A DNA stretch of 64,000 nucleotides, taken from assembly GCF_001280205.1 (NCBI RefSeq), contig NZ_CP012575.1:1-64000 (forward strand), given 5' to 3'. This DNA is from Clavibacter capsici (GTDB lineage Bacteria > Actinomycetota > Actinomycetes > Actinomycetales > Microbacteriaceae). Numbering within the stretch: position 1 is the first letter of the stretch; every line of letters starts with the position of its first letter. Below the pieces are notes generated by a model. The model saw only the letters and a list, made by a program, of their open reading frames with translations, ran no database searches and was not told the origin of the DNA. The position numbers were made by a program, and so were the translations under genes. Shown here one piece after another: positions 1-64,000 of this stretch.

Positions 1-102
1 GGAGGCGCGGTCGGGTGTCACCTGCCCGCGACGTCCGGTGAGCGATCCCTCGATGAGACGCAATCCTCATGCTCGGGCGTATCGCGCTCGGCGTCATCGC
101 CG

Positions 103-151
103 TATAGTTGTGTAGCACAGAAGTGGCACAGAGAGGTGTTTTGTGGCACAA
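103..151 (+). promoter_or_regulatory. Promoter/operator of the toxin-antitoxin-like pair
   Basis: A TATAGT box (103-108) resembles a -10 element. It is followed by three related sites: TTGTG-TAG-CACA (108-119), GTGGCACA (123-130) and the perfect palindrome TTGTG-G-CACAA (141-151), ending 7 bases before the ATG at 159. Repeated TGTG/CACA half-sites next to a ribbon-helix-helix gene fit autoregulation by the antitoxin. The sites are seen; the regulator assignment is inference. Confidence 0.45.
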
Positions 152-158
152 TAGTCAT

Positions 159-431
159 ATGGGCATCGACTTCACGCGCAGCGCAGGCAAGCACCACATC
201 CCCGGGCCCGACGCGCTGCATGCGATCAAGAACGCAGTGTGGAGCTCCACGAAGGTGAAGGTGAACGAGGGTGACCCGCGTAGCCAGCGGCGGGTGTTCG
301 TTGGCCCGCAGCACGCGCAGACGGATCGGCTCATTGAAGTGCTCGTGGAGCTCAAGTCCGGCGGATTCGTGGTCTACCACGTGATGGAGCTTGGCTCGTA
401 CTACCGAAAGCTGATGGAGGAGGAGAAGTGA
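159..431 (+). CDS. Small toxin-like protein of a putative type II toxin-antitoxin pair
   Basis: A 90-residue basic protein. I chose the ATG at 159 rather than an upstream GTG because the conserved-looking part begins MGIDFTRSAGKHHI and the upstream codons lie over the promoter repeats. It has the N-terminal pattern FT-(x)n-KH-x-I-(x)3-DALHAI and a C-terminal strand-rich part, VFVGPQHAQTDRLIEVLVE then FVVYHVMEL. This pattern is common in actinobacterial small proteins that sit before an RHH gene and resembles BrnT-like RNase toxins. The stop overlaps the next start (GTGA), implying coupled translation. Toxicity is inferred from layout and family resemblance; no catalytic residue can be assigned with certainty. 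Confidence 0.6.
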   Translation: MGIDFTRSAGKHHIPGPDALHAIKNAVWSSTKVKVNEGDPRSQRRVFVGPQHAQTDRLIEVLVELKSGGFVVYHVMELGSYYRKLMEEEK

Positions 432-802
432 CACTCTCGAAGAAGGACCAGGACCGCTACGACCGCATGGCGGCAATCGAGGAGGCGTCGACGGGTGCGC
501 CGCTGCCCGGCGATAGCGCGCATGGCGCTGACGCGGCCGAGATCGGGGCGCAGCTGCTCCTCGACGCGCTCGGCAGCGAGGCGGCCGTCTCCAAGGCAAT
601 TGGCCGGCCGAAGCTGGGTGGCGCGGTGCCGGACGGCGAGCACTCGCCAACGATCCACGTCCGCCTCCCCCAGGACCGCAAGGACCGTCTAGAGCGTCTG
701 CGAATCGTGCAGCGCCGCAAGTACGCAGCAGATCTGGTCCGGGACGCGATCGACGAGTATCTCGATCGACACAAGGACGACCTGCACCGCGTCGCGGGCT
801 GA
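428..802 (+). CDS. Ribbon-helix-helix (CopG-like) antitoxin-like protein
   Basis: A 124-residue protein with a GTG start that overlaps the upstream stop by 4 bases. Residues about 75-118 carry an RHH signature: the strand TIHVRLPQDRKDRLERL followed by two helices ending in DAIDEYLDRHKDD. The N-terminal 70 residues are acidic and probably bind the toxin-like partner. Family knowledge: RHH antitoxins repress their own operon, and TGTG/CACA repeats precede the first gene. The annotation as antitoxin depends on the pairing, not on a test. Confidence 0.65.
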   Translation: MTLSKKDQDRYDRMAAIEEASTGAPLPGDSAHGADAAEIGAQLLLDALGSEAAVSKAIGRPKLGGAVPDGEHSPTIHVRLPQDRKDRLERLRIVQRRKYAADLVRDAIDEYLDRHKDDLHRVAG

Positions 803-1130
803 GAAACGCGCGCGCGGGCGGCCGTCTGAACAACCCCGGCCACGCCTGATGTCGAGTCGTGATCGAGCGGGCCGAGTCATGCATCGAGGCGCCGCGGCTT
901 CGTTCCGCTGCGCTCCACGAACCCGCGCCCATGAACTGTGCGGGGCGCGCTCATGAGGCGGCGGGTGCTGTGGCATCGTGACCGCGAGCCCTCGCCTGGT
1001 CATGGCTACCGTGCTGACCCTGGCGAGCCGCGAAGGATGTGACGGGGTGCGGCCTGTGGTTCTTGTTCGGGTCCGACATGACGACTTCACCGCGGGCGAT
1101 CTGGCATCGAAGAGAGTGAGGGCAGCAGGC
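803..1130. other. No gene seen
   Basis: High-GC stretch between the antitoxin-like gene and a membrane-protein ORF. Long frames cross it on both strands but none has a plausible start, ribosome binding site or recognisable composition. I see no repeat or strong hairpin. Confidence 0.4.
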
Positions 1131-1712
1131 ATGCGAGCGTGGTTTGAGCAGGCGAAGGCGACGACCAACGGACGACGTGGGCTCGTGGTGTTGCTGAGCT
1201 ACCTGATCGTGCTGCCTGTGACGCTTCTTGTGGCAGAGGTCGCGCTGCTCATCGGTGCGACAACGCTCGCGGGTGTCAGCGCTGTCATCACCTTCGGGCT
1301 AGGTCTCTTCACTGTCCCCGTGGCCGCGGTCGCGCAGGGCTATCGCCGCGCACCAGGCGCGCTGTCGTCGACCACGGGGGTGGTCTGGCATCTCACGTCG
1401 CAGCTCTGGGGCGTCGGGGACGGGGTTGTCCTCGAGCGGCGCCGGTGTCGTTTGCGGTCCTGCATGCAGCGCTCGGATCGGCCGGTCGCCCTTCCGCGTC
1501 GCGCGGTGTTCGTCTTCACGGCAGATCCGGCGGATGCGCATGTGCGCGGGAACGTGACCCGGAGCCGGGCCCGCTACCTCTACCGACTGGACATCAGCGA
1601 GGCGCACGGGCAGGTCTTTCAGCGCGGCATCGCGGTCGCTATCGCGGGCGATCTCCACGCCACCGTCTCGGCACGCCGAACCCTCACCGCGACCGACGTA
1701 CCGACGCTCTAA
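1131..1712 (+). CDS. Possible membrane protein of unknown function
   Basis: The ATG at 1131 follows a purine-rich AGAGAGTGAGGG stretch and gives a 193-residue product. The frame is open further upstream, but that part looks non-coding. Residues about 17-70 are strongly hydrophobic and would form two transmembrane helices (GLVVLLSYLIVLPVTLLV and a second one). The C-terminal half is arginine-rich with no recognised domain and may be the product of a frameshift. I do not recognise a family. Confidence is low because only the N-terminal half looks protein-like. Confidence 0.35.
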   Translation: MRAWFEQAKATTNGRRGLVVLLSYLIVLPVTLLVAEVALLIGATTLAGVSAVITFGLGLFTVPVAAVAQGYRRAPGALSSTTGVVWHLTSQLWGVGDGVVLERRRCRLRSCMQRSDRPVALPRRAVFVFTADPADAHVRGNVTRSRARYLYRLDISEAHGQVFQRGIAVAIAGDLHATVSARRTLTATDVPTL

Positions 1713-1740
1713 CCAGCAGGCCGCGTGGTGAGGCTGGTCC

Positions 1741-2181
1741 TCACCACGTCGGCGGAGTGCGGTACCTCCGCGGGTCGTCGATCGGCCGAGTCGTGTCCTC
1801 CACGGGAGCAACGACCTCGCCGGGGAGTCGGCAGGCGAGCTTCACGAACAGCTGCCCGGACTGCTCGTTGGGTGCCTCCACCGTCCACGTCCGGCCGGGG
1901 TAGAGCTCGATGAGCGCGCGCACCATCGCGTCGGCCCAGCCATCGCGGCGCCGCGCGGCCTGGACGACGATGTTCGTCACGAGCCCCTGATCGGTGTCGA
2001 GGAAGACCTTGAAGCGCATCTCGGTGTCCCTCGTCTCCGCGCGCCGAAACCAGCCGTTCGGACGTGACCGGTGGCGGGGCACCGGATGCAGGAAGGCAAC
2101 GAGCGTGGGACCGTACTGGGCCTGTTCTGTGAATCGGAACCGACGTCCATCGACCGTCACGTCACGGTGCGAACGCGCCAC
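1741..2181 (-). CDS. Hypothetical plasmid protein
   Basis: About 146 residues from a GTG start directly after the TAA of the upstream minus-strand gene; the GAGGCC upstream is a plausible ribosome site. The frame stays open upstream but is low-complexity Pro/Arg/Ser, the shadow of the neighbour. The protein begins VARSHRDVTVDGRRFRFTE, has a central segment TEMRFKVFLDTDQGLVTNIV and an acidic-to-basic C-terminus. I recognise no catalytic motif. It appears to be the second gene of a two-gene unit with the coiled-coil protein at 2183-2602. Confidence 0.5.
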   Translation of the reverse strand: MARSHRDVTVDGRRFRFTEQAQYGPTLVAFLHPVPRHRSRPNGWFRRAETRDTEMRFKVFLDTDQGLVTNIVVQAARRRDGWADAMVRALIELYPGRTWTVEAPNEQSGQLFVKLACRLPGEVVAPVEDTTRPIDDPRRYRTPPTW

Positions 2182-2182
2182 C

Positions 2183-2602
2183 TTAGGCCTCGGAGGGGGC
2201 GTAATCCTCGCGCCGCTCGTCCTCGTCCTGGACGGCGGCTGCTGAGCTGCCGATGGCGCTCGGGGCGGACGAGGGAGTGGCTCGGGTGGCCTTCTTGACC
2301 TCCCGCGTGGTGATGCCGAGGCGCGCCGCGACTTCGGCCGGGCTGGCACCAGCATCGATCATGCGTGCGATGACCTGCTCGGCGTCGTCGCGTGCCTTCC
2401 GTGTCTGCTGCTCCGCCCGCTCCCGGAGCTTCGCGATCTCGCGCTCGGTCTCTTCGTTCGTTGCCTCCACGGAGTCGATGGCCACGAAGTAGTCGGCCGC
2501 GAGCTGTTCGAGCTTGTCTTGCAGCTCACGGAACTGTGCCGCCATCTCTCGTGCTCGACGCCGTGCGTCGGTCTGCTTCGCGGACTTGCGGAGTTCGGCC
2601 AT
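2183..2602 (-). CDS. Hypothetical coiled-coil/HTH-like plasmid protein
   Basis: 139 residues starting MAELRKSAKQTDARRR at 2602; the longer open frame upstream overlaps the candidate oriT and is rejected as a start. Residues about 18-82 are heptad-rich, charged coiled coil (QDKLEQLAADY, EIAKLRERAEQQ). Residues about 88-112 (ASPAEVAARLGITTREVKK) look like a short helix-turn-helix of the kind found in small actinobacterial plasmid proteins. The C-terminus is acidic and disordered. It is transcribed away from the relaxase region, so the 2603-2934 intergenic region carries divergent promoters. A DNA-binding accessory role in transfer or copy control is possible but not shown. Confidence 0.6.
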   Translation of the reverse strand: MAELRKSAKQTDARRRAREMAAQFRELQDKLEQLAADYFVAIDSVEATNEETEREIAKLRERAEQQTRKARDDAEQVIARMIDAGASPAEVAARLGITTREVKKATRATPSSAPSAIGSSAAAVQDEDERREDYAPSEA

Positions 2603-2796
2603 GTGGGTCCCCCTTGCTCGATGACCGGACCAGTATGCACGGCCCGCCCCCGCGCGTCCCACGGGGCACCACAAGGCGGCGGGGCCTCGACTCCGGGGGA
2701 GTGAGCGAGGCCGGCTCGGCTGTTGCTTCTCGACACGCTGACGGGCGCGCTCCTCGTTCCTCGTCGCCCACCCGTGCGGTCTCAAAGCACAGCCGC

Positions 2797-2923
2797 ATGA
2801 GCGTTGCTCATGGCCGATCTTCTCTCCCTTCGTCCAACGGTGAGCACGCTCGTTCCTCGCCTGCTCACCGCAGTCCTCCGGTCATTAGTTCGTCACACCT
2901 CAGGCATTACGAATGAATGAGGT
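2797..2923. other. Candidate oriT: cluster of inverted repeats before the relaxase genes
   Basis: The gap 2603-2934 between divergent genes contains three inverted repeats: ATGAGC-GTT-GCTCAT (2797-2811), GGTGAGCA/TGCTCACC (2839-2846 and 2862-2869) and ACCTCA/TGAGGT (2897-2902 and 2918-2923), plus ACTCC-GGG-GGAGT near 2690-2702. MobF relaxases nick at an oriT usually found beside their gene, next to such hairpins. Assignment as oriT is inference from position and structure; no nick-site consensus is recognised. Confidence 0.35.
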
Positions 2924-2934
2924 AAGCTCGACCC

Positions 2935-3639
2935 ATGTTTCAGATGCGAGCGCTGACTCTCTCCGGGTTCGCCCAGGGGTGTCCTACGCCGCTCGCAGAT
3001 GAAAGTGAGGGCACTTGGATCGGTGGATCCCCGACCGGCGTTGACCCGTCCAGGCCGGTTTCCCCGTCGCAGTTTCGCGACATCGCGGCTCGCGCGACTG
3101 ATCCCGTCACCGCGTCGCCGGCGCTCCTGGAGCTTACGTTCGACGTCCCTCGATCGGTGTCCGTCGTCTGGGCCACGGAGTCGGAGGAGATCCGTGTACT
3201 GCTGACGGAGACAGTTCTCCGCGCCGTCGACGACACGTTGCAGATGCTCGACTCGGCGTGGGTGTTCGCTCGCCGTGGTGCCGGCGGTGTTGCACAGATC
3301 GACGTGGCCTCCCCCATCGCGGGGTGCGCGTTTCTGCACTACTTCGACCGTCAGGGGAAGCCGGCCCTGCATGTCCACGTCGACGTCATCAACGCGGTAC
3401 TCGGATCGGATGGGCAGGTCTCGGGCATGGATGTGACCACCTTCCGATCCGCGGACGAGCTGGCCCACGAGAGGTACGCGTCGTCCCTCATGTCCGGGCT
3501 GCGTGAGCTCGTCGGCGTCGCATCCGAGATCTCCTACGGCGACGACCGCCGCACGCACTTCGAGGTTGCCGGTGTCGACCCGGCGCTGATCTGGGATCTG
3601 CCCCGGGTGCCCCTGACTCCCCAGGATCCACGCTCATGA
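2935..3639 (+). CDS. Short TrwC/MobF relaxase-like paralogue lacking the catalytic tyrosine
   Basis: 234 residues. The middle matches the core of the next gene's relaxase domain: FDVPRSVSVVWA corresponds to FDLVCSPSKSVSVLWA, GVAQIDVASPIAG to GVAQIEVEGGIAA, and LHVHVDVINAV to LHDHVVVANKV, the metal-binding histidine segment of MobF relaxases. The N-terminal region that should carry the nicking tyrosine has none (no Tyr in the first 110 residues), and there is no helicase domain. Its stop overlaps the next start (ATGA), so the two are translationally coupled. It could be an accessory, regulatory or decayed relaxase copy. The family link is strong; the role is unknown. Confidence 0.7.
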   Translation: MFQMRALTLSGFAQGCPTPLADESEGTWIGGSPTGVDPSRPVSPSQFRDIAARATDPVTASPALLELTFDVPRSVSVVWATESEEIRVLLTETVLRAVDDTLQMLDSAWVFARRGAGGVAQIDVASPIAGCAFLHYFDRQGKPALHVHVDVINAVLGSDGQVSGMDVTTFRSADELAHERYASSLMSGLRELVGVASEISYGDDRRTHFEVAGVDPALIWDLPRVPLTPQDPRS

Positions 3640-6600
3640 GCACGGTCTCCGCTACGCGCGCGATGCCGACTCCGCGAGTGCACCCGGCGACGTTCCGCAT
3701 GATGACGATGCACGTCCTCTCCGCCGGGGATGGGTACACCTACTACACGAGCGAGGTCGCGACCGGCGACGCGAAGCGCGATCGGGATCGTGAGCTCGGC
3801 GACTACTACACCGTCGACGGGAACCCTCCCGGACGGTGGATGGGTCGGGGCGCCGACCTCATGGGTGTCTCGGGGACGGTCCACCGAGGAGCAGATGAAG
3901 GCCCTCTACGGCGAAGGGCTGCACCCCGGACGCGGACCGCATCATCGCGGATGCTCTCGCCGAGGGGGTGTCCGCGAAGGAGGCGCAGCAGCGCGCCAAG
4001 CTCGGCCGCTCCTATTACGCCTACCGCGCCGGACCCGCGACGTTGCAGGGGCGGATCCAGGCTGGCTACGACACGTTTCAGCGCCTCAACGGCCACGAGG
4101 CGGATGCCGAGGAACGCCGCCTCATCCGCGCCCGCGAGGGGGCTCAGGCGTTCCGCGACGCGAAGGGACGGGAGCCGGCCGACAAGGAGGAGCTCGGCAA
4201 GTTCATCACCGCCGCCACCCGGCCCGACCAGGCCGCGGTCGCCGGGTTCGACCTCGTCTGCTCCCCCTCGAAGAGCGTCTCCGTGCTCTGGGCACTCGGC
4301 GACACCGAGACCCGGAAGGCGATCGAGGCCGCGCAGGAGCAGGCCGTGCGTGACACGATCGGCTACCTCGAGCGCGAGGCCATCGCGACCCGCGCCGGTA
4401 CCAACGGGGTCGCGCAGATCGAAGTCGAGGGCGGCATCGCGGCGACCGTGTTCCGCCACTATGACTCCCGGAACGGTGACCCGCAGCTTCACGACCACGT
4501 GGTGGTCGCGAACAAGGTCAAGGGCGTCGACGGCAAGTGGCGCACCATCGACTCGAAGCTCCTGCACCGCATGAACGTGCCGGCGTCCGAGTTTTACAAC
4601 GCCGCCGTCATGTCAGAGGTCAGCCGTCGACTCGGCGTCACGACGACCGCCCGGGTCCCCTCCCCCGGCAAGCGGCCCGTGATGGAGATCGCGGGCGTCG
4701 ACCCGGACCTGATCGACACGTTCTCCTCCCGCTCCGCCTCCATCCGCGCGGCGACCGCCCGGCTCACGGAGGAGTACCAGCGCGACCACGGCCGCGCGCC
4801 GGACGCGAAGGCCCTCATCGCGATCGCGCAGCAGGCGACGTTGGAGACGCGGCCGCAGAAGGACCACGTCCGCTCCCCGCAGGCCATCCACGAGGCCGCC
4901 GTCGCGCGCGTCGGCGCCGACCGCGCCGCCGGCCTCGTCGACGTCGCGCGCGCCCTTGCGCCCGCAGGGCAGGCCGTGACGGCCGTCGACGTCGACGTCG
5001 ACGAGGTCACGGCGCTGGTGCTCCGCACGGTGGAGGAGCATCACGCGGTGTGGGGCGCGCACGTCATCGAGGCCGAAGCGCGCCGGCACCTAGCCGCGCG
5101 GATCCCGGATCAGAGCGTCGCGGAGCCGCTCGTGCAGCAGGTCACCCGCGCTGCCCTGGGCGAATCGGTGACGCTCACTCCCCCGTCCCCACACGGCGCG
5201 TTCACGCCGCTCACGCGGTCGGACGGTTCGAGCATCTACGAGCACAAGGGCAAGACCCTGTTCACGTCGATGCGGATCCTCGACGCCGAGGACCAGCTCC
5301 TCGACGCCGCCCGAACCCGCACCGTCTCCCCCATCAGCCGAGACACGTTCGAGCGCACAGCCGCACAGCACTCCGGCCCGCTCGACGCCGGCCAACGGGA
5401 TCTCGCGCGCGAGTTCGCGACCTCGGACCGGGAGCTCGTGGTCGGCATCGGTCCCGCCGGCGCCGGCAAGACGACCGCGCTGCGCCTGGCCGCGACCGCG
5501 CTCGAGGACGGCGGCCGCCGCATGATCGGCCTCGCTCCCTCCGCCCCTGCCGCGTCCGTGATCGCCGAAGCGGTAGGCATCGAGGCGACCACCATCCACG
5601 GGTTCCTGACCGCCCACGCGCAGGCGGAGCTGCCCGCGAAGTACGAGATCCGCGCCGGCGACGTCCTGGTCGTCGACGAGGCAGGCATGGCCGGTACCCA
5701 GCGCCTCGCCGCTCTGCACACCATCGCCCGCGAGTACGGCGCGCACGTGCGCCTCATCGGCGACGACCGCCAGCTTTCCGCCGTCGAGGCCGGTGGGGCG
5801 CTGCGCCTCATCGACCGCGAGGTGGGGTCCGTGCGCCTCGAGCACGTCCACCGCTTCCAGGACGCCGACGAGGCCGAGGCGTCTCTGCACCTGCGCGACC
5901 CGTTGCGCCCCGGCGACCCGTTCACCTGGTACCAGGCGAACGATCGGGTCATCGGCGGTGACGTTGACCGCATGACCGACGCCGTGTTCGCCGGCTGGCA
6001 GACCGACACCGACGCAGGTCTCCGCTCGCTCATGCTCGCTCCCACCGGTGCCACCGTCACCGAGCTCAACGCCCGCGCCCAGGCCCACCGCATCGCCGCC
6101 GGCACCGTCACCGGCACCCGCTCGGTCGACCTCCGCGACGGCCTGTCCGCGCACGTCGGCGACGTCATCGCCACCCGCCGCAACGAGTCGCTCTTGCGGA
6201 TCCAGAACGGCCGCGACCGGGTTAAGAACGGCGACCTGTGGCAGGTCACCCGCATCGGCGCCGACGGATCCCTCGACGTCGTCCACCGCGACCACGCCGC
6301 GCCCGTCACGCTGCCCGCCGGGTACGTGCGCGAGCACGTCGAGCTCGGCTACGCCCGCACCATCAGTCGCTCCCAGGGCCTCACCGCCGACACCAGCCAC
6401 GTTCTGGGCGATGAGAGCATGACCCGCGAGACCGCGTACACCGGCCTCACCCGCGGCAAGCAGTCCAACCGCCTCTACCTCGACGTCGCCGACGGCGCCG
6501 CCGTCGACGACGCGCTCGAGCAGATCGCCGCCCGCTCCGACGCGATGCTCTCCGCGCACGAGACCATCCGCGCCGAACAGGACCGCGTCGATGACCTGGT

Positions 6601-8134
6601 CACCCTCATCGACCAGCACGCCGACGTCGTCGAGCGCGCCGGCGAGATCCGCTACGGCCGGATCGCCGAGGTCGCGCTCGGCACGGACCTGGCCACCACC
6701 TTGCAGTCGCAGGAGAGCTGGGGCGCCGTCGCGGCCGCGCTGCGGCACGCCGAGGACTACGGGTTCAGCCCCGTCGAGACCCTCCGCGTCGCGTACGAGC
6801 AGCGCGAGCTCGGGACCGCGGACGATGTGCCGGCGGTGCTGTCCTGGCGCATCGAGCGCGCCCTCGAGAAGATCGACGCCCCCAGGCGCTCCGTCATGGA
6901 CCTGCCCGACGTCGACGGTGTCGCCGCGTGGATCGCCGACGCCCGACTGCAGGACAACGACCTGGTGCCCGAGGACTGGCGCGAGCACCTGCAGGAGCGC
7001 CACCACTACATCGGCGTCCGACTCAAGGAGCGCGGCGCGACCCTCGCTGCCGAGCGGCCCGCGTGGACCGACGCGCTCGGCGCCGTCCCGTCACACCCGA
7101 AGCGGATGGTCGCCTGGCACCAGCTCGCCGCCGAGGTTGACGTACTCCGCGCGAAGTACCGCGTCGACCCCACCGAGCCGGTCGCGATTCCTACGACGTT
7201 GCGCGGGAACGAGATCGCCGACCGCCTGCAGCAGCGCGTCACGGCCATGCACAAGGCGTTCCCGCTCCTCAGCGCCGAACCGATCGCCCTCGACACCCGC
7301 CAGCGGTACGCGGCGCACTTCACGAACCGCGTCGATGCCGTCCGCGCCACCCTCGGCTGGCCCGTTGTCCTGTCGGCAGTCGCGGCCTCGGCCGCGGCCA
7401 CAGAGCCCGCCGCAGAGGCCATTCCGCCGACACCCGTCGTCGAGACCGCACCCGCGGCCATGCCCGGCACCGAGACCACCCCCATGGCCGCTGTGTCACC
7501 CACCACCGGGCAGGAAGGAATCCCCATGAGCGACCCCCTCGATGAGGCACTCGAGCACGTCGGCCGGCACGTGAGCCGTGTCGGGCAGACCGTCACCTCG
7601 GAGGTGACTCGGCAGATCCAGCGCGCCGCCGACGAGCGGCGCCGCGAGCAGCAGGAGGCCCAGCGCAAGGCGGAGCGCGATCGCGAGTACGCGGTCCGCG
7701 AGGCGCAACGCAGGGCCGATCGTGAGCGGGAGAAGGCGGAGCAGGTCGCCGAGCGCGAGCAGGAGCGCGCCGACCGGCTCGCCGCCCGTTACGGCCGCCC
7801 CGAAGCTGAGCAGCAGGAGGCTGCCGGCGTCGCGGATGGCGCCGCCCCAGGTGCGGCGGCGGCCAGCAGCACCGAGACGGAGGCCGACACAGCAGCGCTC
7901 ACGTCCGAAGAGCGCGATGCGACGGTGGCAGAGGCGGGGACGGAGGTGCCCGACTCCGACGCGCAGAGCGAGAACGCCGCGTACACGGGTCGTGAGCTCG
8001 AGGAGCGCGAGATGCTGCGTGCAGCCGGCATCGACCCGGACGAACGGTCCAGCGGCACCTCATCCACCACATCGTGGGCAGACCAGCCGTCGATGCCGGA
8101 GATCTCGCGCGGCGACGACGGCATGGAGCGCTGA
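3636..8134 (+). CDS. traA: MobF-family (TrwC/TraA) conjugative relaxase-helicase, with two frameshifts near the N-terminus
   Basis: It nicks and unwinds plasmid DNA for conjugation. The N-terminal segment from ATG 3636 contains LSAGDGYTYYTSEVATGD, the tyrosine motif of TrwC relaxases. The frame then shifts by +1 at GTCC (3879-3882) and again by +1 at CCCC (3924-3927). After that it is open for 1388 codons (from 3968). That part carries FDLVCSPSKSVSVLWA, the histidine motif LHDHVVVAN, a RecD/TraI-type helicase with Walker A GPAGAGKTTA and Walker B VVDEAGMAG, then a charged coiled-coil tail (AQRKAERDREYAVREAQ). Summed length, about 1500 residues, is normal for the family. As read, the catalytic tyrosine is separated from the rest, so the gene is either a pseudogene or affected by sequencing error. 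Confidence 0.85.
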
Positions 8135-8146
8135 CCCGGGCACACC

Positions 8147-8174
8147 GAAGGCCGGGCGTTCCCGCTGGGCCTTG
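8147..8174. terminator. Hairpin between convergent relaxase and transfer operons
   Basis: AAGGCC (8148-8153) and GGCCTT (8168-8173) form a stem over a 14-base loop, just after the relaxase stop and before the end of the minus-strand operon. There is a short T-rich trail on the plus side. It could serve both directions. Only six base pairs are perfect, so this is modest support. Confidence 0.35.
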
Positions 8175-8191
8175 TCTTCTACGTGCTCGGA

Positions 8192-8746
8192 TCAGATCAC
8201 GGCGACGTCGTCCGCTGGCATCTCGAGCACGATCGAGAGCTGCTCGCCCTTGTTGTCGGCGAGGTGCCCCGCGGCGTTGCAGGCCCGGAAGGGGCCGTAT
8301 GTCTTGTCGAAGATGATGCGGGCGTGGTGGTCCCAGTGCTGCACCCACCATGCCGACTGCGCGAGCCGGTCGTCCTGCATGCGCTTCGTCGCCTCGAGGT
8401 AGCCCTTCCAGGAGACGTAGAACCGCTCGACGACCTCGGGGTGCTTCCACCACTCGGGGCACCACGCCGGCTTCTGCTTCACCGGGACTCCAAATGCCTC
8501 GACACGGCCGAGCTGCAGCGCGACCCAGTCGAGGAAGAGCTTCCGGTCGTCCGGCCTCGGCTTCTTCGGTGGCGCCGCCGTCGCTCCGCGCTCGTCGACG
8601 ACCTCGCCTGTACCGGGGTCGGTGGGCGGCATGCCCTCGTCCTCGGGTGGTGGGGGCGCGTCGCGATCGGTCGGCAGCGGACGCCCATCACCCCAGCTGG
8701 GAGGCGGGACGTCGGGCCAGCTGCTCGCGTCAAACGGCGTCGACAT
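8192..8746 (-). CDS. DUF4913-family protein
   Basis: 184 residues and the last gene of the transfer operon; its start overlaps the end of the coupling-protein gene by 17 bases. The N-terminal 60 residues are Pro/Asp-rich and disordered. The C-terminal domain has the tryptophan-rich DUF4913 pattern: WCPEWWKHPEVVERF, then a helix with WKGYLEATKRM, then SAWWVQHWDHHARIIFD and GPFRAC. DUF4913 proteins are regularly found in actinobacterial conjugation loci beside TraD-like proteins, but their biochemical role is unknown to me. The domain call is confident; a role in transfer rests on location. Confidence 0.8.
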   Translation of the reverse strand: MSTPFDASSWPDVPPPSWGDGRPLPTDRDAPPPPEDEGMPPTDPGTGEVVDERGATAAPPKKPRPDDRKLFLDWVALQLGRVEAFGVPVKQKPAWCPEWWKHPEVVERFYVSWKGYLEATKRMQDDRLAQSAWWVQHWDHHARIIFDKTYGPFRACNAAGHLADNKGEQLSIVLEMPADDVAVI

Positions 8747-10358
8747 GCGCGGCCCTCTCCGTGACCGCCTCGGATCCGGCCGCCGCCTTCTTCGGCTTCA
8801 CGATCTTGCCGTCGACCACTTCCTGCCCGGCGACCATGGCGCAGAGCACCTCGTCCTCGAACCAGGGCCGGATGCGGACGAGGACCGGTCCGACGTCAGA
8901 GGCGTCGAACACCGCTCGCCACTTCGGCAGGTGAGCCAGCACGTCCGCCGGGAGGATCTGCTTCGACTTCGACGTCCGCGACCTCGTCGAGCCGTTCCGG
9001 CCGGAGGAGGTGCTCGTCGACCACTCGTCGTAGGTGCCGATGCTCTCGCTGAACCGCTTGAGGAACGGCGACTGCGTGGACTCGCCGCCGCCGTAGACGC
9101 GGATCGACGACGCGCTCCACAGCGTGTCCGCGCCCTCGTTGCCGAAGGTGCGGACTATCTGCCCCCAGGACTGGAAGTACATGCTGAGGCTCAGCCCCAT
9201 CGAGCCGTAGAACGAGACGAGATCCGGCAACTCGGGCCAGCGGACTATGTTCGCGACCTCGTCCAGCTCGAACACGACGGGGACGGTGATGCGGCCGCCG
9301 TCCGCGGATGCCGCCCTCTCGCCGGCGCGGGCGATCGATCGCACGAGCGCAGCGACGAACGCACCACCCGATCCCGCGCCATTGCGCGAGATCAGCACCG
9401 CCGTGTCGCCGCTGCGCACGAACGCCTCCGCGTCGAACCGGCGTACGCCCGGGGCGTGGCTCCACAAAAGCAGCATGTCGTTGGCCAGGGCGGACGCCAT
9501 CCGCTGCGCGGTCGCGTAGACGCTGCCGCGGGTCTTGTCCGGCTGGCCCTGCAACCCGAGCAGTGCTGCCTCCGGCCCCGGGTGCCCGTGCTTCTGCATG
9601 ATCGCGCGGAGCTCGGCGTGCTCCTGCTGCGTGATCCACGCGTAGACCTTGATGAGCCCGACGCCCTCGAGTTTCGCAGCGAGGAGCGCGTACGCGAACA
9701 GGTCCAGGCCCTGGGAATCGAACTGCGCGTCCCTCTTGCTGTCCGCGTCCTTCGTGCTGGCCTCGAAGATCGCCGCGATCTCCTGGGCGCTGATGAGGTC
9801 GGTCACGTCGTCCAACGGGTCGTAGACGAAGTCCGGGCGCGCGTCCCGCCGGTAGACCTGCATGGGGTCGTAGATCCACTGCTGGCCCCGGCGCTGCCGG
9901 CCCGCGAGTACCTCCTTCACCCCGTCGACCTTGTTCGAGGTCATCACCGCCGGCCCGGGTGCTTCCAGCATGTGGCGCACGACGGCGCCGGTGGTCTTAC
10001 CTCGGCCCGGGCCGAAGATGAAGATCGCGATGTCGCGCCAGCCCTGCCATACCCACGTCGAGCCGGCCCCGACTAGCGTGCCGATCCTCTGCCCGGGCAG
10101 CAGACCCTCAGCGCGAGGGTGCAGCTCCTCCCGCGTGGAATTCAGCCGTGCCGCGTACAGCACCGGCGTGAGCCTGTTGCCGGCTCGGAGGTGACGCTGC
10201 ATCCGATCCACGGGATGCGTTCCGTACCGCCTGGTCACGGAGAAGACGGCACCCGCGAGAGCGAGCGCCGATGCGGCGATGAGGAGCGCGGGTGCCCACC
10301 ACGACCAGGGGATCTGGCCGAACGGAGTGGCCAGCGTGTCCAGGGCGGTCGTGCTCAT
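8730..10358 (-). CDS. TraD/TraG-type type IV coupling protein
   Basis: 542 residues. This inner-membrane ATPase links the relaxase-DNA complex to the secretion channel. An N-terminal transmembrane segment (about 21-42, WAPALLIAASALALAGAVF) precedes Walker A FGPGRGKTTG (about 115-124) and Walker B VVFELDEVANI, with SMGLSLSMYFQSWGQI after it as in the TraG/VirD4 family. Walker A has Arg before GKT instead of the more usual Ser. The C-terminus is Lys/Ala-rich. The ATG has an AGAGGA ribosome site. It sits between the NlpC/P60 hydrolase and DUF4913 genes in the minus-strand transfer operon. Confidence 0.9.
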   Translation of the reverse strand: MSTTALDTLATPFGQIPWSWWAPALLIAASALALAGAVFSVTRRYGTHPVDRMQRHLRAGNRLTPVLYAARLNSTREELHPRAEGLLPGQRIGTLVGAGSTWVWQGWRDIAIFIFGPGRGKTTGAVVRHMLEAPGPAVMTSNKVDGVKEVLAGRQRRGQQWIYDPMQVYRRDARPDFVYDPLDDVTDLISAQEIAAIFEASTKDADSKRDAQFDSQGLDLFAYALLAAKLEGVGLIKVYAWITQQEHAELRAIMQKHGHPGPEAALLGLQGQPDKTRGSVYATAQRMASALANDMLLLWSHAPGVRRFDAEAFVRSGDTAVLISRNGAGSGGAFVAALVRSIARAGERAASADGGRITVPVVFELDEVANIVRWPELPDLVSFYGSMGLSLSMYFQSWGQIVRTFGNEGADTLWSASSIRVYGGGESTQSPFLKRFSESIGTYDEWSTSTSSGRNGSTRSRTSKSKQILPADVLAHLPKWRAVFDASDVGPVLVRIRPWFEDEVLCAMVAGQEVVDGKIVKPKKAAAGSEAVTERAAHVDAV

Positions 10359-10409
10359 CTGGTTGTCCTCTTCCTCGTCGTGTGTGCGATCTGCTGATGT
10401 CGCGCAGGG

Positions 10410-11462
10410 CTAGCCGAGCCCGTCGACGGGGCGCCAGACCTGTCCGTTCGGCTGGCCCCAGACCTTCTGGACCTTGACGACGTCGCCGACCTTCGGGGCC
10501 GCGATCATGACGTCGCCGCCCAGGCTGATGCCGACGTGCCAGGCGCCGTCGCCGCCCCAGAAGATGAGATCGCCGGGCTGCGCCTCGGACAGCGGATGCA
10601 TCTGGCCCCGCGCAACGCCGTTGCGCCACTGGGTGGTCGCCGAATGTCCGCCGTCGATGTCGATCCCGATGCCGGCGTAGGCCACCTTGGTCAGGCCGGA
10701 GCAATCCCAGCTGTCGGGGCCGGCACCGCCGAGCCGGTACGGCTTGCCGAGCTGCTGCTTCGCGAATGCAATGACCTGCGCGACCTGCTCGGCATGCGGA
10801 CCCGTCGGCGGGTGTTCCCCCGTAGCCAGCTCACCGCTCGCGAGGCCTCTTCCACGCGAGCAGGCGAGGCCCTGGTCCGTGCTCGAGACATGCGCGACGT
10901 CGGCTCCCGAGAGGCCGTCCATCAGCTCGGTTGCCTCCGGCAGGTGCGTTGCGTAGCGGTCGGGGAACGCCGACCGCTCGACCGCCTGCGCCGCCTCGCC
11001 CGGTGCCTTCGCCTCCCAGCCGGGGACGGCCGTGAGGCGGTCGTAGAAGAGCCCGATGGCGTACTGCGGATCCGTGATTTGATCGTGCGTCCCCCACCTC
11101 TGCGACGGCCGCATCTGGAAGAGGCCGGCGGAGTCGCGATCCCCGCCGTCGAGATCCCGGAGACCCGACTCGGTCATCGCCGCGATCAGGGCGATCTGCT
11201 GGGCGTGCCGGTCGAGACCGCGCTGCCTGCCGATCGAGAGGATCGACGCCGCGTTCTGGAGCTGCTCGCCCGAGTACGCGCCGATGCGGTCAGGGAGCTG
11301 GCCCGTCTGCACGGCGACGGCCGGCCCGATGGCGGCACAGGCGGAAGCCGAGGCTCTGTCGTTCCCTCCGTCGATGACGATGGTGAAGACGACTACGACG
11401 AGCGCCGCGAGGCCGATGACCGGCGCGGCGACCACCATGGCGATCGCACCGCCCTTGCTCAC
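10410..11462 (-). CDS. Cell-wall hydrolase with lysozyme-like and NlpC/P60 domains (VirB1-like)
   Basis: 350 residues from the GTG at 11462, whose GTGA overlaps the upstream stop; the longer frame upstream is a shadow. An N-terminal transmembrane helix (AMVVAAPVIGLAALVVVV) anchors it. The middle has the lysozyme-like pattern IALIAAMTESGL and SAGLFQMRPSQRWG, with the likely catalytic Glu in AMTESGL. The C-terminus is NlpC/P60: Cys in SWDCSGL and His in AWHVGISLGG. Such two-domain enzymes open peptidoglycan locally so the type IV channel can pass through the wall. Domain calls are strong; its place in the channel comes from operon context. Confidence 0.88.
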   Translation of the reverse strand: MSKGGAIAMVVAAPVIGLAALVVVVFTIVIDGGNDRASASACAAIGPAVAVQTGQLPDRIGAYSGEQLQNAASILSIGRQRGLDRHAQQIALIAAMTESGLRDLDGGDRDSAGLFQMRPSQRWGTHDQITDPQYAIGLFYDRLTAVPGWEAKAPGEAAQAVERSAFPDRYATHLPEATELMDGLSGADVAHVSSTDQGLACSRGRGLASGELATGEHPPTGPHAEQVAQVIAFAKQQLGKPYRLGGAGPDSWDCSGLTKVAYAGIGIDIDGGHSATTQWRNGVARGQMHPLSEAQPGDLIFWGGDGAWHVGISLGGDVMIAAPKVGDVVKVQKVWGQPNGQVWRPVDGLG

Positions 11463-11932
11463 GGCGCGCCGCCGGCCGGGTCGATGTACGAGACCTTCCA
11501 CGGCGCGGCCGGCCTGTCCCGGTGCAGCGTGACGGTCACCGGTCCGCCGACCGCGGCGTCGAACTGCCATGCCGCATCCGTCGCTGTCTGCTGATCGCCG
11601 ACTGGTCCGCCGGCGTCCATCACGCCCGCGCACGGCACGTTCGCCGGATCCGTCGCCGCATAGAGCACGCGGGCGTCGGCCGTGAGGTCCGGGTCGAGCG
11701 CGCGCTGCCACGTCCCGGAGTCGACGTCGGGTCTGCAGAAGGCGGTCGCGGCCGCGAACGCCAGCGCGCGATCCTCTGGTTCGGGTGTCGCCGTGGACGT
11801 CGCGTCAGCGGCGAACACGCCCGTGTCTTCGGACCCTGAGCCCGGCACCGAACGCGCCACCAGCATCACGGCGACTAGCAGACTGCTAGCGCCCGTCACC
11901 CCCAGAGCGATGACGATGGCTCTCCTCGACAT
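11459..11932 (-). CDS. Membrane-anchored transfer-operon protein (possible VirB8-like)
   Basis: 157 residues from MSRRAIVIALG at 11932, eight bases after the upstream gene's stop. Residues 4-26 form one transmembrane or signal-anchor helix (IVIALGVTGASSLLVAVML). The exported part is about 130 residues with two cysteines (FCRPD and VPCAG) that could form a disulfide, ending with a strand-rich VTVTLHRDRPAAPWKVSYI. The layout, one helix plus a small extracytoplasmic domain of the NTF2-like kind, is that of VirB8/TraM-like channel subunits of Gram-positive systems. I cannot confirm the fold from sequence alone. Confidence 0.6.
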   Translation of the reverse strand: MSRRAIVIALGVTGASSLLVAVMLVARSVPGSGSEDTGVFAADATSTATPEPEDRALAFAAATAFCRPDVDSGTWQRALDPDLTADARVLYAATDPANVPCAGVMDAGGPVGDQQTATDAAWQFDAAVGGPVTVTLHRDRPAAPWKVSYIDPAGGAP

Positions 11933-11937
11933 GGGAC

Positions 11938-13119
11938 CTACCGGTACCCGTCGACGATGGCGGCCGCGATACGCATCCACGCCAGGCGCGTGGCCGGCGA
12001 CACCCGCCCCGGCACGATCTGCACTCCCCCGGCCGCGGCCCTGTCCCGCGGGACCTGGATGAGCTGTGCCGACGACACCTCGAGGAACCGCGCGATCGCT
12101 CCGCGGTCGACCTCATCCGGCACGTCCGCCATGTCGGTGACGACGACGATGGCGCCGTCGGCGAGGGGCGCATAGCCGTGCTCGCGCAACCACTCGATGG
12201 CCCGGGCAGCGCGGTCGGCCGCCGAGACCGCCCAGTCGGTCACGATCACGACGTTGGAGACGCTGCGGAGGATGCCCGCCATCGCCGGGTGCGAGACGCC
12301 CGTGCCGCAGTCGGTGAGCACCACGTTGTAGTAGCGCGCCACCAGTGCCTGGACCCGGGCGTGGTCGTCGGCGGTGAGCGCGTCGGACACCTCGGGATCC
12401 TGCTCCCCTGCGATGACGTGCAGCCGGTTCGCGTGGTGCATGTACCGGGAGAGGTCGGTGAGCGAGCCGATCGTCTCGGCCTCCCGGACGACGTCGGTCA
12501 CGGTCGGTGCGGTCTCCACGTCGTAGGCCGCTTCGCCGACGACACGCTCGGCGAGATCGCCGGAATCCGGGTTCATGTCGACCGCACACGGCGGGTCGCC
12601 GCGGTGCTCGGCGAGCATCATCCCGACACCGCCGGTCGTCGACGTCTTCCCGACGCCGCCCTTCAACGAGAGGATCGCGGTGGAGTGGCTACCGGTCAGC
12701 TTCCGGCTGATCCGCCGCGCGAGCTCATCCGTCTCCCGCTCGAGCGCGGACTGGCCGAGGTTCACCACTCCCCCTGTGGCCGCGTACACGGCGGCGCGGA
12801 GCCCGGTCCGCGGTCGCGGCTTCGCCGGCTTCACGAAGCGCACGTCCGCGCGGCGGAGTGAGGCGCCCGGGGCTATCGTCGCCGCAGCCGGTCCGGCAGC
12901 ATGGACGGTGCCGTCCGTGTCGACGGAGAACCAGCCCTCCTTGCCGGAGACCGTGTCGATGCTGTGCACGCGGATCGGGCGGCCCTTCTGCTGCGCGTTC
13001 CGGGTCAGCCACTCGATGGCGTCGGCGTAGGAGCCGGCGCCAGAGAAGGGGACGTCGCCAAGCCGGAGGACGTCGCCGGTCGCGATCAGGTCGAGCTCAT
13101 CGCAGGGAATCGTGGTCAT
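11938..13119 (-). CDS. MinD/ParA-like ATPase of the transfer operon
   Basis: 393 residues. The N-terminal 120 residues are a family-specific extension (IPCDELDLIATGDVLRLGD). A deviant Walker A, LKGGVGKTSTTGGVGM (about 150-165), marks the P-loop MinD/ParA class, followed by CAVDMNPDSGDLAERV and YYNVVLTDCGTGVSHP as the Walker A'/B strands. Such ATPases occur in SCO6880-type actinobacterial transfer operons. It is not the plasmid partition ATPase, which is a much shorter protein encoded at 27348. Role in transfer, perhaps positioning of the machine at the membrane, is inference. Confidence 0.8.
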   Translation of the reverse strand: MTTIPCDELDLIATGDVLRLGDVPFSGAGSYADAIEWLTRNAQQKGRPIRVHSIDTVSGKEGWFSVDTDGTVHAAGPAAATIAPGASLRRADVRFVKPAKPRPRTGLRAAVYAATGGVVNLGQSALERETDELARRISRKLTGSHSTAILSLKGGVGKTSTTGGVGMMLAEHRGDPPCAVDMNPDSGDLAERVVGEAAYDVETAPTVTDVVREAETIGSLTDLSRYMHHANRLHVIAGEQDPEVSDALTADDHARVQALVARYYNVVLTDCGTGVSHPAMAGILRSVSNVVIVTDWAVSAADRAARAIEWLREHGYAPLADGAIVVVTDMADVPDEVDRGAIARFLEVSSAQLIQVPRDRAAAGGVQIVPGRVSPATRLAWMRIAAAIVDGYR

Positions 13120-13128
13120 TCGGGCCTC

Positions 13129-14628
13129 CTAGTGCCGGTACCGGTCGTCGGTGACGTGGAGCCGCTGCTGCACGTCGGTCTGGAGCATCTGGACGGTGAT
13201 CCCGGCCCGCTCGGGGAGCTTCAACATCACGCGCCCGGCCCCAGGCGGGGCCCCCTTCGTTCCCTTGCCCCTGCGTGGGGACCGCCACGACGGCGCGGCG
13301 TTGAAGCTCGCAACTCGGTCGATCTCCTTGGCGGTGAGCCGGCGCGTGCCGCTGAGCGACTCCAGGTCGTCGCGAGTCAGGGCCATGAGCAGCAGGAGCC
13401 CGGAGCGCTCGATGAGCCCGCGCGCCTTCTCCCGGTCGGCGGGGTTCGAGAGCGAGAGGAGGTCCTTCGGGGAGTGGGTGACCTTGAGGTCGGCCTCGCC
13501 TTTGCTCCGGTTCGTGCGGGACGCCGCGTCGGCACGGTCGACGATGTCCTCGCAGGAGCGCAGCGGGTACCAGAACTCGTCCTTCAACGACGTGTATCCG
13601 CTCCAGGTCACGGTCGGCTCGTAGAGGTCGCCGGCACGGGCGGCCTCCTCGGCCAGACGTTGCTCGTGCTGCGCGATCTCCCAGTGCGCGTCGATCGCGT
13701 CGCTGCCGAGCGACCAGGTGGAGAGCATCGCCGCCGACAGCAGCCGCGTGTTCGACGGGTCGATGCTCGACGTGTCGAAGCAGAAGCCACCCGGGTTGCC
13801 GGGGTCGAACTCGACGGAGTCCCGGCCGCTGAGCATCTGGCCCATCTCCCCCGCGAGCATGGCCCGCAGCGTCTCACCGAGGCGTGCGAACCGGGCGTGG
13901 AAGTCCGCTGCATCACGGCGGCCTGTCACGTGGAGCATGCGCTCGGAGACGACGTCGAAGACCGTCACGAGGTCCTGCGTCACCGGACGGGGCTCCCGCT
14001 CGCGGAGCGTGTCGACGATCGCCTCGAGCGCGGCGTCCTCGATGTCGTCGAGCGGCGCTCCGCGGCTGACCCGCGCGTTGAGCTGCACGAGCGCGACCGC
14101 CTTGTCGCGCGCCAGCTGCGACAGCTCGGCGCCGACGCGGCCGCCTATGCGCGAGGCCGCGGCCCCGAGCGGTCCGGGCGAGACAATGTTGAGCTTGTCG
14201 CGCCCGGATCCGGGTCCGATCGAGAAGACCTTCCCGCCGGCGGCGCGGATCATCGGCACGTGCTCGCCCTTGATCGGGTCGTAGACGGCCGGCGTCAGCC
14301 CCCGGCCCATCTGCCCGAGGAGGATCGTCTGGGCGGTGCTCGACTTGCCCACCCCGTTGATGCCGAGGAGGAACGCCGACGGCGACGAGATCACGTCCGC
14401 CCGGTAGAGCGCCTCATGGTCCGTGCACACGGCCGTGCCGGTGTCGACGCAGCGGCCGAGCGGAGCGCCGTCCGTCGGACGGCCGGTGCCGACGCCGAAC
14501 GGGTAGATCCCGCACACCTGCACAGAGGTCGAGAACCACATCGGCGGCTGTGGCACGCGCGACCAGAGGCCTCCCCCACGACCATGGAACCCCATGGGCG
14601 TGCGCTGCAGGACCGTCGATCCGGCCAT
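13129..14628 (-). CDS. VirB4/TraE-like conjugation ATPase
   Basis: 499 residues from MAGSTVLQRTPMGFHG at 14628, with ATGA overlap to the upstream SCO6880 gene. Walker A is LLGINGVGKSSTAQ, followed by AVYDPIKGEHVPMI and IGPGSGRDKLNIVSPG, the pattern of VirB4-class ATP-binding proteins that energise type IV channels. A conserved-looking C-terminal region (LLLLMALTRDDLESLSGTRR) follows. In Gram-positive compact systems the membrane-proximal part is supplied by the SCO6880 partner, which matches the adjacent gene. I could not pick out a clear Walker B. Confidence 0.8.
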   Translation of the reverse strand: MAGSTVLQRTPMGFHGRGGGLWSRVPQPPMWFSTSVQVCGIYPFGVGTGRPTDGAPLGRCVDTGTAVCTDHEALYRADVISSPSAFLLGINGVGKSSTAQTILLGQMGRGLTPAVYDPIKGEHVPMIRAAGGKVFSIGPGSGRDKLNIVSPGPLGAAASRIGGRVGAELSQLARDKAVALVQLNARVSRGAPLDDIEDAALEAIVDTLREREPRPVTQDLVTVFDVVSERMLHVTGRRDAADFHARFARLGETLRAMLAGEMGQMLSGRDSVEFDPGNPGGFCFDTSSIDPSNTRLLSAAMLSTWSLGSDAIDAHWEIAQHEQRLAEEAARAGDLYEPTVTWSGYTSLKDEFWYPLRSCEDIVDRADAASRTNRSKGEADLKVTHSPKDLLSLSNPADREKARGLIERSGLLLLMALTRDDLESLSGTRRLTAKEIDRVASFNAAPSWRSPRRGKGTKGAPPGAGRVMLKLPERAGITVQMLQTDVQQRLHVTDDRYRH

Positions 14629-16157
14629 CAGTTGCCGCCCTCGGCCAGCCGCTGCACGGACGTCTCGTACTGCCAGGGGAGCAGCCCCAGCGGCAGCGTC
14701 GAGTGGAAGGCGGCTGCGGTGTCGGTCTCGACGAAGCGCCACGCCAGCCCGGTCCCCTCGAGCAGGCCCTTGAGCTTCTGCAGCGCGTCGCGCTGGGCCC
14801 GAGGCGTGGGCTCGAAGGTCACCGTCACCTCCATGGCGAAGCGGGTCATGGACGCGCCCGACACCAGGTCGGTCTCGGTCTTGTCGGCCAGCTGCACCTT
14901 GTACGTGTCGAACATGGAGGCCCGGGCCCTGGCCGTCGCGGCCACTCCCGTGCTCCGACGCAGCTCGGCCGCGCGCCGGAGTGACTCCCCCGGCGTCAGC
15001 GGACGGTAGAAGACCGCGACCCGCTTGCGCAGAAACTTGTCCTGGGGCAGGAACAGCGCGGCCATACTGTCCTCGGTGATGTGGGCCTGTGGAGGCGCGA
15101 GCATCATCACCGTGACCGAGGCCACACCGTCGTGGCGACAGACCCGGCGGGCGGTGTCGTCGAACTCATCGGGACCGGCATCGGTGACGCGGAGCCGGAA
15201 GGGGCGCCCGGCGAGCTCGTCGAGCGCGATCTCCAGCTCCCGATCGGGCCGGTAGGCGATGCGCACCGAACGCGCCAGCTCCTCGCTGGTGGTGACGGCC
15301 AGGCGCCCGGCGCCGGCGTCGGCGAGTCGGGCCCGGTGCTCCGGCAGCCGGGCCGCCACCTCAGCGGCCGCGTCCTCCAACGTGTCGCCCAGCTCCTTCT
15401 GCGACCAGGCGAGTGTCGCGAACACCTCGACGGACGAGCACCGCGCCGGCAGCCGGCGGGCACCCTCGAGGAGCGCCTTCCGGGCGAGCTCCGGAGCCGT
15501 CGGCGACACCTCGGCCGCGATCTTCTCGACGAGCGGCGCCGACGAGGTGAGGGCGGAGTCCACGACGATGACGGCGCCCTGCATGGCCGAGTCCTTCGAG
15601 AGCGACGCGATCCAACCACCCAGAGCGGAGACGTGGGCGTCGACCGTCTCCTGCGGCAGCATCGTCGTCCCGTCGGGGTGGCACACGATCGTCGCGGTGA
15701 GCGTCGGCTCTGACGAGGAACGGCGGTGGTGCAGCAGGACGAACGGCGCACCCTCGCCGTCCTCGCCCTCGATCTCCTCGAGCTCGGCCAGCGGACCCGG
15801 GAGCGCGAAGAGCGCGTCAGTCGGCAAGGAGGAGAAGGCGCCCGTCCGGTGGACAGTGCTTCCGGCGGCCCGCCTCGATCGGTGCGCCAGCCGGTCGGCC
15901 CAGCGTGCGGCGATGGTGCGTCCGCTGTTGAATGGCCCCCATCTCAGGACGAAGAGGAGCTCCCACAGGAGGACGAGTCCGAGCGCGCTCAGTCCGAACG
16001 CCCACATGTCGAGGCCGATGGAGATCACGAGCACCAGGACCGATGTGAGCAGGGCGCCCCAACCGCCGACCATGGTCAGGCCGCCGACAGTGGCCTTCGT
16101 GGTCGGGAGCCAGTTGCCGAACTTGACGCGCTCTGTCGCATGCGCCCGATCAGTCAC
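14628..16157 (-). CDS. SCO6880-family conjugation membrane protein
   Basis: 509 residues. Two close transmembrane helices lie near the N-terminus (TMVGGWGALLTSVLVLVISI and WAFGLSALGLVLLWELLFVL), preceded by the short motif VKFGNWLPTT typical of SCO6880 proteins. The remaining cytoplasmic 400 residues resemble the N-terminal part of VirB4. Together with the following ATPase it probably forms a split VirB4 engine. It overlaps both neighbours by a few bases. Family assignment is from the N-terminal motif, length and gene order. Confidence 0.82.
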   Translation of the reverse strand: MTDRAHATERVKFGNWLPTTKATVGGLTMVGGWGALLTSVLVLVISIGLDMWAFGLSALGLVLLWELLFVLRWGPFNSGRTIAARWADRLAHRSRRAAGSTVHRTGAFSSLPTDALFALPGPLAELEEIEGEDGEGAPFVLLHHRRSSSEPTLTATIVCHPDGTTMLPQETVDAHVSALGGWIASLSKDSAMQGAVIVVDSALTSSAPLVEKIAAEVSPTAPELARKALLEGARRLPARCSSVEVFATLAWSQKELGDTLEDAAAEVAARLPEHRARLADAGAGRLAVTTSEELARSVRIAYRPDRELEIALDELAGRPFRLRVTDAGPDEFDDTARRVCRHDGVASVTVMMLAPPQAHITEDSMAALFLPQDKFLRKRVAVFYRPLTPGESLRRAAELRRSTGVAATARARASMFDTYKVQLADKTETDLVSGASMTRFAMEVTVTFEPTPRAQRDALQKLKGLLEGTGLAWRFVETDTAAAFHSTLPLGLLPWQYETSVQRLAEGGN

Positions 16158-17415
16158 CGATCATCCCCTCCGCCGTGGTGTCCGCTGCCTGGGTGCTGTC
16201 GGCCGTGTGCTGCGCCGCGGTCCATTCCGCTCGGGATCCCGGAGACGTACCGCCCGGGGCGGCGTATCCCGTCGCACGGAACGATCCGGACAGGGCCGTG
16301 GATGACCCGACGGCAGCGGTGTCGCCACCAGGCGCACCCTCTCCTGCGCCGTCGACCGCGCTCGGGCTGCCGACGGTGGCCGTCGTCGCAGCCGAGGGAC
16401 CCTCCGCGCCGGCCGCCGTGCCGGCGCCGGACGTCCCGGTCGTGGTGGTGCCCGCGGCCGCACCCGTGCCGGCGATGGCGGACCCGCCGCCGGTCGCCAC
16501 GGCTGCGCCGATGGCCACTCCTGCGGAGACCGCCGCCGTGATGCCCTCGACGGCCATGGCCCCACCGGACGTACGCCCGACGGCTTCGACGGCGGGGACG
16601 ACGAGCCGCATCAGGGCCGGGAGCGTGAGCACGGCGAGGCCGATCAGCGTCAGTCCGGTCAGGACGCCGCCGGGCCCGTCGTCGCCGTTCTTGAGTCGCC
16701 ACGCGTAGGCGTAGATCGCCGCGGCGATCGGGCTGTAGATGAGGAAGGCGATGAGCCAGGAGGTCACCTTCTCGAAGGCCTGATGCCCGCGCTGGAAGAG
16801 CGACGCGGCAGCGGCCGACGGCCAGAACGCCGCGAGCAGCGGCAGCGTCGCATCTCGCGCGATCATGATGATCCACTGGCACCCCACGGCGAGGATGCCG
16901 ACCAGCCCGAAGATGAGCGCCAGCGCCGGGAACTGCGTGGCGAAAGTCGACACGATCTCGGCGCCGTTCGCGCTCGTGCCCGAGACGCGGAGGATGTACT
17001 GCGAGTACGCGTCGGAGGCCCAGGCGAGGACCTTGAGCGCACCGGCTCCGGCGGCCGTCACGGCCAGGACGCGAGCGGCGCCGCTCGCGGCGTCCTTGAT
17101 GGGTTCGCTGCGGACCATGAGCATCGTCCGGATCCCCGCGACGATCAGCCCGAGGGTGAACAGTGCCACATCCACGGGGAGGTTGCTCTCCCGGAACCAC
17201 TGGCTGGCGGCGCCCTGGATGTCGACGATGAAGGAGTTCGCCGTCCACGACGTGAGGAAGTCCTTCGTGACGGAGTCGAAGCCCTGGTACATCTGCGCCG
17301 CCGTGTCCTCGAACGCGCCGGTGGCGACGCTGCGCGCGGCCGAATTCGCGGCACCGCAGGGTGCGACGAGCGCGCAGACGGCATTGCCCACCGCGTCGAG
17401 CGGGTGGGCGATCAC
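16150..17415 (-). CDS. VirB6/TrbL-like polytopic membrane protein
   Basis: 421 residues from the GTG at 17415 (GTGA overlap with the upstream stop); the frame upstream of it is a shadow. It has about six transmembrane helices (VALFTLGLIVAGIRTMLMV, ALALIFGLVGILAVGCQWII, WLIAFLIYSPIAAAIYAYAW, GLTLIGLAVLTLPALMRLV). The WPSAAAASLFQRG...FEKVTSWLIAFL segment and a Gly/Ala/Thr-rich low-complexity C-tail of about 120 residues are typical of TrbL-like proteins of actinobacterial transfer systems. It should form part of the inner-membrane channel. Confidence 0.8.
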   Translation of the reverse strand: MIAHPLDAVGNAVCALVAPCGAANSAARSVATGAFEDTAAQMYQGFDSVTKDFLTSWTANSFIVDIQGAASQWFRESNLPVDVALFTLGLIVAGIRTMLMVRSEPIKDAASGAARVLAVTAAGAGALKVLAWASDAYSQYILRVSGTSANGAEIVSTFATQFPALALIFGLVGILAVGCQWIIMIARDATLPLLAAFWPSAAAASLFQRGHQAFEKVTSWLIAFLIYSPIAAAIYAYAWRLKNGDDGPGGVLTGLTLIGLAVLTLPALMRLVVPAVEAVGRTSGGAMAVEGITAAVSAGVAIGAAVATGGGSAIAGTGAAAGTTTTGTSGAGTAAGAEGPSAATTATVGSPSAVDGAGEGAPGGDTAAVGSSTALSGSFRATGYAAPGGTSPGSRAEWTAAQHTADSTQAADTTAEGMIGD

Positions 17416-18212
17416 GCGTCGCCGCCCAACCAGGGGATGAAGTCCCCCCTGCCGGGTGTCGTGCTGCCACCCGCGGACAGGTTGCCGTCGTCCAGCACCC
17501 GGAGCTTCCAGTCGCCATCGACCCAGATCATCGTCGCGGGGATGCCGGCGTACCCGGTCGGCGAGCTCGGGAACGTGTATACGAGCGTGATCTGCGCCTG
17601 ATCCGGTGAGAACGCGTCGACGATGAACCCGGCCGCCGTCATGCCGTTCGTCAGCATCGACTGCGGGTCCGACCGCCTGGCGGTCTCGGAGATCGCGGTC
17701 TGCTTCCCTGGCCCGTCCGCGATGTAGAAGGCCAACGAGTCGCCGATCGGGTGGCGCGCGTCGAACTGGCTGTACACAGCGGTCACCGCGGCCAGAGCGG
17801 CCCCGACGCGCGAGTGCGCGAAGCAGGCGTCGAACCCGTCGAGCTCCTTCGTCGGACCGACGGTCGGCGAGACCGGCCACGAGAGCCCGTCAATGCCGGG
17901 CTGGTACCGCAGATCCGACGGGATGCTCGGTCGGGACGACGTCTCCCCTGTAGGCGCGGAGCACGATGGGGTGTCGCTCACCAGAGGGGTGGGCGTCGCC
18001 TCGACAGGCTCGTCGCGATGCGAGGCGTCGGGACCTGCTGGCGACGCTCCCTCGGGCGCGACGACGCCCAGCACCGTCACGGTCACGACGACGAGGAGCG
18101 CAGCACCGAGCACGCCGACCGCGCCCCACTTCGCCTGCTTAGAGTGCCAGGCGCGGGAGGCGTGCCCCCGCTCGTCCGGGGTGCGCACGTTCACGTCGGG
18201 ATCGGCGTGCAT
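17412..18212 (-). CDS. Single-pass membrane protein of the transfer operon
   Basis: 266 residues from MHADPDVNVRTPDERG at 18212. One transmembrane helix (WGAVGVLGAALLVVVTVTVLGVV, about 30-52) is followed by a roughly 210-residue extracytoplasmic domain with a Thr/Pro linker and motifs SQFDARHPIGDSLAFYIADG and TMIWVDGDWKLRVLDDG. The strand-rich C-terminal ending in a short WKLRVL strand recalls NTF2/VirB8-type folds. The start overlaps the upstream pilin-like gene by 22 bases. I recognise it as a usual member of this operon type but not by a named domain. Confidence 0.65.
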   Translation of the reverse strand: MHADPDVNVRTPDERGHASRAWHSKQAKWGAVGVLGAALLVVVTVTVLGVVAPEGASPAGPDASHRDEPVEATPTPLVSDTPSCSAPTGETSSRPSIPSDLRYQPGIDGLSWPVSPTVGPTKELDGFDACFAHSRVGAALAAVTAVYSQFDARHPIGDSLAFYIADGPGKQTAISETARRSDPQSMLTNGMTAAGFIVDAFSPDQAQITLVYTFPSSPTGYAGIPATMIWVDGDWKLRVLDDGNLSAGGSTTPGRGDFIPWLGGDA

Positions 18213-18541
18213 GCGCCCGAGTAGTGCCCGACGAAGACCGCGGCGATCCCCGATGCCGCCGTGACGAGGATCGAGCCGAGCATCCACCGCGAGAGCTTGC
18301 CCATCATCTGGCCGCCGTCGTGGTGCTGGTGCTGGAACAAGAGGCCCACGCCGAGCATCACGAGGGAGACGACCCCGGCGAAGCCCGCGCCGATCATCAG
18401 CCAGAGCCTCATGGTGTCCATGCCGTCCTGCGCCTGGCTCGGCATGCAGTACGCCTGCGCCACGACGACGCCTGCCCTGTCGAGAGCCAGGACGAACCGA
18501 GGCGAGCGTGCGACCGCTCCGGACACGACCGCGTCCCACAT
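18191..18541 (-). CDS. VirB2/TrbC-like small membrane protein
   Basis: 116 residues from MWDAVVSGAVARSP at 18541 (ATGA overlap). Two transmembrane helices (LWLMIGAGFAGVVSLVMLGV and WMLGSILVTAASGIAAVFVG) are separated by a short polar loop rich in His, Gln and Gly, with a short C-tail. Size, two-helix hairpin and the small-residue-rich second helix fit the VirB2/TrbC pilin family. Its place beside the TrbL-like gene supports this. Sequence similarity is weak, as usual for this family. Confidence 0.6.
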   Translation of the reverse strand: MWDAVVSGAVARSPRFVLALDRAGVVVAQAYCMPSQAQDGMDTMRLWLMIGAGFAGVVSLVMLGVGLLFQHQHHDGGQMMGKLSRWMLGSILVTAASGIAAVFVGHYSGACTPIPT

Positions 18542-19329
18542 CACAGGACGCCTTCCCCGGCGGCCGTCGCCGCCTCGAGCGCTCGACCGACCCGAGCCGT
18601 CACGCGCCGGACGCGGTCGGCGAGGGCCGGCGAGACGTCCGCCGCTCCACGGAGTGCCGGCACCCACGGCGCGACGACCACGTGGGTCGCCCCGGCCACC
18701 ACCCGCTGCTCGCGACGCGCCTCCGCGATCGGCCGACCGGGAGCATCGGCGACGACGAGGACCGCGCCTACCCGGCTTCGGCCGAGATCCCGGATCGCGT
18801 GCTTGGCCTGCGTGAGGCCAGCCGGCACCGAGCGGCAGACGAGCAGCACCCGGTCCTCAGGATCCACAGCGGCGTCTCGCGTCGCTTCGCGGACTCCGAG
18901 GAGTCGCGCCCATGACGTGGTCCCCGCTCCCGGGTGGCAGCCGAGCGCGATGACCGGCGGTCCTGCCTCGGCGCGAGCGGATGGGGCGATGTCGCCGGGA
19001 CCGGCCCAGAGCGAGGCGTCAGCGCCGTCAGCGACCGACCCTCCGCCCGGCCCCACGGCCACGCGGGTCACGCGGTCACCGTCGACGACGGTCACGCGGT
19101 AGAGCGCCGGCGATCCTGCCGCCCGGCCGGCCGCGTCCAGGACGACCCGGCGCACGTCGTCGCCCGTCGGGACGACGAGGGGCCTGCCGTCGACAGCCCA
19201 CACGGGCCCGCTTGCATGGATCACCTCGACCGGTGCCGAGATCCCGGATCGGAACCGCTTCACCTCGTCATCTGCTTCCTGGGGCGGGCTGGGGGCGAAC
19301 CCTCCGGTGTGTGTGCGCGCGGCGCTCAT
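18541..19329 (-). CDS. P-loop-like protein opening the transfer operon (DUF6668-like)
   Basis: 262 residues from MSAARTHTGGFAPSP at 19329 with GAGAGATGGAG upstream. The first gene of the minus-strand transfer operon. The centre contains VIALGCHPGAGTTSWARLLG, a Walker A-like loop without the canonical Lys (GAGTTS), followed by VLLVCRSVPAGLTQ and VGAVLVVADAPG, the strand pattern of P-loop NTPases. This degenerate P-loop resembles DUF6668 proteins of conjugative actinobacterial plasmids. It may be a catalytically inactive partner of the MinD-like ATPase; that is inference. Confidence 0.6.
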   Translation of the reverse strand: MSAARTHTGGFAPSPPQEADDEVKRFRSGISAPVEVIHASGPVWAVDGRPLVVPTGDDVRRVVLDAAGRAAGSPALYRVTVVDGDRVTRVAVGPGGGSVADGADASLWAGPGDIAPSARAEAGPPVIALGCHPGAGTTSWARLLGVREATRDAAVDPEDRVLLVCRSVPAGLTQAKHAIRDLGRSRVGAVLVVADAPGRPIAEARREQRVVAGATHVVVAPWVPALRGAADVSPALADRVRRVTARVGRALEAATAAGEGVL

Positions 19330-19473
19330 CGGGCTCCATCTCTCTCGTGGTCGGGGCGCGGGGTGGTCGACGGGCACTGGGAACAGGACCTAGATGGCAC
19401 GGCCGTGCTGCGTCATCCAGCCGTCTGCCTCCTCAGGTCTGTCAGGCTGGCGACAGCACCCGGATCGACTGGT

Positions 19474-19518
19474 TGCACATATTAGGCAAGAAGCGCTCTG
19501 CGTAAACAAGAGTGTGCA
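19474..19518. promoter_or_regulatory. Divergent promoter region with TGCACA/TGTGCA inverted repeat
   Basis: The intergenic region between the transfer operon and the HTH regulator gene contains TGCACA (19474-19479) and TGTGCA (19513-19518) around an AT-richer core (TATTAGGCAAG, GTAAACAAG). It could be an operator for the adjacent regulator controlling transfer. Only the repeat is seen; function is inference. Confidence 0.25.
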
Positions 19519-19538
19519 CTACTTCGCCGTCGCGCCTC

Positions 19539-20288
19539 ATGAAGGGACTCCGGGTGTCCGTGTCCGCCTCTGCGTTCAAGCGCTGGGCGGCCGAGAGCAC
19601 CCTCCCCTCGGCGACGTCGCCGCTAGCGCAGGTGATCGGCATCGGCCGGATGACGTTGCAGCGGCAGCTGGTGAGTGGCCGTGTCCGCGAGGAGACGGTC
19701 ATCGCTGCTGCGCGTGCCGGGGGCATGAGCCCGGTGACGGCGCTGTCGGCGTTCGAGGAGTACGAGGGTCTCGAGCGAGGCATGAAGCCTCCGTCGCCCG
19801 CGGAGGTGCTTTCGCAGGTCACCCTGGATGACGCGTCGGTGGCTCTGCTGCGGCGCCGCGGCGGTCGCGCTGCGGCTCTCCTGGGCGATGGCGGCTCGTG
19901 GGAGGATCCGCCGCAGCCGAATGGACTGAAGGCCTGGATCGACGCCGTCGACCCCGGAGGCATCCGGCTGCAGCTGGCCGAGCGCCTCGGCATGTCCCCT
20001 CAGCAGCTGTCGCGCGAGATCACCGGGAACGGCATGAGACCCCGCCACCTCATCGAGGCGGCCCGACTTGCTCACACCTCGCTCACCAGCGGTTTGGCCG
20101 TGGCGGGCGTCGTTACCCTTCAGGAGGCGGGGTGGTCCGCTGATGCGCGTGACCAGGTGGTCAGCCGCCTCTCGGAGGTCGAGCTGATCGAGCTGGTCCA
20201 GGCGCGGCTCGCCACCGCGCATCGGGCCGCGCGTCGCCGTGCGTACGATGACGCCGCCGCCCGACGCATCGAAGAGAACCTGGGATAG
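19539..20288 (+). CDS. HTH regulatory protein of the transfer region
   Basis: 249 residues from the ATG at 19539; a GTG at 19512 is an alternative. It appears to contain two HTH-like units: residues about 30-60 (LAQVIGIGRMTLQRQLVSGRV) and about 150-172 (LQLAERLGMSPQQLSREITG). Two lambda-repressor-like HTHs in one chain suggest an XRE-type regulator acting on nearby promoters, probably the divergent transfer operon. The membrane protein gene follows after 3 bases, so the two are co-transcribed. Confidence 0.65.
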   Translation: MKGLRVSVSASAFKRWAAESTLPSATSPLAQVIGIGRMTLQRQLVSGRVREETVIAAARAGGMSPVTALSAFEEYEGLERGMKPPSPAEVLSQVTLDDASVALLRRRGGRAAALLGDGGSWEDPPQPNGLKAWIDAVDPGGIRLQLAERLGMSPQQLSREITGNGMRPRHLIEAARLAHTSLTSGLAVAGVVTLQEAGWSADARDQVVSRLSEVELIELVQARLATAHRAARRRAYDDAAARRIEENLG

Positions 20289-20291
20289 AAC

Positions 20292-21002
20292 ATGCTAATG
20301 ACGTACCTCGCCGCTGTCGTGCTCGTGGCGTTGGCGCTCACCCGTCTGCCCTCGGTCATCCGCGGACAGAACGTCCTCATCGCGTCCTCGGCCATCGCCG
20401 TGGCCATCGCGTTCACCCTGATCACGCCGCCGGTCTACGTCGCCCTCGACGCCCTCGCCCCGTTCCCGAACTTCGTGGACCTCGTCGCCAAGCTCGCGCT
20501 CTTCCTCGGTCTCCTGCTCGCCGGCACGCAGGTCGCCCGCGCATGGGAGGCGCCCGCTACGCAGCGGTGGGTGTCCGGGCTTCCCGGGCTGCTGATCTTC
20601 GTTGCTGTCTTCGTGCTCGAGGTGGTCCTCTTCGCCTTCGCCCCTCAGGGTGCACACGCACCGGATCTCTCGGATGAGCTCGGTGATCTGACCAGTCGGG
20701 CCTACTCCACGGTCGCGACGGCCTACCCGGCGTACATCGCGGCCCTGCTCCTCCCCCACCTCCGTGCAGGCTTGTCCTCGACGAATGGGGCGGCGCGCGC
20801 GACCTCCTCGTTCCTGTTCGTCGGATTCGGCCTCGCCATCGTGCGGTTCGGCTTCGGGCTCGTGACGCTCGTCCTGCCGCCTACCTACTTCGTGGGCCAG
20901 GCGGTCAGCGGCGTCGCGGCGGTCTTCGTCGCCCTGGGGCTGGCGACGGCGTTCTTCGCCCGTATCCAGAGGAAGCGCCGGGCCGCTCAGTCCGTGAGCT
21001 AG
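20292..21002 (+). CDS. Seven-helix membrane protein
   Basis: 236 residues with about seven transmembrane helices (YLAAVVLVALALTRL, VLIASSAIAVAIAFTLI, LVAKLALFLGLLLAGTQVA, GLLIFVAVFVLEVVLFAF and more) and a basic C-tail. It resembles the integral membrane proteins that pair with XRE regulators in actinobacteria (MAB_1171c-like), and here too it follows a regulator gene. A signalling or sensing role with the regulator is possible. No catalytic or transport motif is visible. Confidence 0.6.
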   Translation: MLMTYLAAVVLVALALTRLPSVIRGQNVLIASSAIAVAIAFTLITPPVYVALDALAPFPNFVDLVAKLALFLGLLLAGTQVARAWEAPATQRWVSGLPGLLIFVAVFVLEVVLFAFAPQGAHAPDLSDELGDLTSRAYSTVATAYPAYIAALLLPHLRAGLSSTNGAARATSSFLFVGFGLAIVRFGFGLVTLVLPPTYFVGQAVSGVAAVFVALGLATAFFARIQRKRRAAQSVS

Positions 21003-21024
21003 TCCGCACGTAGTCGTTCCGTCT

Positions 21025-21342
21025 CTAGAGAGCGCCGGTGAGCGCCATCGACAGGGTCTTCAGCATCCCGTTGACGCGCTTCTGCTGCACGACGTAGCGC
21101 CGCGGCTTGCGGTCCGGCTCCGATCGCGGCGGGTCAAGCATCACCACCCCGAGCTCTTCGAGCAGATCGAGGTTCTTCGCCACCATCGAGCTCGACAGGT
21201 TCATCTCGCGCGCCAGGTCCGGACGCGTCTTCGGCCCGTGCGCCAGCAGGTGCCGGATGAGGCCCACGCGCACCCGGCTGCCGAGGGCGTCGATGCTCAT
21301 GCCGACTTCGGTGGGCAGAGGCGGGTCGACGCGTTTGGGCAC
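21025..21342 (-). CDS. Winged-helix (ArsR/MarR-like) transcriptional regulator
   Basis: 105 residues from the GTG at 21342. The frame is open further upstream to an ATG at 21417, but that would run over the divergent promoter. The HTH region is MSIDALGSRVRVGLIRHLL, then GPKTRPDLAREMNLSSSMVAKNLDLLEELGVV, the recognition helix and wing of an ArsR-like fold, with a basic tail (SEPDRKPRRYVVQQKR). It is divergent from the 21416 gene and probably binds the palindrome between them. Confidence 0.7.
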   Translation of the reverse strand: MPKRVDPPLPTEVGMSIDALGSRVRVGLIRHLLAHGPKTRPDLAREMNLSSSMVAKNLDLLEELGVVMLDPPRSEPDRKPRRYVVQQKRVNGMLKTLSMALTGAL

Positions 21343-21381
21343 CTCGCGAGTGTGGCCGGGTCGTGCGTCCGGGGCATCTAC

Positions 21382-21398
21382 TGGTATATAAAGTACCA
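21382..21398. promoter_or_regulatory. Palindromic operator between divergent genes
   Basis: TGGTA-TATAAAG-TACCA is a perfect 5-bp inverted repeat around an AT-rich core, in an otherwise GC-rich region. The core (TATAAA) could be the -10 element of the rightward gene, whose AGGAGG ribosome site lies 8 bases further on. Binding by the adjacent winged-helix protein is inferred. Confidence 0.5.
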
Positions 21399-21415
21399 AT
21401 AGAACAGGAGGGGCC

Positions 21416-21760
21416 ATGCGGGTTCGGATGCACGGAACGATCGTCGACGGGCCCATGCTCGCGGACACGGACGGCGGGGAGCTCGCGGCGACGTTCACGT
21501 ACGCCGACACCGCCGGCTGCGCCTTAGTGCCACTCCCCCAGGCGTGCTGCGAGGTGGTGTGCCGCGGATCCCTCGCCGTCTCCGTCCTGCTCGACCTCCG
21601 CGCGGGCGCCGACGTCCGCATCGACGGCGAGCTCCGGCTGCACCGGCCGCCGCGCACCGGGGAGGATGAAGATCTCGTGCTAGCCACGGTCGTCGCCCGC
21701 AGCGTCTCGTCGCAGATGCTGCGTGTCGCGCGACTCGGATCGGACACGCCGCCGAAGTGA
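21416..21760 (+). CDS. Small strand-rich protein, possibly OB-fold/SSB-like
   Basis: 114 residues, ATG after a strong AGGAGG ribosome site. The sequence alternates strands and Gly/Asp turns: MRVRMHGTIVDGP, ATFTYADTAGCALVPL, VRIDGELRLHRP, LVLATVVARSV. This resembles a single-stranded DNA-binding OB fold, and the last segment resembles the typical SSB strand before the C-tail. There are three cysteines. It could help plasmid replication or transfer. The OB-fold idea is a pattern impression, not a confirmed domain. Confidence 0.55.
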   Translation: MRVRMHGTIVDGPMLADTDGGELAATFTYADTAGCALVPLPQACCEVVCRGSLAVSVLLDLRAGADVRIDGELRLHRPPRTGEDEDLVLATVVARSVSSQMLRVARLGSDTPPK

Positions 21761-21797
21761 CCTGTTTCTGAATCAGGCCGCCACTACTGTCCGAGAC

Positions 21798-22037
21798 ATG
21801 GCTGCACAGCGACACCACGGAGGACGACCCGCGAAGGGCGACCGTCAGGCGCTCCTCTCCCGGGTCCCCGCGCCCCTCGGCGAGGCCGTCAAGGCCCAAG
21901 CCGACATGCGCGGCATGAGCGTCAGCGACTACATCGCTGCCCTGCTCGCCCAGAACCTCGGCATGGCCGAGCTCGTCGCCAACCCTCCCGCAGTCATCCC
22001 CACACGACAGGAGCTGCCCATCGCGGACGTGGCCTAA
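21798..22037 (+). CDS. Small ribbon-helix-helix-like protein
   Basis: 79 residues from MAAQRHHGGRPAKGDR at 21798; the frame is open upstream but overlaps the previous gene. SRVPAPLGEAVKAQADMRGMSVSDYIAALLAQNLG fits an Arc/CopG-type strand plus two helices, common in small plasmid regulators. The basic N-terminus contains GGRPAKGDR. No clear ribosome site is seen; the gene may be leaderless. A hairpin terminator follows. Confidence 0.6.
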   Translation: MAAQRHHGGRPAKGDRQALLSRVPAPLGEAVKAQADMRGMSVSDYIAALLAQNLGMAELVANPPAVIPTRQELPIADVA

Positions 22038-22042
22038 AACGA

Positions 22043-22072
22043 AGGAGCCCGCCGCTTCCGCGACGGGCTCCT
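22043..22072 (+). terminator. Hairpin after the small RHH gene
   Basis: AGGAGCCCG (22043-22051) pairs with CGGGCTCCT (22064-22072) in a perfect 9-bp stem over a 12-base loop, starting six bases after the stop. There is no clear U-tract, which is usual in high-GC actinobacteria. Confidence 0.6.
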
Positions 22073-22160
22073 GCACGTGTTGTAGCTCTCACCCTCACTG
22101 CTTGCCGGCGCCGAGGTTCGAGCTAATCCAGATCAACCAGCCTTTACAGGAGGTCTCTCT

Positions 22161-22532
22161 ATGTCCGCGAGCATAACCCAGGAACACCGGCTTGTCGCCG
22201 AACACGCCACGGAATATGTCTACGGATCCGGCGACACGTCCACCCGCCTCCGACTTAGTGGACCCCTTAATCGCCAGGCTTGCGCCATGACGAGCATCCA
22301 CGCCGGCACCCGACGCAACCGTCGACCCACCGGCGAGATCGCCGTCCCCCGCAAGATCCGACTGGCTCCCGAGACCGAGGCCGCCTTCCAGGCCGCCGCC
22401 GAGGCGTCCGGGAACCTCTCGATGTCGCTCTACCTCGAGCGCCTCGCAGCACAGCTGCGCACCGACTTGGGAGCACTGCCCGTGCTCTCCCCTACGACCG
22501 CTTCCGAGGAGGCCGACACGACGACGACTTAA
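22161..22532 (+). CDS. Small RHH-like plasmid protein
   Basis: 123 residues. I chose the ATG at 22161 because a full AGGAGG ribosome site (22147-22152) lies seven bases upstream; an internal ATG at 22287 is the alternative and would give only the conserved C-terminal part. Residues about 57-100 (GEIAVPRKIRLAPETEAAFQ, then ASGNLSMSLYLERLAAQL) match an RHH strand-helix-helix unit, similar in plan to the preceding small protein. A perfect stem-loop follows. It lies directly upstream of the Rep leader and may control copy number. Confidence 0.6.
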   Translation: MSASITQEHRLVAEHATEYVYGSGDTSTRLRLSGPLNRQACAMTSIHAGTRRNRRPTGEIAVPRKIRLAPETEAAFQAAAEASGNLSMSLYLERLAAQLRTDLGALPVLSPTTASEEADTTTT

Positions 22533-22537
22533 CGAAT

Positions 22538-22568
22538 AAGAGCCCGTCGCTACCAACGACGGGCTCTT
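22538..22568 (+). terminator. Stem-loop 1 (terminator-like) with CTACCAA loop
   Basis: AAGAGCCCGTCG (22538-22549) and CGACGGGCTCTT (22557-22568) form a perfect 12-bp stem closed by the 7-base loop CTACCAA. It begins six bases after the stop of the small RHH gene. It is the first of three stem-loops sharing this loop sequence. Confidence 0.7.
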
Positions 22569-22578
22569 GAAGATTCGT

Positions 22579-22646
22579 AGCTCCGACCCAACCACGGCTA
22601 CCAACCACGGGTCCGAGCTCCAGCACACCTACCGGCTACCAACCGG
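22579..22646 (+). promoter_or_regulatory. Stem-loops 2 and 3 of the Rep leader, each with a CTACCAA loop
   Basis: The second element pairs AGCTC-C-GACCC (22579-22589) with GGGTC-C-GAGCT (22609-22619) and carries GGCTACCAACC in its loop. The third pairs CCGG (22632-22635) with CCGG (22643-22646) around CTACCAA. With the upstream terminator-like hairpin, three successive structures present the same loop within about 110 bases of the Rep gene. A role in copy control, for example as a countertranscript or protein target, is inference. Confidence 0.45.
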
Positions 22647-22735
22647 GGCTTTGCCATACCTCCAGAGGAGATGTCGCCATAGTAGCTTCATCGCGCCCGC
22701 CAGCGCCAGAACCACGACCTGAGAAGACCATCGGC

Positions 22736-24652
22736 GTGTCGCCGTCTGTCGACTCTGCGTGGGAGCTGACGCGCCGCCTGAGTCCACGCGACCAGGTGCG
22801 CGCGATGATCCGCGACGCCTACGGCCGCCTCGACAGCAACAGCTACCCGCGTCTCCACCCGCTCGGTCCGGACGCGCCCACAACGCCGTGGGCGATCCGT
22901 CTCGCGGACGCCGGCGGCCGGTACCGGCTCCTCTGCTTCGACTTCGATGGCAAGGACAGCACCGGCGTCGTCCCCGAGCTCATGGAGCAGGCCCAGGACC
23001 AGGCCGCCGTGCTCTCGCGCACGCTCGACGAGCTCTCGATCCCGCACGTCCTCTGCCGCTCCTCCGGCGCCGGCGGCCGCCACGTCTGGGTCGCCGTCGA
23101 CGGCGGTGCCGAGGCCGCTCAGGTCGGGGCCCTCGCCACGGCCGCGCGCGCCAACTTCTCCACCCTCGACCACGGCATGCTCCGCAACCCGGCGGAGGGC
23201 GCCGCCCGTCCCCCGCTCTCGCCTCACCGCGACGGCACCAGCTCCCGCGTCCTCGCCGGCGACGTCGCAGCGCTCCTGGCCCCGTCGACCACGTCGGCCG
23301 ACCTCGACGCGCTCACCGCGCTTCTCACCGACCGCATGCCGATGCGTGGCGCCGAGAGCGCCCCGTCCGGCCCCGTCGACGTCCGCCATCAGGCGCACCG
23401 CAAGCTCAGCCGCGCCGGCACCGCCCACATGGCAACCATCGGCGGCGGCGGTAATCCGTCATGGACGGGCTTCATGTGCCTGCTGTCGGCTGCGAACGCC
23501 GCTTGGACCTTCACCGATGTCGAGCACGCCGCACGCACCGCGCCGGGCATGGAGCACTACCGCACCAAGAACACCGGCCGAGGCGTCCGCAAGAAGCGCA
23601 GCTCCGCCGAAGCACGCGAGCGCCTCGAGCGGCAGTGGGCCAAGGCCCAGCAGTACGCCGCCGTCCAGCGGCCGCTCCCCCGCCGCGAGCCCCAGGACCT
23701 CAGCGAGCTGCAGGCGATCGTCGCCGACGTCGACGCCATCCTCACGTCCTTCCGCGTCACCCCCGGCCGGTGGGGACGCTCCGAGGCCGACGCCTCCCGG
23801 CGCTCGATCCTCACCGCGCTCACCTACCTCACGCTCCAGACCGGCAAGCGCACCGTGGCGGCCTCGATCCGGGATCTCGCCCTCATGGCCGGCCTCGGCC
23901 GCAGCACCGCGCAGCGGGCCCTCCAGTCCCTCCAGGAGGCCGGATTCGTCGCCCGCGTCACCGCGGCCGACGCCGGCAACGCCGCCGAGTGGCAGGTGAC
24001 TTGGCGACTTTCCACAGCACACGGTGCAGTTGGGTCACAACCACTCAATAACCCCCGCCCCCCGGCCGAACTCTTCGCCCATCGCGCCGAGCTCGTCGCT
24101 CTCCTCGAGCACGAACTCACCGACCAGCGACACGACCTGTTCACCCGCCCCGGCCTCGGACACCTCGCCGGCAAGCTCTACGCCACGCTCGGCCAGCACA
24201 CCGCCCTCACCGTCGACGGCGCCGCCCGGATCCTCGGCGTTAGCACTCGCCACACCGCGACGATTCTCAGCCGACTCCGCCAGCACCGCCTCATCAAGAC
24301 CCACAGAGACGGATGGGCCCGAGCCGCACGCGACCTCCGCGACGCCGCCGCACGCGCCATCGACGTCGCCGGCATCCTGCTCGACCGTGCACACCGGTAC
24401 GGGGCGGAGCGAGAGGTCTGGGCCTGGTGGAACGCCGAGCTCACGACCATGCACACAACCCCCCGAGCCCGGCCCCGACGCCCAACTGTGTCGAGCCGGC
24501 CCCTCTTCGCGGCGCCGACCGCGGGCGAGCGCGTCTGGCCCCGCTACCCGCGAACGGCCACCCGTGGAGACCACCGTGCAGCTCGAGCGCTCGTCCTCGA
24601 CGGCGCCCTCAACCCCGAAGCCCGCTGGCAGTACCTCGGCGAAGCCGCTTAG
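22736..24652 (+). CDS. Plasmid replication initiator with primase-type (AEP) N-terminus
   Basis: 638 residues from the GTG at 22736. The N-terminal part carries archaeo-eukaryotic primase-like motifs: LLCFDFDGKDSTG (acidic metal site) and HVLCRSSGAGGRHVWVAV (basic/His strand). The C-terminal half contains two winged-helix-like units, SIRDLALMAGLGRSTAQRAL (about 380-400) and TVDGAARILGVSTRHTATIL (about 495-515), suited to origin binding. This arrangement is typical of theta-type Rep proteins of actinobacterial plasmids. It is preceded by structured RNA and a 3-codon open frame (ATG TCG CCA TAG at 22671-22682) with its own AGAGGAG site, which may influence expression. Confidence 0.75.
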   Translation: MSPSVDSAWELTRRLSPRDQVRAMIRDAYGRLDSNSYPRLHPLGPDAPTTPWAIRLADAGGRYRLLCFDFDGKDSTGVVPELMEQAQDQAAVLSRTLDELSIPHVLCRSSGAGGRHVWVAVDGGAEAAQVGALATAARANFSTLDHGMLRNPAEGAARPPLSPHRDGTSSRVLAGDVAALLAPSTTSADLDALTALLTDRMPMRGAESAPSGPVDVRHQAHRKLSRAGTAHMATIGGGGNPSWTGFMCLLSAANAAWTFTDVEHAARTAPGMEHYRTKNTGRGVRKKRSSAEARERLERQWAKAQQYAAVQRPLPRREPQDLSELQAIVADVDAILTSFRVTPGRWGRSEADASRRSILTALTYLTLQTGKRTVAASIRDLALMAGLGRSTAQRALQSLQEAGFVARVTAADAGNAAEWQVTWRLSTAHGAVGSQPLNNPRPPAELFAHRAELVALLEHELTDQRHDLFTRPGLGHLAGKLYATLGQHTALTVDGAARILGVSTRHTATILSRLRQHRLIKTHRDGWARAARDLRDAAARAIDVAGILLDRAHRYGAEREVWAWWNAELTTMHTTPRARPRRPTVSSRPLFAAPTAGERVWPRYPRTATRGDHRAARALVLDGALNPEARWQYLGEAA

Positions 24653-24666
24653 GAGTCTACTAAATA

Positions 24667-25287
24667 TCAATTCGCCTGTGAATTTAACGGAGACCAGTCT
24701 GACGAGATGGCTAAAGTAACTATGCCGATAAATGTAACTATGTAAATAGTTGTCACTGTAAATGGATGGAACAAGAAGTCCCCAATGGCTTTCGCCACCG
24801 ATGTTGCCCGCTTCATGAACGTCGAGCCGGTTGCGCGGTCAAGTGACGTTTCCAATCTGCTCAGTAATTTTCGGAACCAGTTTTTATCAGTGGGGACCCG
24901 TTCTTCACCGGATTCACTAGTGATGTCCCTTAGCGCGTACTTAACGCCAAGTGCGTCGAACGCGAGGCTTGAGAACGTTGCAAATGCTGAGTAGTGAATG
25001 GCCCAGTTGGGGTAGAACCCAGTTGCGAACGGCGTCCGGGTGTCGATCCACGGAATTACGACGCTGATGACGAGGGCGTAGGTGGACAAGCCAACCCACC
25101 GTCCCGTAGCGCCTCCGGCCATAGCCAGCGCAAGTGCTGCAAACGGTGACGCCTGGGCGATCAGGCCGGCGTCGTTGGTCGCAAGACCGCGAATCATAAA
25201 GCTCACGGCCGCCGCTATTACGAGGAGTATGTACCATTCCATAGTGCCGAAGTCAGACAACTTTGTCATGCCCGGGGGTTTAGTCAT
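24667..25287 (-). CDS. Membrane protein of unknown function, lower GC
   Basis: 206 residues from the ATG at 25287. About five transmembrane helices: WYILLVIAAAVSFMIRGL, ASPFAALALAMAGGA, LSTYALVISVVIP, and a C-terminal one TIYIVTFIGIVTLAI. A cytoplasmic stretch of about 70 charged residues lies between the fourth and fifth. Base composition is visibly more AT-rich than its neighbours, suggesting a separate origin. It is convergent with the Rep gene. I recognise no family. Confidence 0.6.
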   Translation of the reverse strand: MTKPPGMTKLSDFGTMEWYILLVIAAAVSFMIRGLATNDAGLIAQASPFAALALAMAGGATGRWVGLSTYALVISVVIPWIDTRTPFATGFYPNWAIHYSAFATFSSLAFDALGVKYALRDITSESGEERVPTDKNWFRKLLSRLETSLDRATGSTFMKRATSVAKAIGDFLFHPFTVTTIYIVTFIGIVTLAISSDWSPLNSQAN

Positions 25288-25616
25288 GCCGCGATGTTAC
25301 TGAAGCGGTAGGGGTGCACGGCGTCGTTCGATGCCCCCTTTTCGGGTCGCCCACGGGCGCGGGGTCGTCCGTGCCCCGGTGAGGCCGGCGAGTGAGGCCG
25401 TGCCGGCCCCGGGAGCCGCTACGCCGCTCTGACCACCTGTTTTTTCGTCTGTGCGGCCGGTCATCGTAGTTCGTTCCGTGCCTGCGTGCCCAACAAGTCG
25501 TGCGCGGTCGCAAGCTCCCTTATTTCGCGCGACTTCTCGTGCACTCCGGCATTACCGCTCTCCATCGATTCTTTTGCCGGCCAGGAAAATAATCTATTGA
25601 AGGGAAGAGGAGACCC
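25288..25616. other. No gene seen
   Basis: Intergenic region between the AT-richer membrane protein and the broken parB. It contains an imperfect repeat of GTGAGGCCG (near 25380-25405) and a TTTTTT tract (25440-25445). I see no supported coding region. Confidence 0.4.
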
Positions 25617-26148
25617 ATGCGCATCGTCGAGAAGACCACCATCGCCAGCGGGGTCATCGAACACATCGACGCGAACACCCTCATCATCGAGGCGAACGTG
25701 CGACGCATCACGGTGCTGACGGTCGAGTCCATCCAGAGCATTAAGGCCAGCGGCGTCATCACGCCGGTACTCGCGCGACTTGATGAGCGTGGAAACATGT
25801 TCCTGCACGCCGGGCAGCGTCGTCTCCTCGGAGCGCGTGAGGCGTGCGTGCCCACGATTCCGGTCTACGTCATCGACGCGGACGAGACCACTGCCGACCG
25901 CATCGTGCAGCAGATGGTCGAGAACGACCAGCGTGAGGTCCTGACCCACGGCCGACCGTGCGGCCGCCTCCCAGCAGCTCGCATTCGGGGGGCTGCCCGT
26001 GACGAGGATCGCCCGGCGCACCGGCACCAAGGCCGCGGAGATGAAGTGCAGCATCAAGGTCGCGGAGAACCCTGGGGCCAAGGCCGCGGTCGAGGAGCAC
26101 GACCTCACGCTGGACGAGGCGGCCGTCCTGATCGAGTTCGATGACTAG
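25617..26148 (+). pseudogene. ParB-family nuclease/partition protein, frameshifted and truncated
   Basis: The N-terminal frame reads as a ParB domain: NVRRITVLTVESIQSIKASG, LHAGQRRLLGAREACVPTIP, and IVQQMVENDQREVLTH. At about 25950 (CACGGCCGACC) the reading frame moves by +1 and continues with ASQQLAFGGLPVTRIARRTG and LTLDEAAVLIEFDD, then TAG at 26146. After the stop the same frame goes on as EARNALMPVA, so the original protein was longer. ParB domains bind DNA and, in these plasmid forms, often carry a long C-terminus, which is missing. A frameshift plus a stop suggests decay; the functional partition genes are probably those at 27348. Confidence 0.7.
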
Positions 26149-27280
26149 GAGGCTCGGAATGCGCTGATGCCGGTGGCCACGCCAGCCGTCTCAGGGTAGT
26201 GAACTGGGCCATGCCAGCCCGGGAGGCGTGAAGTGTCCCTCGGGCGGCTGTCAGGTGGCGACCCGCGGGCCCGCACTCCCCCGGCACCGGAAGGCGTCGG
26301 CGAGCTCAGGGACGTCGGCTCCTGGATCGGATGTCGGGCACGATCAGGGCGATCCTGCAGGCGAAGTAGACGGCAGTGAACACGAACAGCGGCGTACCGC
26401 TCTTAGTCGGTCCGATCCGCATCCAAGACGCCGTCGATGAGGGCCCATAGGCCGATCAGGAGGAACGTCACGCTCCCCCGATCACCATCCCTGGCTGTGC
26501 GCCGCTCTCTGTCGTCGCATTCGTCCCCCTAGCGGTCCGGGTGTGTGTTGATCAGAGCGGGGATCTTAATGTCGCCCTCTCCGCTGGCAGCAGCTCGAGT
26601 GCCTCGCGGGGCTCGATGCTCGACACAGGACGGGCGGGCTGCGGTCGTGGTAACCGACCATGCGCAGATGGCGCGGAGCCCGTTCGTTTCCGGGAGCCTC
26701 ACACGTCTCGTGCTTGTATAGAAATTGTAGTATGCATGCGCTAGCGCTAGGCATGCGCTAGCACTATGCATGTAGTAGTCGGGCAAGGTGGCAGGGCTGC
26801 GGCGTGCTGGCGGGGGCCTCCTAGAACTTGCAGATTGCTTTCGAATTACTATCGCTGTGCTAGCCCTCGCCCCATCAGCCTGGTGTGGATGGTGTCTAAG
26901 TGGTGCGACCACGACCGGCGCTGTCCAAGCAGTCACCGCGACTGGCACGTGTCTACGGCGACGCCATGCGGTCGCCCACGCTGCTAGCGGAGTGCACGCA
27001 TATCGCTAGGCCTAGATGCCTCGCTTGCAGAGCGCAAGTCCTCGCCGCAGGGCGCTGTCCGCCCGGGCCACATCGGACTCGCGCGCACGCACGGCGGATG
27101 AATCATGCTTGGCCATCCCCCACCCCCTACGGATTGTCAGCTGATCCGGGTCTCCTGGTGGGGCGGACGCTTCATGCGGAGCCGTGCCTGCGTCGTGCTA
27201 GCACTTGCATAGCGAAACTATATAGCAAGCGCTGTGGTAGCTGATGGACGTCCTCGCTGCCGTGCACTACTAATATGTGA
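26149..27280. other. About 1.1 kb without genes, with scattered GCTAGC/ATGCA motifs
   Basis: No open frame here looks coding. The notable content is dispersed GCTAGC-containing motifs: GCATGCGCTAGC at 26734-26745 and 26751-26762, GTGCTAGC at 26857-26864, GCTAGCG near 26983, and GTGCTAGCACTTGCATAGCG from about 27195. They lead up to the heptad array before parA. The stretch could hold an origin or an extended centromere. Confidence 0.5.
26734..26775. repeat. Direct repeats GCATGCGCTAGC
   Basis: GCATGCGCTAGC occurs twice with 17-base spacing (26734-26745, 26751-26762), followed by ACTATGCATG, which mirrors the start (TATGCATG). The whole unit is nearly palindromic and contains GCTAGC twice. 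Similar GCTAGC and ATGCA words recur before and after the parA operon, suggesting binding sites for one protein. Confidence 0.55.
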
Positions 27281-27318
27281 CTGCTAGCTAGCAGCTAGCA
27301 GCTAGCAGCTAGCGCTAT
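27281..27318. repeat. Heptad array GCTAGCA upstream of parA (candidate centromere/operator)
   Basis: Tandem 7-base units GCTAGCA, GCTAGCA, GCTAGCA, GCTAGCG follow a partial copy, ending in CTATGCAAG. The array lies 30 bases before the parA ATG and directly after TAATAT (27271-27276), a likely -10 element, so it covers the probable transcription start. RHH partition proteins such as omega bind tandem heptads, and the second gene of this operon encodes an RHH-like protein. Repeats are seen; centromere function is inferred. Confidence 0.65.
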
Positions 27319-27347
27319 GCAAGGGCTACAGATGGGAGTGCGCCGAG

Positions 27348-27980
27348 ATGATCCTTCTGGTCGGCAGTCAAAAAGGCGGAGCAGGCAAGTCGACGATCGC
27401 GACCAATCTCGCCGCCGAGTACGCGCGGCAGGGGAGCGATGTGGTCCTCGTCGATGCTGACGTCCAACGGTCATCTGCACGCTGGCACGCGGATCGCGAA
27501 GCTGCGGCGCTGACGCCAGCCATCGCGTGCATCGAGAAGCTGGGCAACATCAGCGGCACACTCACTGACTTGGACAGCCGGTACGGCGTCGTCATCGTCG
27601 ATGTCGCTGGGAAGGACAGCAAGGAGATGCGCACGGGGATGGTCGTCGCGCACAAGATGATCGTCACCGTCCGTCCGTCACAGTTCGACCTCGACACCTT
27701 GCCCCACATGAGCGAGCTCGTCGAGCAGGCTCGTGACCTGAACCCAGGGCTGGACGTCCGCAGCCTTCTGACCCAGGTGCCCACCAATCCCGGTGTCTCC
27801 GAGCGGGCGGACTCCGAGGACTACCTCTCCGACTACCCCGAGCTCCGACCCCTGCAGACCGTCGTCTTCGAGCGCAAGGCGTACCGGGATGTGATCGGGG
27901 AGGGGCGCGGTGTCGTCGAGTGGAGCAACCCGAAGGCACGAGCTGAGATCCAGGAACTGGCAGCGGAGGTGACGGTGTAA
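27348..27980 (+). CDS. parA: ParA-family (type Ib) partition ATPase
   Basis: 210 residues, the short form of ParA without an N-terminal HTH. Deviant Walker A QKGGAGKST (residues 9-17), then VVLVDADVQRSSARW (Walker A'), YGVVIVDVAGKDSKE (Walker B) and VRPSQFDLDTLPHM. It uses ATP-dependent nucleoid binding to separate plasmid copies. Type Ib ParAs work with a small RHH protein, which is exactly what the overlapping next gene encodes (TAATG junction). The heptad array upstream is the likely operator and centromere. Confidence is high. Confidence 0.92.
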   Translation: MILLVGSQKGGAGKSTIATNLAAEYARQGSDVVLVDADVQRSSARWHADREAAALTPAIACIEKLGNISGTLTDLDSRYGVVIVDVAGKDSKEMRTGMVVAHKMIVTVRPSQFDLDTLPHMSELVEQARDLNPGLDVRSLLTQVPTNPGVSERADSEDYLSDYPELRPLQTVVFERKAYRDVIGEGRGVVEWSNPKARAEIQELAAEVTV

Positions 27981-28318
27981 TGGCCATCAAGAAGAGGACG
28001 CAGCAGGAACGCGACCGTGAGGCGCGCATCGAAGCCTTCGGGGCGGCGGCGGACGCGCACGGCGGCGAGCCGGCGCCCGTGCCGGCGTCGGTGCCCGTCG
28101 CTCCGCCGGCAGCGGCGGCGGGGGATCGTCAGCCCACGCCGAGTGCGGGGGAGGCGAGGACGTGGCCCAAGAACGCTCTCATCCGATATCCGAACGACGA
28201 GCTCCCGAAGCTCCTCGCGGAAGTCGCTGCTCTCGAAGAGCGCACGCACCATGCGACGAGCCTCCGTGCGCTCCGTCGAGGGCTCGAGGTCCTACGCGAG
28301 GAGCACCTCAAGCGCTGA
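27980..28318 (+). CDS. Small RHH-like centromere-binding partner of ParA
   Basis: 112 residues; ATG overlaps the parA stop. The N-terminus is basic (KKRTQQERDREARIEAFG), followed by a Pro/Ala linker; the C-terminal 50 residues, NALIRYPNDELPKLLAEVA then HHATSLRALRRGLEVLREE, have the strand-helix-helix plan of ParG/omega-type proteins. A basic flexible N-terminus that stimulates ParA ATPase is typical of this class. Similarity at residue level is low, as usual, so the call rests on size, position and fold pattern. Confidence 0.7.
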   Translation: MAIKKRTQQERDREARIEAFGAAADAHGGEPAPVPASVPVAPPAAAAGDRQPTPSAGEARTWPKNALIRYPNDELPKLLAEVAALEERTHHATSLRALRRGLEVLREEHLKR

Positions 28319-28360
28319 TACTCGCTAGTACCAATATGCAAGCAGTGCGCTAGCTGACTG
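28319..28360. repeat. GCTAGT/GCTAGC and ATGCAAG motifs after the par operon
   Basis: The bases after the second partition gene contain GCTAGT, ATATGCAAG and GCGCTAGCTGAC. These are the same words that occur before parA, so the operon is flanked on both sides by candidate sites. Confidence 0.45.
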
Positions 28361-28677
28361 ATACTGGTCTGCTATTGCTGGGTAAGCATGGGTCGCCACT
28401 GGCTTCCGGTAGCGGCGGCCGACCCGGCGCTTGGGCACAGGCTCTGGCGGTGCGCCGGGGGAGCGGGGCCCATGAAGCTGTCGCCATCTGGGTAACCCGC
28501 AAGCGACCCTCATCGCGAGGTGCGACTCTCGAACGTGTGCTTCGGCGGTCACTCGCTCCGCCGCACGAGAGATCGACTGCGTCGAGAGGCCGAATCGGGC
28601 TCTACGGCGTGGCAGCGACATCTGATGGTCAGGGACCTGTCCTCGCCTGGCCGGAGCGGATATCCCGAGATATCCCT

Positions 28678-28702
28678 ATGTCTGTCATGCTCTGACAGAC
28701 AT
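28678..28702. promoter_or_regulatory. Perfect 10-bp inverted repeat before the ATPase gene
   Basis: ATGTCTGTCA (28678-28687) and TGACAGACAT (28693-28702) flank a 5-base spacer, 22 bases before the GTG at 28725. Just upstream is GATATCC-CGA-GATATCC. The symmetry suggests an operator for a dimeric repressor. The rest of 28361-28677 shows no gene. Confidence 0.5.
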
Positions 28703-28724
28703 GGTGAGATGACGGGAGATTCGC

Positions 28725-29894
28725 GTGGACAGCACCACCAACCCCTACGCTCCTGGGGCTGGCGCACGGCCGCCCGCACTCGTCGGGCGCGACGCAGAGC
28801 TCGAGACCTGGCAGGTCTCGGTGGCACGGGCCGCAGCGGGACGGGCCCCGCGTTCACTCGTCTTGTACGGACTCCGCGGCGTGGGCAAGACCGTCCTCCT
28901 CGGTGAGATGTCCGGCGAGGCCGAGAATGCCGGATGGGTCGTCGCTCAGATCGAAGCCGCCGCCGGAACGTCCATGCGCGGCGCTCTCTCCGCTGCCCTC
29001 CAGAGCCACGTCGCCCGGATCGCCCGACGAAACCGAAAGCGACCCTTCCTCCGCGCGCTGAAGACCGCCCTCTCGTTCTCCGCACGCGTGGAGACCGACG
29101 GCGCGACCACCTTCGGGCTCACGCTCGACGGCATCGAGGCGGAACTCGCCGACTCCGGGAACATCGAACTCGACCTCACCACGGTCGTCGACGGCATCCT
29201 CCATGCCGTCCGCGACGACGGGCTCGGCCTCGCCATCCTCATCGACGAAGCCCAGGACCTCACTCCCGACGAGCTCGTGGCGATATGCACCGTCGCCCAC
29301 CGCGCATCGCAACGACAGGCCCCTGTCCTCTTCGTGCTCGCCGGGCTGCCCAGCCTCCCCACACGCCTCGCCGAAGCGAAGTCCTACTCGGAGCGCCTCT
29401 TCCAGTACCGGCACATCCGCGAGCTGGAGCCCGAAGCCGCCGCGGCCGCCCTCACCGTGCCCGCCGGCGACGAGGGTGTCACGTGGACCGACGGCGCCAT
29501 CGACCTCGTCGTGACGCTCACCGGCGGCTACCCCTACTTCCTCCAGGAGTACGGCTCCGAAGCGTGGCTCGAAGCCGCGTCATCGCCAATCGCCCGCGAC
29601 GACGCCCAGAACGGCGCCGGGCTCGCCCTCCGACACCTCGACGACGGCTTCTACCGCACCCGCTGGGATCGGGCCACGCCGCTCGAGAAGGAGTACCTCC
29701 GCGCCATGGCTGCCGACGGGGACACGGGATCCAAGACCGCTGACGTGGCACGTCGCCTCGACCGCACCACCCAGCGGCTCAGCAAGATCCGCCAGAACCT
29801 CACTGACAAGGGCATCATCTACGCCCCCGAACACGGACGCATCGCGTTCACCGTGCCCTGGATGGCTGCCTTCATCGAGCGCCAGCCGGCTTGA
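28725..29894 (+). CDS. AAA+ ATPase of the Orc1/Cdc6-like type
   Basis: 389 residues from a GTG. Walker A LYGLRGVGKTVLL (about 46-58), Walker B LAILIDEAQDL, sensor-like VLFVLAGLPSLP, and a C-terminal winged-helix part (TADVARRLDRTTQRLSKIRQ) that fits DNA binding. This is the AAA_16/Orc1-type ATP-binding protein common on actinobacterial mobile elements; its targets are not known. The strong upstream palindrome points to tight regulation. It sits alone, between the par locus and small hypothetical genes. Confidence 0.78.
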   Translation: MDSTTNPYAPGAGARPPALVGRDAELETWQVSVARAAAGRAPRSLVLYGLRGVGKTVLLGEMSGEAENAGWVVAQIEAAAGTSMRGALSAALQSHVARIARRNRKRPFLRALKTALSFSARVETDGATTFGLTLDGIEAELADSGNIELDLTTVVDGILHAVRDDGLGLAILIDEAQDLTPDELVAICTVAHRASQRQAPVLFVLAGLPSLPTRLAEAKSYSERLFQYRHIRELEPEAAAAALTVPAGDEGVTWTDGAIDLVVTLTGGYPYFLQEYGSEAWLEAASSPIARDDAQNGAGLALRHLDDGFYRTRWDRATPLEKEYLRAMAADGDTGSKTADVARRLDRTTQRLSKIRQNLTDKGIIYAPEHGRIAFTVPWMAAFIERQPA

Positions 29895-30015
29895 CAGTCG
29901 CGGGCGCATGGAGCGGGGGAGGGGGCACCGGAGAGACGAGCGCCCTCTCGGAGTCGAGGCGTCATCGAGGGGAACATCGCCCGTCGCGTACCGAGCAGCC
30001 CGATGAGCTGCCGGA

Positions 30016-30375
30016 CTAGCTGACCCCACGGCTGCCCGGCGACTCGCCATGGGTGGTGACGGCATGCGCCTCGGCCTGTCGCGCTGCGAAAGCGACCAGT
30101 CGGTCGCTGTTCTGCATCATCCACGCCACCGCCGAGTTCAACGAGTGCTCACGCCGTAGCCAGATCCGCGCCCCGTCGGCATTCCGGGCGTCGGCGTAGA
30201 TCTCGAACGTGAAGGGGTCACCCAGCTCGGTCCGGTGACGGAGCACGTACCCGAGGACCGGCTGGTCCTCGACCTGCACCCTCCAGTAGCCGGCCTCGAG
30301 ATGCGCGCACGGGTGCTCTCCGATGCTCCCGATGAGCCGGTCGATGCGGTCGACGGTGCTCTTCACCTTGCTCAT
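30016..30375 (-). CDS. Hypothetical protein, paralogue A
   Basis: 119 residues from MSKVKSTVDRIDRLIG at 30375, with AAGGAGA upstream. The core AGYWRVQVEDQPVLGYVLRHRTELGDPFTFEIYADARN is mostly beta-strand and is closely repeated in the minus-strand gene at 32985-33227 (AGYWRVQVEDHPVLGYVMRL). The C-terminus is helical (AVAWMMQNSDRLVAFAARQ). The 5' leader is a 48-base perfect copy of the paralogue's leader. Function unknown. Confidence 0.65.
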   Translation of the reverse strand: MSKVKSTVDRIDRLIGSIGEHPCAHLEAGYWRVQVEDQPVLGYVLRHRTELGDPFTFEIYADARNADGARIWLRREHSLNSAVAWMMQNSDRLVAFAARQAEAHAVTTHGESPGSRGVS

Positions 30376-30379
30376 CGCT

Positions 30380-30427
30380 GGTCTCCTTCGTCGATCGAGT
30401 CGATGTAGGAGCATCCGGCCACGCTCG
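30380..30427. repeat. 48-base direct repeat, copy 1 (leader of paralogue A)
   Basis: These 48 bases are identical to 33233-33280, start just upstream of each paralogue's start codon and include the AAGGAGA ribosome site on the minus strand. The identity exceeds that of the coding regions, indicating recent duplication or selection on the leader. The rest of the gap up to 30757 shows no supported gene. Confidence 0.8.
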
Positions 30428-30757
30428 TGCACGAGCGTAGGAGCCCGCACCGACAGACCGTGCCGCAAGCCCAGGAGTCTGCCCTCGACCGTCGAGGAAC
30501 CGGTCGCGGGGGGCGCTACTGGGTCCTTCATCTCGACGGCCCGATCGGGTCGACCACTCGAGGACCGATCGCCTCGGGGGGTCGAAGCACGGTGTGGTCG
30601 CCATCCGACCGGGTAACCCGGATCGCGACACGGCTGACCCTAGGTCAGGCGAGACGGCCGTCCTGACCCCTGGACTTCTGTCCGGCTCGTCGCTATTCTC
30701 CCAGCGACTTCTCGCGGAGACGAGGCGCACATCGTCTCCACATCCGAAGACGGAGAG

Positions 30758-31084
30758 TCAGAGGTCCCAGTCATCGAATGAAACGGCGAAGTGGTCGTCG
30801 AACGTCTCCGGGATGACGTGAGCATGCTGCTCGTGCGTGTCGAAGGGCGTGTCGAGGTCGCCGTCGTCGCGATCATTCGAGGCCGCTCGACCCGTCTCGA
30901 AGGAGACGGGGACCGCGGAAGTGATGAGGATCTCCACGGCTCGGTTGCCGTAGACCGTGACCGTGACCGCGACCAGGCCGGCTCCGGCGCGAGCCGCTCC
31001 GATGGTCGCGTCCGTGACGGCTACGGTGTCCTGGCCCCGAGCGAGCGTGTACGACTGGTCGCCGACGTGCATGGTGGTGCGCAT
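30758..31084 (-). CDS. Hypothetical protein
   Basis: 108 residues from MRTTMHVGDQSYTLARGQD at 31084 with AAGGAG ten bases upstream. The ATG overlaps the stop of the upstream DUF7882-like frame (TAATG), so it is translationally coupled. The N-terminal half is strand-rich (TVAVTDATIG, LVAVTVTVYGNRAVEILIT) and the C-terminus acidic (DDWDL end). I do not recognise it. Confidence 0.55.
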   Translation of the reverse strand: MRTTMHVGDQSYTLARGQDTVAVTDATIGAARAGAGLVAVTVTVYGNRAVEILITSAVPVSFETGRAASNDRDDGDLDTPFDTHEQHAHVIPETFDDHFAVSFDDWDL

Positions 31085-31500
31085 TATGGTGGCTCCTTCT
31101 TCGGGATGGTGAGAGCGCTGCGGCGCCCGGGAATTCCTGTGCGCGTGCTCGTGGGGGAGGGGCGGTGAGGGAGCAAGGCGCTCGGCGCGGTGATCGAGTG
31201 CGATCGCGGTCGGCTCACCTCCTGTGGTTCCGGTACGAGGTGCAGGCCCGACGGGGTGCTAGCGATGAGCGCGAGCTCGTCCACCCATGCCCTGTTGATC
31301 GTGGGTCGGCGGCTCCCGTCGAACCGGAAGGCGATCTGACAGGTCGGATGCAGCCACACCGTGATCCGCCCGCCCCCCCGTCGATACGGGTTCCGTCCAG
31401 GAGAACGCGAAGCTGTCCCGGCTGCGCAGCTTGCTGATGATCACGACCTGCAGATGCGCGACCGTGCGGTCGTCGATGGGAAGCCGGATGGGCTCGCCAT
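31084..31500 (-). pseudogene. DUF7882-like protein, frameshifted
   Basis: One minus-strand frame encodes GEPIRLPIDDRTVAHLQVV and KLRSRDSFAFSWTEPVS. The next frame continues with TVWLHPTCQIAFRFDGSRR and PTINRAWVDELALIAS, ending LHLVPEP plus a long tail. Together they match the small DUF7882 proteins I associate with Microbacteriaceae. The switch occurs at a run of seven C on the plus strand (31373-31379). The expected start also looks one G short (ATGGCGAGCCC where ATGGGCGAGCCC would give MGEPIRLP). The 5' part lies antisense to the BON gene, so a rearrangement is possible. Confidence 0.55.
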
Positions 31501-32171
31501 CACCAGCAGCGCACCCCGGGCTGACCGAGACGTCCGACGCTCCGTCGAGGACGAGCTCGCCTGGGCGCCCGACGTCGACGACGCCGGCATCGGCGTCGCC
31601 GTCGCCGTCGTCGACGGGACCGTCACCCTTTCCGGGCAGGTCGAGGACCTCGGTCACCGGCAGGCAGCCCGACGCGCGGCATTCCGCACCGCCGGCGTGA
31701 CAACCCTGGTCGACGACCTCGTGATCCACCCCTCCATGTACGCCTGGACCAGCACCGAGACCGACATCGCCAAGAAGGTCAAGACCGCGCTCGAGTGGAG
31801 TTCCGAGGTCCCGATCTCCGTGCATGCGACCGTCGACGGGCAGCGTGACCCTCACGGGTGCCGTCGAGTGGCAGTACGAACGAGCAGCCGCGCGCTGCGC
31901 GATCGCCGGCCTCACCGGAGTCTCCGCCGTCGTCAACGACATCACGCTCAACCAGCGTCTCGCGAGCACACAGACAGCAGGGCACATCCGTGCAGCGCTG
32001 ATCCGCAACGCCACCATCGACGCCGCTCACGTCCACGTGACCACCGCGGGCACGACCGTCACCCTCGCTGGGAGGGTCCGCTCCCACGCCGAGCGTCAGC
32101 AGGCGGAATCCACGGCGTGGGCGTCGCCCCACGTCGAGCGGGTGCTCAACGACATCGTGGTCGGGCGCTGA
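31454..32171 (+). pseudogene. BON-domain protein, frameshifted
   Basis: First frame: RDVRRSVEDELAWAPDVDDAG, VDGTVTLSGQVEDLGHRQAA, TTLVDDLVIHP, TETDIAKKVKTALEWSSEVP. At GGG 31838-31840 the frame moves +1 and continues GSVTLTGAVEWQYERAAARC, GVSAVVNDITLNQ and VERVLNDIVVGR. Three BON repeats result, as in OsmY-like stress proteins that bind membranes or lipids. The natural start is unclear: ATG 31454 is in frame but overlaps antisense DUF7882 sequence, whereas ITSSAPRADRDV around 31500 resembles the usual N-terminus with ATC in place of ATG. Confidence 0.65.
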
Positions 32172-32179
32172 CCGGTCAC

Positions 32180-32683
32180 GCTCACGCAGGGGCGCCACAT
32201 GCGATCGTGTGGTCCGGAGCCGACACCGATCACGTCGGATGCGACCAGCGGAACGACGTCCTGGCCCGGGACCTCACGGCGGTCACGTATGCGAAGGCGG
32301 ATCCCGGCTGCACCGTGGCCGCAGGGCACCTCGCCGACGTCTACACGGGCCGCAGCATCAACTTTACCCGCGGGAAGGCTACGAGCGCGGCCGTGCAGAT
32401 CGACCATGTCGTGCCCCTCGGGTGGGCGTGGCAGCACGGCGCCGCCGCCTGGACGGGGGAGCGGCGCGAGCAGCTCGCGACCGACTTCAACAACCTCCAA
32501 GCCGTCGACGGGCCGACGAACGAGGCGAAGTCGGACCAGGGGCCGGCGACGTGGCTTCCGCCGGCGGCGGGCTATGACTGCCTGTATGTGACTCGGTTCG
32601 CGTACGTGCTGAGCACGTACGCGCTCACGATCGACGACGCTGACCGTGCCGCGATCGACCACACGCTCAGCTCCTGCAGCTGA
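32180..32683 (+). pseudogene. DUF1524-type HNH nuclease, N-terminally truncated
   Basis: The frame reads GCDQRNDVLARDLTAVTYAK, CTVAAGHLADVYTGRSINF, AVQIDHVVPLGWAWQHGA, FNNLQAVDGPTNEAKSDQG and ATWLPPAAGYDCLYVTRF, the full HNH core of secreted GmrSD/DUF1524 nucleases (catalytic His in QIDHVV, Asn in FNNLQAV). The signal peptide and linker usual in this family are absent, and sequence continuity is lost right after the BON stop. It appears to be a 5'-truncated gene joined to the BON gene. A short alternative start at GTG 32210 cannot be excluded. Confidence 0.65.
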
Positions 32684-32693
32684 CCGCCGAGCT

Positions 32694-32729
32694 CGCCCCC
32701 GGGCCTTCTCTCTCTTCCGGCCGGGGGCG
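32694..32729 (+). terminator. Terminator after the HNH gene
   Basis: CGCCCCCGG (32694-32702) pairs with CCGGGGGCG (32721-32729), followed by TTTGG. It begins 11 bases after the HNH stop. The remaining gap to 32984 holds no supported gene, only a decayed-looking fragment ending in HVILYVRPLD. Confidence 0.7.
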
Positions 32730-32984
32730 TTTGGTGTCCGCGCATACTGGGTGGTGGATGGCCTAGGAGCTCGCGCACCGGCCCCGCACGGAGACCAGCG
32801 CGCAGCTCGTCACCGTCGAGCTGGGCGGCCGCCGAGCAGCTCGGCCCGCGGATCCCCGGCGGGCACGTCATCCTCTACGTCCGGCCCCTCGACTAGACGC
32901 CGGCGTCGAGGTGCTCGTCGACGCCCGCCGGTTCCGGCGGCGCATGCCGCGCAGCCAACGCCACGAGCCGGTCTGAGCGCTGCA

Positions 32985-33227
32985 TCATCTACGCCACGCC
33001 ACGGCCGCGTTCGCGAACGCCTCCTGGTGGACCCAGATCCGTTGTCCGCGCTCGTTGCGGGCACTCGCGTAGACCTCGTACGCGAACGGAACCCCGAGCT
33101 CCGCACGAAGCCGCATCACGTACCCGAGCACGGGATGGTCCTCGACCTGGACGCGCCAGTAGCCGGCCCATGGGTGTGTCTCGATGCCGCGCACCAGGCG
33201 CGTGGCGCCGCCCTTCACCTTGTTCAC
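32985..33227 (-). CDS. Hypothetical protein, paralogue B (C-terminus lost by frameshift)
   Basis: 80 residues from VNKVKGGATRLVRGIE (GTG 33227). The core AGYWRVQVEDHPVLGYVMRL and GVPFAYEVYASARNERGQRI is closely related to paralogue A. The C-terminus ends early at VAWRR. Beyond a tandem GTGGC-GTGGC the other frame continues MMQRSDRLVALAARHA, equivalent to MMQNSDRLVAFAARQA in A, so a small duplication shifted the frame. Copy B is therefore probably the degenerate one. Confidence 0.6.
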   Translation of the reverse strand: MNKVKGGATRLVRGIETHPWAGYWRVQVEDHPVLGYVMRLRAELGVPFAYEVYASARNERGQRIWVHQEAFANAAVAWRR

Positions 33228-33232
33228 CTGGT

Positions 33233-33280
33233 GGTCTCCTTCGTCGATCGAGTCGATGTAGGAGCATCCGGCCACGCTCG
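33233..33280. repeat. 48-base direct repeat, copy 2 (leader of paralogue B)
   Basis: Identical to 30380-30427 over 48 bases, ending with the same GGCCACGCTCG. It holds the ribosome site of paralogue B. The remaining gap to about 33600 shows no supported gene. Confidence 0.8.
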
Positions 33281-33602
33281 CCGGGCGAGCATACGGGCCG
33301 CCAATGACAAGCACGCGCACTCCTGGCTCCTTGGCGCTTTGTCTAGGGAACGATGCGGCGGGACTCGAGACGCTTACGGATCTTGCTGGCGCGCGGGCCT
33401 GTCGCGGTAAGGACGCCGCGGTGGCCGTCAGGGGGAGACGGAGGCGCGAGCTAACCACGACGAGGACGTGGACACGGGTCTCGCGTAAAGCCGGGCTTGA
33501 CCGGCTCGCCCCTCCCGCGCCGTCACTATCACCTCGATGGCCCGACCGCCAGTGTTCCCCGACATTTCTTTGATCGCGCGCTCACCTGATACCATTCCCC
33601 CC

Positions 33603-34076
33603 ATGGGGGAAATTCAAGTAAGAACCATGCCGTCGATCACCGGGGAACGCCGCGGTCTCGGCCTGATAGCCGGTCAAGCACTGGTGGATGGCATCGCGAC
33701 GGGGGGCGTCGTCCTCTTCGCGTTGATCGTGACGGATATTGGAACCCCCACCACCGCGCTCCTCGGACTCGGAATCCTCGCGCTGTCGTCACTTGCACGA
33801 ATCGCCCTGATTGTGGGCGTGAAGCGGACCGGCGTGCGTGCGGTCGGTCGGGACGAGATGCCGGGACGGCAGTGGATTTACCTGCTTTATGCGCTCGAAC
33901 TGGTGGCATTCGGCGCGGGGGTTGTCCTTGCGCATTCCCCGATGGGCGTGGTGTCCGCCGTTGTGGCCGCAGTCGCCGCGACGGCGATCGCCTCTGCCGT
34001 CCTCGTTCGCGTGGCGACTCGGGCTGGGAGCGGATCCGCGTTCATCGACACGGTGAGGATGCGCGCGTACCGCTAG
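33603..34076 (+). CDS. Four-helix membrane protein upstream of the lanthipeptide operon
   Basis: 157 residues from MGEIQVRTMPSITGERRG; another ATG lies nine codons later. Four transmembrane helices: GQALVDGIATGGVVLFALIV, LLGLGILALSSLARIALIVG, WIYLLYALELVAFGAGVVLA, VVSAVVAAVAATAIASAVLV. The C-terminus is basic (FIDTVRMRAYR). Being small, hydrophobic and 310 bases before the precursor gene, it could be an immunity or accessory protein, but I see no family match. Confidence 0.5.
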   Translation: MGEIQVRTMPSITGERRGLGLIAGQALVDGIATGGVVLFALIVTDIGTPTTALLGLGILALSSLARIALIVGVKRTGVRAVGRDEMPGRQWIYLLYALELVAFGAGVVLAHSPMGVVSAVVAAVAATAIASAVLVRVATRAGSGSAFIDTVRMRAYR

Positions 34077-34386
34077 TCCGGTAGGGCCTCCGTACCGACG
34101 GATTGCCGCGGTGGCGACCGCGCCGCGTGGACCGCTTGAGGACTCGAGATGCACGAGCGCTCGTATCGATAATATTGCGCGAATCATGCTCGCCTTTTCT
34201 CGGTAGCAGCTTCGGCGCGCTTTCGCGACCCCACCCCCGGAATGTACGATGCCGCCCCAAAAAAGGGGGTAATCACCATTAAGGCATTGCCCATCGGCTT
34301 GATTCCCTGCGACAGTCGAGACCGAGTCCGGAATTAACATTCGCACCGGGCTTGCTCCGCCGACAGAACCAACGAGAGGCAAGAAA
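34077..34386 (+). promoter_or_regulatory. Leader/promoter region of the lanthipeptide operon
   Basis: This gap is more AT-rich than its surroundings (TCGATAATATTGCG, AATTAACATTCG). It contains CCCC-AAAAAA-GGGG (near 34255-34270) and a possible -10 box TAACAT (34335-34340), but no convincing -35 partner. The precursor ATG is preceded by GAGAGG. No gene is seen. Confidence 0.35.
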
Positions 34387-34563
34387 ATGTCTGACATCTC
34401 ATCTGAATTCGATCTCGACCCCAAGGTCGGTGCGTCCAGCGGGAATGCATCCCCGCAGACGACGCCCGTTTTCGGGCTCACATTCAAGCTGACCGTCAAG
34501 GTGTGCAGGACGATCATCACCACCACCGCCTGCGGCTCCACGCAGACGTCGGGTCGCTGCTGA
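34387..34563 (+). CDS. lanA: Class I lanthipeptide precursor (LanA)
   Basis: A 58-residue peptide, ATG after GAGAGGCAAGAAA. The leader MSDISSEFDLDPKVGASSG carries FDLD, equivalent to the FNLD box recognised by LanB/LanC, and ends NASPQ, matching nisin's GASPR. Cleavage after Gln24 would leave a 34-residue core. The core has Cys40, Cys49 and Cys58, each with Thr four residues before it (T36-VKV-C, T45-TTA-C, T54-SGR-C), plus many other Thr/Ser for dehydration. LanC, LanB and an exporter follow directly. Identification is strong from leader, core and neighbours. The ring pattern is prediction. I know of no described lantibiotic with this core. Confidence 0.9.
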   Translation: MSDISSEFDLDPKVGASSGNASPQTTPVFGLTFKLTVKVCRTIITTTACGSTQTSGRC

Positions 34564-34575
34564 CACGAAGCCTGT

Positions 34576-34606
34576 GGGTGTTCCGGCGCACATGGCCGGA
34601 ACACCC
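34576..34606 (+). terminator. Attenuator-like hairpin between lanA and lanC
   Basis: GGGTGTTCCGGC (34576-34587) and GCCGGAACACCC (34595-34606) make a perfect 12-bp stem with a 7-base loop, followed by CTTTCC. Such partial terminators after lantibiotic precursor genes keep precursor mRNA above that of the enzymes. It also rules out the GTG at 34574 as a sensible lanC start. Confidence 0.75.
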
Positions 34607-34624
34607 CTTTCCGCTTTGAAGCCC

Positions 34625-35923
34625 ATGATCACGTACACGACTCACGCGATGGAAATCCTCGCGACACGCCTCGCGGACGAGGCAGCCATCCGCGCAGCCG
34701 TCTCGGACGCGGACGCTCTCGACGTGGGCATGTCATGGGACGGCCGCAATCTCGGCGATGGTCATGCCGGCGTCTCCTTGGCGCTGTTCGCGGCCACGCT
34801 GTCGACCGGCGTCGACTTCGATCGCGAGGCCATGGCGCATCTCCGCTCGGCGGTGCAGCTGAGCACTACCGCCCCCTTCACATCGCTGGGGCTCTTCGAC
34901 GGAGCTGCCGGCCTGGCGTCTGCCATGGCGGAACGGTCCATCGTCGACGAACGGCTGCTCCCATCCGCAAGGCGATTCCATCAAGTCGTCGTCACGCAGC
35001 TAGGAGCCCGCACGCCGCCTCCTGAAGGTGGCTTCGCTGACGGGAGCCCGTATGACGTCATCTCCGGGGCAGCCGGTCAGCTCCTCTTCCTCTCCGCCGC
35101 CCCCCGAGCCGTGAGCGGTCCCGACGACGGGGCTGTTGCGTCCGGGCTCATGGACGTCCTCGCCGACCTGTTGCAGGCGAGCACCTCCGTGACGGAGGCC
35201 TTCACGGTGGACAGGCGCTACTTCATGCCGGGGAGCACGTACGAAGTGCTCTCGACCGGCGACTTCGTCGATCTCGGCACCGCACACGGCGTAGCGGGCA
35301 TCGCGCTGGCCCTGGCGTCGGCCGCGAAGCGCTTCGGGGCACGACCTGTCGTCACCGACCAGCTCCGCCGGGTGAGGGACTGGCTGCTCGACATGGCCGT
35401 CCCGGAGCCGAGCGGATGCCTGCAATGGCCACGTGGACTGGAGGTGCACGGCTCCGTGACGATGCGCTCGACGGGGTCGGCGTGCGCCTGGTGCTTCGGG
35501 AGCAGCGGACCAGCCGTCGCCCTCCTCCGCATCGCCGAACTCCTCGGTGACGAAAGCTCGGCGTCCGGCATGCGGGCCTCCATCGAGTCGAACGTAGAGG
35601 CGTTCATCAGCACGCCGACGACCGACTTATCCTTGTGCCACGGCGCAGCAGGCATGCTGGTCTTGCATTCTGTGACGTCCCACGGCTCGACGGTGCCGTC
35701 GACACGCTGGGCCGCCAACGACGAGCTGCTCGTGAGCCGGATCATGCAGAGCATCGATACCGATGCCCCCTTCGGCATCGTCAGCGCGGGCCTCGACGGA
35801 CAGCCCCTCCACGACCCCACCTTCCTGATGGGCGCGGCCGGCACCCTGGCCACGCTGGCAGGACGAACCCATGACGCCCAACCGATCTGGCACCGCTACT
35901 TCACCGGAGCACCCAATGAATGA
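34625..35923 (+). CDS. lanC: Class I lanthionine synthetase cyclase (LanC)
   Basis: 432 residues from MITYTTHAMEIL at 34625. It adds cysteine thiols to dehydrated Ser/Thr to close thioether rings. The double-helix toroid motifs are visible: LGDGHAGVSLAL, GLFDGAAGLASAM, ISGAAGQLLFL, GTAHGVAGIALAL, and the zinc ligands Cys290 in AWCFGSSG and Cys338-His339 in LCHGAAG. All three ligands are present, so the enzyme should be active. No clear ribosome site precedes the ATG; translation may depend on the hairpin region. It overlaps lanB by 8 bases. Confidence 0.92.
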   Translation: MITYTTHAMEILATRLADEAAIRAAVSDADALDVGMSWDGRNLGDGHAGVSLALFAATLSTGVDFDREAMAHLRSAVQLSTTAPFTSLGLFDGAAGLASAMAERSIVDERLLPSARRFHQVVVTQLGARTPPPEGGFADGSPYDVISGAAGQLLFLSAAPRAVSGPDDGAVASGLMDVLADLLQASTSVTEAFTVDRRYFMPGSTYEVLSTGDFVDLGTAHGVAGIALALASAAKRFGARPVVTDQLRRVRDWLLDMAVPEPSGCLQWPRGLEVHGSVTMRSTGSACAWCFGSSGPAVALLRIAELLGDESSASGMRASIESNVEAFISTPTTDLSLCHGAAGMLVLHSVTSHGSTVPSTRWAANDELLVSRIMQSIDTDAPFGIVSAGLDGQPLHDPTFLMGAAGTLATLAGRTHDAQPIWHRYFTGAPNE

Positions 35924-38900
35924 ACCCACCGCGCGCTACCGGTACCAGCCCGCCGGCTTCTCCATGACCCGCACCACCCTGAGCCCCCTCAAGCCCCTCA
36001 TCGACGCCTACGCATCCGTCATCGACGCGGAGGCGTTGCGATCACTCATCGATCCTCGCCTCGAGGTGGCCATCGACTACGCCTCGCCCGGGCTGTCGTC
36101 GTGGTACCGGAGCGCGACCCCGCAGCAACTGAACATCGCCGAGTCCAACAAGGCACGCAGCCTGTTGCGCTACATCATCCGATCGCGCTCGAGGCCCACC
36201 CCGTTCGGCCTGTTCGCCGCGACCTCGGCCGGCCCCCTCGCAGACCCTGAGCACCCCGTCGACGCCGACACCGTGGACCCCGACGCGGTCATCGTGCACT
36301 CTCGACCGGACATGGCCCTGATCGACAGCCTCCATAGGAAGGAGATTCTGACCCTTCCGCCAGATGCTCCGGTGAGGAGCAATGCGCTCCGACGAGTGAT
36401 CCACGGGCGCGTGACGCTGCCCGCCGCCTTCGCGATGGGAGCGACCGATGCGGGCGCCGACTTGTCGATCAAAGCCGCGCCGGCGGCGCTCCTCGCGCTG
36501 GAGAGAGCGGCAGACGGCATCACCCTGGACGGCTTGCGCACCGGACTGCGTGATCACTACGAAGGACGCGCGTCGACCGCCGTCCTTAATGCCTTACTGA
36601 CCAACCTTTTGGAGCTCGGCTTCTTGATCCCCGAGGACACGCCGAGCCTCGTGTACGGCGGGTACCGACCGGATCGCTTCCTCCGAGGCCTCCCGGGTCG
36701 CACCTCCGACATGTTGCGGCAGCTCGTCTGGACAGCCCGCGCCAATTCGGTAGACGAGATCGGTCAGCACCTGGAGCGAGCGACGCTCCTGTTCCCCTCC
36801 GAGTCGAACCGAGCGCCCATCGACCTGCATCTGACCACGCCAACGCACCACCTGGCACTCTCCCGTGTCACGGCCGAACGCATCGCCGATGCGGCCACGT
36901 TCATGCAGGCCGTCGCCCCGGCATCTGGCGAAGGCGACGTGGCGAACGAGTACCCCCTGCGGGCCTACCACGCGCAGTTCCTCGATCGCTACGGGTTTGG
37001 CGGCGCGGTCCGCATTGCCGACCTGGTCGACGGGCACCTGGGCTTGGGCTCGGTGGGCGAGCACATCGCCTCTCCCCTTGAGGTCCCCTCTCAGCCTGGC
37101 CGCCTGACGGCATACGAATCCGTCTTGTCGGACGTCCTGATGCGCGGGCTACAGGAGGGCGCCTTCCTCGTGGAGATCACCGAGGCACTCGAGGCGCGCA
37201 TGCGCCTCGCCGTCGGCTCGCAGGGAACCGCACGGACCCCGGTGCATGCGATCGACGTCTTCGCACAGGTGGGACGACACCACGAGGGAGACGGGGAGGA
37301 CCTGATCGTCCTGAACAGCGCGTCGGTCGCAGAAGGAGGGAGCGCTTTCGGCAGATTCGCGCATGTCCTCACGCACGAGGTCAGGGAGTCCCTCCGCGCC
37401 CTCGCGATGACACCGTCTCCTCAGACGGCCGTCCCGACGCAAATGGTCGACTTCCCCCAGGCGGCGCGCGGCGCGAACGTGTCCGTGACGCCAAGCTCCA
37501 CCGACACGAGGATCGTCGTCAACGGCGGACAGACGGACGCTGAGGGCCTCGCCCTCGACATCAGCGACGTGTATGTGACCTCCGACTACGACAGGCTCAT
37601 TCTCTGGTCGCGGAAGCTCGACAGGGAGATCACCATCCGGCGATCGCATGTCCTCAACCCGGAAATGTCTAACCCCGTCGCGCGGTTACTCACTGTGCTC
37701 TCCGACCACTCCCGACGCCCCCTCGGCGGATTCTCCTGGGGGACGTTCGAGGGAAGCCTGCGGCTCCCTCGCGTCGTCCGGCGGGGCGTGGTGCTGCGTG
37801 CAGGCGAGTGGACGCTACCCAAGGCCGACATCGACACCACCGACGCGACGGTCGCACGGGAGCTCGTCGATGCCTGGCGTCAGACCTGGCAGGTGCCGGA
37901 CCTCGTCTACGAAGTTGAAGAGGACAACCGTCTCCTGCTCGACCTGGACAACGACTTCGCCGTGATGCACATCCTGGGCGAGCTGAGGACCCGCAAGCAC
38001 CTGCGATTCCAGGAGGTCCTGCCGGGTCCGGACCAGTTGCGGAGCACCGACGCGGCCGGCGAGGGCCTCGTAACCGAGGTCGTGGTGCCCATCGCGCTCG
38101 TCGCGGTCCCGAGCGGCAGCGATCGCGGAGCCCACGCCAGCTTGGATCACCACGCGTCGCCATCCTGGGCGGCGGTGCATGAGCCGCACTTCATCGACGA
38201 TCCCCTGCAGGTCGACGACGAGTGGCTCTCTCTGCAGGTGTACGAGCCGGCCGCGCAGCACAGGCGGACGCTGCTCGAGCTCGACGAGATGCTCGGCCAC
38301 CTGCTTCGCGGATCCCCGCGATCGCGGTGGTACTTCGTGCAGTACCAGGACCCGCGACCTCACCTGCGGATCAGGCTGCATGTCGGCGAAGACCGGGCCG
38401 CGCTCACGCAGGCTCTCCGGGCGTGGTGGGAACCCCGGCGCATCGAGGGACTCTTACGAGACGTGCTTGAGGTGCCGTACCGCCCGGAAAAGGGGCGGTA
38501 CGGCGGTGCGGCGATGTTCACGTTCTTTGAGACGTTTTTCGCGAAGGAATCGTCGGCGTACCTGGCCGCGCTCCGAACGACCTCGGAGCTCGACGACATG
38601 GCGGTCGCGGTCGCAATGCTCGATGCCTACGCGCGCACGGTGTTCGACACCTTGGAGGAGCGGCTCGCGTTCGTCAAGGGCGGCGTCGTCGGTGCGGAAC
38701 GGAATCCCAAGTCCATAAGGTACCTACGCGAGAACCGCGCCGTGCTGCATGCGCTCGTTTCCAGCTCGTCGGGAGCTGATCACGATCCGCCCGCCATCGG
38801 TGAGGGACTCCGTGACCTGGCCGCATCGAGCGAGCGTGCTTTCGGTGCGTTGCTTCGCTCCGTCAGGGATCTGGGCTGGGATGACCTTGCCGATGCGCAT

Positions 38901-39059
38901 CGCGAAGGCATCCTCCGCAGCGTCTGGCACATGACCTGCAATCGCGTCCTCGATCACAGGTCGCTGGCGGACGAGGAGGTCTTCGACGTGTGGCGTGGAG
39001 CCCTGCAGAGCCAGCGCGGCCGCTTGACGTATTTGGAGGAAGCGAGCTCCCATGCTTAG
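35916..39059 (+). CDS. lanB: Class I lanthipeptide dehydratase (LanB)
   Basis: 1047 residues from MNEPTARYRYQPAGFSM at 35916, which overlaps the end of lanC. Full-length LanB enzymes glutamylate Ser/Thr with glutamyl-tRNA and then eliminate glutamate. The N-terminal glutamylation domain spans about 1-700 (SNKARSLLRYIIRSRSRPTPFGLF is the typical early motif; AYHAQFLDRYGFG follows). The C-terminal elimination (SpaB_C) domain spans about 768-1040 (WLSLQVYEPAAQ, WYFVQYQDPRPHLRIRLHV, RYGGAAMFTFFETFF). Nothing is missing. It overlaps lanT by 8 bases, so lanC-B-T are translated as a unit. Confidence 0.93.
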   Translation: MNEPTARYRYQPAGFSMTRTTLSPLKPLIDAYASVIDAEALRSLIDPRLEVAIDYASPGLSSWYRSATPQQLNIAESNKARSLLRYIIRSRSRPTPFGLFAATSAGPLADPEHPVDADTVDPDAVIVHSRPDMALIDSLHRKEILTLPPDAPVRSNALRRVIHGRVTLPAAFAMGATDAGADLSIKAAPAALLALERAADGITLDGLRTGLRDHYEGRASTAVLNALLTNLLELGFLIPEDTPSLVYGGYRPDRFLRGLPGRTSDMLRQLVWTARANSVDEIGQHLERATLLFPSESNRAPIDLHLTTPTHHLALSRVTAERIADAATFMQAVAPASGEGDVANEYPLRAYHAQFLDRYGFGGAVRIADLVDGHLGLGSVGEHIASPLEVPSQPGRLTAYESVLSDVLMRGLQEGAFLVEITEALEARMRLAVGSQGTARTPVHAIDVFAQVGRHHEGDGEDLIVLNSASVAEGGSAFGRFAHVLTHEVRESLRALAMTPSPQTAVPTQMVDFPQAARGANVSVTPSSTDTRIVVNGGQTDAEGLALDISDVYVTSDYDRLILWSRKLDREITIRRSHVLNPEMSNPVARLLTVLSDHSRRPLGGFSWGTFEGSLRLPRVVRRGVVLRAGEWTLPKADIDTTDATVARELVDAWRQTWQVPDLVYEVEEDNRLLLDLDNDFAVMHILGELRTRKHLRFQEVLPGPDQLRSTDAAGEGLVTEVVVPIALVAVPSGSDRGAHASLDHHASPSWAAVHEPHFIDDPLQVDDEWLSLQVYEPAAQHRRTLLELDEMLGHLLRGSPRSRWYFVQYQDPRPHLRIRLHVGEDRAALTQALRAWWEPRRIEGLLRDVLEVPYRPEKGRYGGAAMFTFFETFFAKESSAYLAALRTTSELDDMAVAVAMLDAYARTVFDTLEERLAFVKGGVVGAERNPKSIRYLRENRAVLHALVSSSSGADHDPPAIGEGLRDLAASSERAFGALLRSVRDLGWDDLADAHREGILRSVWHMTCNRVLDHRSLADEEVFDVWRGALQSQRGRLTYLEEASSHA

Positions 39060-40830
39060 TGCCATCTGGCGGGTGTGGCGTACCTCTCCACGACGTTATG
39101 CCCTGGCGGCGCTCATGACGTGGATCGGCGCTGTGGTGCCGGGCCTGCAGATTGCCCTCACAGCAGAGGTCGTGGATGCGGTCGCGGACGGCGCCGCGGC
39201 GGGTGCGGGCATCGAGTACGTCAACGTCGCCCTGCCCCTCTTCGGGCTGTTCGCGGCCCAGGTGGCGCAACGCCTACTCTCGTCGGCCGCGCAGTACCTG
39301 ATGTCGCACGCGGGACTGTTGGCGGACCAGGCATTCTCGAAGCAATCACTCGCGACAGGGCTCGGGCTCTCGCAATCGCACTACGAGGACCCGGCCGAGT
39401 ACAACCGCATCCGACGCGCGCTCTCAGAGATACAGGGCAACCGTGTCTCCTCCTTGCCGGAGACGACCATCGACACGCTCGCTGCGTTCGTCTCGATCGT
39501 GTCGATCTCGGTGTCCTTGTTCTCGTGGCACCCACTCGCGTCGATCCTGGTGCTCCTATCCCCGTTCCCCGGCGTGGGCGTCGCGGCCCTCTTCGGGCGC
39601 CACCGTTGGTCGTTGGACGTCAACCAGACAGAATCACGACGCATGATCAACTACCTCCAAGCGCTGTCAATGAGCGACCAGTCGCACAAGGAGCTGGCCC
39701 ATTACCGACTAGGTGGGCACATACGAGCCCGCTTCTCGAACATGCTCCAGACCCTGCTCCGGCAAGACGTCCAACAGCTCCGTCAGAGCCAGGCGGGAGT
39801 CACCGGCGCGGATCTCTTCGGCATGGGCTTCACCATCCTCGCCCTCGTGTTGGTCGTCAACAGCGTCATAGGCGGTGGGGGGAGCGTGACTGTCGGGAAC
39901 CTGGCCGGCTTCATCCAGGGCATGAACTCGTTGTACGGAGTGACGATCGGGGCCCTGGGAGGGATCGCCGGGATATACCAGGCATCGCTGTACGCGCGAA
40001 ACCTCTTCGACTTCGTGGACACACCGATCGAGAAGCCCTTGGATGGCGGCAAACCCTTTCCAGAGGTCCTGGCCGACGGCATCACCTTCCGCGATGTCCA
40101 CTTCTCCTATCCCGGCACCAAGACGCCCGTCTTTACATCCCTCGACCTGACGCTCCCTGCCAACAAGACAATCGCCATCGTCGGCCCGAACGGAGGCGGA
40201 AAGACCACCCTGGTCAAGCTCCTGCTCGGCATCTACGCGATAGACCGCGGCCAGATCGAATTCGACGGGCTTCCCTCGTCCGCGTACGATCGCGATTCCT
40301 TGCGTAGCGGAATCGGCGTGCTGTTCCAGGACTACGTCCGGTTCGAGCTGAGCGCCTACGACAACATCGCGTTCGGCAACATCGATGACATCGGCAATCA
40401 AGGTGCAGTGTCCTGGAGCGCCGAGAAGGTCCGGATGTCGGATCGCCTCAACCGGTTGAAGAACGGCCTGCACACACCGCTCGGCAGACGCTTCGAGGGA
40501 GCCGAACAGCTGTCCATCGGGGAATGGCAGCGCGTGGCGGCTGCGCGTGCCCTGGTCTCCGAGCCAGGTATCGTCGTGCTCGACGAGCCGACAGCGTCGA
40601 TGGACGCCGAGAGCGAGCACGCTCTCCTCCACGCCCTGAGCAACGGTTCAGGGAAGCGCACGATCATCATCGTCGCGCACAGCTTGTCCGCCATCCTGGC
40701 TTCTGACATCGTGCTGTTCGTCGGCGGAGCCGGGCAAGAGATCCATCTCGGCCCGCATGCTGAGCTGCTCGCCGACGCCCACTACGCCGAGTTCTTCGAT
40801 CGACTGCTCATGAACGCGCGCGGGGAGTAG
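39052..40830 (+). CDS. lanT: Lanthipeptide ABC exporter (LanT)
   Basis: 592 residues: an N-terminal membrane domain of about 320 residues, then an ATPase domain with Walker A GPNGGGKTT (378-386), signature LSIGEWQRVAAARAL (from 487) and Walker B IVVLDEPTAS (about 507-516). There is no N-terminal C39 peptidase domain, as expected for class I exporters of NisT type, which export the modified peptide with its leader. Leader removal therefore needs another protease, and none is encoded nearby. It is the last gene of the operon. Confidence 0.92.
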   Translation: MLSAIWRVWRTSPRRYALAALMTWIGAVVPGLQIALTAEVVDAVADGAAAGAGIEYVNVALPLFGLFAAQVAQRLLSSAAQYLMSHAGLLADQAFSKQSLATGLGLSQSHYEDPAEYNRIRRALSEIQGNRVSSLPETTIDTLAAFVSIVSISVSLFSWHPLASILVLLSPFPGVGVAALFGRHRWSLDVNQTESRRMINYLQALSMSDQSHKELAHYRLGGHIRARFSNMLQTLLRQDVQQLRQSQAGVTGADLFGMGFTILALVLVVNSVIGGGGSVTVGNLAGFIQGMNSLYGVTIGALGGIAGIYQASLYARNLFDFVDTPIEKPLDGGKPFPEVLADGITFRDVHFSYPGTKTPVFTSLDLTLPANKTIAIVGPNGGGKTTLVKLLLGIYAIDRGQIEFDGLPSSAYDRDSLRSGIGVLFQDYVRFELSAYDNIAFGNIDDIGNQGAVSWSAEKVRMSDRLNRLKNGLHTPLGRRFEGAEQLSIGEWQRVAAARALVSEPGIVVLDEPTASMDAESEHALLHALSNGSGKRTIIIVAHSLSAILASDIVLFVGGAGQEIHLGPHAELLADAHYAEFFDRLLMNARGE

Positions 40831-41170
40831 CCGTCACGTGGAGTGGGTGATCGGTCATCATGTGGTGCGAATGCATGACCCGCGCGTGCCCTTCCGTGGT
40901 TGTCCATCGCCATGGTGGCCGTCGTCGCCGCAGGATTCATCAGCTCCTCCGGCGTCAGCATCGGCCTTGCCGCGCTGCTCTTCGTGATCGCCACGGGCAC
41001 CTATGAGGCGCGCAACCGACGGTCAGGCGGCGGCGCCCGCTGGCACCAACGTCACGATGGCGGATATTCCTGGGGGTGCCCGCCGTCGGTCGTCAACACG
41101 CGCCACGCCGACGGGTAGGCGATTCGCGAGCAGACCCCACAGCTGCGGGGCGCCGGTCCAGTGCCCGAGC
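40831..41170. other. No supported gene after lanT
   Basis: A short hydrophobic frame around 40912 (VAVVAAGFISSSGVSIGLAA) exists but has no ribosome site and runs into low-complexity sequence. No hairpin terminator stands out. Confidence 0.35.
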
Positions 41171-42389
41171 ATGACGACCATCGCGATCAGCACGCAGCCC
41201 TCCCAGCCTTTGTTCTCGCGGCGGTTCCTGTCGAGCGTCACGCTTGCGAGCGGCGCCGGCTAGGCCGTGGACTTCGCCCTGCCGCTGTTCGCCGGTGCCG
41301 TGCTCGGCCTCACGGCCGCGCAGACCGGCGCGCTCCTGGCGGGGGGTCTTGCGACGTCGTTCCTGCTCCGTCCGCTCGGCGGCGTCGCCGCGGACCGGTA
41401 AGACTGGGCCATGATCGCCACGGCCTCCGCTCTCATCCTGGGCGCCGGCTATGCGCTCGTCGCCGCCGCCGGCACCTTCCCCGTCGTCCTCGCGGGCGTG
41501 CTCGTCCCGGGCCGGCGGGGCGTTCCTGAGGGTCGCGCTGCGTGCGACCGCCGGCGCCCGCCACCAGGCGGATCCGCGCGCGTTCGCCCGGCTGATGTCG
41601 GCCGAGGAGCTGGGGTCGTGGGTCGTCCTCGCGCCGGCGATCGCGCTCCTCGCAGCGGCTGGCTATGCGCCGACCTTCGCCGCGGCCGCGGCGTACGCGT
41701 TCGTCGCCGGCGTGCTCCTCGCCTCGAGCCGACGCCGGGCGTCGCCGCGGGGGAGTGGCGACGTCGATGCCCCTCGAGTGGCGCCGCTCGTCGACGCCGG
41801 CACCGCGGTCGTGCGCGAGCTCGCCCGCCGGCTGCGCCCGCTCCTGGCTGTGGTGACGGTCATCGGGACCGCGGAGGCCGCGATCGGTCTGCTCCTGGTG
41901 CTGCACCTGCAGCGTGAGCTCGGCCTCGAACCCCTCGCCATCGCGTGGGTGTCACTCCCGGGAGGTATCGCCCTCGCGGTCGCCCCGCCCCACCAGCACC
42001 GGCTCACGGTCCGGTTCGGCCGCACGCCCGTCCTCGTCGGCGCGGCCATCGCCGGCGCCGCGTTCGCCGGCGGGCTCGCACTCGCCCGGGATCCCGTGAC
42101 GATCGCCGTCGTCTGGATCCTGTCTGCGCTCGCGCAGCCCGCGATCCTCCCGATCGAGCAGGCCGCCCTCACCGAGGCCGCCGGCCCCGCCCGCATCGGT
42201 CGCGCGCTGGGCCTCTACGAGGCCACCACGCTCCTCGCCGCCGCCCTCGGCAGCCTCGCCGCCGGGATCCTCTACGACGCCGTCCAGTGGAAGATCGCGT
42301 GCGCGACGTCGGCGGCCGTGATCCTCGCCGGCGGGCTCCTGCTGCCGCGGGTCGTCCGCCGGCTCGCGCCGGCGTCCGCTGCCCGCTGA
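41171..42389 (+). pseudogene. MFS transporter, broken by two stops and a frameshift
   Basis: From ATG 41171 the frame reads QPLFSRRFLSSVTLASGAG, stop TAG (41261), AVDFALPLFAGAVLGLTAAQ, GGLATSFLLRPLGGVAADR, stop TAA (41400), then MIATASALILGAGYALVAAA. Near CCC 41506-41508 the frame moves +1 to GAFLRVALRATAGARHQADP and stays open to 42389, with six or more helices (AFVAGVLLASS, LLAVVTVIGTAEAAIGLLLV, VWILSALAQPAILPIEQ). It is a sugar- or drug-type MFS protein. Two nonsense codons as well as an indel make real decay more likely here than in the singly shifted genes. Confidence 0.65.
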
Positions 42390-42401
42390 GCCACCAACGG
42401 C

Positions 42402-42434
42402 GAGAGGGCCGACCCGTGCCGGGCCGGCCCTCTC
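42402..42434. terminator. Bidirectional terminator between the MFS remnant and lsr2
   Basis: GAGAGGGCCG (42402-42411) pairs perfectly with CGGCCCTCTC (42425-42434) over a 13-base loop, between the convergent MFS remnant and lsr2. Confidence 0.7.
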
Positions 42435-42450
42435 ATGCGTCCTGCGCGCG

Positions 42451-42795
42451 CTAGCTGTTCGCGCGGTACTCCTCGAGCAGATCCGCGGAGATGCGCCCGC
42501 GCTCGGAGACCTTGTGGCCGTGCTCGCGCAGCCACTCGCGCGCCGCGCTGAGGTCCTGCTTCGGGCTCGAGCCGGCCGAGCGGCGGGGTGCCTTCCCAGA
42601 GGTGGCGCGGCCGACGCGGCGGCCCTTCTCGATGTAGTCATCGAGCGCGGTACGCAGCTTGGCGGCGTTGTCGTCGCTGAGGTCGATCTCGTAGTTCACG
42701 CCATCGAGCGCGAATGGAACGGTCTCGCCCTGGCCCTCGTCGATCTGAGTGCCGTCGATGTCGTCAACGAGCGTGGTAAGTACTTTGCGGGCCAT
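42451..42795 (-). CDS. lsr2: Lsr2 nucleoid-associated protein / xenogeneic silencer
   Basis: 114 residues. The N-terminal dimerisation domain (ARKVLTTLVDDIDGT, ETVPFALDGVNYEIDLSD, NAAKLRTALDDYIEKGRRVG) and the C-terminal DNA-binding domain (SAAREWLREHGHKVSERGRIS) with the RGR minor-groove motif are both intact. Lsr2 coats AT-rich, often acquired DNA and silences it, the actinobacterial counterpart of H-NS. A copy on a mobile element may lower the cost of the AT-richer cargo in this window; that is inference. Confidence 0.95.
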   Translation of the reverse strand: MARKVLTTLVDDIDGTQIDEGQGETVPFALDGVNYEIDLSDDNAAKLRTALDDYIEKGRRVGRATSGKAPRRSAGSSPKQDLSAAREWLREHGHKVSERGRISADLLEEYRANS

Positions 42796-42914
42796 CTAAT
42801 TTCCTCCCCAAACGGATTCAGCGCGGTAACGATGCGCTGAATCCCACGATACATGCCCAGGTCCGTACAGTGCGCATTTGCTGGTCGTGGTGCGCCTGTC
42901 GCATTCGTTTTGAG

Positions 42915-43601
42915 TCAGGGGAGCGGGGTGATGAGGTCAGCGCGGTTGTTCTTCATGCTGTTCCCGTCTCGGGAAACCTCATAGTGCTCGAGGTCGTTCG
43001 CGACCTGGAGCGACTCACGATTAAGGAGCTTGAGCAGGTCCTTCGCCGGCAGATGATCGCCGAGCCAGTTGTCGTATGCGTCCGGGGTGAGGTACGCCGG
43101 TATCCGGTCGTGAACCTCGCCCGGAGCCTCGTGCGCGTCCCGTGTGATGATCGCCATCGAGAGCCGCCACTTGTCCGGGTCGTCCTCGTCCTTGGCCGGA
43201 TCCGGCCACGCGGAGACGATGCCGGCCATCGCGATGGCCGCGTCCGGCTGGTAGATGAAGTGCGGTTGCTTGCCCGTCTCCGTGATGACCCACTCGTAGT
43301 AGCCGGCGGTGGGGATGATCGCTCGAGCCGTTGCGAACGACTTCCGGAACATCGGCGACGTCGACACGGTCTCGATGCGCGCGTTGATCGGCTGCGGCCG
43401 CTGCTTCTTGAAGTCCTTCGCCCGCCCGGGCACATACCCCCAATGCACGGCCGGCACCGACCGCTCACCCTCGCGCTCACGCACTAGCGCGACATCCCGG
43501 GTTGGCGCAACGTTGAAGTCATCCCGCAGCGGATCGAACCCGTCCAGCAGATCGGGCAGGAGATCTCCCGAAGCCCGTGTCACTACGAAGCGTCCACACA
43601 T
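42915..43601 (-). CDS. SRAP-family (YedK/HMCES-like) abasic-site shielding protein
   Basis: 228 residues from MCGRFVVTRASGDLL at 43601; the longer open frame upstream is rejected because Cys2 must follow the initiator Met. Cys2 forms a covalent bond with abasic sites in single-stranded DNA. Other conserved elements are FNVAPTRDVALV, HWGYVPGRAKDFKK, INARIETV, PTAGYYEWV and EVHDRIPAYL. All expected residues appear present. Single-stranded DNA arises during transfer, so SRAP genes often travel on plasmids and phages. Confidence 0.92.
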   Translation of the reverse strand: MCGRFVVTRASGDLLPDLLDGFDPLRDDFNVAPTRDVALVREREGERSVPAVHWGYVPGRAKDFKKQRPQPINARIETVSTSPMFRKSFATARAIIPTAGYYEWVITETGKQPHFIYQPDAAIAMAGIVSAWPDPAKDEDDPDKWRLSMAIITRDAHEAPGEVHDRIPAYLTPDAYDNWLGDHLPAKDLLKLLNRESLQVANDLEHYEVSRDGNSMKNNRADLITPLP

Positions 43602-43725
43602 ACGGCGAGTCTTGTCCCTCTCGTGGGGAATGCGACCGGTTGAGCCGTGTGTGTACACGGGATTGCGGGGGAGACTCATGCTTGACGCCACCATTCGGCG
43701 GTCACTTCACAGCAGAGAGGGCGGC

Positions 43726-44679
43726 ATGAGCGGGCGGAAAGCGAAGGCATCGAGAGGGCAGGCGCGACGCGAGGCGGAGCGTGCCCGCCGCAGCGGAGGA
43801 GGGGGAAGTGTCGCGGCGACCCTGGACCCCGAGATCGGGCCGATCCCGCTCGCGTCGGACATCTCCCCCTACCTCGGCGACGGGGCGGCAGCGAAGGCGT
43901 TTCGTGACGGCGCCGTCGCGCTCATCGAGCTCGGCCAGCGGCAGCACGCCTACTTCGGGAGAGACCCTGCACGCGTAACGGCTGCGAAGGACGCCGACGG
44001 CCGGGACGTCCTCGTCACATCGGACGAGCTTCCCGAGGAGTGGACAGAGCTGTTCGCGCGCTCGATCATCTGGCTGCGGACGTCTCTGGACTACCTCGCG
44101 TACGAGCTCACGATGGCGCACACCCCGGACGCGGATCCGCGGTTGATTGGCTTCCCGATTAGCCGGAGGCCGTGGGACGTCAAGGCCAAGGCCCGGGAGA
44201 AGATCGCGGCCATGTCTCCTGAGTCGCAGCAGATCATCGAGGAGCTGCAGCCGTATCACACGCCAGGGGAGGACAGGCCGCATCACCCGCTGATCGTGCT
44301 CGACGAACTCCGACAGCTCTACGCGCACCGACGACCGGCGGTGATGCTGACGGCCGTGACGTCGACGTCTGCGCTGACGCATCCGGTCGGGATGCGCGGC
44401 AACGTGAAGGTCGACATAGGCCGACCGGCGTTCGAGAGTGATACTCCCTTCGCCACCCCGTGCCTCCCGTCGAGCAACCCCTGGCGGGGCACGGAGTACG
44501 CGGGCGGTCCGGAGCGGGAGTACCCGACATGGGCGCAGGTCAACTTCGACGTGTGCATGGGCCCAGACACGGCCATCTCCGATGGCACAAGAATTCATCA
44601 GATGATGAATCACCTCTACGACCAGATCCAGGAGCACGTCCTCGCACGGCTCCTCGGCGTGAAGATGCCTCAGGACTAA
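43726..44679 (+). CDS. Hypothetical protein
   Basis: 317 residues from MSGRKAKASRGQARRE at 43726 with AGAGAGGG upstream; the open frame further upstream is antisense to the SRAP gene. The N-terminus is basic and disordered. A helical region follows (ELFARSIIWLRTSLDYLAYEL), then RLIGFPISRRPWDVKAKARE and an HP-rich middle (HPLIVLDELRQLYAHRRPAV). The C-terminus is helical (IHQMMNHLYDQIQEHVLARL). It resembles helical HEPN-like hypothetical proteins of defence or mobile islands, but I cannot name the family. Confidence 0.65.
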   Translation: MSGRKAKASRGQARREAERARRSGGGGSVAATLDPEIGPIPLASDISPYLGDGAAAKAFRDGAVALIELGQRQHAYFGRDPARVTAAKDADGRDVLVTSDELPEEWTELFARSIIWLRTSLDYLAYELTMAHTPDADPRLIGFPISRRPWDVKAKAREKIAAMSPESQQIIEELQPYHTPGEDRPHHPLIVLDELRQLYAHRRPAVMLTAVTSTSALTHPVGMRGNVKVDIGRPAFESDTPFATPCLPSSNPWRGTEYAGGPEREYPTWAQVNFDVCMGPDTAISDGTRIHQMMNHLYDQIQEHVLARLLGVKMPQD

Positions 44680-45036
44680 GGTTTTCCGTCTGTTAAAAAT
44701 GCGCAGGCAAGCCATCACGGGCTGGTTCTGCATTGGCATTGTGCAGGGCGTGCTCGCCGGCCGCCTTTGAGAGGCCCGCAGGGAACCGATCCGCGAGCTC
44801 CCGGCCGAGACCAGCAACCGGCCGTAGGAGTGATGTGCCCTACAGGTCGGGCGGCCCTCGGCCCGCCGCACTTTGATGAAGCGTCGACGACACTACGGAC
44901 GGCAACAAGCCTCATGTCTTGTCCGGCGGACAGCTTGGCTGCGCCTGAGGGCATCGGACCGTGCCAGGCAGCCACATGGTCATGCGCCAATCTGCGTCGG
45001 TGCAGGATGATGGCCTCGTGGAGCAGAGGACGCGGC
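44680..45036. other. No gene seen
   Basis: Moderately GC-rich stretch with only short shadow frames on either strand. No repeat, hairpin or ribosome site was noticed apart from the site before 45037. Confidence 0.4.
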
Positions 45037-45519
45037 ATGGCCAGTAGACCCCTCAGCGAGCGGGCACGGCGTCGCTGGCAACTGACCACGCTGGCTTCTG
45101 TGGCGCTCGTGGCCGGGGGAGTGCTCCGCGGTTACCTTCCGCCGTTTGTCCTGGACGATCCGTTCTGGCGGCAGTTCTGGTCAGGTCCGCCTGTAGCCGG
45201 CCTCTTTGCCGTGGCTGCCGCTGCGGTGGCGTTCTACCCAGCTCTGCGCTCCACCCGCATCGCGCGCGAGAACGCCGCGCGCGAGCAGTGGTGGAACCGC
45301 GCCGAGTGGGCGCTGGGGTTGGCTAGCTCAAGCAACCGGGATGATCGACAGGTCGCAAACGATGCTCTGGCCGCGCTCCTGGCTGATGCCACACAGACCG
45401 AGGCTAAGATGATCGTTCGCTCCATTGAGATCCTGCAACGGGGTCAGGACGTGGACAGCGCGGCGAAGGCGACGCATGATAGAGGCTGGAGGAGGATCTT
45501 CTGTGCCAAGAGTGACTAA
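45037..45519 (+). CDS. Two-helix membrane protein of unknown function
   Basis: 160 residues from MASRPLSERARRRWQL at 45037. Two transmembrane helices (LTTLASVALVAGGVLRGYL and GPPVAGLFAVAAAAVAFYPAL) precede a cytoplasmic helical domain (REQWWNRAEWALGLASS, NDALAALLADATQTEAKMIV). This design is common in actinobacterial hypothetical proteins near the ends of mobile regions. It overlaps the next small gene by 17 bases. Confidence 0.6.
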   Translation: MASRPLSERARRRWQLTTLASVALVAGGVLRGYLPPFVLDDPFWRQFWSGPPVAGLFAVAAAAVAFYPALRSTRIARENAAREQWWNRAEWALGLASSSNRDDRQVANDALAALLADATQTEAKMIVRSIEILQRGQDVDSAAKATHDRGWRRIFCAKSD

Positions 45520-45670
45520 CAGGGACGGCAGCCTGCAGGAGCGCATCGCGTCCGGCAAGGCGGAGCCGATTAGCGAGCGCGAACGAGCGCAGCTCGAAGA
45601 GCTCTACAGGATCTACGAGAGCCGGTTCGGCGAGCAGCTCGACAACAAGGCAGCGTCCAAGACGGGCTGA
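45503..45670 (+). CDS. Small hypothetical protein
   Basis: 55 residues from VPRVTNRDGSLQERIASG (GTG 45503), preceded by GGAGGATCTT, a good ribosome site within the upstream gene. Charged and helical (ERERAQLEELYRIYESRFG). Overlap with the membrane protein gene suggests they act together. Function unknown. Confidence 0.6.
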   Translation: MPRVTNRDGSLQERIASGKAEPISERERAQLEELYRIYESRFGEQLDNKAASKTG

Positions 45671-45694
45671 CGGCCTGTTGGACCGCACACAGAA

Positions 45695-45720
45695 GGGATC
45701 GGCCTCAAAGGGCCGGTCCC
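45695..45720 (+). terminator. Terminator after the two-gene unit
   Basis: GGGATCGGCC (45695-45704) and GGCCGGTCCC (45711-45720) pair with one G-U wobble over a 6-base loop, starting 25 bases after the stop. Confidence 0.65.
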
Positions 45721-45814
45721 GTCTGTGCTGACTGCACAGCCCAGACGGACACAGCAGGTGCGGGTGTGCCGGTCATGGTTCGCTCCTCGAGATCTCGGCT
45801 GGCGTCGTCCGAGG

Positions 45815-46066
45815 TCAGTGCTTCTTGTCTCGCGTGGGCGACTCGTTGCCCGGCTTCACGGTGTCGGCATCACGGATGACGCCCTTCGGAGTCTGGATGT
45901 AGACCTGTCCGCCTCCGGCGTCCCGAACCTGCACCTTCGCGATCCTCTCTGCAGCGGCCTGCGTCTTGGTCGTGGCCTGGGGCGTGGTGCTGCCCAAGAT
46001 CAAATGTGCTGCGGACGCCGGACACATCACAGTGAGCACGGAGGAGTCCCCGTGCTTCCACCTCAA
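45815..46066 (-). CDS. Possible small hypothetical protein
   Basis: 83 residues. A weakly hydrophobic N-terminus (SSVLTVMCPASAAHLILG) is followed by TKTQAAAERIAKVQVRDAGG and a charged C-tail ending RDKKH. It lies downstream of the sigma-factor fragment on the same strand and may be a remnant of a membrane-bound partner. Low confidence. Confidence 0.3.
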   Translation of the reverse strand: MRWKHGDSSVLTVMCPASAAHLILGSTTPQATTKTQAAAERIAKVQVRDAGGGQVYIQTPKGVIRDADTVKPGNESPTRDKKH

Positions 46067-46087
46067 CCTGCCGCTGTGTAACTCTGA

Positions 46088-46360
46088 TCAAGCGTTCGAA
46101 GGGCGGGTCGGGGCTCGCAGATGAGGCTCGATTACGGGTGGTGGATTGGGGTGCCCGAGCGCGCTCCTCGGCTTGGTGCGTGCGCGCTCGTACCGGGTCC
46201 TGCCGGTCGAGGCGGTGAAGCCGACGATCTGGCTCGCTTCGGCGATGGCGAATCCGTCCCAGTGGATGAGGCATACGAGCTCGGCGTGGGCGGGTGAGAG
46301 GCGGTCGATGGCGTCGCGGACGTCGGCGCCATCGTCGGCGCCATCGTCGGCGGGCTGCAT
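46088..46360 (-). pseudogene. C-terminal fragment of an ECF-type sigma factor
   Basis: The frame contains DAIDRLSPAHAELVCLIHWD, GFAIAEASQIVGFTASTGRT and RYERARTKPRSALGH, the sigma region 4 helix-turn-helix of an ECF factor. Region 2, which binds the -10 element, is missing; the upstream side is taken over by the divergent PIN gene. It cannot work as a sigma factor alone and is best read as a remnant. Confidence 0.6.
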
Positions 46361-46395
46361 CTCCTACCGGACACGCCCATCCGTAGGCTGATGGT

Positions 46396-47391
46396 GTGCT
46401 GCACCTGCTTGTTGACACCTCCACGTACCTCGACCTTGCCGAGCGCCGAGACGGGCAGCGGTGGATCGTGGCACTGCGGGTCCTGATCCGTCAAGGGAAC
46501 GTGAAGCTCTTGGTCCCGCGAGTAGTCATTGAGGAGTACGACCGCAACGAAGCTCGCGTGCAGACCGCGATGACGTCGAGCATCGCGTCACGGTTCAAGG
46601 AGATTCGCCACGATCTCGTGACCTACGGCAGCGACGAAGATACTCACGCCAAAGAGGTCATCGAGGACCTCAGTCGACACCTCCCACTCGTCGGCGCCAT
46701 GACGACCAGGAACTTCGAGGAGCTACGAGAACTCCTCATGGCCGGCCAGATCGTTGAGCCTTCGAGGGTCGAAATGAGCCGCGTCGTCGGGCGCGGATTG
46801 AAGAAGGCTGCGCCGTTCCACAGCGGGAAGAACAGCGTCGCGGACGCCGTCATCCTCGAGCTCTACCGGACGGCGACGCAGGCAGCGGACCTCGCGCTGC
46901 ACCCGCACGCGTTCGTCACCACCAACCACACCGACTTCTCCCAGGCGAATGGTGATCGGCGAGAGCCGCACAACCACATCGCGGATGCGTTCCACGAAGT
47001 GGGTAGCCGCTACGCACTCGGGGTAGACGGCCTCCTCACCGTCCTGCGCGACCACTTCGGTGAAGAGCTGGCAAAGCTTTTTGAGGAAACCGACTTCCAA
47101 GAGGAGCCCCGCCGCCTGGACGAGATCGTCGCCGCAGAGACAGAGATGTTCGATCGCATCTGGTACCACCGGTCGTTGCAGCACGACTACCGGGCCGAAC
47201 GGGATGGCGACGCGGCGGAGCTCCAACGCCACCAGGCCATCGCCGGCCCCGCCCGCGCGCGTGCCGAGGTTTGCTACACCGAACCCGGGCAACTCGGCCC
47301 GTATACGGACTTCGAACTCGGCATGCTCCACGGAAAGCTCAGCGCCCTGCGCTGGGTACTCGGCAGCGAGTGGGACTTCCTGGACACCTAA
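46396..47391 (+). CDS. PIN-like (DUF4935-type) nuclease protein
   Basis: 331 residues from GTG 46396. The N-terminal PIN-like domain shows the acidic first strand HLLVDTSTYLDL (Asp7), the LLVPRVVIEEYDRN helix, NSVADAVILELY and AFVTTNHTDFS, matching DUF4935 nucleases that cut RNA or single-stranded nucleic acid. The C-terminal 150 residues are helical and unassigned (EELAKLFEETDFQEEP, RAEVCYTEPGQLG). Such proteins occur in defence islands. It stands alone beside the sigma remnant, so no antitoxin can be named. Confidence 0.7.
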   Translation: MLHLLVDTSTYLDLAERRDGQRWIVALRVLIRQGNVKLLVPRVVIEEYDRNEARVQTAMTSSIASRFKEIRHDLVTYGSDEDTHAKEVIEDLSRHLPLVGAMTTRNFEELRELLMAGQIVEPSRVEMSRVVGRGLKKAAPFHSGKNSVADAVILELYRTATQAADLALHPHAFVTTNHTDFSQANGDRREPHNHIADAFHEVGSRYALGVDGLLTVLRDHFGEELAKLFEETDFQEEPRRLDEIVAAETEMFDRIWYHRSLQHDYRAERDGDAAELQRHQAIAGPARARAEVCYTEPGQLGPYTDFELGMLHGKLSALRWVLGSEWDFLDT

Positions 47392-47488
47392 ATCACGGCA
47401 CGCTGACCGATCCTCCACGGGATGGCACAAGGGTGGCCCGTTTACGTCGTGATGGTGGGTCCGTTGTGATTACTGTCATGATGAGGAA

Positions 47489-48301
47489 ATGGGATTCCTT
47501 GCTCGTGTGTTCGGCCGTTCCAGTGGGCAATCTGGTGGCGATGATGGCGTGGAAGGCCTGGCCAAGCTGAGCGGCACAACGACGACCTGCCGGGCCGCCA
47601 TCACTGCGCTCGCGGAGCGGTACGGCGCGGCGGACGGTGGGTATCTCGAGCTACCAGCGTCGCTCCAGCGTGAGCCGCACAACCCTGTCGACCGCAACGC
47701 GGTGGCCGTCATGGTCGAGGGGGAGCGCGTGGGGTACCTCCACAGGTTCTCGACGCCGGCTGCCCAACTCTCAACGGTCGGTTCACGGCCCGCCCGCGTG
47801 CAGATCTTCACGGAGGTGCTCCCGAAGGGTCTTCGCGCCGAGGCATGGGTGTGGATCGGCGCCCGAAGCCCTCAGTGGGACTGGTCGGAGTCGAAGCGCC
47901 CGCCGATGTCGTCGAAAGCGAAGGCTGAGATTGAGCACGCTGAACTACGGAACTCGATCCGCGAGGGACTGAACGGTGGTGATGACCGAGCTGGCGAGCT
48001 CCGGGCGGGCATGGTCAACGGCGTGCACTTCCTCGAACTCGTTGAGCCGATCAAGCAGTTGAAACGCGAAGGTCGTCTTGAGGAGGCGCTGGTGCTCTGC
48101 TACGCCGCGATCGAAGGGGCGGAAGGCGGGCGCGCCAGGCGGGAGCCTGCACCGGCATACACGGAGCACGCAGCCATCATCCTTCGCAAGCTCGGCCGCA
48201 AGGACGAGGAAGTTCTCGTCCTGAAGCGATGGCTTGCGCTCTGCCCGCCGGAGCACCGTGACGGTAGCCGGATAGGGCAACGACTCGCCAAGCTTGGGTG
48301 A
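47489..48301 (+). CDS. HIRAN-domain protein
   Basis: 270 residues from MGFLARVFGRSSGQSG, preceded by GATGAGGAA. Residues about 52-110 form a HIRAN domain (REPHNPVDRNAVAVMVEGER, VGYLHRFSTPAAQL), which binds DNA ends or stalled forks in helicases such as HLTF. The C-terminus has a TPR-like tail (LKREGRLEEALVLCYAAIEG, EHAAIILRKLGRKDEEVLVL). Free-standing HIRAN proteins are common in actinobacterial mobile DNA, but their job is not settled. Confidence 0.75.
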   Translation: MGFLARVFGRSSGQSGGDDGVEGLAKLSGTTTTCRAAITALAERYGAADGGYLELPASLQREPHNPVDRNAVAVMVEGERVGYLHRFSTPAAQLSTVGSRPARVQIFTEVLPKGLRAEAWVWIGARSPQWDWSESKRPPMSSKAKAEIEHAELRNSIREGLNGGDDRAGELRAGMVNGVHFLELVEPIKQLKREGRLEEALVLCYAAIEGAEGGRARREPAPAYTEHAAIILRKLGRKDEEVLVLKRWLALCPPEHRDGSRIGQRLAKLG

Positions 48302-48563
48302 GTCAGGACGAAGTCAGGGGGGCGAGTAAGAGACGTCGATAAGTTGCTTGGAACGCTGCTTGATGAAGCTCGAGGTTATTGACTGGTCCGCGGAAGGGCT
48401 GATGTCACTGCTCCGCGCTGCGGGCCAATCATCGAGGCGCGCTCCGTTCCCGGGGAGCTCGACGCTGTCGCGCATGTCCGCATGCATCTCGAGGGGTTCG
48501 AAGGCGGGGAGTAATGACCGTGCCTTTTGGTGGCCCCTGGCGCTCAATGTTGGGGCCGTCTCT

Positions 48564-49844
48564 TTAACTCCCGTTGTTGCGCATGCGCGGCCCAGCGGCT
48601 CGTGTGAGGAACGATGCGGCGGCGACGAGGACCAGGACCAGGATCATGGCGCCGCGGAGGCCGAAGTGCTCGCCGAGGAATCCGAGCAGCGGTGGCCCCA
48701 CGAGGAACGCGATATAGCCGACCGTCGCGACGGCGGCAACCGACGACGTGGGGTCGTCGCTGTCCGCGGCGGCCGAAAGCGTGACGGGGAAGCCGAGGGC
48801 GGCGCCCAGCCCCCAGAGGACCACGGCGCAGCCGGCGGCGAATGGGCTGTCGACGAAGACGACGATCGCGATGCCGGCCGCCGAGATGAGGGCGCTGACC
48901 CGCAGGACGGCGACGTTCCCGAACCGTGCCAGCAGCGGCGCACCGAGAAAGCGCCCCACGGTCATGGCGGTAGCGAAACCCGCGAACACGATCGTGCCGA
49001 CGGTCGCGGAAGCGCCGTGGCCGTCGACCATGAGCAGGGGCAGCCAATCCATGGCCGATCCTTCGGCAAGGGCGAGGGCCAGCACGATGGCGCCCAGCAT
49101 GAGCACCCGCGGTTCGCGTGCCATCTGCAGGAGCGAGCGGTGCGGCGCGGACGCGGACTCGCCGGTAGTCGCGGCGACTTCGCGGCCGGTAACTGGTGAT
49201 ACCTGCCGGATGACAGTGCCCAGCAGAACGGAACTGATCACGGCCACGCCGACGAGCTGCCATAGGACCGGGAACGCGATCGCCGTGAGGCCGATCCCCG
49301 CCACAGAGCCGAGCACGGTACCGAGGCTGAAGCAGCCGTGCATGGCGGGGAGGACCGAGCGCCCGAGCGCGGTCTCGATGGCTGCGCCCTCTAGGTTGAG
49401 GGCGATCTCGGAGAAGCCGATCCCCAGGCCGGTCAGCGCGAGGCCGACGAACACGCCGATCGTGGACGACAGGCTCGCGGACACTCCGACGAGCGCGATG
49501 CCCAGTGTGAACGCCGCCCCGCCGAGCGTGACGGTGAGGCGGACGCCGTGGCGCCGTACAAACGCGGCCGAGGTGAGGACACCGGTCATCGAGCCCATGG
49601 ACAGGCCGAGGAGCATGAGGCCCATCTCGGCGGTGGATGCGGTGAGGAGGTCGCGGACGGCAGGGGTCCTGACGACCCAGGACGACATGCCGATGCCGAA
49701 CACAAGCATGAAAGCGAATACCGCCAGGCGTCGGCGGAGCAGCGGGCTCTCCGTGTTGGGGACGCTCGGATTATGCGTCGTCACCGCTGCGGAACGGGTG
49801 CGAGCCTCGGTCTCATGCTCACCCGATCGCGTTCCGTCATGCAT
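48564..49844 (-). CDS. MFS transporter (YbjJ-like)
   Basis: 426 residues from MHDGTRSGEHETEART at 49844, with GAGGA six bases upstream. After a hydrophilic 35-residue N-terminus come twelve transmembrane helices (LAVFAFMLVFGIGMSSWVV, MGLMLLGLSMGSMTGVLTSA, VLPAMHGCFSLGTVLGSVAG, MLGAIVLALALAEGSAMDWL). GCFSLG and EGSAMDWLP segments are typical of the YbjJ/InlJ-type branch of MFS. Substrate unknown. It is intact, unlike the two other MFS genes here. The gap 48302-48563 shows no supported gene. Confidence 0.82.
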   Translation of the reverse strand: MHDGTRSGEHETEARTRSAAVTTHNPSVPNTESPLLRRRLAVFAFMLVFGIGMSSWVVRTPAVRDLLTASTAEMGLMLLGLSMGSMTGVLTSAAFVRRHGVRLTVTLGGAAFTLGIALVGVSASLSSTIGVFVGLALTGLGIGFSEIALNLEGAAIETALGRSVLPAMHGCFSLGTVLGSVAGIGLTAIAFPVLWQLVGVAVISSVLLGTVIRQVSPVTGREVAATTGESASAPHRSLLQMAREPRVLMLGAIVLALALAEGSAMDWLPLLMVDGHGASATVGTIVFAGFATAMTVGRFLGAPLLARFGNVAVLRVSALISAAGIAIVVFVDSPFAAGCAVVLWGLGAALGFPVTLSAAADSDDPTSSVAAVATVGYIAFLVGPPLLGFLGEHFGLRGAMILVLVLVAAASFLTRAAGPRMRNNGS

Positions 49845-50098
49845 GGTGATCCTCGTATCGGTGTAGTGGCGGTACACGCAGTTACGTGAGAGCGACGAAG
49901 TGGAAGTAGAGCGTCTTGTCCCCGTCAGCCTGGCACGCCGCATCTGCGTTCACGGCATGCTCCGAGTACCTAGTGGCGAACGGAAAACCCGGGGCTATCG
50001 GAGCCGGACCGGCTGCGGTCCGCAACTTCTGCTGACGACGCTACCCGGCTGTTGGCACCTGAACGGCCGGGTCTACTTGGGACCCGGCCGCGATGGTC

Positions 50099-52327
50099 TC
50101 AGCTCTCGCGCGCTCCGCGTATCACCACGCGGGGCATTGGCACGCCTGCTGGCGGCGCCACCTCCACAGAGCCGTCTCGACGCTCGACACGATATGTCAC
50201 CGTCGCAGCTGTGAGCGCGTCGGTGATGGTGACATCGCGTGCGCCGTTCGGGCCGGGAAAAACGTGCAGCGTCAGGCCATCGATGTATTCGTGGTCCGGT
50301 CGGTCGTCTCGGCCACCGATCGGTAGGATGGCACCTTCGCGGACGTAGAGCGGGAGCGTGTCGAAGCCGTGCTGCTCGGTGCGCCATGACCCACCCTCGA
50401 CGATCTCGTCGGTGAACCAGTTCGTCCAACGGCCGTGCGGAAGATAGAGATCCGCGGTTCCGTCGGCGGAGAACACAGGGGCAACGAGGAGGTCACCGCC
50501 GAGCATGTACTGCGTGTCGAGATACGTGACGGCGCGGTCGCGGAAGAACTCGAGCGCCATCGGCCGCATCACCGGCACGCCTCGCTCGTGGGCCTCGACG
50601 CCCGCGTGGAACAGGTACGGCATGAGTGAGAGCTTCAGCTTCGTAAACGACCTCGTGACGTCGACGGCTTCGTCGTCGAACAGCCACGGCACCCGGTAGG
50701 AGCTGGATCCGTGCAGCCGTGAGTGCGATGACAGCAGCCCAAACGCGAGCCACCGCTTGAACACGCCGGCGTCGGGCAGGCCCTCGAAGCCGCCTATATC
50801 GTGCGCCCAGAAGCCGAAGCCGCCCATGGAGAGGGACAGGCCGCCGCGGAGGGTCTCGGCCATGGACACGTGGCTGGAGGAATTGTCGCCGCCCCAGTGC
50901 ACGGGCATGGTCTGGCCACCTACGGTCGCGGAGCGCGCGAACACGACCGCGTCGCGCGCTCCGCGCTCCTCCACGAGCACCTCGTGCACGGCCTGGTTGT
51001 ACAGCTGGGCGTAGAGGTTGTGCATGGCTTCAGGGTGGCTCCCGTCGTGCCAGACCACGTCGGTCGGGATCCGCTCGCCGAAGTCGGTCTTGAAGGAGTC
51101 GACCCCCTGCGCCACGAGCTGGCGCAGGTAGCCCTGGTACCAGGCGACCGCGTCAGGGTTCGTGAAGTCGACGAGCGCCATGCCTGCCTGCCACATGTCC
51201 CACTGCCAGACATCGCCGTCCGGCTTTCGCACCAGGTAGCCGGCGGCCGCACCCTCGTTGAACAGGGGAGAGCGCTGGGCGATGTAGGGGTTGATCCAGA
51301 CACACACTCGGAGATCCCTCGCGTGGAGGCGGGCGAGCATGCCGTCCGGGTCGGGGAAAGCCCGGGGGTCCCAGACAAAGTCGGTCCAGTTGAACTCGCG
51401 CATCCAGAAGCAGTCGAAGTGGAAGGCGGAAAGGGGAAGGTCGCGTTCGGCGAACCCGTCGATGAAGGAGTTGACAGTCTCCTCGTCGTAGGAGGTGGTG
51501 AAGCTCGTAGTGAGCCAGAGCCCGTAGCTCCACGCCGGCACGAGCGCGGGCCGGCCCGCCAGAGCCGTATAACGCTCCAGTACGTCCTTGCCGGTGGGAC
51601 CGGCGACGACGAGGTACTCCAGCGCCTCACCCTCGACCGAGAACTGCACGCGCTCCACCGTCTCGGTGCCGACCTCGAACGAGACTGCGCCGGGGTCGTT
51701 GACGAGGACTCCGTAGCCGCGGTCGGAGAGGTAGAAGGGAATGTTCTTGTAGGACTGCTCGCTGGAGGTGCCGCCGTCAGCGTTCCAGATGTCGATGGAC
51801 TGGCCGTTCTTAACGAGCGGGCCGAAGCGCTCGCCCAGGCCATAGATGTGCTCGCCGACGCCGAGGTCCAGCTGCTCGTGCACGAAGGCGCGGCCGGCGG
51901 CGTCGTGCATGTAGCCGACAGAGCGGTGGCCGGAGCCAGTGAGGCGCGTGCCGCCGGAAGTGAACTCCAGCGACCAAGGTGCGCCCTCGCGGACGGTTGC
52001 CGTGAGTGGACCGCTGGTCAGGGTGCCCACGCCATCGACGACCGTGGCGTTGCCCGCTATCTGCCCCTGATCGCCCGGCAGGGTGAAGCCCCCTCGCCCA
52101 CGGGTGCCGCGGTGGTGCTCGATGCGCACGCGGATCACGCCCTCGGCCGGTGCGGTGAGGGACACGGTGAGCATGGGCCGGTTGAGGGTGTCGCCGCGGG
52201 TTTCCATCCGCTTGGTGGGTGCGTACGCTATAAGGCCGCCGTTCTGCTCCCACACGTCATGGGCCTCCTGCGCATAGAGCGCGGTCACGCCCGGGAGGAT
52301 CTCCCAGTAGCCGTCAGTGAACTTCAT
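50099..52327 (-). CDS. yicI: GH31 alpha-xylosidase
   Basis: 742 residues. It removes terminal alpha-xylose from xyloglucan oligosaccharides or isoprimeverose. The family GH31 nucleophile is Asp415 in FKTDFGERIP and the acid/base is Asp481 in VHWGGDNSSSH, close to the positions known in E. coli YicI (416 and 482). N-terminal galactose-mutarotase-like part, then LWLTTSFTTSYDEETV and FDCFWMREFNWTDFVWD typical of alpha-xylosidases. It ends the minus-strand sugar operon after the ABC permeases and lacks a signal peptide, so it acts on imported sugar. Confidence 0.9.
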   Translation of the reverse strand: MKFTDGYWEILPGVTALYAQEAHDVWEQNGGLIAYAPTKRMETRGDTLNRPMLTVSLTAPAEGVIRVRIEHHRGTRGRGGFTLPGDQGQIAGNATVVDGVGTLTSGPLTATVREGAPWSLEFTSGGTRLTGSGHRSVGYMHDAAGRAFVHEQLDLGVGEHIYGLGERFGPLVKNGQSIDIWNADGGTSSEQSYKNIPFYLSDRGYGVLVNDPGAVSFEVGTETVERVQFSVEGEALEYLVVAGPTGKDVLERYTALAGRPALVPAWSYGLWLTTSFTTSYDEETVNSFIDGFAERDLPLSAFHFDCFWMREFNWTDFVWDPRAFPDPDGMLARLHARDLRVCVWINPYIAQRSPLFNEGAAAGYLVRKPDGDVWQWDMWQAGMALVDFTNPDAVAWYQGYLRQLVAQGVDSFKTDFGERIPTDVVWHDGSHPEAMHNLYAQLYNQAVHEVLVEERGARDAVVFARSATVGGQTMPVHWGGDNSSSHVSMAETLRGGLSLSMGGFGFWAHDIGGFEGLPDAGVFKRWLAFGLLSSHSRLHGSSSYRVPWLFDDEAVDVTRSFTKLKLSLMPYLFHAGVEAHERGVPVMRPMALEFFRDRAVTYLDTQYMLGGDLLVAPVFSADGTADLYLPHGRWTNWFTDEIVEGGSWRTEQHGFDTLPLYVREGAILPIGGRDDRPDHEYIDGLTLHVFPGPNGARDVTITDALTAATVTYRVERRDGSVEVAPPAGVPMPRVVIRGARES

Positions 52328-52446
52328 GCCTGCCTCCTCTTGGTGGTTGAGGCGGCGGGGGAGCCGGGGCGGGTGGTGGTAATCACGGGAGGAGCCTTCC
52401 TGAGGTGGCGGGACGGGTGGGTTCAGGGGAAGTTGAGCTGCTGATC

Positions 52447-53352
52447 TCAGCCCTTGAGACCGCCGGCGAGTAGATCGGCTCGCCAGAACCGCTGTAGTAC
52501 GAGCACGAGGATGATGAGCGGGATCACGGACACGGCGGAGCCGATGATCACGAGCGGGTAAAGGGAGGTGTCGCCGGCACCCTTGGAGAGGAACGTGTAC
52601 AGGCCGAGGGTCAACGGGTACTTGTCCTGGTCGGACAGCATGATGAACGGCAGCAGGAAGTTGTTCCAGATCCCGACGAACTGGAGCAGGAAGACCGTGA
52701 CGAGGCCCTGCGCCATCATCGGTAGCGCGATGAACCCGAAGATACGCACTTCACCGGCGCCATCGAGCCGCGCGGCCTCGAGGGTGTCCTCGGGGACGGC
52801 GGCGGTTGCGAACACGCGGCAGAGGAAGATCCCGAACGGGTTGATGAGCACGGGGAGCAGCACCGACCAGTGGGTGCCTGCCAGCCCGATGGCGGCCATC
52901 AGCAGGTACTGCGGGACGGCGAGGACGATGCCGGGCACGAGCACCCCCGCGAGGATTACGGTGAATAGCGCCTCACGCCCGCGGAAGCGGAACTTGGACA
53001 GCGCGTAGCCGCCCATGGCGGAGATCAGGGTTGACAGGACTGCGCCGACTCCTGCGTAGAGAAGGCTGTTCAGCGACCACAGCCAGAACTGCCCGCTGCC
53101 GTAGGAGCTGAGGTTGGCGAAGTTGTCGAGCAGCCCGGTGCCGGGGGCGAACGAGAACGACGTGAAGAGCTCGCGCGGGGACTTCGAAGATGCGATCACG
53201 ACCCAGGCGACGGGGATGAGGCAGTAGAGCGCCCCGAGGATGAGGACTATCGCTGCGAGGCGGGGTCGCCTCGTAGTCGTGCGGCGCCGACGGGGCTGAC
53301 GGTCGCCGGTGCGGACGACGGCGGTGGCGGGTGTGGGGAGCGTGGTGGTCAT
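52447..53352 (-). CDS. Sugar ABC transporter permease, MalG-like
   Basis: 301 residues from MTTTLPTPATAVVRTG at 53352 (ATGA overlap with the upstream permease). Six transmembrane helices (AAIVLILGALYCLIPVAWVV, LLYAGVGAVLSTLISAMGGY) and the EAA loop EAARLDGAGEVRIFGFIALP that contacts the ATPase. With the other permease it imports the oligosaccharide bound by the lipoprotein. No ATPase gene lies in the operon, which is usual because a shared MsiK-type ATPase serves such systems. Confidence 0.9.
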   Translation of the reverse strand: MTTTLPTPATAVVRTGDRQPRRRRTTTRRPRLAAIVLILGALYCLIPVAWVVIASSKSPRELFTSFSFAPGTGLLDNFANLSSYGSGQFWLWSLNSLLYAGVGAVLSTLISAMGGYALSKFRFRGREALFTVILAGVLVPGIVLAVPQYLLMAAIGLAGTHWSVLLPVLINPFGIFLCRVFATAAVPEDTLEAARLDGAGEVRIFGFIALPMMAQGLVTVFLLQFVGIWNNFLLPFIMLSDQDKYPLTLGLYTFLSKGAGDTSLYPLVIIGSAVSVIPLIILVLVLQRFWRADLLAGGLKG

Positions 53353-54314
53353 CAGGTGTCTCCGAAGGTCCGGCGTTGGAAGAAGCGGAGCACGAGCAGG
53401 GAGAAGGCTAGGATCGCGGCGGCGAGGATGACCGAGGCGGCTGCGGCTGCGCCGAGGTTGTCGTTGGTGAAGGCGTCCTGGTAGATCTTCATCAGCGGCA
53501 CCCATGTGCTGGAGATGCGCGGCGTGAACGGGCGCAGCGTCTGCGGTTCGCTGTACAGCTGCAGGGTCCCGATGACGGAGAACAGGCCGGTGAGCACCAG
53601 CGCTGGGGCGACGAGGGGCACCTTGATGCGCAGCGCTACCTGCACTTCGGAAGCGCCGTCGATGCGGGCGGCCTCGTAGATCTCGGTGGGGATCGCGCGG
53701 AGCGAGGTGTAGATGATGATCATGTTAAAGCCCACCCCGGACCACAGAGCGATATTCGCGAGGGAGAAGTAGAGCGTGGGCGTGCCGAAGAAGTCCAGCG
53801 CTCCGCCGCCGAGAGCGCGGGAGATGTCGCTGAGAGGGCTGGTGCTGGGGAGGTAGAGGAAGCCCCAAAGTAGGCTCGCGATCACCCCGGGGACAGCGAA
53901 GGGCAGGAAAATTGCGGTGCGCGTGAAGCTCTGGAACCGCACGCGGGGGGTGTCTAGGAGCAGTGCGAACAGGAGCGCGAGTCCGAGGACGCTGGGGATG
54001 GAGATCGCCCCGTAGAGGAAAACCCGGCCAAGGCCCGCGACGAATTCGGTATCGGTGAGCGCGGTGATGTAGTTCTCGAAGCCGATGAAGGTCTCTTCGC
54101 GGCGGCCGAAAGCGCCGCCGGCTCCGACGCGGAAGCCGCGAAAGCTGAGGTAGATCGCGTAGATGATCGGGATGATGAGGAACGCGGCGAACAAGATGAT
54201 CGCCGGAGCGGCGAACATCCACGGCGTGAACGCTCCTTGAGTCGAACGGCGGCGTCTCGGCTGCCCTGCGGTCGGGCGATGCGGTGGCGCGATGGTGGCG
54301 GTAGGCGATGACAT
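53352..54314 (-). CDS. Sugar ABC transporter permease, MalF-like
   Basis: 320 residues from MSSPTATIAPPHRPTA. Six transmembrane helices (FAAPAIILFAAFLIIPIIYA, VFLYGAISIPSVLGLALLFA) and the EAA loop EAARIDGASEVQVALRIKVP. Partner of the MalG-like permease. The gene starts 44 bases downstream of a strong hairpin that probably lowers its expression relative to the binding protein. Confidence 0.9.
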   Translation of the reverse strand: MSSPTATIAPPHRPTAGQPRRRRSTQGAFTPWMFAAPAIILFAAFLIIPIIYAIYLSFRGFRVGAGGAFGRREETFIGFENYITALTDTEFVAGLGRVFLYGAISIPSVLGLALLFALLLDTPRVRFQSFTRTAIFLPFAVPGVIASLLWGFLYLPSTSPLSDISRALGGGALDFFGTPTLYFSLANIALWSGVGFNMIIIYTSLRAIPTEIYEAARIDGASEVQVALRIKVPLVAPALVLTGLFSVIGTLQLYSEPQTLRPFTPRISSTWVPLMKIYQDAFTNDNLGAAAAASVILAAAILAFSLLVLRFFQRRTFGDT

Positions 54315-54357
54315 CAGTGTCCAGACTCGAGTGCCGACGGTGCTGGGATAGGTGGAG

Positions 54358-54390
54358 GGGAGGAGCTGCGGCCGCGCCGCAGCTCCTCCC
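54358..54390 (-). terminator. Strong hairpin between binding-protein and permease genes
   Basis: GGGAGGAGCTGCGG (54358-54371) and CCGCAGCTCCTCCC (54377-54390) form a perfect 14-bp stem with a 5-base loop, nine bases after the binding-protein stop. Such hairpins stabilise the upstream mRNA or partly terminate, giving more binding protein than permease. Confidence 0.8.
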
Positions 54391-54398
54391 GAAGGTGG

Positions 54399-55757
54399 CT
54401 ACTCCTCGACGGAGTAGCCGGTCTTCTTCAGGTCGGCGACGACTGCGTCCTGGGTGGCGGTGTAGACGTCGCGGAAGGACGTGCCGTTCAGGGCTGCGGC
54501 GTTCATGGCGTCGTTGAACACGGTCTGCGCGACGTTGACGTTCGGTCCCCAGGTGACGGGGATGGTGGTGTCCTCGATGACCTGGTCGGCGATCGTGTAA
54601 AAGTTCGCCTGGTCAGGCATGAGGGCCGGGGGTGCGCTCTCGGCGGTTGCCTCGCGGCCGCCGTTACCGCCCGGGTAGAGATCGAGCGTCAGCAGGAGCT
54701 TCGAGCCCTCATCGGATGTTGACAGCCAGGTAGCGAACTTCGCGGCGGCTTCGGCATCCGACGACTTCTCGGGCACGAAGTAGGCCGATCCGCCGATGAA
54801 CGGCACGGACGCGTCGCCCTCGGTCCACTGGGGGAGGGGCGCGGATTCCCACTTGCCGGCGGTGTCGGGGGCAACGGCGTTGATGACGCTGGGCACCCAG
54901 GATGCCGCAGCCCAGGAGAGGACCTTGCCATCGTTGATCTCCGCGTTCCACTCCGGGGTCACGAGGGCCTCGACCTTGACGAGGTCACGCTCGACGAGGT
55001 CCTGCCAGAAGTCGGCGGTCGCGAGCGACTCCTCGCTGTCGATGCCGACCTTCCAGGTGTCTCCGTCGTTGGTCCACCACTCGGCGCCCGCCTGTGCCGC
55101 CTGGGCGGCGAAGAACTGGAACTCGCCCGGGTCGAAGCTGGAGATGTAGACCGTGGGGTCCGCGGCATGGATCTTCTCGGCCGCCTCGGCGTACTCGGCC
55201 CACGTGGTGGGGACTTCGACTCCGTACTGCTCGAAGAGGTCCTTGCGGTAGGTGAACATGGCGGGGCCGATGTCCTGCGGGACGCCGTAGACGCGGTCGT
55301 CAAAGGTCGTGAGGTCCCAGATGTTGTCCGCGACGTCACCCTTGGTGTCGGCGACGTCGTCGGTGATGTCTTTCACGACGCCGGCCACGACGAGTGACGG
55401 CAGGGCCCGATACTCGACCTGGACGATATCCGGGGTCTTGTCGGCCCGGTCAGCGGCGAGCAACTTCGAGGAGGTGTCGGCGGTACCGCCGACCTCGGAG
55501 AGCTTGACGGTCACGTCGGGGTTGAGCTCGTTGTACCGGTCGACGATGGCCTGCGCTTTGGGGTCGTTGCCCTTGACGGAATAGGTCCAGAAGTCCAAGA
55601 TCACCGGGCCATCGGCGGCGGTGTCTCCGCTAGCGCCAGCGGAGCAGGCGGACAGCGAGAGGGTAAGAGCCCCAGCCATGGCGAGTGCTGTAACGAGGGG
55701 GCGGCGTCGACGGGCCTTCGGGGCCGATCGGCGTGCGTAGGGGCGCGGTGCTGACAT
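54399..55757 (-). CDS. Sugar-binding lipoprotein of an ABC importer
   Basis: 452 residues from MSAPRPYARRSAPKAR at 55757 with AAGGAGA upstream. Signal peptide with lipobox LSACSAG (Cys modified and anchored in the membrane), then a family 1 solute-binding protein: ILDFWTYSVKGNDPKAQAIV, VDRYNELNPDVTVKL, LSWAAASWVPSVINAVAP, FIGGSAYFVPEKSSDAEAAA. It probably captures xylo- or xyloglucan-oligosaccharides, judged from the GH31 and GH43 neighbours. First gene of the minus-strand operon. Confidence 0.9.
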   Translation of the reverse strand: MSAPRPYARRSAPKARRRRPLVTALAMAGALTLSLSACSAGASGDTAADGPVILDFWTYSVKGNDPKAQAIVDRYNELNPDVTVKLSEVGGTADTSSKLLAADRADKTPDIVQVEYRALPSLVVAGVVKDITDDVADTKGDVADNIWDLTTFDDRVYGVPQDIGPAMFTYRKDLFEQYGVEVPTTWAEYAEAAEKIHAADPTVYISSFDPGEFQFFAAQAAQAGAEWWTNDGDTWKVGIDSEESLATADFWQDLVERDLVKVEALVTPEWNAEINDGKVLSWAAASWVPSVINAVAPDTAGKWESAPLPQWTEGDASVPFIGGSAYFVPEKSSDAEAAAKFATWLSTSDEGSKLLLTLDLYPGGNGGREATAESAPPALMPDQANFYTIADQVIEDTTIPVTWGPNVNVAQTVFNDAMNAAALNGTSFRDVYTATQDAVVADLKKTGYSVEE

Positions 55758-55826
55758 GTCACATCTCCTTCGACGTGTGCGGAGCGAAGGCAATGCTCGG
55801 CCTCCGAGTGCGTGTTCCCATGATCA

Positions 55827-55864
55827 TGAAAACGTTGCCATACTGTCAAGTGTTCACGTTGTCA
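55827..55864. promoter_or_regulatory. Two LacI-type operators in the divergent xylo-oligosaccharide promoter
   Basis: TGAAAACGTTGCCA (55827-55840) fits TG-N2-AACGTT-N2-CA, a common LacI-family operator pattern. TGTTCACGTTGTCA (55851-55864) is a second copy with one change in the core. Their starts are 24 bases apart. They lie between the binding-protein and GH43 genes and would let one repressor control both directions. The LacI gene at 57525 is the obvious candidate. Confidence 0.65.
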
Positions 55865-55904
55865 TCGTCACGTATACGCCGATCAGCGGCGCTTGGAGTC
55901 ATCC

Positions 55905-57503
55905 ATGAGCACGTTCCACAATCCCGTCCTCCCAGGCATGAACCCCGACCCCTCGATCTGTGCAGTGAGGGAGGAGTACTTCCTCGTGACATCGTCATTT
56001 GCCTACTGGCCCGCGATTCCCGTCCATCGCAGCCGGGACCTCGTCCGCTGGGAGCCGATCGGCCATGTGCTGGATCGGGCCGAGCAGATAGATCTGAACG
56101 GTCTCGAGATGTCCGACGGGATCTGGGCGCCGACCATACGCCACCACGAGGGCATCTTCTACGTGGTCTTCACCGTCGCCCGAGACCGGCGGGGCAGCGT
56201 GAACTTCGTCACTACAGCGACCGATGCCGCCGGCCCGTGGACGCAGCCCGTGATCCTCGACGCCGAGGGCATCGACCCCTCGCTGTTCTTCGACGACGAC
56301 GGCCGCTGCTGGTTCACCGCATGCCGCGACGCAGAGGACCCCACCCTGCGCGGCCCTGCTGAGCTATACCTTCAGGAGCTCGATCTGCATGACCTGCGGT
56401 TGATCGGTCAGGTTCACGTGCTCTGGAATGGCGCCCTCTCAGGCGCTTGGGTGGAGGCCCCGCACATTTACAAGCGCGAAGGCATCTACCACCTGATCGC
56501 GGCCGAAGGCGGGACCGAACGGAACCATGCCGTCACGGCCGCCCGATCCACCTCGGTTACGGGCCCCTATCGGACCGATCCCCGGAGCCCACTTCTGACG
56601 CACCGTCACCTCGGCGAGAGCGCGACCATCCAGAACGTCGGTCACGCCGACCTAGTGGACACGCCTGCCGGGGAGACCTGGGCGCTAGTGCTGGGTACCC
56701 GGCCGATAGATGGTGCGCACACCCTCGGCCGGGAGGTGTTCCTCGTGCCCGCCACATGGACCGACGATGGTCTCGTGCTGGCGCCAGGGAAAGGCCGCGT
56801 CACGGAGGTTGAGCGCAGGCCCCTCGGGCCGTACGCCGAGGAGGCACGACTCGGGTCAGCGCTGCCGGAGCGTGAGCGATTCGCGAATGCCGGGCTCCCG
56901 TGTGAGTGGCGGAGCCTTCGCGGTCCAGTTCGGGAGCATTCAGGTGCCCCCGGCGAGGGCCTATCCTTGATCGCATCCGTCGACGCGCTCTCGAGCAGCG
57001 GGACACCGACCTTCGTCGCCCGCCGGCAAGAGCACCATCGGTTCGAAGCGAAGACATGCGTGTCGTTCCAGCCGGAGACCGCCTCGGAGGAGGCAGGACT
57101 TGCGGTCTTCCAGGATTCAGGCCACTACGCCACGCTCGCCGTGAGCCGGGATGAGTATGGGAAGCGGATCGTGCGGTTCCGCCGGTCCGACGTGTCAGGA
57201 ACAAGCGGCGAGGTCGCACTCTCGCACGACGGTGACGCAGTCCTCCGGGTCATCGGTGACGACGACGCCTATGTATTTTCCTGCTGGCACGACCGCGAAT
57301 GTGATTGGCTCACGCTCGGCAAGATACCCCGCGCCTGGTTCAGCACGGAGCATGCCGGAGGCTTCGTCGGCGTGCACGTCGGCGTACACGCGACCGGTGC
57401 CTCGGAGAAAGGGTCCCGCCCAGCACGCTTCTCATGGTTCGAGTACGCGCCCCGGTTCGATAGTGCGAAGGCGGCGTCTCACTCCGTGATAGCCGCCAAC
57501 TAG
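55905..57503 (+). CDS. GH43 beta-xylosidase / alpha-arabinofuranosidase
   Basis: 532 residues from MSTFHNPVLPGMNPDPS at 55905. The catalytic triad of family 43 is visible: Asp15 (NPDPS), Asp124 (GIDPSLFFDDDG) and Glu184 (WVEAPHIYK), close to the spacing in bacterial beta-xylosidases. A C-terminal beta-sandwich (about 330-530; HHRFEAKTCVSFQPET, GLAVFQDSG) is typical of the intracellular XynB branch. No signal peptide. It splits imported xylo-oligosaccharides to xylose, working with the ABC importer and GH31 enzyme. Confidence 0.9.
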   Translation: MSTFHNPVLPGMNPDPSICAVREEYFLVTSSFAYWPAIPVHRSRDLVRWEPIGHVLDRAEQIDLNGLEMSDGIWAPTIRHHEGIFYVVFTVARDRRGSVNFVTTATDAAGPWTQPVILDAEGIDPSLFFDDDGRCWFTACRDAEDPTLRGPAELYLQELDLHDLRLIGQVHVLWNGALSGAWVEAPHIYKREGIYHLIAAEGGTERNHAVTAARSTSVTGPYRTDPRSPLLTHRHLGESATIQNVGHADLVDTPAGETWALVLGTRPIDGAHTLGREVFLVPATWTDDGLVLAPGKGRVTEVERRPLGPYAEEARLGSALPERERFANAGLPCEWRSLRGPVREHSGAPGEGLSLIASVDALSSSGTPTFVARRQEHHRFEAKTCVSFQPETASEEAGLAVFQDSGHYATLAVSRDEYGKRIVRFRRSDVSGTSGEVALSHDGDAVLRVIGDDDAYVFSCWHDRECDWLTLGKIPRAWFSTEHAGGFVGVHVGVHATGASEKGSRPARFSWFEYAPRFDSAKAASHSVIAAN

Positions 57504-57524
57504 GAGCGTAAGGGCGAGGCTGTC

Positions 57525-58538
57525 TTACCCTCGGCGCGGAGCGGCGGTGCTCTTCCGCACCACGAGAGTGGGCGCTATCTGCCGGCGCGCGGGCGCCTGC
57601 CCTGTCATGGTCGAAATGAGCGTCGCGATGGCGGTGCTGCCCAGTGTCACGAAATCCTGACGCACGGTGGTGAGGGCCGGGACGAAATGATCCGCTCCTG
57701 CGATGTCGTCGAAGCCCACAAGGGAGATGTCTCTGGGAACGGATATGCCCAGTTCCGCGAGTGCCGACAAGGCGCCGAGTGCCATGAGGTCATTCCCTGC
57801 GAAGATCGCTGTCGGGAGACCGCTAGGGCCCGCCGCTAGTTCGGTGGTAAGCCGATACCCGCTGGCCGCGGTGAAGTCACCCTGCAGCATTTCTTGCGGC
57901 GCCCCGGGCGATAACTCCAGCTCGTCCCGCCAGCCCTGGACTCGTGCAACCGCATCGTACGTCTCGGCGTTTCCGGCGAGGTGCACGATGCGCTCATGGC
58001 CAAGATCGAGCAAATGCCGCACGGCAAGGCGTGCGCCAAGCTCCTGGTCGAGCTCGACGAAGCTGATCCTGGGGTTCGGTGCGCTACCGGACATGACTAC
58101 GCTCATCGGGATGTCCGCAACGATGTCGGACAACGCATCGACGGCGACCTGACGTGCGGCGATGACAGCCACACCCTCCACGGACTGGTCAGTGAGGCGA
58201 CGGACCATCTCCGCCAGGTCAGCGGCCGCGCCTCCCTGCCAGCTCGCCAGGTTGATCTCATATCCGGCAGCTCGTGCGGTCGTCTCGATGCCGAGTAGTA
58301 CGCGGGGCAATTCATAGAGGCCAGACCCCGCCATGACCACGCCGATCGTGGACGACCGTTTGCTCTTCAGTGCTCGTGCGACGGTGTTGCGCCGGTACCC
58401 GAGCTGAGCGATCGCCGCCTCGACGCGCGCGCGTGTCTCCGGGCGCACGGACGGATGCCCGTTTAGTACGCGGCTCACTGTGACGTGCGAGACGCCGGCG
58501 AGTTTCGCAACGTCAACCATCCCCGGTGCTCGACCCAT
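57525..58538 (-). CDS. LacI-family repressor of the xylo-oligosaccharide genes
   Basis: 337 residues from MGRAPGMVDVAKLAGVSHV at 58538. HTH VAKLAGVSHVTVSRVLNG and hinge VARALKSKRSSTIGVVMAGS, then a periplasmic-binding-like sensor domain (FVELDQELGARLAVRHLLDL, AIFAGNDLMALGALSALAEL, SLVGFDDIAGADHFVPALTT). Convergent with the GH43 gene. A TGGACGTTTTCTTGG segment upstream (58555-58570) may allow self-control. Confidence 0.9.
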   Translation of the reverse strand: MGRAPGMVDVAKLAGVSHVTVSRVLNGHPSVRPETRARVEAAIAQLGYRRNTVARALKSKRSSTIGVVMAGSGLYELPRVLLGIETTARAAGYEINLASWQGGAAADLAEMVRRLTDQSVEGVAVIAARQVAVDALSDIVADIPMSVVMSGSAPNPRISFVELDQELGARLAVRHLLDLGHERIVHLAGNAETYDAVARVQGWRDELELSPGAPQEMLQGDFTAASGYRLTTELAAGPSGLPTAIFAGNDLMALGALSALAELGISVPRDISLVGFDDIAGADHFVPALTTVRQDFVTLGSTAIATLISTMTGQAPARRQIAPTLVVRKSTAAPRRG

Positions 58539-58863
58539 GACCTGGACTCCCGCTCTGGACGTTTTCTTGGCGTTGTGCTGATGATCCCACAGCCTCGGGT
58601 AGGCGTGCGCGGCGTCAGGGGACAACCCGGTTGCCTCGACGTCCCGTCGACCAAGCCTTCCCCGTCGCCGATGGACTTCACCGCAGAGACGTAGCTCGTG
58701 CTTTATGTCTGGTCGGACGAGTGCGACCTTACGGCGCGGGCGCACGGAGTGCTTAGCGGGTCCGCTGAGATGCTGGTCGTCCAGGGCGGCATCGAAGATA
58801 GATACCTCATCGCCCTACGGCGACTGATGCCGCGCGCTGTTGCTCGGACTGAGCTAATGGAGA

Positions 58864-58908
58864 AGAGGCCCTGTTCCGCGTCTCGGGCAGGGCCTCTTGC
58901 CGTTTTTG
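58864..58908 (+). terminator. Rho-independent terminator without an obvious gene
   Basis: AAGAGGCCCTG (58864-58874) pairs with CAGGGCCTCTT (58889-58899), followed by GCCGTTTTT. A textbook terminator on the plus strand, yet the 58539-58863 stretch holds no convincing gene, only a frame with AEMLVVQGGIEDRYLIALRR that may be a remnant. It might mark the end of a lost gene or an unrecognised RNA. Confidence 0.75.
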
Positions 58909-58979
58909 ATTAGTGAGATCTAGCGGCATAAGGGTATGCCTGCATACGATATCTCATCTATTACTCGAATGCCGATGGT

Positions 58980-59213
58980 TTACGCGCACTGTATATACGA
59001 GCAGGGGTTATCGGGATTGAACCACGACGAAGGCGCTTCATATGCGGCCATGTCATGTTGCGGCTGAGCGTGTGACTGAATCGGTAGATTTAGCATGCCA
59101 AAGGCTATGGCCGAGGTGGCGCTGATTAAGCATGATACTATCACCACAGTCGCGTATGCGATTGATTTATGTATGATATATACTTTCCCGAACATCACAA
59201 TTACACGTGCCAA
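58980..59213 (-). CDS. Small membrane/secreted hypothetical protein
   Basis: 77 residues from MARVIVMFGKVYIIHKS; its start overlaps the upstream secreted-protein gene by 13 bases. One hydrophobic helix (AYATVVIVSCLISATSAIAF) could be a signal peptide or anchor; the short exported part ends NPDNPCSYIQCA with two cysteines. Strikingly AT-rich compared with its surroundings. Unknown function; it appears to form an operon with 59201-59629. Confidence 0.5.
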   Translation of the reverse strand: MARVIVMFGKVYIIHKSIAYATVVIVSCLISATSAIAFGMLNLPIQSHAQPQHDMAAYEAPSSWFNPDNPCSYIQCA

Positions 59214-59629
59214 AATCGGAGGGAGGGGAAGGCGACTGGATACTTGGCGTCAAAGCTTGATGTGTATTTGTAAATGTAGTTCGTCACCATGGAATCGCAA
59301 GGGTCGCCGTTTACGTATCCTATTTCCCTTGCAAACTCCTCACATGTCATCATATAGCGTCGCTCCCGCACATGCGAGGAGCTATAAGCGGCACCATAGT
59401 AGGTGCTCATGAAATTGAGCTTTTTTGCACATGTGTCACCGCTATCTTTCTCGACTTTTGTAACGAGACCAGTGCCCACGCGGTCTGAATCGGTGCTTGA
59501 GTTGTACGCAACGCATACGCGGTACCCAGATTGCGCATGTGCTGCAGGCGTGACTCCTGCCAGAACCAGGGCCACGGTGAACAGCGCGGCCAGTGGTATC
59601 CGTACGATGCGAGTCGCGTAAGTGAACAT
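59201..59629 (-). CDS. Small secreted cysteine-containing protein
   Basis: 142 residues with ATG 59629 after GAGGAGAG. Clear Sec signal peptide (RIPLAALFTVALVLAGVTPAAHA, cleavage after AHA), mature part of about 110 residues with four cysteines (VCVAY, DTCAKK, MTCEEF, DPCDSM) and many Tyr. Four spaced cysteines suggest two disulfides. AT-richer than neighbours. Possibly a secreted factor acting on a host or competitor, but no family is recognised. Confidence 0.65.
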   Translation of the reverse strand: MFTYATRIVRIPLAALFTVALVLAGVTPAAHAQSGYRVCVAYNSSTDSDRVGTGLVTKVEKDSGDTCAKKLNFMSTYYGAAYSSSHVRERRYMMTCEEFAREIGYVNGDPCDSMVTNYIYKYTSSFDAKYPVAFPSLRFWHV

Positions 59630-59989
59630 TCGGCTCTCCTCTCTCCTTCATGTCGTTTCGAAAAGACGCGGCAGTGTGTCCGACTGTTAGAACGCTACCT
59701 AGCTGCCGTCTACCGACTGAATTTTGTTCACAGGTGTCCCCTGGCTTAGCAGAGGGGCCGTGTCGGCTCTCCTTGGAGGCGTCCCGCTCCGATCGCATCG
59801 TCACGGCGGATCCGACGGGGGAGCGTCCCCCGCGACGCGAGCTCCGCGCGGAGGACCTCGAGATCCCGCACGGTGACCTCCGCCCCGTGCACGCGGACGG
59901 ATGATCCTCGGGAACGCCGACACGACGGTGTCGCCGACGGCCGTGAGCATGGTCTCGCCGGGTCGAGCGATCCGGCGGAGAGGATCAGC

Positions 59990-60250
59990 ATGGACTTCGC
60001 ATCGATCAGGATCATCACGGACGACGTCGACCGGCTCGCGCGCTTCTACGAGGAGGTGCTGGGAGTCGTCGCCGCGCGACCGGCCCCCGTCTTCGCGGAG
60101 CTGAGGACCGGAGGCGGTGCCGTCGCGATCGGCAGCCGGGCCACCGTCGCCATGCTGGGGGAGGCGACGCCGCAGCCGACGAGCGCAGCTACTGCGGCCC
60201 TGAGTCGATGTGGGATCGCCTCGAGTGTCTTGCACCAACCCGACTCGTAG
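59990..60250 (+). pseudogene. VOC/glyoxalase-family protein, truncated
   Basis: From MDFASIRIITDDVDRLARFY (ATG 59990, GGAGAGG upstream) the frame matches the first beta-alpha-beta-beta-beta half of a vicinal-oxygen-chelate protein (YEEVLGVVAARP, FAELRTGGGAVAIGS). After about 60190 similarity ends and an unrelated tail runs to a stop. The second half needed for the metal site is missing, so an insertion or deletion removed it. The gaps on either side (59630-59989 and 60251-60485) show no supported gene. Confidence 0.55.
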
Positions 60251-60485
60251 CTTGGACAGGAGTAGTTGAGCGCGCCGTCTGCCTCGTTATGGCACCCAGC
60301 ATCTGCAGTCGATACGCATCTGCACCCGACGTGGTACTCAATTTCCAGCCCTCCGGTAGTTTGCGGGCCATGGCCATGGCCATGGGCACGGCCCCGCGGT
60401 GGTATGACAAGGGAGCACGCGAATAACAATCTACCCTGATGTGTAAGGAGTGCTCTGAGTTGGCGGTAGTGCCCGCCGTTGTCGG

Positions 60486-60878
60486 TCAGCCCATCTGCCG
60501 GAGATAGTCTCTCGGGTTCGCGTCCCACCACTCACGACTGTGAACGATGCGCGTCGGGAATGTTGCGAGCTTTTTCTGGCGGTTGCAGGAACTACCGATT
60601 GCGATTGCCGCTGATTGCCCGTTAAGCGGAACGCTGTTCCATCCATAGTGCACGGGAATGCAGAGTGTCGGTGCGGGTCCTTCCGTCGTGTAAACCATGA
60701 CGGCGTGAACCTTTGGATTTGTGACACTCAGCATGATGGCGTTGTCCCGAGGCGCCGCGTGAGTGGGGTTGGGCAGCTCCGCTGCGTTCGCCGCAACAGT
60801 GCCACCTAGTGCGATCGCAGTGCTGAGGATGATAGACAGGGTGCTAGTGCGCAAGGCGCGGTTTTGGACAAAGGTCAT
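60486..60878 (-). CDS. Small secreted hypothetical protein
   Basis: 130 residues from MTFVQNRALRTSTLSIIL at 60878. Signal peptide (TLSIILSTAIALGGTVAANA, cleavage after ANA), mature part of about 95 residues with two cysteines (TLCIPVHYG, SSCNRQKK) and a Trp-rich C-terminus (SREWWDANPRDYLRQMG). No family recognised. It lies in the same decayed, AT-richer stretch as the other secreted proteins. Confidence 0.6.
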   Translation of the reverse strand: MTFVQNRALRTSTLSIILSTAIALGGTVAANAAELPNPTHAAPRDNAIMLSVTNPKVHAVMVYTTEGPAPTLCIPVHYGWNSVPLNGQSAAIAIGSSCNRQKKLATFPTRIVHSREWWDANPRDYLRQMG

Positions 60879-61229
60879 GGTCGTCTTTCTATCTGGGGTC
60901 ATGGGTGGGTACCTACCCTAGGAGCTATCCTGTAATGCAACTCCACTTATACACAGGGTCAGGCGCGGTCCCGAGCTCGGCAGCACTCAGCAGTACTTGA
61001 CTTCGGCCGCGCGGCTACAACTGCGGCTGAATCGGCGCTGATGATCGTGATGGCGGTACACAAACAGACTGCGCTTGGATCGCTTGAGATCGCAACACGA
61101 CTTTGCGTGGAATAGTCTCCAATGAACGAGATCGTAGTCGTCCTGTACCGAAACTACAGGTTCCGACGTGCGGAGTTATCCAGCAAAGAAACAGCAGCTG
61201 AAGCGGCTGCTGGCTGAGTTTGCATCTGA
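60879..61229. other. No gene seen
   Basis: AT-richer stretch between the secreted-protein gene and a resolvase fragment, with only short shadow frames. It probably holds the promoter of the secreted protein and recombination debris. Confidence 0.35.
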
Positions 61230-61380
61230 CATAGGTCAGGCTTCCCAAGGGCCGGCCCCTTTCGGTTTGTGCCCGTCAGTCCGTGGTCGACGTAGATCCG
61301 TTCAGCCGTAACGCCGAGGGCCGCTACCGCGTCCTGCTGCGCGGTGACGCCCTGTGCGTCCAGCGAGACGGGGGCGATGA
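61230..61380 (-). pseudogene. Fragment of a serine recombinase (resolvase)
   Basis: About 50 residues, VSLDAQGVTAQQDAVAALG and RIYVDHGLTGTNRKGPALG, match the early catalytic-domain region of resolvases (YVDHGLTGTNR is characteristic). The catalytic serine segment and the DNA-binding C-terminus are absent. A leftover of a transposon or invertase, it shows past recombination here. Confidence 0.6.
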
Positions 61381-61409
61381 GTTGTCCTGTCACACATTGC
61401 TCGTCCGAT

Positions 61410-62610
61410 ATGGCCTCCACGTTCCTGGTGCTGTGGAACGAGATGCTCTTGGATGTCAGCCTGCCGACCCTCATCGCCGATCTCGCCATCGCCCCGTCAG
61501 CAGGCCAGTGGCTGAACACTGGTACCCCTTGACCCTCGCGGACCTGATCTCCGCGACGAGGTTCGTCATGCGGCGCTTCCACCTGTGGGCGATCTTCCGC
61601 ACCGCCCTATAGGTGTTCGTCGTCGGTACGGCCGTCCCCACCGTCGCACCGGGCTTCGGGGTCCTCCTCTTCGGTCGGATCATCCAGGCCGTCGGGACGG
61701 CGGTGGTTCTGCCCCTGCTGATGACCACGGCGATCCGGCTGATCCCGTAGTCGCGTCGCGGCCGCATCGTGGCGCTGGTGATCGCGGTGCCGGCCACAGC
61801 CCTCCGGCTGTGGGGCCCGTGGTGTCAGGGCTTGGCCTGACGTTCCTGCCGTGGCGGTTCCTGTTCATCCTTGTACTGCCGCTCGCGGTCATCGCCTGAT
61901 CGCCGGTGCGCTGGAGCTGAAGAACGTCTTGATCCCGGAGCACGCGCCGCTGGACCTGCTATCCCTCGCGCTGTCCGCTTCGGGGCCCTGGCGCTGGGGT
62001 TGTCCCTCATCGGGGAGTCCGCCTCGGGGCACGCTGCGGTGCCGCCGCTGGTGCCCATCGCCATCGGCGTCGTCGGTGTGGTGGCGTTCGTCATGTGCCA
62101 GGTGGCGCTGCAGCGACAGGGGGAGGCGTTCCTGGACATGCGCATCTTCCGCAGCAGGAAGTTGTGATTGCGGTGCTGACCACGTCCTCCGATGCCATGA
62201 ACGGCTTCGGGGTCGCGCTCGTCCTGACGGGTGCGCTGGGGCTCAGGACGCTCGCGATCAGTCTGTTCCTGCTCCCGGGAGGTGTCGTTATCTCGGTCGT
62301 GTCCGCGCTCGGCGGGCACGTCTGCGACCGCTTCGGCCCTGTGCCTCTGACTATTCCGGGAGGCGTGATCCGGGCCGCGAGCATCTGGTTCCTCAGCACT
62401 CTGGACGACACCAGCAGCTTGGGAGCGCACCTGGGCGGGTATCTCAACATGACGGCGCGCCAGGGGATGATCTGGGGCCCTGTCACCACGCTCGCCCTGC
62501 TGTCGCTGCGCTCAGAAATGTATCCCTACGGCACGGAGGCCGGCACCACCGTCCAGCAGCTTGCCGGCACCGTCGGGGGCGCCCGCATCGGTACATCTGA
62601 TGCGCGATGA
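61410..62610 (+). pseudogene. DHA2-type MFS drug transporter, heavily decayed
   Basis: Pieces in several frames follow the order of a 14-helix DHA2 protein: FLVLWNEMLLDVSLPTLIAD and APSAGQWLNTG; then APGFGVLLFGRIIQAVGTAV with LPLLMTTAIRLIP; then LSLIGESASGHAAVPPLVPI and VALQRQGEAFLDMRIFRSRK; finally GLRTLAISLFLLPGGVVISV and GTTVQQLAGTVG. Stops occur at 61611 and 61748, with several frame changes. Far beyond sequencing error; this is a pseudogene. Confidence 0.7.
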
Positions 62611-62755
62611 CTCACGTATCAGCGCTGTGAGTGATGGCGACAGTCTTGTCCTCCTGCCTCGTAGCATCGCGGGCATCGCTATCAACAAGCCAACGGGCCA
62701 TGGAGGACAGGAGCTTCGACCTGCAGCCTCCGCGGCATCGAGAGGAGACATGTCT

Positions 62756-64000
62756 ATGGTCCGCAAGACGGGTTCAACGCGCGGTAGCGCCTTCAGCCGA
62801 CGAGGGTTTCTTGCCGCCGCCGCGACGTCGATCGGCGCCGTCGTCGTTCGGGAACCGGGAGCCGGTCCGGCCAACGCTTCCGCTCGCGTGGACGAGTCGA
62901 GCGCGGACATCGCGCGCATCCTGCTGGGCATGTCGTTGGAGCAGAAAGTCGGGCAGCTGTTCGTGATCGCCGTGTCCGGTGGAACACCCGCGACCACGGA
63001 CGCAGCGGCCATCAGTGCAAACCGGTCCGCCTACGGTGTCGGCACCCCGGCGGAGGTAGTGGCGACGCACCGGCCGGGTGGCATCATCTACTTCGCAGGG
63101 GATAGGGGCAACCTCGTCCTCCCGCCTCAGATCTCCCAGCTCTCCGACGGCCTGCAGCGCGCCGCTGAGAACGCCGGCGCCGTCCCGCTGCTGATCTCCA
63201 CCGATCAAGAGCAGGGTGGGTACGTCGTGCGAGCACCGGGGACGCTCCTCCCCGGCCAGATGGGACTCGCATCCAGCCCCACGACCTCATCGGACGTCTC
63301 TTCGGCCGCGGCGATCACTCGAGACGAGCTGCGCGCCATGGGCATCAACCAGGCGTTCGCGCCTGTGGTGGACGTGGCGTCCAATCCCGCCAACCCCGTC
63401 ATCCATGTCCGCTCCTTCGGCGACGAGCCCGGTCGCGTCGCATCGCTGGCCACGACGCAGATTCGCACATTCCAGAAGCGGGGCGGGATCGTGGCCGCGG
63501 CCAAGCACTTCCCTGGGCACGGCGATACCGACACCGACAGTCACACCGGACTCCCGGTCATCGGCCGTAGTCGCGCGGAGCTCGAGCGCATCGACCTTCC
63601 GCCGTTCGCCGCGGCTGTCCGGGCGGACGTGGGCGTCATTATGACGGCGCACATCGTTGTACCGGCGCTCGATCCCAGCGGTGATCCGGCGACACTGTCC
63701 CAGCCGATACTCACGGGGCTGCTTCGCGAGGAGCTCGGGTACGACGGTGTCGTGATCACCGATGCCCTCGATATGGCCGGCGTCCGCCAGCGATACACCG
63801 ACGCCCGCGTCCCCGTCCTTGCGCTGAAGGCCGGTGCGGATCAGCTTCTCATGCCCCCGGACTTCGCGGCCGCTCGCGACGGGGTGCTCGCGGCCATCCG
63901 CGACGGGGAACTGACAGAGCAGCGCATCGACGAATCGGTCACTCGGATTTTGCGCCTCAAGCAGCGCTTCGGGCTCCTCACCGCTCCGCGAGCCCGGGCG
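62756..64000 (+). CDS. GH3 beta-N-acetylglucosaminidase-like enzyme, Tat-exported (runs off the window)
   Basis: 415 codons are open to the window end with no stop. I chose ATG 62756 because GGAG lies eight bases before it; ATG 62750 is too close. A twin-arginine signal (FSRRGFLAAAA) precedes the GH3 domain: LGMSLEQKVGQLFVIAV, LISTDQEQGGYVVR, FAPVVDVASNP, the NagZ-type KHFPGHGDTDTDSHTG with its catalytic His/Asp loop, and the nucleophile Asp in VITDALDMAG. It probably removes N-acetylglucosamine from cell-wall fragments outside the cell. Other GH3 specificities are possible. Confidence 0.85.
   Translation, partial: MVRKTGSTRGSAFSRRGFLAAAATSIGAVVVREPGAGPANASARVDESSADIARILLGMSLEQKVGQLFVIAVSGGTPATTDAAAISANRSAYGVGTPAEVVATHRPGGIIYFAGDRGNLVLPPQISQLSDGLQRAAENAGAVPLLISTDQEQGGYVVRAPGTLLPGQMGLASSPTTSSDVSSAAAITRDELRAMGINQAFAPVVDVASNPANPVIHVRSFGDEPGRVASLATTQIRTFQKRGGIVAAAKHFPGHGDTDTDSHTGLPVIGRSRAELERIDLPPFAAAVRADVGVIMTAHIVVPALDPSGDPATLSQPILTGLLREELGYDGVVITDALDMAGVRQRYTDARVPVLALKAGADQLLMPPDFAAARDGVLAAIRDGELTEQRIDESVTRILRLKQRFGLLTAPRARA

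What the first reader, a model, noticed from the sequence alone, without database searches (positions are those of the whole stretch)
34387..34563. Unusual class I lanthipeptide precursor with three Thr-x3-Cys units at exact 9-residue intervals
The 58-residue product has a nisin-like leader (FDLD box, NASPQ before the predicted cut) but an unfamiliar core. Cys40, Cys49 and Cys58 are 9 residues apart, and each has Thr at position -4, so three similar methyllanthionine rings could form in a row. The first unit, T-VKV-C, recalls the S-VKQ-C ring of Pep5 (comparison from memory). The rest does not match a lantibiotic I know.
Basis: partly seen in the sequence, partly recalled or inferred. Interest (0 to 1): 0.87.

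Follow-up and report, generated by a model that had tools for sequence, protein, structure and literature searches.

The report
Plasmid class I lanthipeptide, epilancin-like core
A plant-pathogenic bacterium's plasmid carries the core genes for making a small ring-containing, probably antibacterial peptide whose front half resembles staphylococcal epilancins and whose back half matches no characterised peptide that was compared here.

Summary
Window 34387-34563 encodes a 58-residue class I lanthipeptide precursor with Cys40/49/58 nine residues apart and Thr at -4 of each. It precedes lanC, lanB and an ABC transporter gene on a Clavibacter capsici-type plasmid (99.9% over 24 kb to pCM2_1101). 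RefSeq already names it "FDLD family class I lanthipeptide". My paper searches showed no description of it (several lists were capped).

The new point is the core's N-terminal half. An 11-residue linear stretch precedes a possible Thr12-VKV-Cys16 ring flanked by Lys10 and Arg17, the layout described for non-lipid-II lantibiotics such as epilancins and Pep5. The core aligns with epilancin K7 better than its shuffles do (2 of 2000 reach the score), but it fails the epilancin model (18.7 bits against 75). Partners for rings 2 and 3 are ambiguous, so three T-x3-C rings is one prediction among several.

The same peptide is encoded in C. sepedonicus, whose lanB is frame-broken in 2 of 2 records. Verdict: real, a new member of a known kind, moderate interest.

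The parts
34387..34563 (+). lanA, 58-residue class I lanthipeptide precursor
   Evidence: NF038155 27.8 bits; RefSeq WP_012300331.1; identical protein on 5 plasmid records
34387..34458 (+). predicted 24-residue leader with FDLD box, ending ASPQ
   Evidence: the cut after Q24 is inferred from nisin-type leaders (recalled) and from two other FDLD precursors with PQ before a nisin-type core (L057, L065)
34459..34560 (+). predicted 34-residue core, net charge +4, 12 Ser/Thr and 3 Cys
34374..34379 (+). GAGAGG ribosome-binding-like site of lanA
   Evidence: sequence; the same GAGAGG precedes lanA in C. sepedonicus
34576..34606 (+). 12-bp hairpin between lanA and lanC, possible attenuator or RNA stabiliser (inferred)
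   Evidence: -31.7 kcal/mol for 65 nt, z -4.14, 1 of 200 shuffles as good; nearly the same sequence in C. sepedonicus. No terminator-like site in 34000-34700
34625..35923 (+). lanC, 432-residue cyclase with AHG, AWCFG and LCHG motifs (H221, C290, C338, H339)
   Evidence: PF05147 88.2 bits; alignment to PDB 8byk; motif positions
35916..39059 (+). lanB, 1047-residue dehydratase with the N-terminal (glutamylation) and C-terminal (elimination) domains
   Evidence: PF04738 305.8 and PF14028 118.5 bits; PDB 5ehk E 4.7e-34; nearly invariant R85, R89, R93 and invariant R818, R820, E858, H1005, R1010 in an alignment of ten LanB
39052..40830 (+). ABC transporter, 592 aa, probable exporter of the modified precursor; no peptidase domain among its Pfam hits
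   Evidence: PF00005 100 bits; 96.1% identical to the C. sepedonicus copy
33627..34076 (+). 149-aa membrane protein with 4 hydrophobic stretches; candidate immunity protein (inferred)
   Evidence: no family hit for the frame 33537-34076; hydropathy; an annotated gene at the same place in C. sepedonicus, inside the shared block
40900..41118 (+). 72-aa ORF with one hydrophobic stretch, unknown
41451..42389 (+). MFS transporter fragment; its N-terminal part is out of frame here, while one uninterrupted gene is annotated in C. sepedonicus
   Evidence: PF07690 69.8 bits; annotation
32729..42818 (.). 10.1-kb block shared with C. sepedonicus pCSL1 at 89% DNA identity
   Evidence: blastn

Best explanation
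This is a plasmid-borne class I lantibiotic operon. LanB dehydrates Ser and Thr of the core; LanC adds Cys16, Cys25 and Cys34 (core numbering) to dehydrated residues to give three thioether rings; the ABC transporter exports the product; a protease encoded elsewhere removes the leader after Gln24. The first ring, Thr12-VKV-Cys16, follows an 11-residue linear N-terminus and sits between Lys10 and Arg17, as in epilancins. The core has no nisin-type lipid II motif and a charge of +4, so it most likely acts on Gram-positive competitors by binding anionic membranes, as proposed for the epilancin/Pep5/paenibacillin group. Shown here: gene, gene order, domain content, unchanged protein in two species, sequence motif. 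Inferred: modification, ring partners, protease, target.
For: Enzymes in a row: LanC PF05147 88.2 bits, LanB PF04738 305.8 and PF14028 118.5 bits, ABC PF00005 100 bits; lanC/lanB and lanB/ABC overlap by 8 bases (coordinates). LanB and LanC motifs are kept. Precursor model NF038155 passed. The lanA protein is unchanged between C. capsici and C. sepedonicus while LanC is 90.1% and the ABC protein 96.1% identical. Core: the best alignment to epilancin A37 is gap-free over 31 columns; K7 z 4.20 (2 of 2000 shuffles), A37 z 2.56 (42 of 2000), against K7 z from -1.2 to 2.7 for Pep5 and 13 other LanA cores. A cation/five-residue-ring/cation expression matches this core, Pep5, A37 and K7 and 0 of 13 other LanA cores. 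[quoted passage not shown] The lipid II motif SxxxCTP(G/S)C (PMC7268733, passage) is absent from the core.
Against: The epilancin model NF047830 gives only 18.7 bits against a cut-off of 75, and in a scan of 379 class-level genomes four stretches inside long frames score 21.5-25 bits, above the window's 17.6, so the profile match alone is within chance. The motif expression was written after seeing the core, and the ring Lys is at ring position 3, not 2 as in the published motif (Pep5 also has it at 3). The best K7 alignment needs a two-residue gap, which sets Cys25 opposite K7 Cys23, while A37 is gap-free with Cys25 opposite Cys25, so the register after the first ring is uncertain. L071 reaches z 2.70 for K7, and L075 and L071 reach z 2.48 and 2.32 for A37, so the A37 score does not stand out. 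The epilancin double ring is absent. No protease or LanO gene and no recognised immunity gene is annotated nearby, and the MFS gene is broken in the window. Nothing shows expression.
Confidence: 0.6

Rival explanations
1. One reading: three equal, separate T-x3-C methyllanthionine rings in a row (Thr36-Cys40, Thr45-Cys49, Thr54-Cys58), a repeated-ring architecture.
For: Thr is at -4 of all three Cys and the spacing is exactly nine; both together in 0.07% of core shuffles. Two T-x3-C units also occur in each of the FDLD precursors near the two best-ranked LanB relatives (L070, L071).
Against: Cys49 also has Thr46 at -3, which lies opposite a ring Thr of epilancin in both best alignments, and Cys58 has Ser55 at -3. 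No diverged copy was found to test which residue is conserved.
Confidence: 0.35
2. A decaying cluster: the peptide gene persists by recent ancestry, but the pathway is no longer productive in these hosts.
For: lanB is frame-broken near codon 845 in 2 of 2 C. sepedonicus plasmid records; lanC is split in 1 of 3 C. capsici records (strain 1207); the MFS gene is broken in the window. Sporadic distribution: 2 of 18 genus genomes, own included.
Against: In the window lanA, lanC, lanB and the ABC gene are all open; LanB and LanC are 100% identical over full length in C. capsici 1101 and in record NZ_CP048048.1. lanA shows no amino-acid change although the shared block is only 89% identical.
Confidence: 0.25
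3. A lanthipeptide with a signalling or host-directed role rather than an antibiotic.
For: A Clavibacter paper notes that RiPP products may have roles other than antibiosis (PMC11521342, passages). No LanFEG or LanI is named among the 27 features annotated around the gene, though only some of these proteins were scanned here.
Against: Cationic core with the layout of non-lipid-II lantibiotics; another Clavibacter lanthipeptide, michiganin A, is antibacterial (PMC10676316, passages).
Confidence: 0.1

Closest known systems
Epilancins (K7, A37, 15X; NCBIfam NF047830)
   Same: FDL-type leader ending in PQ; 11-residue linear N-terminus; Ser/Thr12 and Cys16 of a five-residue ring; Lys10, Lys14, Cys16, a basic residue 17, Thr22 and Cys25 in register with A37
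   Different: Score 18.7 against cut-off 75; no Cys23, so no interlocked rings; an extra Cys34 at the C-terminus; no protease or oxidoreductase annotated nearby; whether the enzymes share descent was not tested
Pep5 (PF08130)
   Same: 34-residue core starting with Thr; possible five-residue ring with V-K inside; basic residues on both sides
   Different: No PF08130 hit; alignment z 1.8 only; Cys at 13, 27, 33 rather than 16, 25, 34; charge +8 against +4
FDLD family class I lanthipeptides (NF038155)
   Same: 27.8 bits, above cut-off 20; RefSeq uses this name
   Different: The model covers 34 positions, residues 7-40 here, so it says little about the core; another member in the same bacterial family (G121, L065) has a nisin-type core
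Streptomyces sp. 549 and HM190 precursors (L070, L071)
   Same: FDLD precursors upstream of the two best-ranked LanB relatives (29% best segment); two T-x3-C units each
   Different: Six Cys and a different core; core alignment to this one is near chance (z 1.2 and 0.4)
Michiganin A
   Same: Lanthipeptide made by a Clavibacter (PMC10676316, passages)
   Different: 21 residues, actagardine-like (same passage); made by a class II enzyme (recalled), not by LanB and LanC

Membership tests
Class I lanthipeptide | Precursor beside separate LanB and LanC genes | tested here: met
Class I lanthipeptide | LanB with both glutamylation and elimination domains | tested here: met
   PF04738 and PF14028; conserved columns R85-R93 and R818-R1010 (their roles are recalled)
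Class I lanthipeptide | LanC zinc ligands (Cys, Cys-His; role recalled) | tested here: met
   C290, C338, H339, aligned with the cyclase 8byk
Class I lanthipeptide | Thioether rings in the product | not testable with these tools
   needs chemistry of the product
FDLD family class I lanthipeptide (NF038155) | Score above curated cut-off 20 | tested here: met
   27.8 bits
Epilancin family (NF047830) | Score above curated cut-off 75 | tested here: not met
   18.7 bits; higher sub-cut-off hits occur in long frames of other genomes
Epilancin family (NF047830) | Linear N-terminus of 11 then a five-residue ring with flanking cations | tested here: inconclusive
   the residues are in place as described, but ring formation is not shown and the ring Lys is at position 3 rather than 2
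Epilancin family (NF047830) | Two intertwined four-residue rings at the C-terminus | tested here: not met
   one Cys (25) where epilancins have Cys23 and Cys25
Epilancin family (NF047830) | Dedicated leader protease in the cluster | tested here: not met
   none named among the 27 features annotated around it; 4 subtilase hits in the genome at E <= 1e-5, all on contig C1, none on C3
Pep5 type (PF08130) | Pfam match | tested here: not met
   no hit at E <= 1
Nisin/gallidermin (TIGR03731) | Family match and SxxxCTP(G/S)C lipid II motif | tested here: not met
   no hit at E <= 1; motif absent

The most novel reading that the evidence does not exclude
An actinobacterial lantibiotic that joins the epilancin/Pep5 cationic five-residue ring (a non-lipid-II mode) to two further separate methyllanthionine rings at nine-residue intervals: a new ring layout and, as far as I recall and without a search for others, the first member of this functional group outside Firmicutes, carried on plasmids of two Clavibacter species.
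Probability: 0.3. Interest if true: 0.55.

Novelty: new member of a known kind. Interest (0 to 1): 0.4.

Why it matters
The known non-lipid-II lantibiotics fall into a few groups (epilancin, Pep5, paenibacillin), and how epilancin 15X acts is still being worked out. A precursor from another phylum that keeps the linear N-terminus, the five-residue ring and the flanking cations but changes the part downstream would help to separate what that mode of action needs. It would also add a third lanthipeptide type to Clavibacter besides michiganin and the class III michivionin, on a plasmid block shared by a pepper and a potato species.

Tried and rejected
Relatives of lanA: a viral-contig scan confirmed none. 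The weak plasmid hit in Streptomyces violaceusniger (39%, E 0.5) was rejected: the stretch partly overlaps an annotated gene on the other strand and no lan gene is named among the 33 features around it. The hits in Ruegeria and Rhizobium (E 6 and 2) were not followed. Nine genus genomes with only weak hits (best E from 0.09 to 4.2), and the second weak hit in G011, were taken as chance; two of these loci, L009 and L014, were seen as Arg-rich frames. The NF038155 hits below cut-off in 18 of the 21 family genomes with a match got no more than the pattern pass. In some searches at most 2 candidates per genome were scored.

Controls: the 13 comparison cores were chosen by me from small ORFs found by pattern (FxLD-like box, two or more Cys) in loci; core starts were set by eye. 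Left out: further precursor-like ORFs of L062 (two), L064, L074 (one), L090, and those of L058, L073 and L079 found only by the looser pass, besides frames that looked non-coding. Loci without such an ORF gave no core.

Rejected ideas: a terminator after lanA (no terminator-like site); a nisin-type lipid II binder (no motif); paenibacillin as the closest relative was not tested (its sequence is only recalled; RefSeq names epilancin A37 'lantibiotic paenibacillin'). A fold prediction was not run.

Papers: passages only of PMC3930743, PMC10676316, PMC8159966, PMC10988021, PMC9190974, PMC3091789, PMC7268733, PMC3721211, PMC11251773; passages and section 16 of PMC11521342; passages and the introduction of PMC10652874; the rest of the search results as listings. 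PMC3091789, PMC7268733 and PMC11251773 do not mention Clavibacter in the main text. The C. sepedonicus genome paper (Bentley 2008) was not seen, so a mention there cannot be excluded. No supplementary file was read.

Full report
WHAT IS THERE. The ORF at 34387-34563 encodes MSDISSEFDLDPKVGASSGNASPQ|TTPVFGLTFKLTVKVCRTIITTTACGSTQTSGRC (the bar is the predicted cut). A GAGAGG site precedes the ATG by 7 bases. Downstream lie lanC (34625-35923), lanB (35916-39059) and an ABC transporter gene (39052-40830); lanC/lanB and lanB/ABC overlap by 8 bases, and the main Pfam scores are far above cut-off. LanB has both domains and shares the columns that are invariant among ten aligned LanB proteins, its own included. 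LanC keeps the Cys and Cys-His motifs aligned to a solved cyclase. Between lanA and lanC is a 12-bp hairpin (z -4.14), nearly the same in C. sepedonicus, with no terminator-like T run; a role in setting the ratio of precursor to enzyme is inferred.

WHERE IT IS. The window lies on contig C3 of a 3.24-Mb genome in 3 contigs and is 99.9% identical over 24,194 bases to plasmid pCM2_1101 of Clavibacter capsici. The same protein is encoded on 5 plasmid records: 3 of C. capsici, 2 of C. sepedonicus. In one-genome-per-species samples it is in 2 of 18 Clavibacter genomes, own included, and its LanC in 2 of 398 family genomes at E <= 1e-10, both Clavibacter. LanB has no close relative in the samples: 3 of 396 order genomes and 9 of 396 phylum genomes match at E <= 1e-20, the own genome counted in each, and the others are at 27-31% identity. 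On plasmids, of 43 records with a LanB match the 35 non-Clavibacter ones listed are at or below 31.2%; LanC matches 7 Streptomyces records at 29-31%.

SHARED BLOCK AND DECAY. A 10.1-kb stretch (32729-42818) is shared with C. sepedonicus pCSL1 at 89% DNA identity. In it lanA has 3 synonymous and no non-synonymous differences, LanC is 90.1% and the ABC protein 96.1% identical. lanB in C. sepedonicus changes frame near codon 845: two frames match the window's LanB at about 92% over 1-845 and 844-1047. The same annotated protein, WP_158309461.1, appears in a second strain, and the tblastn match is in two pieces in both records. The residues after the break include E858, H1005 and R1010, invariant in the LanB alignment, so the cluster is probably not productive there (inferred). 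In C. capsici 1207 lanC is annotated as two pieces. In the window the MFS gene is interrupted, while C. sepedonicus has one annotated gene of 1,221 bases. I describe these breaks only.

IS THE PATTERN MEANINGFUL? Equal spacing plus Thr at -4 occurs in 0.07% of shuffles of this Thr-rich core, equal spacing alone in 4.6%. This is an after-the-fact test. Because every copy found encodes the same protein, conservation cannot say whether Thr45 and Thr54 are the ring residues.

A BETTER COMPARISON. Epilancin A37, epilancin K7 and Pep5 precursors were fetched from public plasmids. The best alignment of the core to A37 is gap-free (31 columns) and puts Val4, Thr8, Lys10, Lys14, Cys16, Thr22, Cys25 and Thr28 on the same residues; the best one to K7 has a two-residue gap after the first ring and puts Cys25 opposite K7 Cys23. 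Scores against shuffles: K7 z 4.20 (2 of 2000 shuffles reach it), A37 z 2.56 (42 of 2000). For Pep5 and 13 other LanA cores the z values run from -1.2 to 2.7 for K7 and from -1.6 to 2.5 for A37, so the K7 score stands out and the A37 score hardly does. Epilancin A37 is described as an 11-membered linear N-terminus, a five-membered ring, a three-membered hinge and two intertwined four-membered rings (PMC10988021, passages). [quoted passage not shown] The window's core has an 11-residue linear start, T12-VKV-C16, and Lys10/Arg17. A regular expression for this layout, written after seeing the core, matches it, Pep5, A37 and K7 and 0 of 13 other LanA cores; it appears anywhere in 3945 of 500000 shuffles, and a position-fixed version in 44 of 500000.

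RESULTS AGAINST. The epilancin profile gives 18.7 bits, far under its cut-off of 75; Pep5 itself scores 29.6, and a nisin-like precursor from the same bacterial family scores 14.4. Two Streptomyces precursors give no hit to it at E <= 1 and nine further LanA precursors none at E <= 10. In a scan of 379 class genomes four stretches inside long frames score 21.5-25 bits, above the window's 17.6. The published motif has its ring cation at ring position 2, this core at 3. The second half of the core does not follow epilancins: one Cys fewer in the double-ring region, an added Cys34.

MECHANISM. Most likely: LanB and LanC make three rings, the ABC protein exports, a chromosomal protease trims (4 subtilase hits, all on contig C1; none is linked to the cluster), and the cationic peptide acts on membranes of Gram-positive competitors. 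The dehydrated first residue would become a 2-oxobutyryl group after trimming, as recalled for Pep5. The membrane protein upstream (33627-34076) is my candidate for immunity, by position and presence in both species only.

NOVELTY. RefSeq annotation already names the peptide and its enzymes. Paper searches with Clavibacter or sepedonicus and lanthipeptide, lantibiotic, pCSL1, bacteriocin, antiSMASH or LanC listed no paper that I could see to describe it; the lists were capped at 20, 20 and 25 of 25, 45 and 1,107 papers. The Clavibacter paper I read in part reports michiganin and a class III product (PMC11521342, passages and section 16). So: known kind, existing annotation, uncharacterised core with a partial epilancin layout.

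Noticed in passing
window 30016-30531 (-) and 32985-33458 (-): Two minus-strand hypothetical genes are related (50% over 102 positions, E 4e-29); DNA related to 30080-30455 also lies at 10534-10901 of the C. sepedonicus locus L003.
   Followed up: partly
window 41171-42389: MFS transporter gene interrupted in the window, annotated as one gene of 1,221 bases in C. sepedonicus. Described only.
   Followed up: partly
L003:13444-16670: C. sepedonicus lanB changes frame in its elimination domain in both plasmid records examined, although lanA is intact.
   Followed up: yes
L017 / L065 (G121, same bacterial family): An FDLD precursor with a nisin-type ITSVSLCTPGC start of the core, above the gallidermin/nisin cut-off (48.6 against 29.3 bits), with LanB and LanC relatives beside it.
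   Followed up: partly
L070:4346 and L071:4388: Two Streptomyces FDLD precursors with six Cys each, T-x3-C units and T-x2-C units, upstream of the LanB relatives that rank best.
   Followed up: no
L112: RefSeq names the epilancin A37 precursor 'lantibiotic paenibacillin', although it scores 119.5 bits to the epilancin model.
   Followed up: no
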